Of a DNA stretch of 11,184 bases, positions 1 through 11,184 are shown piece after piece; position 1 is the first letter of the stretch; the number at the start of each line of letters is the position of its first letter. The position numbers and the translations under genes are program-made. The notes under the pieces were generated by a model. It was not told the DNA's origin. It saw nothing but the letters and a program-made list of their open reading frames with translations, and ran no database searches. This stretch comes from Deltaproteobacteria bacterium RBG_13_61_14. GTDB taxonomy: Bacteria; RBG-13-61-14. The stretch spans positions 10,178 to 21,361 of the forward strand of contig MGQK01000009.1 in assembly GCA_001797815.1 (NCBI GenBank), in the 5' to 3' direction.

Positions 1-708
1 TTTCGGCTCAAGGGCGTGGCCAACCTGGTCACCCAGGTGGACCTGCTCTGCGAAGAAGCGGTGATCGGGATGATCCGGCGCCAATTCCCGGACCATGCCT
101 TCCTCGCCGAGGAACGCGGCCAGGAACAGGCCGCGCCCTCCGACTTCCTCTGGGTGATTGACCCGCTCGACGGCACCACCAACTACGCCCACACCTACCC
201 CCTCTTCTGCGTTTCCATCGGACTGGTGGTCAAAGGCCGGATCGAGGTCGGCGTGGTCCTCGATCCTCTGCACCGGGAGCTCTTCACTGCCATCCGGGGC
301 CGAGGCGCGTTCTTGAACGGCCGGCGCATCCGGGTGAGCCGGGTCGCGCGGCTGGAAGAGTCCCTGCTCTGCACCGGTTTTTCCTACGACCGGGGCGAGC
401 GCCTGCGCCAGAGCCTGGACGCCTTTATCAAGCTCCTGCCTTATCCCCAGGCCATCCGCCGCGACGGCTGCGCCGCGCTTGATATCTGCTACACCGCCTG
501 CGGCCGCTACGACGGCTTCTGGGAGCACCACCTCAACCCCTGGGACGTGGCCGCCGGCGCCCTGATTTTGGAGGAAGCCGGCGGCAAAGTCTCCGACCTC
601 CAGGGCCGGCCGATCAGCATCTACGAGAAGATTTTTTTCGGGTCCAACGGCCGGATTCATGAAGAAGTGGTGGCGGCACTACAGAAGCGGAGAAAATCAG
701 GCCGGTAG
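1..708 (+). CDS. Inositol monophosphatase family protein (5' end missing)
   Basis: This is a Mg2+-dependent phosphatase of the inositol monophosphatase/SuhB superfamily, which hydrolyses phosphomonoesters such as inositol-1-phosphate in the cytoplasm. The frame is open from base 1, and the first codons (KGVANLVTQVD) match the conserved N-terminal region, so the true start lies upstream; the GTG at 16 is internal. Visible motifs are AEERG (codons 36-40, metal-ligand Glu), WVIDPLDGTTNY (codons 51-62, metal-binding Asp54 and Asp57), and NPWDVAAG (Asp182), followed by LILEEAGGKVSD. About 235 codons are present, against a usual 255-270 residues. The stop is 6 bp before the next gene, suggesting one transcript with the two rRNA methyltransferases. 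The family call is firm. The substrate cannot be told, because family members also act on fructose-1,6-bisphosphate, histidinol phosphate or PAP. Confidence 0.93.
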   Translation, partial: FRLKGVANLVTQVDLLCEEAVIGMIRRQFPDHAFLAEERGQEQAAPSDFLWVIDPLDGTTNYAHTYPLFCVSIGLVVKGRIEVGVVLDPLHRELFTAIRGRGAFLNGRRIRVSRVARLEESLLCTGFSYDRGERLRQSLDAFIKLLPYPQAIRRDGCAALDICYTACGRYDGFWEHHLNPWDVAAGALILEEAGGKVSDLQGRPISIYEKIFFGSNGRIHEEVVAALQKRRKSGR

Positions 709-714
709 TTGCCC

Positions 715-1884
715 ATGCCCGCCGCGATCAAACTTTCTCCCAAGGGCCTCCGTTGGTTCCGGGGCGGCCACCTCTGGATCTTTCGGGATGATATCCTGGC
801 CGGGGCCGAGGCCGCTCAAAACGGCGAGGTCGTCCGCATCGAGTCATCGGTCGGCTCCTTTTTAGCCCAGGCCTTTTACAGCCAAAAGAGCAAAATCGCG
901 CTCCGGATCATCCGTTGGGAAGAAGCGATCCTCGACCGCGACTTCTTCCGCGGCCGGCTGCAAGCCTGCCGCGACCGCCGCGGCAACCTCTTTTCTCCCG
1001 CGACGGCCTGCCGTCTGGTCTCGGCCGAGGGCGACCTCTTCCCCGGCCTGATCGTTGATCACTACGCCGGCCACCTGGTCGTGCAGTTCCTGATCCCGGG
1101 AGCGGAACGCCTGCGGCCGCTGCTGCTCGACCTTTTCCAGGAATTGTTCTCTCCCCGGAGCATCACCCTGCGCCATGACCTGGCCGTCCGGGAAATGGAA
1201 GGGCTGGACCAGGAAAAGACCATGCTCCTGGGCGAGCCCCAGCGGGAGGTGGCGGTGGCGGAAGGCCCGGTTCGCTACCTGGCCGACCTCTGGGAAGGCC
1301 AGAAGACCGGGGCTTACCTGGACCAGCAGATGAACCGCCTCGGCATCTCCCGCTTTGCCCGCGGCCGGGCGCTCGATGCCTTCTGCTACCAGGGCCATTT
1401 CGCGCTGCACCTCGCCCGCGCTTGCGACGAGGTGAAGGCGGTGGACAGCTCCGGCCCGGCCCTCGCCCGCCTGCAAGAAAATTGTGATTTGAATGACATC
1501 AAAAATGTGGCCCCGGAGCGCGCCAACGCCTTCGAGGCGCTGGCCGCGTTGGAAGCGCAAGGCGAGAAGTTCGAATTCATCGTCCTCGATCCCCCGCCTT
1601 TTGCCAAAAGCCGCAAGGATCTGGCCCGTGCGAGCAAGGGCTACCGCGAGCTTAACCGCCGGGCCCTCGCGCTCCTCCGTCCCGGCGGCCACCTCGCCAC
1701 TTACTCCTGCTCCTACAACCTCTCCACCGAAGCCTTCCTCGACCTCTTGCGGGAAGCCGCGGCCGAGGCCCGCCGACAGGTGCGCGTGCTCGAATCCCAC
1801 ACCCAGGCCCCGGACCATCCCCTCCTGCTTTCCGTGCCCGAGACCCATTACCTCAAGGGTTTTGTGCTCGAGGTCGCGGATTGA
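715..1884 (+). CDS. rlmI: Class I SAM-dependent rRNA methyltransferase, RlmI-like (23S rRNA m5C1962)
   Basis: This is a predicted 23S rRNA cytosine-C5 methyltransferase using S-adenosylmethionine, of the RlmI/YccW type. The 389-aa product has a PUA-like N-terminus (about residues 1-75) and the family hallmark GDLFPGLIVDHY near residue 105. The Rossmann SAM site begins ALDAFCYQGHFALHLA (Asp221) and is followed by AVDSSGPAL. Motif IV is LDPPPFAKS (Asp292-Phe296), and YSCSYN carries the catalytic-type Cys332. Length agrees with the family (about 390-400). I chose ATG 715. A TTG at 709, directly after the upstream stop, is in frame and has an AGG at 699-701 with 7-nt spacing, so the start could be two codons earlier. 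The gene lies 6 bp after the phosphatase and overlaps rsmB by 4 bp, implying translational coupling. The symbol rests on family similarity; the target base is inferred. Confidence 0.9.
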   Translation: MPAAIKLSPKGLRWFRGGHLWIFRDDILAGAEAAQNGEVVRIESSVGSFLAQAFYSQKSKIALRIIRWEEAILDRDFFRGRLQACRDRRGNLFSPATACRLVSAEGDLFPGLIVDHYAGHLVVQFLIPGAERLRPLLLDLFQELFSPRSITLRHDLAVREMEGLDQEKTMLLGEPQREVAVAEGPVRYLADLWEGQKTGAYLDQQMNRLGISRFARGRALDAFCYQGHFALHLARACDEVKAVDSSGPALARLQENCDLNDIKNVAPERANAFEALAALEAQGEKFEFIVLDPPPFAKSRKDLARASKGYRELNRRALALLRPGGHLATYSCSYNLSTEAFLDLLREAAAEARRQVRVLESHTQAPDHPLLLSVPETHYLKGFVLEVAD

Positions 1885-3233
1885 CCCGGCCCCGGAAAAA
1901 GACGCCGCCGCCGGCCCGGCCTTCGGCCCGCGACCTGGCCCTGCGCCTGCTCGGGCGGGTGGAGGAAGAAGACGCCTTTGCCGAGATCCTGCTGGATCGG
2001 ACCCTGGAACGCGAAGACCTTTCTTCTCCGGACCGGCGACTGCTTTATGAGCTCACCCTGGGTGTGCTCCGCTGGCAGGCGCGCCTGGACCATTTCCTCG
2101 GCCAAGTCACCGACCGGCCGGTGGCCAAGCTCGACCGGACCACCCGCCGCCTGCTCCGCCTCGGCGCTTACCAGCTCCTGATGCTCGAAAAAATTCCGGC
2201 CGCGGCCGCGGTCAACGAGGCGGTCAAGCTGGCGCCGCTCCATGCCCGGCCCTATGTCAACGCCGTGCTCCGCTCGCTTTCCCGCCAAAAGGACCGGCTC
2301 ACCTTGCCCGATCCGGAGACCGACCCGACCGAAAGGATTGCGGTGACCGAGTCGCACCCGGCCTGGATGGTGGCCCGCTGGGTCCGGGAGCTGGGAGCAG
2401 CCGAGGCCGAGGCGCTCTGCCGGGCCAATAACTCAAGGCCCGGGCTGACGCTGCGGGTCAATACCCTGCGCTCGGCGCGAGAGGAACTGCTGGAAAAGTT
2501 CCGCCAAACCGGCATCGCTGCGGAGGCCACTTCGCTTTCGCCGCTCGGGATCAAAGTCCTTCAGCATGCGGCTCCCCGCGACCTGCCCGGCTGGGCCGAG
2601 GGACTCTTCGCGGTCCAGGATGAGGCCAGCCAACTGGTCGGGATGCTGCTCGCCGCCGCGCCGGGCGAGCGGGTGCTCGACGCCTGCGCCGCGCCCGGCA
2701 CCAAGAGCCTGCAGATCGCCCAGGCCCTGGCCGGCCGGGGCGAGGTGAAGGCCACGGACCGGAATGCCCGCCGGCTGGGTTTGCTGGCCGAAGAAGCGCG
2801 CCGGCTCGGGCTCGGCCCGATCCGGGTCGAGCCGGCGGACTGGACCGGGGCGAAAGAACTCGGTCCCTTCGACCGGATTTTGGTGGACGCGCCGTGCAGC
2901 GCGCTTGGCACCCTGCGCCGGCACCCGGAACTGAAATGGCGGCGGCGGCCGGAAGACTTCGCGGCCCTGGCTGAGCTGCAGAAAAAGATATTGGTCAATG
3001 TATCCAGGTGCCTCCGGCCCGGCGGCTTGCTGGTTTACGCGACCTGCACCTACGGCCGAGAGGAAAATGAAGAAGTAGTTAAGGAACTCCTGGAATCAGA
3101 GGAATTTGCGCTGGCGGATGCCGCGGACTTGCTGCCGGCCCCGGCCCGGCGGGTAGTTACTCAGAACGTGCTCCGCACCTGGCCCCATCGGCACGGCACC
3201 GACGGCTTCACCGCTCACCTCCTGCGCCGCTAA
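1881..3233 (+). CDS. rsmB: 16S rRNA (cytosine-967-C5)-methyltransferase RsmB
   Basis: RsmB (Fmu/Sun) methylates C5 of cytosine 967 in 16S rRNA using SAM. The 450-aa product has a NusB-like RNA-binding N-terminal domain (about residues 15-140; hallmarks LLYELTLGVLRW, RLGAYQLL and VNAVLR). A Fmu-type methyltransferase domain follows. It carries motif I DACAAPGTKS (Asp267), motif IV VDAPCSALGTLRRHPE (Cys339) and motif VI YATCTY (Cys389). Families of this type use the motif VI Cys as nucleophile and the motif IV Cys for product release. The start is taken as TTG 1881 because a GAGG at 1870-1873 sits 7 nt upstream, the protein length fits, and no ATG or GTG gives an intact NusB region. The TTG overlaps the rlmI stop (TTGA), a coupled arrangement. 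The gene is last of the + strand group and converges on cpoB. Confidence 0.94.
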   Translation: MTRPRKKTPPPARPSARDLALRLLGRVEEEDAFAEILLDRTLEREDLSSPDRRLLYELTLGVLRWQARLDHFLGQVTDRPVAKLDRTTRRLLRLGAYQLLMLEKIPAAAAVNEAVKLAPLHARPYVNAVLRSLSRQKDRLTLPDPETDPTERIAVTESHPAWMVARWVRELGAAEAEALCRANNSRPGLTLRVNTLRSAREELLEKFRQTGIAAEATSLSPLGIKVLQHAAPRDLPGWAEGLFAVQDEASQLVGMLLAAAPGERVLDACAAPGTKSLQIAQALAGRGEVKATDRNARRLGLLAEEARRLGLGPIRVEPADWTGAKELGPFDRILVDAPCSALGTLRRHPELKWRRRPEDFAALAELQKKILVNVSRCLRPGGLLVYATCTYGREENEEVVKELLESEEFALADAADLLPAPARRVVTQNVLRTWPHRHGTDGFTAHLLRR

Positions 3234-3241
3234 TTTTCCCC

Positions 3242-3257
3242 AAATGTGAAATGTGAA
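3242..3257. repeat. Heptamer tandem repeat AAATGTG x2
   Basis: Two exact copies of AAATGTG (3242-3248 and 3249-3255) are followed by AA, just after the rsmB stop in the convergent region. On the - strand this reads as repeated TTCACAT units. It is short, but it belongs to the same style of period 6-8 repeats seen at 4163-4176 and 8767-8925. Confidence 0.6.
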
Positions 3258-3264
3258 GACCTGA

Positions 3265-3281
3265 CCCCCCCCTTCCCCCCC
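3265..3281. repeat. Paired long C runs (G-rich on the - strand)
   Basis: Eight C (3265-3272), TT, then seven C (3275-3281). On the - strand, the sense strand of the Tol-Pal transcript downstream of cpoB, this is a G-rich block that could supply four G3 tracts with 1-2 nt loops, enough for an intramolecular G-quadruplex. The function is unknown. Homopolymers this long are also where sequencing length errors occur. Confidence 0.55.
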
Positions 3282-3302
3282 TTCGCCTTCGCTTCGGAGA
3301 GT

Positions 3303-3326
3303 GGCGCGGGTGCCCCCACCCGCGCC
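3303..3326. repeat. GC-rich inverted repeat between convergent genes
   Basis: A perfect 10-bp stem (GGCGCGGGTG, 3303-3312, with CACCCGCGCC, 3317-3326) encloses a CCCC loop. It ends 3 bp before the cpoB stop codon and lies between the convergent rsmB and cpoB genes, so it could slow or end transcription from both sides. No T tract follows on either strand, so it is not a classical intrinsic terminator. Its 17-bp core GCGGGTGCCCCCACCCG is identical to part of the - strand repeat inside tolA (6965-6983), which marks it as a dispersed repeat rather than a site-specific structure. Confidence 0.75.
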
Positions 3327-3329
3327 CAT

Positions 3330-4151
3330 TTACTTCCACGCCGCCAGTTTCTTTTTGGCCAAGTCGGCTTCGGCGGAGGCGGGATATTTTTCGGTGAGCT
3401 CTTTGAGGAAGCCTTTGGCCACGTCGCGGTTGCCGAGGCGATCGAAGGCCAGCGCCATTTTCCAGAGCGCGTTGGGCACCTTGTTGCCGTTGGGAAAGTT
3501 CTTGCGCACCTTGTCGTATTCGAGCACCGCCTTGTCGTATTGGGCCAGCGCGTAGTAGCATTCGCCGATCCCGAACTGGGCATTGTCCGAGAGCTCGGTG
3601 TTGGGGTAGGCTTTGAGGAAGGCCTCGAACTGGGCTCGGGCCGCGTCGTAGCTCTTGGCGCGGAACTGTTCCAGGGCCAGTTGATAGACCTCCCGGTAGT
3701 CCTTGACGTTGGCTGGAGCCGGCGCGGGTGCAGTTCCAGGCGTGGGTTCGGCCCTGCCTCCGTCCAGGTAGTCGAGCCGGGTCTTGATCTCGGAGAGTTC
3801 GGTCTCCAGCTTGTCTTCCAGATTTTGCAAGCGCGCCGCGATCTCTTCCTGCCCCTGGCCGATCTCCTGCTGCTTCTGCTCCAGGGTCTCCACCCGCCGG
3901 CGGATCTCATCCAACCCGGCCTTGATGTCCGCCTGGCCCCCGGCCGCCTGCTGGCTCACCCGATCCACTACCTTCTTCAGTTCCAGCACTTCTTGCCGGT
4001 AACTCTCCTCCCGGTTCTCCAACAACTGCATCTGCGTGCGCAGCGAGCGCAGCTCGGCCTCGATCTCGTCGGAGCGCGCGGCCAGCGCGGGGGGAGCAAA
4101 GGCCAGGCCCAAAAGCAAAACCATACTCGTAAATTTTTCCCGCATCATCAT
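3330..4151 (-). CDS. cpoB: Cell division coordinator CpoB / Tol-Pal system protein YbgF
   Basis: CpoB is a periplasmic TolA-associated protein that, in E. coli, links peptidoglycan synthesis by PBP1B to Tol-driven outer-membrane constriction. The product is 273 aa. It has an N-terminal signal peptide (basic start, LLLGLAFAPPALAA, cleavage near residue 25) and a long charged coiled coil (about residues 27-118) rich in E, Q, L and R. A Pro/Ala linker (PTPGTAPAPAPA) precedes a C-terminal TPR domain (about 145-273) with YQLALEQFRAKSYDAARAQF and related repeats, ending in LAAWK. Three ATG codons in a row (4151, 4148 and 4145), preceded by an in-frame TTG, make the exact start uncertain; a weak GGGA lies upstream. 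It is last in the tol-pal operon, 133 bp after pal, and that gap holds a double hairpin. Family and position agree well. Confidence 0.92.
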   Translation of the reverse strand: MMMREKFTSMVLLLGLAFAPPALAARSDEIEAELRSLRTQMQLLENREESYRQEVLELKKVVDRVSQQAAGGQADIKAGLDEIRRRVETLEQKQQEIGQGQEEIAARLQNLEDKLETELSEIKTRLDYLDGGRAEPTPGTAPAPAPANVKDYREVYQLALEQFRAKSYDAARAQFEAFLKAYPNTELSDNAQFGIGECYYALAQYDKAVLEYDKVRKNFPNGNKVPNALWKMALAFDRLGNRDVAKGFLKELTEKYPASAEADLAKKKLAAWK

Positions 4152-4162
4152 CAATCCCGCAT

Positions 4163-4176
4163 GTGTCAGGTGTCAG
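4163..4176. repeat. Heptamer tandem repeat GTGTCAG x2
   Basis: Two exact copies of GTGTCAG (4163-4169 and 4170-4176) lie directly upstream of cpoB on the - strand side of the pal-cpoB gap. The reverse complement (CTGACAC) is the core of the octamer repeat at 8837-8868. A degenerate inverted counterpart occurs at about 4270-4280 (ACACCCTGCCA), on the far side of the double hairpin. Confidence 0.6.
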
Positions 4177-4180
4177 GCCA

Positions 4181-4263
4181 CCCACCCTTCGCAAGGCCGA
4201 AGGGTGGGCTACATCTTCATGATTTCCGTTTGTAGCCCACCCTCGCGTTTGCGCGAGGGTGGG
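4181..4263. repeat. Composite double-hairpin repeat between pal and cpoB
   Basis: There are two strong hairpins. The first pairs CCCACCCTTCG (4181-4191) with CGAAGGGTGGG (4198-4208), an 11-bp stem with a 6-nt loop. The second pairs CCCACCCTCGCG (4236-4247) with CGCGAGGGTGGG (4252-4263), a 12-bp stem with a TTTG loop. The facing edges are also inverted copies: GGGTGGGCTAC (4202-4212) against GTAGCCCACCC (4232-4242), with a 19-nt spacer. This resembles a BIME-type pair of palindromic units in opposite orientation. It occupies most of the pal-cpoB gap and could act on mRNA stability or read-through into cpoB. It lacks a T tract in the operon direction. Confidence 0.8.
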
Positions 4264-4284
4264 TTTGTGGACACCCTGCCACCT

Positions 4285-5034
4285 TTACTGGCTCACCGCG
4301 AAGTGAACCCTACGGTTCTTGGCCCAGGCCTCCTCGGTGTGACCCGGGTCGAGCGGCAAGGACTCGCCGTAGCTGATGGTCTTCAGCCGGCTCTCCTCAA
4401 TGCCCAGGCTCATCAGGTATTTCTTGACCGCCTCGGCCCGGCGCTGGCCCAGAGCCAGGTTGTATTCCTCGGCGCCGCGCTCGTCGCAGTGGCCCTCGAT
4501 CAGCATCTTGAGCCCCGCGTTGTTCTTCAGCCACTGGGCGTTGCCGGCCAGGATCGAGCGCCCTTCGTCCGAGAGGGTCGCGGAATCAAAGTCAAAAATG
4601 ACGTCCTGGAGCGCGGCCTTGGCCTGCTCCTCCATGCTCACCTCGGTCGCGGTCTTGCCGGCCCCGGCCAGCTCTTCCTCCCCGTAGAGGCTGGGAACGT
4701 TGTATTCCAAAGCCTTGGTCTCTTGCTTGGCTGCCTCCGCGGTCTTTTTCCGCTCGAGCGCCCGGTCGCGGGCCAGGTAGGCCTGGTCGCGGGCGGTGAT
4801 GGCCGAGGCCCGCGAGTCCTTGAACTTGCGTTTCTCCAACTGGTCCCTGGCCAGGACCAGGTTGTCCTCCGCGCTCTTGAACTCATCCGGCGCATACTGC
4901 GGCGCTTCCGCCTGCTTCGCCTCTTCCACCGCGGTTTCGGCCTCGGTGATCGCCTTCTTGGCCTTGCCCCCGCAGCCCAAGAGCAATCCCGCCACCGCCA
5001 ATCCCATCAGCCACCAGCTTACTTTCGCGCGCAT
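4285..5034 (-). CDS. pal: Peptidoglycan-associated lipoprotein Pal with DUF4398-like N-terminal region
   Basis: Pal is an outer-membrane lipoprotein that binds peptidoglycan non-covalently and is moved to division sites by TolA and TolB. The product is 249 aa. The signal peptide ends in lipobox LLLGC (Cys21, followed by Gly, so no Asp+2 inner-membrane retention signal). An Ala/Glu/Lys-rich helical stretch (about residues 25-105: AITEAETAVEEAKQ, ARDQLEKRKF) resembles DUF4398. The OmpA-type domain (144-249) shows VIFDFDSATLSDEG, IEGHCDERGAEEYNLALGQR and KNRRVHF, including the Asp and Arg that bind diaminopimelate in the family. The start is ATG 5034 because AAGGAGG lies 8 nt upstream; a frame open to 5061 would add nine residues before the signal peptide. 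Typical Pal is 150-180 aa, so the helical insert makes this one long. It lies 48 bp after tolB. Confidence 0.93.
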   Translation of the reverse strand: MRAKVSWWLMGLAVAGLLLGCGGKAKKAITEAETAVEEAKQAEAPQYAPDEFKSAEDNLVLARDQLEKRKFKDSRASAITARDQAYLARDRALERKKTAEAAKQETKALEYNVPSLYGEEELAGAGKTATEVSMEEQAKAALQDVIFDFDSATLSDEGRSILAGNAQWLKNNAGLKMLIEGHCDERGAEEYNLALGQRRAEAVKKYLMSLGIEESRLKTISYGESLPLDPGHTEEAWAKNRRVHFAVSQ

Positions 5035-5042
5035 GACTTTTC

Positions 5043-5049
5043 CCTCCTT
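5043..5049 (-). promoter_or_regulatory. Strong Shine-Dalgarno deciding the pal start
   Basis: A perfect AAGGAGG on the - strand, 8 nt before ATG 5034, selects that start over the upstream in-frame codons. It is the strongest ribosome-binding site in the operon, which fits a lipoprotein usually made in large excess over the other Tol proteins. Confidence 0.85.
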
Positions 5050-5058
5050 GATCCGTGC

Positions 5059-5077
5059 CACCGGTTTCCAACCGGTG
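5059..5077. repeat. Inverted repeat in the tolB-pal junction
   Basis: A perfect 8-bp stem (CACCGGTT, 5059-5066, with AACCGGTG, 5070-5077) has a TCC loop. It lies 6 bp after the tolB stop and ahead of the pal ribosome-binding site. As RNA it would form a compact hairpin within the operon, possibly protecting the downstream pal segment from 3' decay. No T tract follows. Confidence 0.7.
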
Positions 5078-5082
5078 ACCGC

Positions 5083-6417
5083 TTACCGTTTCAGACTGCT
5101 CGACCAGGCCGGCGCCGTCTCATTCGACGGCCACTCCGTCAGCCGGCGGGCCGTGCCCCCGTAAACACTGATCGAGAAGATATCGTAATTCCCATACCGG
5201 TCGGAGGCAAAGGCCAGCGAGCGGCTGTCCGGCGACCAGGCCGGGTCTTCCTCATTGAACGGCGTCTCGGTCAGCGCCCGGACTGAGCCGCCCGGGCCTT
5301 TGCCCAGCTCGATCACCATCAGGTCAAACCGGCCGCCCCGCCGGCCGGCGAACGCGATCCGCTGCCCGTCCGGCGACCAGGCCGGCGAGCTGTTGTAGTC
5401 GCCCTCCCAGGTCAGCCGCACCGGGCGGTTGTTCTCGCTCTCGGCGCCGCGGGAGAGGTCGAGCATGTAGATCTGGGGCGTGCCCCCCCGGTCGGAGACA
5501 AAAGCCAGGAACTTTCCGTCCGGCGACCAGGCGGGCGCAACGTCAATCGCCCAACTGGAGGTGACCTGGGTGAGGCCGGACCCGTCGGGATTGATCAGGA
5601 AGATATCGCTGTTGCCTTCCCGGGGGGTGAGCACGAGCGCGATGCGTTTGCCGTCGGGCTGGAAGGCGGCGCCCACGTTGAGCCCGGGGCGGTTGGAGAT
5701 CCGCCACTCTTTGCCTTCAAAGGTATCGAGCACGTAGAGGTCCGGGTTCTTGGCCTTGTAGCTGGTGTAAAGCAGGCGGCTGGAGTTGGGCCACCATTCC
5801 GGGGCCAGGTTGAGGGTGTGGTTGTTGGTGACCGGGCGGGGATTGCCGCCGTCGCTGTCGATCACCTGGATTTCCTTGCGGCCGCTCTGGTCCGAGACCA
5901 AGGCGATCTGGGTCTCGAAGCTGCCGCGCCGGCCGGTCAGCCATTCCAGCACGTCGTCGCTGAAGCGGTGCACCATCTGGCGCAGGGCCGCTTCCGAGCC
6001 GGTGAAGCGCTTGCCCAGGACCATCTCCTGCTTGGCCAGGTCGTAGAGCTTGAGCTCGATCTGGACCCGGCCTTCGGGCGTGCGGGTGAGGTAGCCGCGG
6101 ACCAGCGCCTCGGCGCCGATCAGGGTCCAGGCGCTGAAGTCTTCCGGGCCGGAGGAGAGCGGGGTCAAATAGCTCTTGGGATCCAATATCTGGAGCACGC
6201 CCGAGGACTGGAAGTTCTGGCGGAGCAGCTCGGTCAGCCGCTGGCCGACCGCCTGGTCGTCGGCGCTGGTCGAGTTGACCAGAAAATTCGGAACCGCCAC
6301 CGGGAAGCGCTGAGGGGTCTTGGTGATGACCAGGAAATCGCCTTCAAAGCCGGGCGGTTCCTGGGCCAGCGCCGCGGCGGCCAGGAGCAAGATCAGCCCG
6401 AGCAGGATCTTCCGCAT
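5083..6417 (-). CDS. tolB: Tol-Pal system beta-propeller protein TolB
   Basis: TolB is the periplasmic component that binds Pal and is released by TolA, letting Pal engage peptidoglycan. The 444-aa product has a signal peptide (MRKILLGLILLLAAAALA, then QEPPG). The TolB N-terminal domain follows (about residues 35-160: FPVAVPNF, LRQNFQSSGVLQILDP and WTLIGAEALVRG). The C-terminal six-bladed propeller carries repeated WSPDG-type motifs (WSPDGKFLAFVSDR, WSPDGQRIAFAGRR and WSPDSRSLAFASDR), which account for the near-identical DNA stretches at 5222, 5366 and 5519. The length matches E. coli TolB (about 430). The ATG shares one base with the tolA stop (TGATG) and has GGAG at 6425-6428, 7 nt upstream, so translation is coupled to tolA. 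The call is firm. Confidence 0.96.
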   Translation of the reverse strand: MRKILLGLILLLAAAALAQEPPGFEGDFLVITKTPQRFPVAVPNFLVNSTSADDQAVGQRLTELLRQNFQSSGVLQILDPKSYLTPLSSGPEDFSAWTLIGAEALVRGYLTRTPEGRVQIELKLYDLAKQEMVLGKRFTGSEAALRQMVHRFSDDVLEWLTGRRGSFETQIALVSDQSGRKEIQVIDSDGGNPRPVTNNHTLNLAPEWWPNSSRLLYTSYKAKNPDLYVLDTFEGKEWRISNRPGLNVGAAFQPDGKRIALVLTPREGNSDIFLINPDGSGLTQVTSSWAIDVAPAWSPDGKFLAFVSDRGGTPQIYMLDLSRGAESENNRPVRLTWEGDYNSSPAWSPDGQRIAFAGRRGGRFDLMVIELGKGPGGSVRALTETPFNEEDPAWSPDSRSLAFASDRYGNYDIFSISVYGGTARRLTEWPSNETAPAWSSSLKR

Positions 6418-7202
6418 CAGTTTTCTCCGGACCCGGGCCGGAACTCAATCGGCAGGTCCAAGGTCTCGCCCGGATTGGCCCAGGGGATGGGATCGAGTTT
6501 GGTGACTTTCTGGAAAAGGCGCTCCACCGAGGCATCCAGGGCCGCGTCGCCCGAGCTCTGGATCAGGGTCCAGCCCAGGATCGTTCCATCGCCTCTTAAC
6601 TTGACCAGGACGCGGACCGAGAGGTTCCCGGCAACGCCGATCGGCGGCGTCCAGGCATCGGCCAGCACCTGGCCGGCCTGCTGGTGATAGGCGCGACTTT
6701 GCAGGCTCCCGCCGATCTCGGCCATGGCCGCATTCCACTCGGCTGCCTCGGCGCCCTGCTCCGAGCCCGCCACCCGCCGGCGCAAGGCGTCCAGCGCCGC
6801 GTCCATGGAGGCATGCTCGGCCTTGGTCAGTTGCACCGGCTTTTCCGTGCCGCTCTTGCCGCCGGTCTTGATCTCGGACTTGGTCGGATCTTTGGGGATT
6901 ACCTTTTTGTTGCTTTTAGCCGGCGATGGCGAATGAGCGGGTGAGGGCACCCGCTCCCCTACAACGGGTGGGGGCACCCGCTCCACGGCCGCGGCCGGAG
7001 GCCCCGGCGGAGTTTTCGGGGCTTCGCGGAAGGTGACCAGGATCGAGCTTTCCCGGAAGGAATGGGCGCTGCTCCGGCGGCTGGCCAGGGTGGCGGAAAA
7101 GATGACCAGGCCGTGGATGAGCAGGGAAACCGTGGCCATGCGCAGGAAGCGGATCGAGGCATCGCGGTCGCGGTGATGCGTGATCAGGGGGTAACCGCTC
7201 AT
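6417..7202 (-). CDS. tolA: TolA/TonB-like energy transducer
   Basis: This is the inner-membrane protein that couples the TolQR motor to TolB and Pal. The product is 261 aa. It has a short cytoplasmic head and one membrane segment (about residues 22-40), which carries the Ser26-x-x-x-His30 pair characteristic of TonB/TolA transmembrane helices. A Pro- and Lys-rich periplasmic linker (60-115) follows, then a helical region, and a C-terminal TonB/TolA-type domain (about 165-261) with VLVKLRGDGTILGWTLIQSSGDAALDASVERL. It is much shorter than E. coli TolA (421 aa), whose long helical domain II is largely missing here. Residues 74-90 are encoded by a dispersed hairpin repeat. The start overlaps the tolR stop (ATGA). 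The domain alone does not separate TolA from TonB; operon position decides for TolA. Confidence 0.9.
   Translation of the reverse strand: MSGYPLITHHRDRDASIRFLRMATVSLLIHGLVIFSATLASRRSSAHSFRESSILVTFREAPKTPPGPPAAAVERVPPPVVGERVPSPAHSPSPAKSNKKVIPKDPTKSEIKTGGKSGTEKPVQLTKAEHASMDAALDALRRRVAGSEQGAEAAEWNAAMAEIGGSLQSRAYHQQAGQVLADAWTPPIGVAGNLSVRVLVKLRGDGTILGWTLIQSSGDAALDASVERLFQKVTKLDPIPWANPGETLDLPIEFRPGSGEN
6935..6983 (-). repeat. Two-hairpin dispersed repeat inside tolA
   Basis: GAGCGGGTG (6935-6943) pairs perfectly with CACCCGCTC (6948-6956) across AGGG. After CCCTACAA, CGGGTG (6965-6970) pairs with CACCCG (6975-6980) across GGGG. On the - strand the block encodes ERVPPPVVGERVPSPAH, a direct repeat of ERVP(P/S)P in the TolA linker. 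Its core GCGGGTGCCCCCACCCG is identical to the intergenic hairpin at 3303-3326, so this appears to be a repeat family member captured in frame. Confidence 0.8.
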
Positions 7203-7612
7203 GGTTGAACTCGCTCCGGCTCGGTGACCATGCCCAAAGAGACGATGCCGGCTTTTTTGACCTCGGCCATGACCTGGACCACGAAGCCGTAGGCCACGTC
7301 CTTGTCGGCCCGGAGATAGACGTCCTTGTTCGCGCGCCGGGCCAGGATTTGCTCGAGCTTGGGCTCGAGTTCGGAAAGCGGCACCGCGTAGCGATTGAGA
7401 TACACCCGACGGTCGCGGGTGACCGAGATCACCAGCTCCTCGCTCACCTGCGGCAGCGCCGCCGCGGTCACCTGGGGCAAGTCCACTTTCACTCCCTGTT
7501 CCAGCCTGGGCGCGGTCACCATGAAAATAATGAGCAGGACCAACATCACGTCCACCAGGGGGGTGACGTTGATCTCGGACATCGGAATTCCGTCTTTGCC
7601 GCCTATCTCCAT
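7199..7612 (-). CDS. tolR: Biopolymer transport protein TolR (ExbD/TolR family)
   Basis: TolR is the inner-membrane stator/gating partner of TolQ in the proton-driven motor. The 137-aa product has the usual short cytoplasmic start, then EINVTPLVDVMLVLLIIFMV. Asp21, at the start of the single membrane helix, is the conserved proton-carrying residue. A periplasmic domain follows (about residues 45-130: VDLPQV, DVYLRADKDVAYGFVVQVMAEVKKAG). Length and motif order are normal for the family (130-145 aa). The start is ATG 7612, with AGGAG 7 nt upstream. It lies 65 bp after tolQ, a gap holding a palindrome, and overlaps tolA by 4 bp (ATGA). Sequence alone cannot exclude ExbD, but the tolB and pal neighbours settle the role. 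Confidence 0.95.
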   Translation of the reverse strand: MEIGGKDGIPMSEINVTPLVDVMLVLLIIFMVTAPRLEQGVKVDLPQVTAAALPQVSEELVISVTRDRRVYLNRYAVPLSELEPKLEQILARRANKDVYLRADKDVAYGFVVQVMAEVKKAGIVSLGMVTEPERVQP

Positions 7613-7653
7613 CTTTCGACTCCTGCTCGCCTTTTCCAGTTCCTGATAAGTGA

Positions 7654-7672
7654 AACAGGTTTAAAACCTGTT
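7654..7672. repeat. Perfect inverted repeat in the tolQ-tolR junction
   Basis: AACAGGTTT (7654-7662) and AAACCTGTT (7664-7672) form a 9-bp perfect palindrome around one A. It starts 6 bp after the tolQ stop on the - strand and ends ahead of the tolR ribosome-binding site. It could be an mRNA-processing or stability element, or a repeat insertion. A hairpin would need some of the inner bases as loop. No T tract follows. Confidence 0.7.
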
Positions 7673-7677
7673 CCCCT

Positions 7678-8424
7678 TTAAATCTTCTTCATGAAGTGGC
7701 GCTCGACAATGTTGAGGAACTCGGCGGAGAAGTTATCCAGCTCGCTCGAGAGCACCCGGATGCGGGACAGGTAAAAGTTGTAGGCCACCACCGCGGGGAT
7801 GGCCGCGGCCAGCCCGGCCGCGGTCGCGATCAGGGCCTCGGAAATGCCGGGCGCGACCACGTCAAGCCCGGCCGAGTGCTGGGTGGCCAGATCCTGGAAG
7901 CTGGTCATGATGCCCCAGACCGTGCCGAACAGCCCGATGAAAGGCGCGGTCGAGCCGGGGGTGGCGAGGAACGGCAGGAACCGGGTCAGGCGGTTGACTT
8001 CCGAGGTGGTGGCTTGCCGCAGCGCCCGAGCTACATTCTCCACCCCGAGCAATTCCACCTTGGGCAGGTCCGCGGCGCCGGGGTTGGGGCCGGACTTTTT
8101 CCTCTGCTCCCGGATCCGGTTCAGCTCCTGGTAACCCGCCTGGAACACGTAGACCAGGGGAGTGGCGTGCAGGCGCTTGGTCGCGGTGTAAACTTGCTCG
8201 AGGCTGTCCCCGGCCCAGAAGGCGTCCAGAAATTTTTCGCTCTCCCGCTTGGCGCGGCGGACCTGGAAATACTTGGTCCCGATGATGGCCCAGGAAAAAA
8301 CGGAGAAAAAGAGCAGGAGCAGCATGACGAACTTCACCATCGGCCCGGCCTGCCAGACCAGTTGAAAGACGCCCGGCCGGGCCGCGGCCAGGGAAATGGT
8401 GGTCAGGACTGCGGCCAGCTTCAT
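7678..8424 (-). CDS. tolQ: Protein TolQ (MotA/TolQ/ExbB proton channel family)
   Basis: TolQ is the polytopic inner-membrane subunit that, with TolR, forms the proton-driven motor moving TolA. The 248-aa product has three membrane segments: about residues 29-50 (VKFVMLLLLFFSVFSWAIIG), about 153-178 (within the family signature TPGSTAPFIGLFGTVWGIM) and about 195-218 (ISEALIATAAGLAAAIPAVVAY). A large cytoplasmic loop between segments 1 and 2 includes a short KKSGPNPGAADLPK stretch. Length is slightly above E. coli TolQ (230 aa). ATG 8424 has AAGG 8 nt upstream. It is first in the operon and faces a divergent zinc-ribbon gene across 132 bp containing candidate promoters. The assignment is firm given tolR, tolA, tolB and pal downstream. 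Confidence 0.95.
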   Translation of the reverse strand: MKLAAVLTTISLAAARPGVFQLVWQAGPMVKFVMLLLLFFSVFSWAIIGTKYFQVRRAKRESEKFLDAFWAGDSLEQVYTATKRLHATPLVYVFQAGYQELNRIREQRKKSGPNPGAADLPKVELLGVENVARALRQATTSEVNRLTRFLPFLATPGSTAPFIGLFGTVWGIMTSFQDLATQHSAGLDVVAPGISEALIATAAGLAAAIPAVVAYNFYLSRIRVLSSELDNFSAEFLNIVERHFMKKI

Positions 8425-8433
8425 GATGGTGCC

Positions 8434-8463
8434 TTGCCAAATCGCACGGTTTTAGGATATGAT
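8434..8463 (+). promoter_or_regulatory. Candidate sigma70-type promoter for the zinc-ribbon gene
   Basis: TTGCCA (8434-8439) and TATGAT (8458-8463) are separated by 18 bp; each matches the consensus at 5 of 6 positions. Transcription would begin near 8470, giving an 87-nt leader to ATG 8557. The region is clearly AT-richer than the surrounding genes. The prediction is by eye only. Confidence 0.45.
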
Positions 8464-8483
8464 AGTCCCATTAAATTTGAGAT

Positions 8484-8512
8484 AGTTTAACACAACATCT
8501 TGCGGTTGGCAA
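8484..8512 (-). promoter_or_regulatory. Candidate sigma70-type promoter for the tol-pal operon
   Basis: On the - strand, TTGCCA (8507-8512) and TAAACT (8484-8489) are 17 bp apart, with start near 8477 and a leader of about 53 nt to tolQ. The -35 is good (5/6) and the -10 weak (4/6). It faces the + strand candidate, so RNA from each promoter would cross the other. Confidence 0.35.
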
Positions 8513-8556
8513 TAGCAAAAACACAAGACCATGTGAGCGCCAAAAGGGGGTTAGCC

Positions 8557-8730
8557 ATGGCCAAAGAGACCACCTGTCCGATTTGCAGCGCGAACATTCC
8601 TTTGGAAGAAGAAGACCATGTCGGCGATGCGGTGTTTTGCAGCTTTTGCGGCACCCGGCTTCGTATCACCAGGATCAAGGAGTTCGAGAAGGGAAAGAAG
8701 GCCGACGTGGAAGAGGATTGGGAGGGCTAG
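8557..8730 (+). CDS. Small zinc-ribbon protein, LysW-like
   Basis: The 57-aa product has two CxxC knuckles, Cys7-Cys10 (CPIC) and Cys28-Cys31 (CSFC), flanking an acidic stretch (IPLEEEDHVGD). A short basic region and an acidic tail ending EEDWEG follow. The layout matches LysW/ArgW amino-group carrier proteins, which are about 54 aa, have a similar N-terminal zinc ribbon and end in EDWGE, whose last Glu is joined to the substrate amine. Here the last two residues are swapped and the chain ends in Gly. No lysX/argX, argB-like or argC-like gene is nearby. ATG 8557 is chosen because AAGGGGG lies 6 nt upstream and the ribbon begins at once; an in-frame ATG at 8500 would add 19 poorly conserved-looking residues. 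It may be a carrier homologue or simply a structural or regulatory zinc ribbon. Confidence 0.72.
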   Translation: MAKETTCPICSANIPLEEEDHVGDAVFCSFCGTRLRITRIKEFEKGKKADVEEDWEG

Positions 8731-8766
8731 CTCGGAGCGGGCAGGCCGAAATCCAAGATCTTGACC

Positions 8767-8796
8767 CGTGAACGTGCACGTGAACGTGAACGTGTC
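8767..8796. repeat. Hexamer tandem repeat CGTGAA, five units
   Basis: Units are CGTGAA, CGTGCA, CGTGAA, CGTGAA, CGTGTC (period 6, slightly degenerate). It lies 37 bp after the zinc-ribbon stop and opens a 242-bp gene-free patch (8731-8972) made largely of short tandem repeats. I see no gene or clear terminator in that patch. Confidence 0.7.
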
Positions 8797-8813
8797 CGAA
8801 AGAGGTTCTGAGC

Positions 8814-8828
8814 CATGAGGCATGAGGC
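8814..8828. repeat. Heptamer repeat CATGAGG x2 (copy A)
   Basis: CATGAGG occurs twice, followed by C. The 17-base block CATGAGGCATGAGGCTT (8814-8830) recurs exactly at 8881-8897. Confidence 0.7.
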
Positions 8829-8836
8829 TTCAGACC

Positions 8837-8868
8837 TTGACACCCTGACACCCTCACACCTTGACACC
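8837..8868. repeat. Octamer tandem repeat, four units
   Basis: Units TTGACACC, CTGACACC, CTCACACC and TTGACACC have period 8. The core is the reverse complement of the GTGTCAG repeat near cpoB (4163-4176). The TTGACA-like strings here come from the repeat and should not be read as promoter -35 boxes. Confidence 0.7.
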
Positions 8869-8880
8869 TCTTCTGACAGG

Positions 8881-8895
8881 CATGAGGCATGAGGC
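8881..8895. repeat. Heptamer repeat CATGAGG x2 (copy B)
   Basis: This is the second exact copy of the block at 8814-8830. Together they bracket the octamer array. Confidence 0.7.
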
Positions 8896-8904
8896 TTTGA
8901 CCCT

Positions 8905-8925
8905 ACATACGACATACGACATACC
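8905..8925. repeat. Heptamer tandem repeat ACATACG, three units
   Basis: Units are ACATACG, ACATACG and ACATACC (period 7). It is the last array before the phosphatase gene, 47 bp upstream of its ATG. Confidence 0.7.
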
Positions 8926-8972
8926 TTCTCTCCGTTGACAAGGCCCGACCGGGTTGCTAAGGTGAGAACGCG

Positions 8973-9617
8973 ATGAAAAAATCTTGCCGGATTTATCTGG
9001 TGCGCCACGGCCAGACCGACTGGAACAAGGAGAAAGTGTTTCGCGGACTGGCCGACCGGCCGCTCTCCGATGCCGGCCGCGCCGAGGCCCTGGCCGTGGG
9101 CGAGGCGCTCCAGGACGAGCCGGTGGACTTCATTTACGCTTCCCCGCTCAAGCGGGCGCGGCAGACGCTGGAGCCGCTGGCCCGCTGGAAGCACAAGCGG
9201 ATCCGGCCGGCGCCGGGGCTGATTGACATTGACTACGGGGAGTGGTCGGGGAGGCCCGAGGCCGCGGTGCAAAAAGCCTATCCTAAATTGTATAAAGCCT
9301 GGCGGCAGCGGCCGGAGACCGTGACCTTCCCCCACGGCGAAAGCCTGGCTGGGGTGGCCCGCCGGGCCTTGGTCCAGTTGAAAGATCTGGCCGCCCTCCA
9401 CCCGGGCCAAACGGTGGTGGTGGCTTCGCACCGGGTGGTGTGCAAGGTGATCGTGCTGAAATTGCTCGGGCTCCCGCTAGCCAAGTTCTGGGACGTGAAA
9501 CAAGACATTGCCTGCCTCAACCTCTTCGACTACGCCCCGCCCCGGGCCATCGTCCTTCTGCTCAACGACACCTGCCACCTCAAGGCGCTGCCCTCGCGCA
9601 TCACCGCGGATTTTTAG
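8973..9617 (+). CDS. Histidine phosphatase family protein (CobC/GpmB-like)
   Basis: This is a branch-1 histidine phosphatase of 214 aa, which forms a phosphohistidine intermediate during hydrolysis of small phosphate esters in the cytoplasm. Near the N-terminus, IYLVRHGQTDWN carries the catalytic His12 within RHG. FRGLADRPLSDAGRAEA, IYASPLKRARQTLEPL, IDYGEWSG (Glu90, likely acid) and ASHRVVCK (His153) complete the usual active-site set in order. Length is typical. ATG 8973 is supported by AAGGTGAG (8959-8966), 6 nt upstream. Family members include alpha-ribazole phosphatase, phosphoglycerate mutase-like enzymes and broad phosphatases. No cobalamin gene is adjacent, so I do not assign cobC. 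The gene follows the tandem-repeat patch and precedes the ORF6N gene by 48 bp. Confidence 0.9.
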   Translation: MKKSCRIYLVRHGQTDWNKEKVFRGLADRPLSDAGRAEALAVGEALQDEPVDFIYASPLKRARQTLEPLARWKHKRIRPAPGLIDIDYGEWSGRPEAAVQKAYPKLYKAWRQRPETVTFPHGESLAGVARRALVQLKDLAALHPGQTVVVASHRVVCKVIVLKLLGLPLAKFWDVKQDIACLNLFDYAPPRAIVLLLNDTCHLKALPSRITADF

Positions 9618-9628
9618 GCGGAAACGGG

Positions 9629-9647
9629 AGGCGCCGTTTTGGCGCCT
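9629..9647. repeat. Palindrome upstream of the ORF6N gene
   Basis: AGGCGCC (9629-9635) and GGCGCCT (9641-9647) form a perfect 7-bp stem with loop GTTTT. It lies 11 bp after the phosphatase stop and 18 bp before the ORF6N ATG. It aligns base for base with the palindrome inside the ORF6N gene (9882-9900), differing at three positions, two of which are a compensated pair. It could be an operator for ORF6N or a weak terminator for the phosphatase; no T tract follows. Confidence 0.75.
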
Positions 9648-9665
9648 TAAACGAAAGACCTGGAG

Positions 9666-10199
9666 ATGCAAACGGATCAAGCGGCGAGCCAACTTATCCC
9701 GAGGGAGAGGATCGAACGGTGCATTTACCTGATTCGCGGTCACAAGGTGATGCTGGACAATGAGTTAGCGGATCTTTACGGGGTTGAAACCAAGGCTTTG
9801 AACCGGGCGGTCAAAAGAAACCTGGAACGCTTTCCCGAGGACTTCATGTTTCAACTTACTCCCGAAGAGGCGGAAAACTTGAGGTGCCATTTTGGCACCT
9901 CAAGTTCAGACTGGGGTGGCCGGCGCTACTTGCACTATGCCTTCACCGAGCAAGGGGTGGCCATGCTCTCCAGCGTGCTGAAGAGCCGGCGCGCGGCCCT
10001 GGTCAACGTAGCCATCATGCGGGCCTTTGTGAAACTGCGCCAAATGCTGGCCTCGCATCGCGGCCTGGCCCGCCAGTTGGAGGCCCTGGAGAAAAAATAC
10101 GACGTCCAGTTCCGGGTGGTGTTCGACGCGATTCGGGAGCTGATGCGTCCTTCTCCGCCCTCCCTAAAACAAATCGGGTTTAAGCGGAACCAGGATTAG
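9666..10199 (+). CDS. ORF6N domain-containing protein
   Basis: The 177-aa product matches the ORF6N family, a DNA-binding-type domain related to phage KilA-N/Bro-N proteins and scattered across bacterial chromosomes and phages. The domain covers about residues 10-110: [60 protein letters not shown] and the hallmark [26 protein letters not shown] helical tail ([23 protein letters not shown]) ends near IGFKR. ATG 9666 is the only sensible start, because a TAA at 9648 closes the frame upstream; GGAG directly abuts it, a poor ribosome-binding site. A perfect 14-bp palindrome lies in codons 71-81. It is sandwiched between the phosphatase and purL (12 bp gap), suggesting insertion into a housekeeping region. 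The cellular role is unknown; a regulator or phage-derived antirepressor-like protein is possible. Confidence 0.9.
9876..9906. repeat. Perfect 14-bp palindrome within the ORF6N coding sequence
   Basis: AACTTGAGGTGCCA (9876-9889) and TGGCACCTCAAGTT (9893-9906) are exact reverse complements around TTT. The element encodes [10 protein letters not shown] in the domain, just before the conserved WGGRRY block. Its centre matches the palindrome upstream of the gene (9629-9647). Confidence 0.85.
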
Positions 10200-10211
10200 A
10201 AGAGAACGGCC

Positions 10212-11184
10212 ATGCCGACCCGGATCGAAGTCAGGTATCAGGACCATCTCCCCGACCCGGCCGGCCAGGCCCTGCGCCAGCGGATCCAGACCGACCTGGG
10301 CATTCCCCTGGAGGCGGTTCGCATCGTGGAGGTTTACACCCTGGACAAGGCGCTCGCGGCCGCGGAGCTCGAGCGCTGCCGCAAGGAGATCTTCACCGAC
10401 CCGCTCACCCAGCTCTCGACCGTGGCGGCGCCGGTGGCCGAGCGCTTTGACTGGGCCATCGAGGTCGGGTTCCTGCCCGGGGTCACCGACAACGTGGGCC
10501 GCACCAGCCGGCAGGCGATCGAAGATCTGCTCAAGGTGAAGTTTGCCGAGGGCGAGGCGGTCTATTCCTCCCGCCAGTTCTTGCTTTCAGGCCGGCTCAG
10601 CCGCGAGCAAGTGAACTGCGTCGCCGGCTGGCTCCACAACCCCCTCATCCAGCGGGCCTTCAGCAAGAGCTCTTCCGAGTTCCGCGACGCCGAGGGCATG
10701 GACGTGCCGGTGCCCAAGGTCAGCCTGGCGAAGAGCGAGCGGGTGGACGAGGTGGACCTGGAGGTGTCGGAGGAGGAGTTGCTCAAGCTGGGCAAGGCGG
10801 GCGTGCTGGATCACATTGGCGCCGACGGCGCCGAAATCCGCCGCGGTCCGCTGGCGCTGGACCTGGATGCTCTCCAGGTGATCCGCGACTACTTCCGGCG
10901 CGAGGGCCGCCGGCCCACGGACGTGGAGTTGGAGAGCCTGGCCCAGACCTGGTCCGAGCACTGCAAGCACACCATCTTCGCGGCCCAACTGGATGAGGTG
11001 GACTCGCTCTACCGCACCTACATCAAGGCCGCCACCCAGGAGGTCCGCCGGCGCCTGGGGGATAAAGACTTTTGCGTTTCGGTGTTCACCGACAACTCGG
11101 GCGTGATCCGTTTTACCGAGGACTATAATCTTTGCTACAAGGTGGAGACCCACAACAGCCCCTCGGCCCTCGATCCCTACGGCG
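10212..11184 (+). CDS. purL: Phosphoribosylformylglycinamidine synthase PurL (PurS-like N-terminus; 3' end missing)
   Basis: PurL catalyses ATP-dependent amidation of FGAR to FGAM, step 4 of de novo purine synthesis. The frame runs from ATG 10212 to the window end (324 complete codons). Residues 1-155 resemble a PurS-type small-subunit region fused to the chain (MPTRIEVRYQDHLPDPAG, IGFL-like EVGFLPGVTDNVGRT, VYSSRQFLLSGRL). A linker with VPVPKVSLAKSERV leads to PurL proper, with TWSEHCKHTIFAA (Trp247-His250) and KVETHNSPSALDPYG (Thr313-Asn315), the nucleotide/Mg-binding region. Ser316 replaces the His found in the ETHNHP form, a variant I associate with large single-chain bacterial PurL proteins. 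The expected full length is near 900-1000 aa. A glutaminase domain cannot be judged because it would lie beyond the window. The ribosome-binding site is weak (GAAGAG, about 7 nt upstream). Confidence 0.93.
   Translation, partial: MPTRIEVRYQDHLPDPAGQALRQRIQTDLGIPLEAVRIVEVYTLDKALAAAELERCRKEIFTDPLTQLSTVAAPVAERFDWAIEVGFLPGVTDNVGRTSRQAIEDLLKVKFAEGEAVYSSRQFLLSGRLSREQVNCVAGWLHNPLIQRAFSKSSSEFRDAEGMDVPVPKVSLAKSERVDEVDLEVSEEELLKLGKAGVLDHIGADGAEIRRGPLALDLDALQVIRDYFRREGRRPTDVELESLAQTWSEHCKHTIFAAQLDEVDSLYRTYIKAATQEVRRRLGDKDFCVSVFTDNSGVIRFTEDYNLCYKVETHNSPSALDPYG

Follow-up and report, generated by a model that had tools for sequence, protein, structure and literature searches.

The window analysed here is a stretch of 11,184 nucleotides from the genome of Deltaproteobacteria bacterium RBG_13_61_14 (4.7 Mb, 132 contigs). 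It carries on the + strand a gene of 177 aa (9666-10199) whose product belongs to the ORF6N family, scoring 121 bits against PF10543 in a profile search (gathering cut-off 27.8). A histidine-phosphatase gene recognised by a PF00300 profile match precedes it (8973-9617), and the gene starting on its far side reads as purL-like. Short imperfect tandem repeats (gcatgaggcatgagg, gacaccctgacaccc and cgacatacgacatac) are found in the intergenic segment 8800-8930. No solved ORF6N structure was found by sequence search, and the AlphaFold2 model of the window protein is of moderate confidence (mean pLDDT 73.6). Compared with known structures the model is closest to a Ski-like protein (Z 7.4), followed by Dachshund (6.5), RacA-DNA (4.8), Mbp1 (4.0) and BmrR (3.1), and because these values are only middling we claim no fold family for the protein, the MerR-like / KilA-N-superfamily DNA-binding fold included. 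The model places a predicted recognition helix at codons 42-51 (9789-9818, + strand), where the covariation described below is concentrated; it includes the codon of Arg47 (9804-9806, + strand), the residue that covaries with base 4 of the palindrome arm.

Two palindromes accompany this gene. The one inside it, the proposed site of its own protein, is a perfect 31-bp palindrome at 9876-9906, AACTTGAGGTGCCA-TTT-TGGCACCTCAAGTT, with 14-bp arms around the central TTT and the core AGGTGCCATTTTGGCACCT at 9882-9900. Its palindrome score is 14, whereas 200 synonymous recodings of that peptide average 3.9 and never exceed 7. The other, at 9629-9647 (AGGCGCCGTTTTGGCGCCT), has 7-bp arms, a 3-base centre and a G-T mismatch beside the centre, and ends 18 bp before the ATG, making it a possible second site near the gene start. 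The original prediction held that 9629-9647 and 9882-9900 are one element with three differences, two of them a compensated base-pair change, and we confirm both the coordinates and the differences, two of which turn a C:G into a T:A pair with the symmetry kept. A pattern that fits both palindromes has two matches in the window, on the + strand, where 0.03 are expected per shuffled window, a count that is no independent test because the pattern was derived from these two sites; across the whole genome it matches exactly at these two sites only. The paired palindromes are real, and the phenomenon is larger than was noted. Near 9629-9647 neither a sigma-70-like promoter (by consensus scan, a weak method) nor an intrinsic terminator (a G+C-rich stem followed by a T run) was found.

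A palindrome at the same place across ORF6N genes

We gathered 154 ORF6N genes of many phyla from whole-genome, GTDB and viral collections through similarity to the window protein or the conserved FTE motif, so that divergent members are under-sampled. A palindrome was called at a score of at least 8 between the RN..RFP motif and FTEQG. By this measure 147 of the 154 genes carry a palindrome at the same place, as against 0.84% of synonymous recodings, and in 136 genes the score is unreached by any of 200 recodings; the excess beyond codon expectation that had been anticipated for ORF6N homologues is thus present by a wide margin. At the corresponding codons, two paralogues from the genome of the window have palindromes of other sequence (TTGAAATCACAAATTGTGGTTTCAA and TTTGAGGTCACAATTTGTGACCTCAAA).

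In 136 genes (SQFVTS type) the palindrome is centred on codon position 1, whereas 11 others (LVTICDHL type) have the centre at codon position 2; with two reading frames in use, the DNA symmetry is therefore kept while the peptide changes. Among 70 sister pairs, 140 arm positions have changed on both sides (34 expected under independence), 126 of them with pairing kept, and 43 on one side. Whether Thr or Ile is encoded five codons downstream can be predicted from the third base of a Lys/Arg codon (74/1/9/24, p 1e-15), a link for which a protein-level explanation is not apparent. Mismatches within the palindromes are A-C in 21 cases and G-T in 10, and 16 and 11, respectively, among sister pairs. 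The two frames, the compensatory changes and the absence of a G-U bias argue for selection on double-stranded DNA. Comparison across the family shows, on this reading, that selection at the DNA level acts on the ORF6N palindrome, a feature that lies within coding sequence as an intragenic operator would.

Usually there is one site per gene; at least two CA-NNN-TG palindromes occur in 4 of 147 genes, and a few genes hold two or three in-frame palindromes. One gene (L128) has three within about 155 bp before FTEQG, its own Arg helix fitting the first only and the other two being of the Gln class. On a Parabacteroides distasonis plasmid (L325, 2425-4158) three tandem ORF6N genes lie directly upstream of leuS, the first two carrying palindromes of different classes.

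Covariation of recognition helix and site

Across the 147 genes, the residue in the alignment column that corresponds to Arg47 of the window protein (column 42) goes along with particular letters at arm bases 5 and 4. Gln is paired with CA (78/78), Glu with CG (29/29), Arg with NC (29/29) and Lys with TC (9/10), these counts coming from the same gene set in which the covariation was discovered. The difference between Gln and Glu tracks a synonymous Ser codon, TCA or TCG. Sister pairs give the same picture for helix residue and site (20/2/1/48, p 2e-14). Since helix and site are about 85 bp apart in the gene, their joint exchange as a block could be tested with matched pairs; it is rejected as the cause of the covariation, because pairs matched only on the columns between helix and site agree throughout (43/0/0/30) and these intervening columns have little or no covariation signal with the site. 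On a FastTree tree built without the helix and site columns each of the two traits changes about 45 times, and on supported branches they change together in 7/7 and 9/9 independent pairs, all of these being rough counts given the kind of tree.

Classical preferences pair Gln with A, Glu with C and Arg or Lys with G. If residue 47 contacts base pair 4, the helix-site pairing in ORF6N genes is the one that these preferences predict. The comparison shows that site and helix of one gene match in sequence, and a site specificity that fits the protein of the same gene is what an intragenic operator would display. This covariation gives strong support to the core of the original prediction, in which the palindrome within the gene is read by the gene's own ORF6N product.

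A similar relationship is found in RhuM genes: shortly after the codons of the recognition helix comes a palindrome, and the triplet on the inner side of its arm varies in accord with that helix. The palindrome threshold is reached in 22 of 27 genes, compared with 3.2% of recodings. PA/AA..K helices go with TCC (8/8), SV-type..K/R helices with GCA (8/8), and E is present in all 15 CGG genes; QN goes with AAG, DN with GAG and Y/H with CGA, and in sister pairs helix and site are associated at p 0.002. Among DinD-like Bro-N genes chosen by motif, 20 of 22 have a palindrome, and their helix-site table looks similar by inspection. On this comparative evidence the ORF6N-like arrangement extends to RhuM and Bro-N, each family with its own code. 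E. coli K-12 dinD was considered as a laboratory example of the Bro-N palindrome and dropped, as the gene and its subfamily are without it. KilA-N genes had none in 8 with scores like the null, and the one Rha gene seen had none. In one Bro-N gene (L267) a second palindrome, TTACA-NNN-TGTAA, has the same core as the internal site; it is located close to where the open frame begins, in a region that looks like a further Bro-N segment.

Upstream sites follow a different pattern. Palindromes with the core TNNCA-NNN-TGNNA are enriched before ORF6N starts (6.07 per 10 kb) over downstream (0.17) and further upstream (0) positions. The expectation of a matched upstream copy for each gene failed, in that only about one ORF6N gene in seven has one. 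The upstream specificity class agrees with the gene's own protein in 9.5 of 22 cases, no more than chance would give (shuffled mean 7.9, p 0.26), although over their full length the upstream half-sites are closer to the internal site of their gene than expected from shuffling (p 0.0008, in a sample that includes related loci). In the window the upstream copy, with CGCCG and CGCCA as its half-sites, belongs to the Arg/Lys class and fits the Arg helix, and in a Butyrivibrio proteoclasticus plasmid gene upstream and internal copies with unusual arms are nearly identical. The upstream sites, though real, may in many cases serve other members of the family. Because they are off the helix code, autoregulation at the promoter is not shown by the comparison; a promoter operator would be expected in more than this minority of genes and to follow the code. 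Of the operator pair originally proposed, with one site at the start and one in the gene body, the internal half is supported by the covariation as a site that the protein reads, whereas the upstream partner is a minority feature that departs from the code. Looping was considered from the helical phase of upstream-internal spacing and set aside: four periods were tried, and the Rayleigh p of about 0.015 for the 10.5-bp period is too weak for a claim.

Proposed feedback and known systems

Given that the covariation between helix and site holds in matched pairs and in other families, the ORF6N protein most likely binds the site in its own gene; for this step of direct binding, considered alone, we would be surprised to be wrong. 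The full explanation, in which an ORF6N gene holds the site of its own protein and is thereby subject to feedback by roadblock, is probable to a lesser degree. The codons that hold the site would encode a flexible loop immediately behind the DNA-binding helix region, and the palindrome would be bound as double-stranded DNA by a pair of protein molecules, one on each half. In each half, residue 47 would read base pair 4, Gln contacting A, Glu the C opposite G, and Arg or Lys the G opposite C. We infer dimerisation and repression of the protein's own gene, the bound protein slowing or blocking transcription whichever promoter drives it. Such a block would be independent of the promoter because the site lies in the gene body, and for the same reason the gene would keep its own feedback when landing between unrelated genes. 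The window gene, flanked as it is by the histidine-phosphatase and purL-like genes, may be such a case, and where an upstream site is present, as it is here, it could add promoter repression or looping. A roadblock tied specifically to restriction-modification operons was rejected, as many ORF6N genes sit between unrelated genes; the neighbours at three loci (L061, L062 and L069) read as type I restriction-modification subunits.

Repressor sites within coding sequence are familiar from lac O2 and gal OI, which act as a roadblock or by looping with an upstream site. Those operators belong to a regulated enzyme gene; the ORF6N site, by contrast, is part of the very gene that encodes the DNA-binding protein, an arrangement seen across families. 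The Bacillus subtilis spo0J/parB gene contains parS, the palindromic site of its own protein; parS is nearly invariant and serves chromosome partition, whereas ORF6N site and helix diversify together. Phage lambda O is alike in that the gene of a DNA-binding protein contains its binding site, ori-lambda, where replication starts, but that site consists of four 19-bp iterons and an A-T-rich segment, whereas ORF6N genes usually have one palindrome and a family-wide covariation code, with no evidence of a replicon (PMC4488673). The repABC plasmids likewise have a functional site, oriV, inside the coding sequence of RepC, an incompatibility factor, and oriV is sensitive to silent mutations; it is an A-T-rich region of plasmids without iterons, in contrast to the short palindrome of the standalone, mostly chromosomal ORF6N genes (PMC3155836). 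In the open-access literature we found no prior description of intragenic palindromes in ORF6N, RhuM or Bro-N genes, and no account of a DNA target bound by an ORF6N protein.

Bacterial genomes and mobile elements commonly encode ORF6N, Bro-N and RhuM domains. If the proposal is right, the target of each protein could be read from its own gene, making specificity predictable from sequence, and testable in parallel, for many proteins, and the matched helix-site pairs would be a natural recognition code (Gln-A, Glu-C, Arg/Lys-G). It would also suggest a way for single genes to remain under control once they have passed from one genome to another. Synonymous sites in palindrome-bearing genes are not neutral.

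Alternative explanations and sites elsewhere

The protein might instead bind its own gene for self/non-self recognition, incompatibility, partition or gene mobility rather than for expression feedback, a reading we consider unlikely and yet to be taken seriously because upstream sites match the gene's own helix weakly. It would accommodate the contrast between a near-universal internal site that obeys the helix code and optional promoter sites that do not, the frequent switching of specificity classes on the tree, and the integrases, transposases or other mobile functions on plasmids that are often neighbours of ORF6N genes. The protein, however, has no visible replication, partition or recombination function, the site is mostly single and without iterons, and copies of the site family near gene starts suggest transcriptional control. 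Negative feedback is our preferred reading of the predicted binding. Beyond feedback, we raise tentatively, as a prospect of rather low probability, that these three families of mobile DNA-binding proteins (ORF6N, DinD-like Bro-N and RhuM) may be encoded by lock-and-key genes, each specifying a reader and, within its coding sequence, the matching tag, the two diversifying together as one specificity module that distinguishes self from non-self among related mobile genes.

That the palindrome works as an mRNA hairpin, in translational feedback or mRNA stability, is very improbable. Being transcribed, the site could give the mRNA a stem of up to 14 bp, but an RNA stem should tolerate G-U over A-C, the reverse of the mismatch counts given above, and the helix residues that go with each site are suited to reading double-stranded DNA from the major groove. 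A still fainter chance attaches to another host factor binding the palindrome, a reading that has room because direct binding by the ORF6N protein is a prediction from covariation, but the gene's own helix residue predicts the site letter in nearly every gene and three families each have their own site type.

Scarcely credible, too, is the insertion of a dispersed mobile palindrome into ORF6N genes; in its favour one could cite the genes with two or three in-frame palindromes and the minority of copies away from ORF6N genes. A strict palindrome pattern found 59 sites in 41 of 386 genomes (none with the reversed control pattern), with at most 3 copies per genome where REP/RPE-like elements would have many dispersed ones. 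At 19 of the 26 loci read, the site is in or just upstream of an ORF6N gene. Intragenic palindromes, moreover, vary together with the helix that their own gene encodes. The original suggestion of a hairpin or of a mobile or recombination target is accordingly disfavoured by the lack of a G-U preference and by the low copy number concentrated at ORF6N genes. The other 7 loci have no ORF6N gene adjoining the site and include several intergenic sites and one before a type I restriction subunit-like gene; sites away from ORF6N genes may be further targets or relics. The restriction locus (L206, position 1500; G304:C1:49996-50020) has the palindrome just upstream of the gene, a second, imperfect palindrome further upstream, and no ORF6N gene within its 3 kb. 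At L195 (position 825; G068:C11:3825-3849) the palindrome lies between LexA-like and DUF1016-like (PDDEXK nuclease) genes, about 650 bp from an ORF6N gene. At L186 (2380-2490; G001:C62), in a genome without an ORF6N match, three tandem palindromes of three core classes lie close to the contig end.
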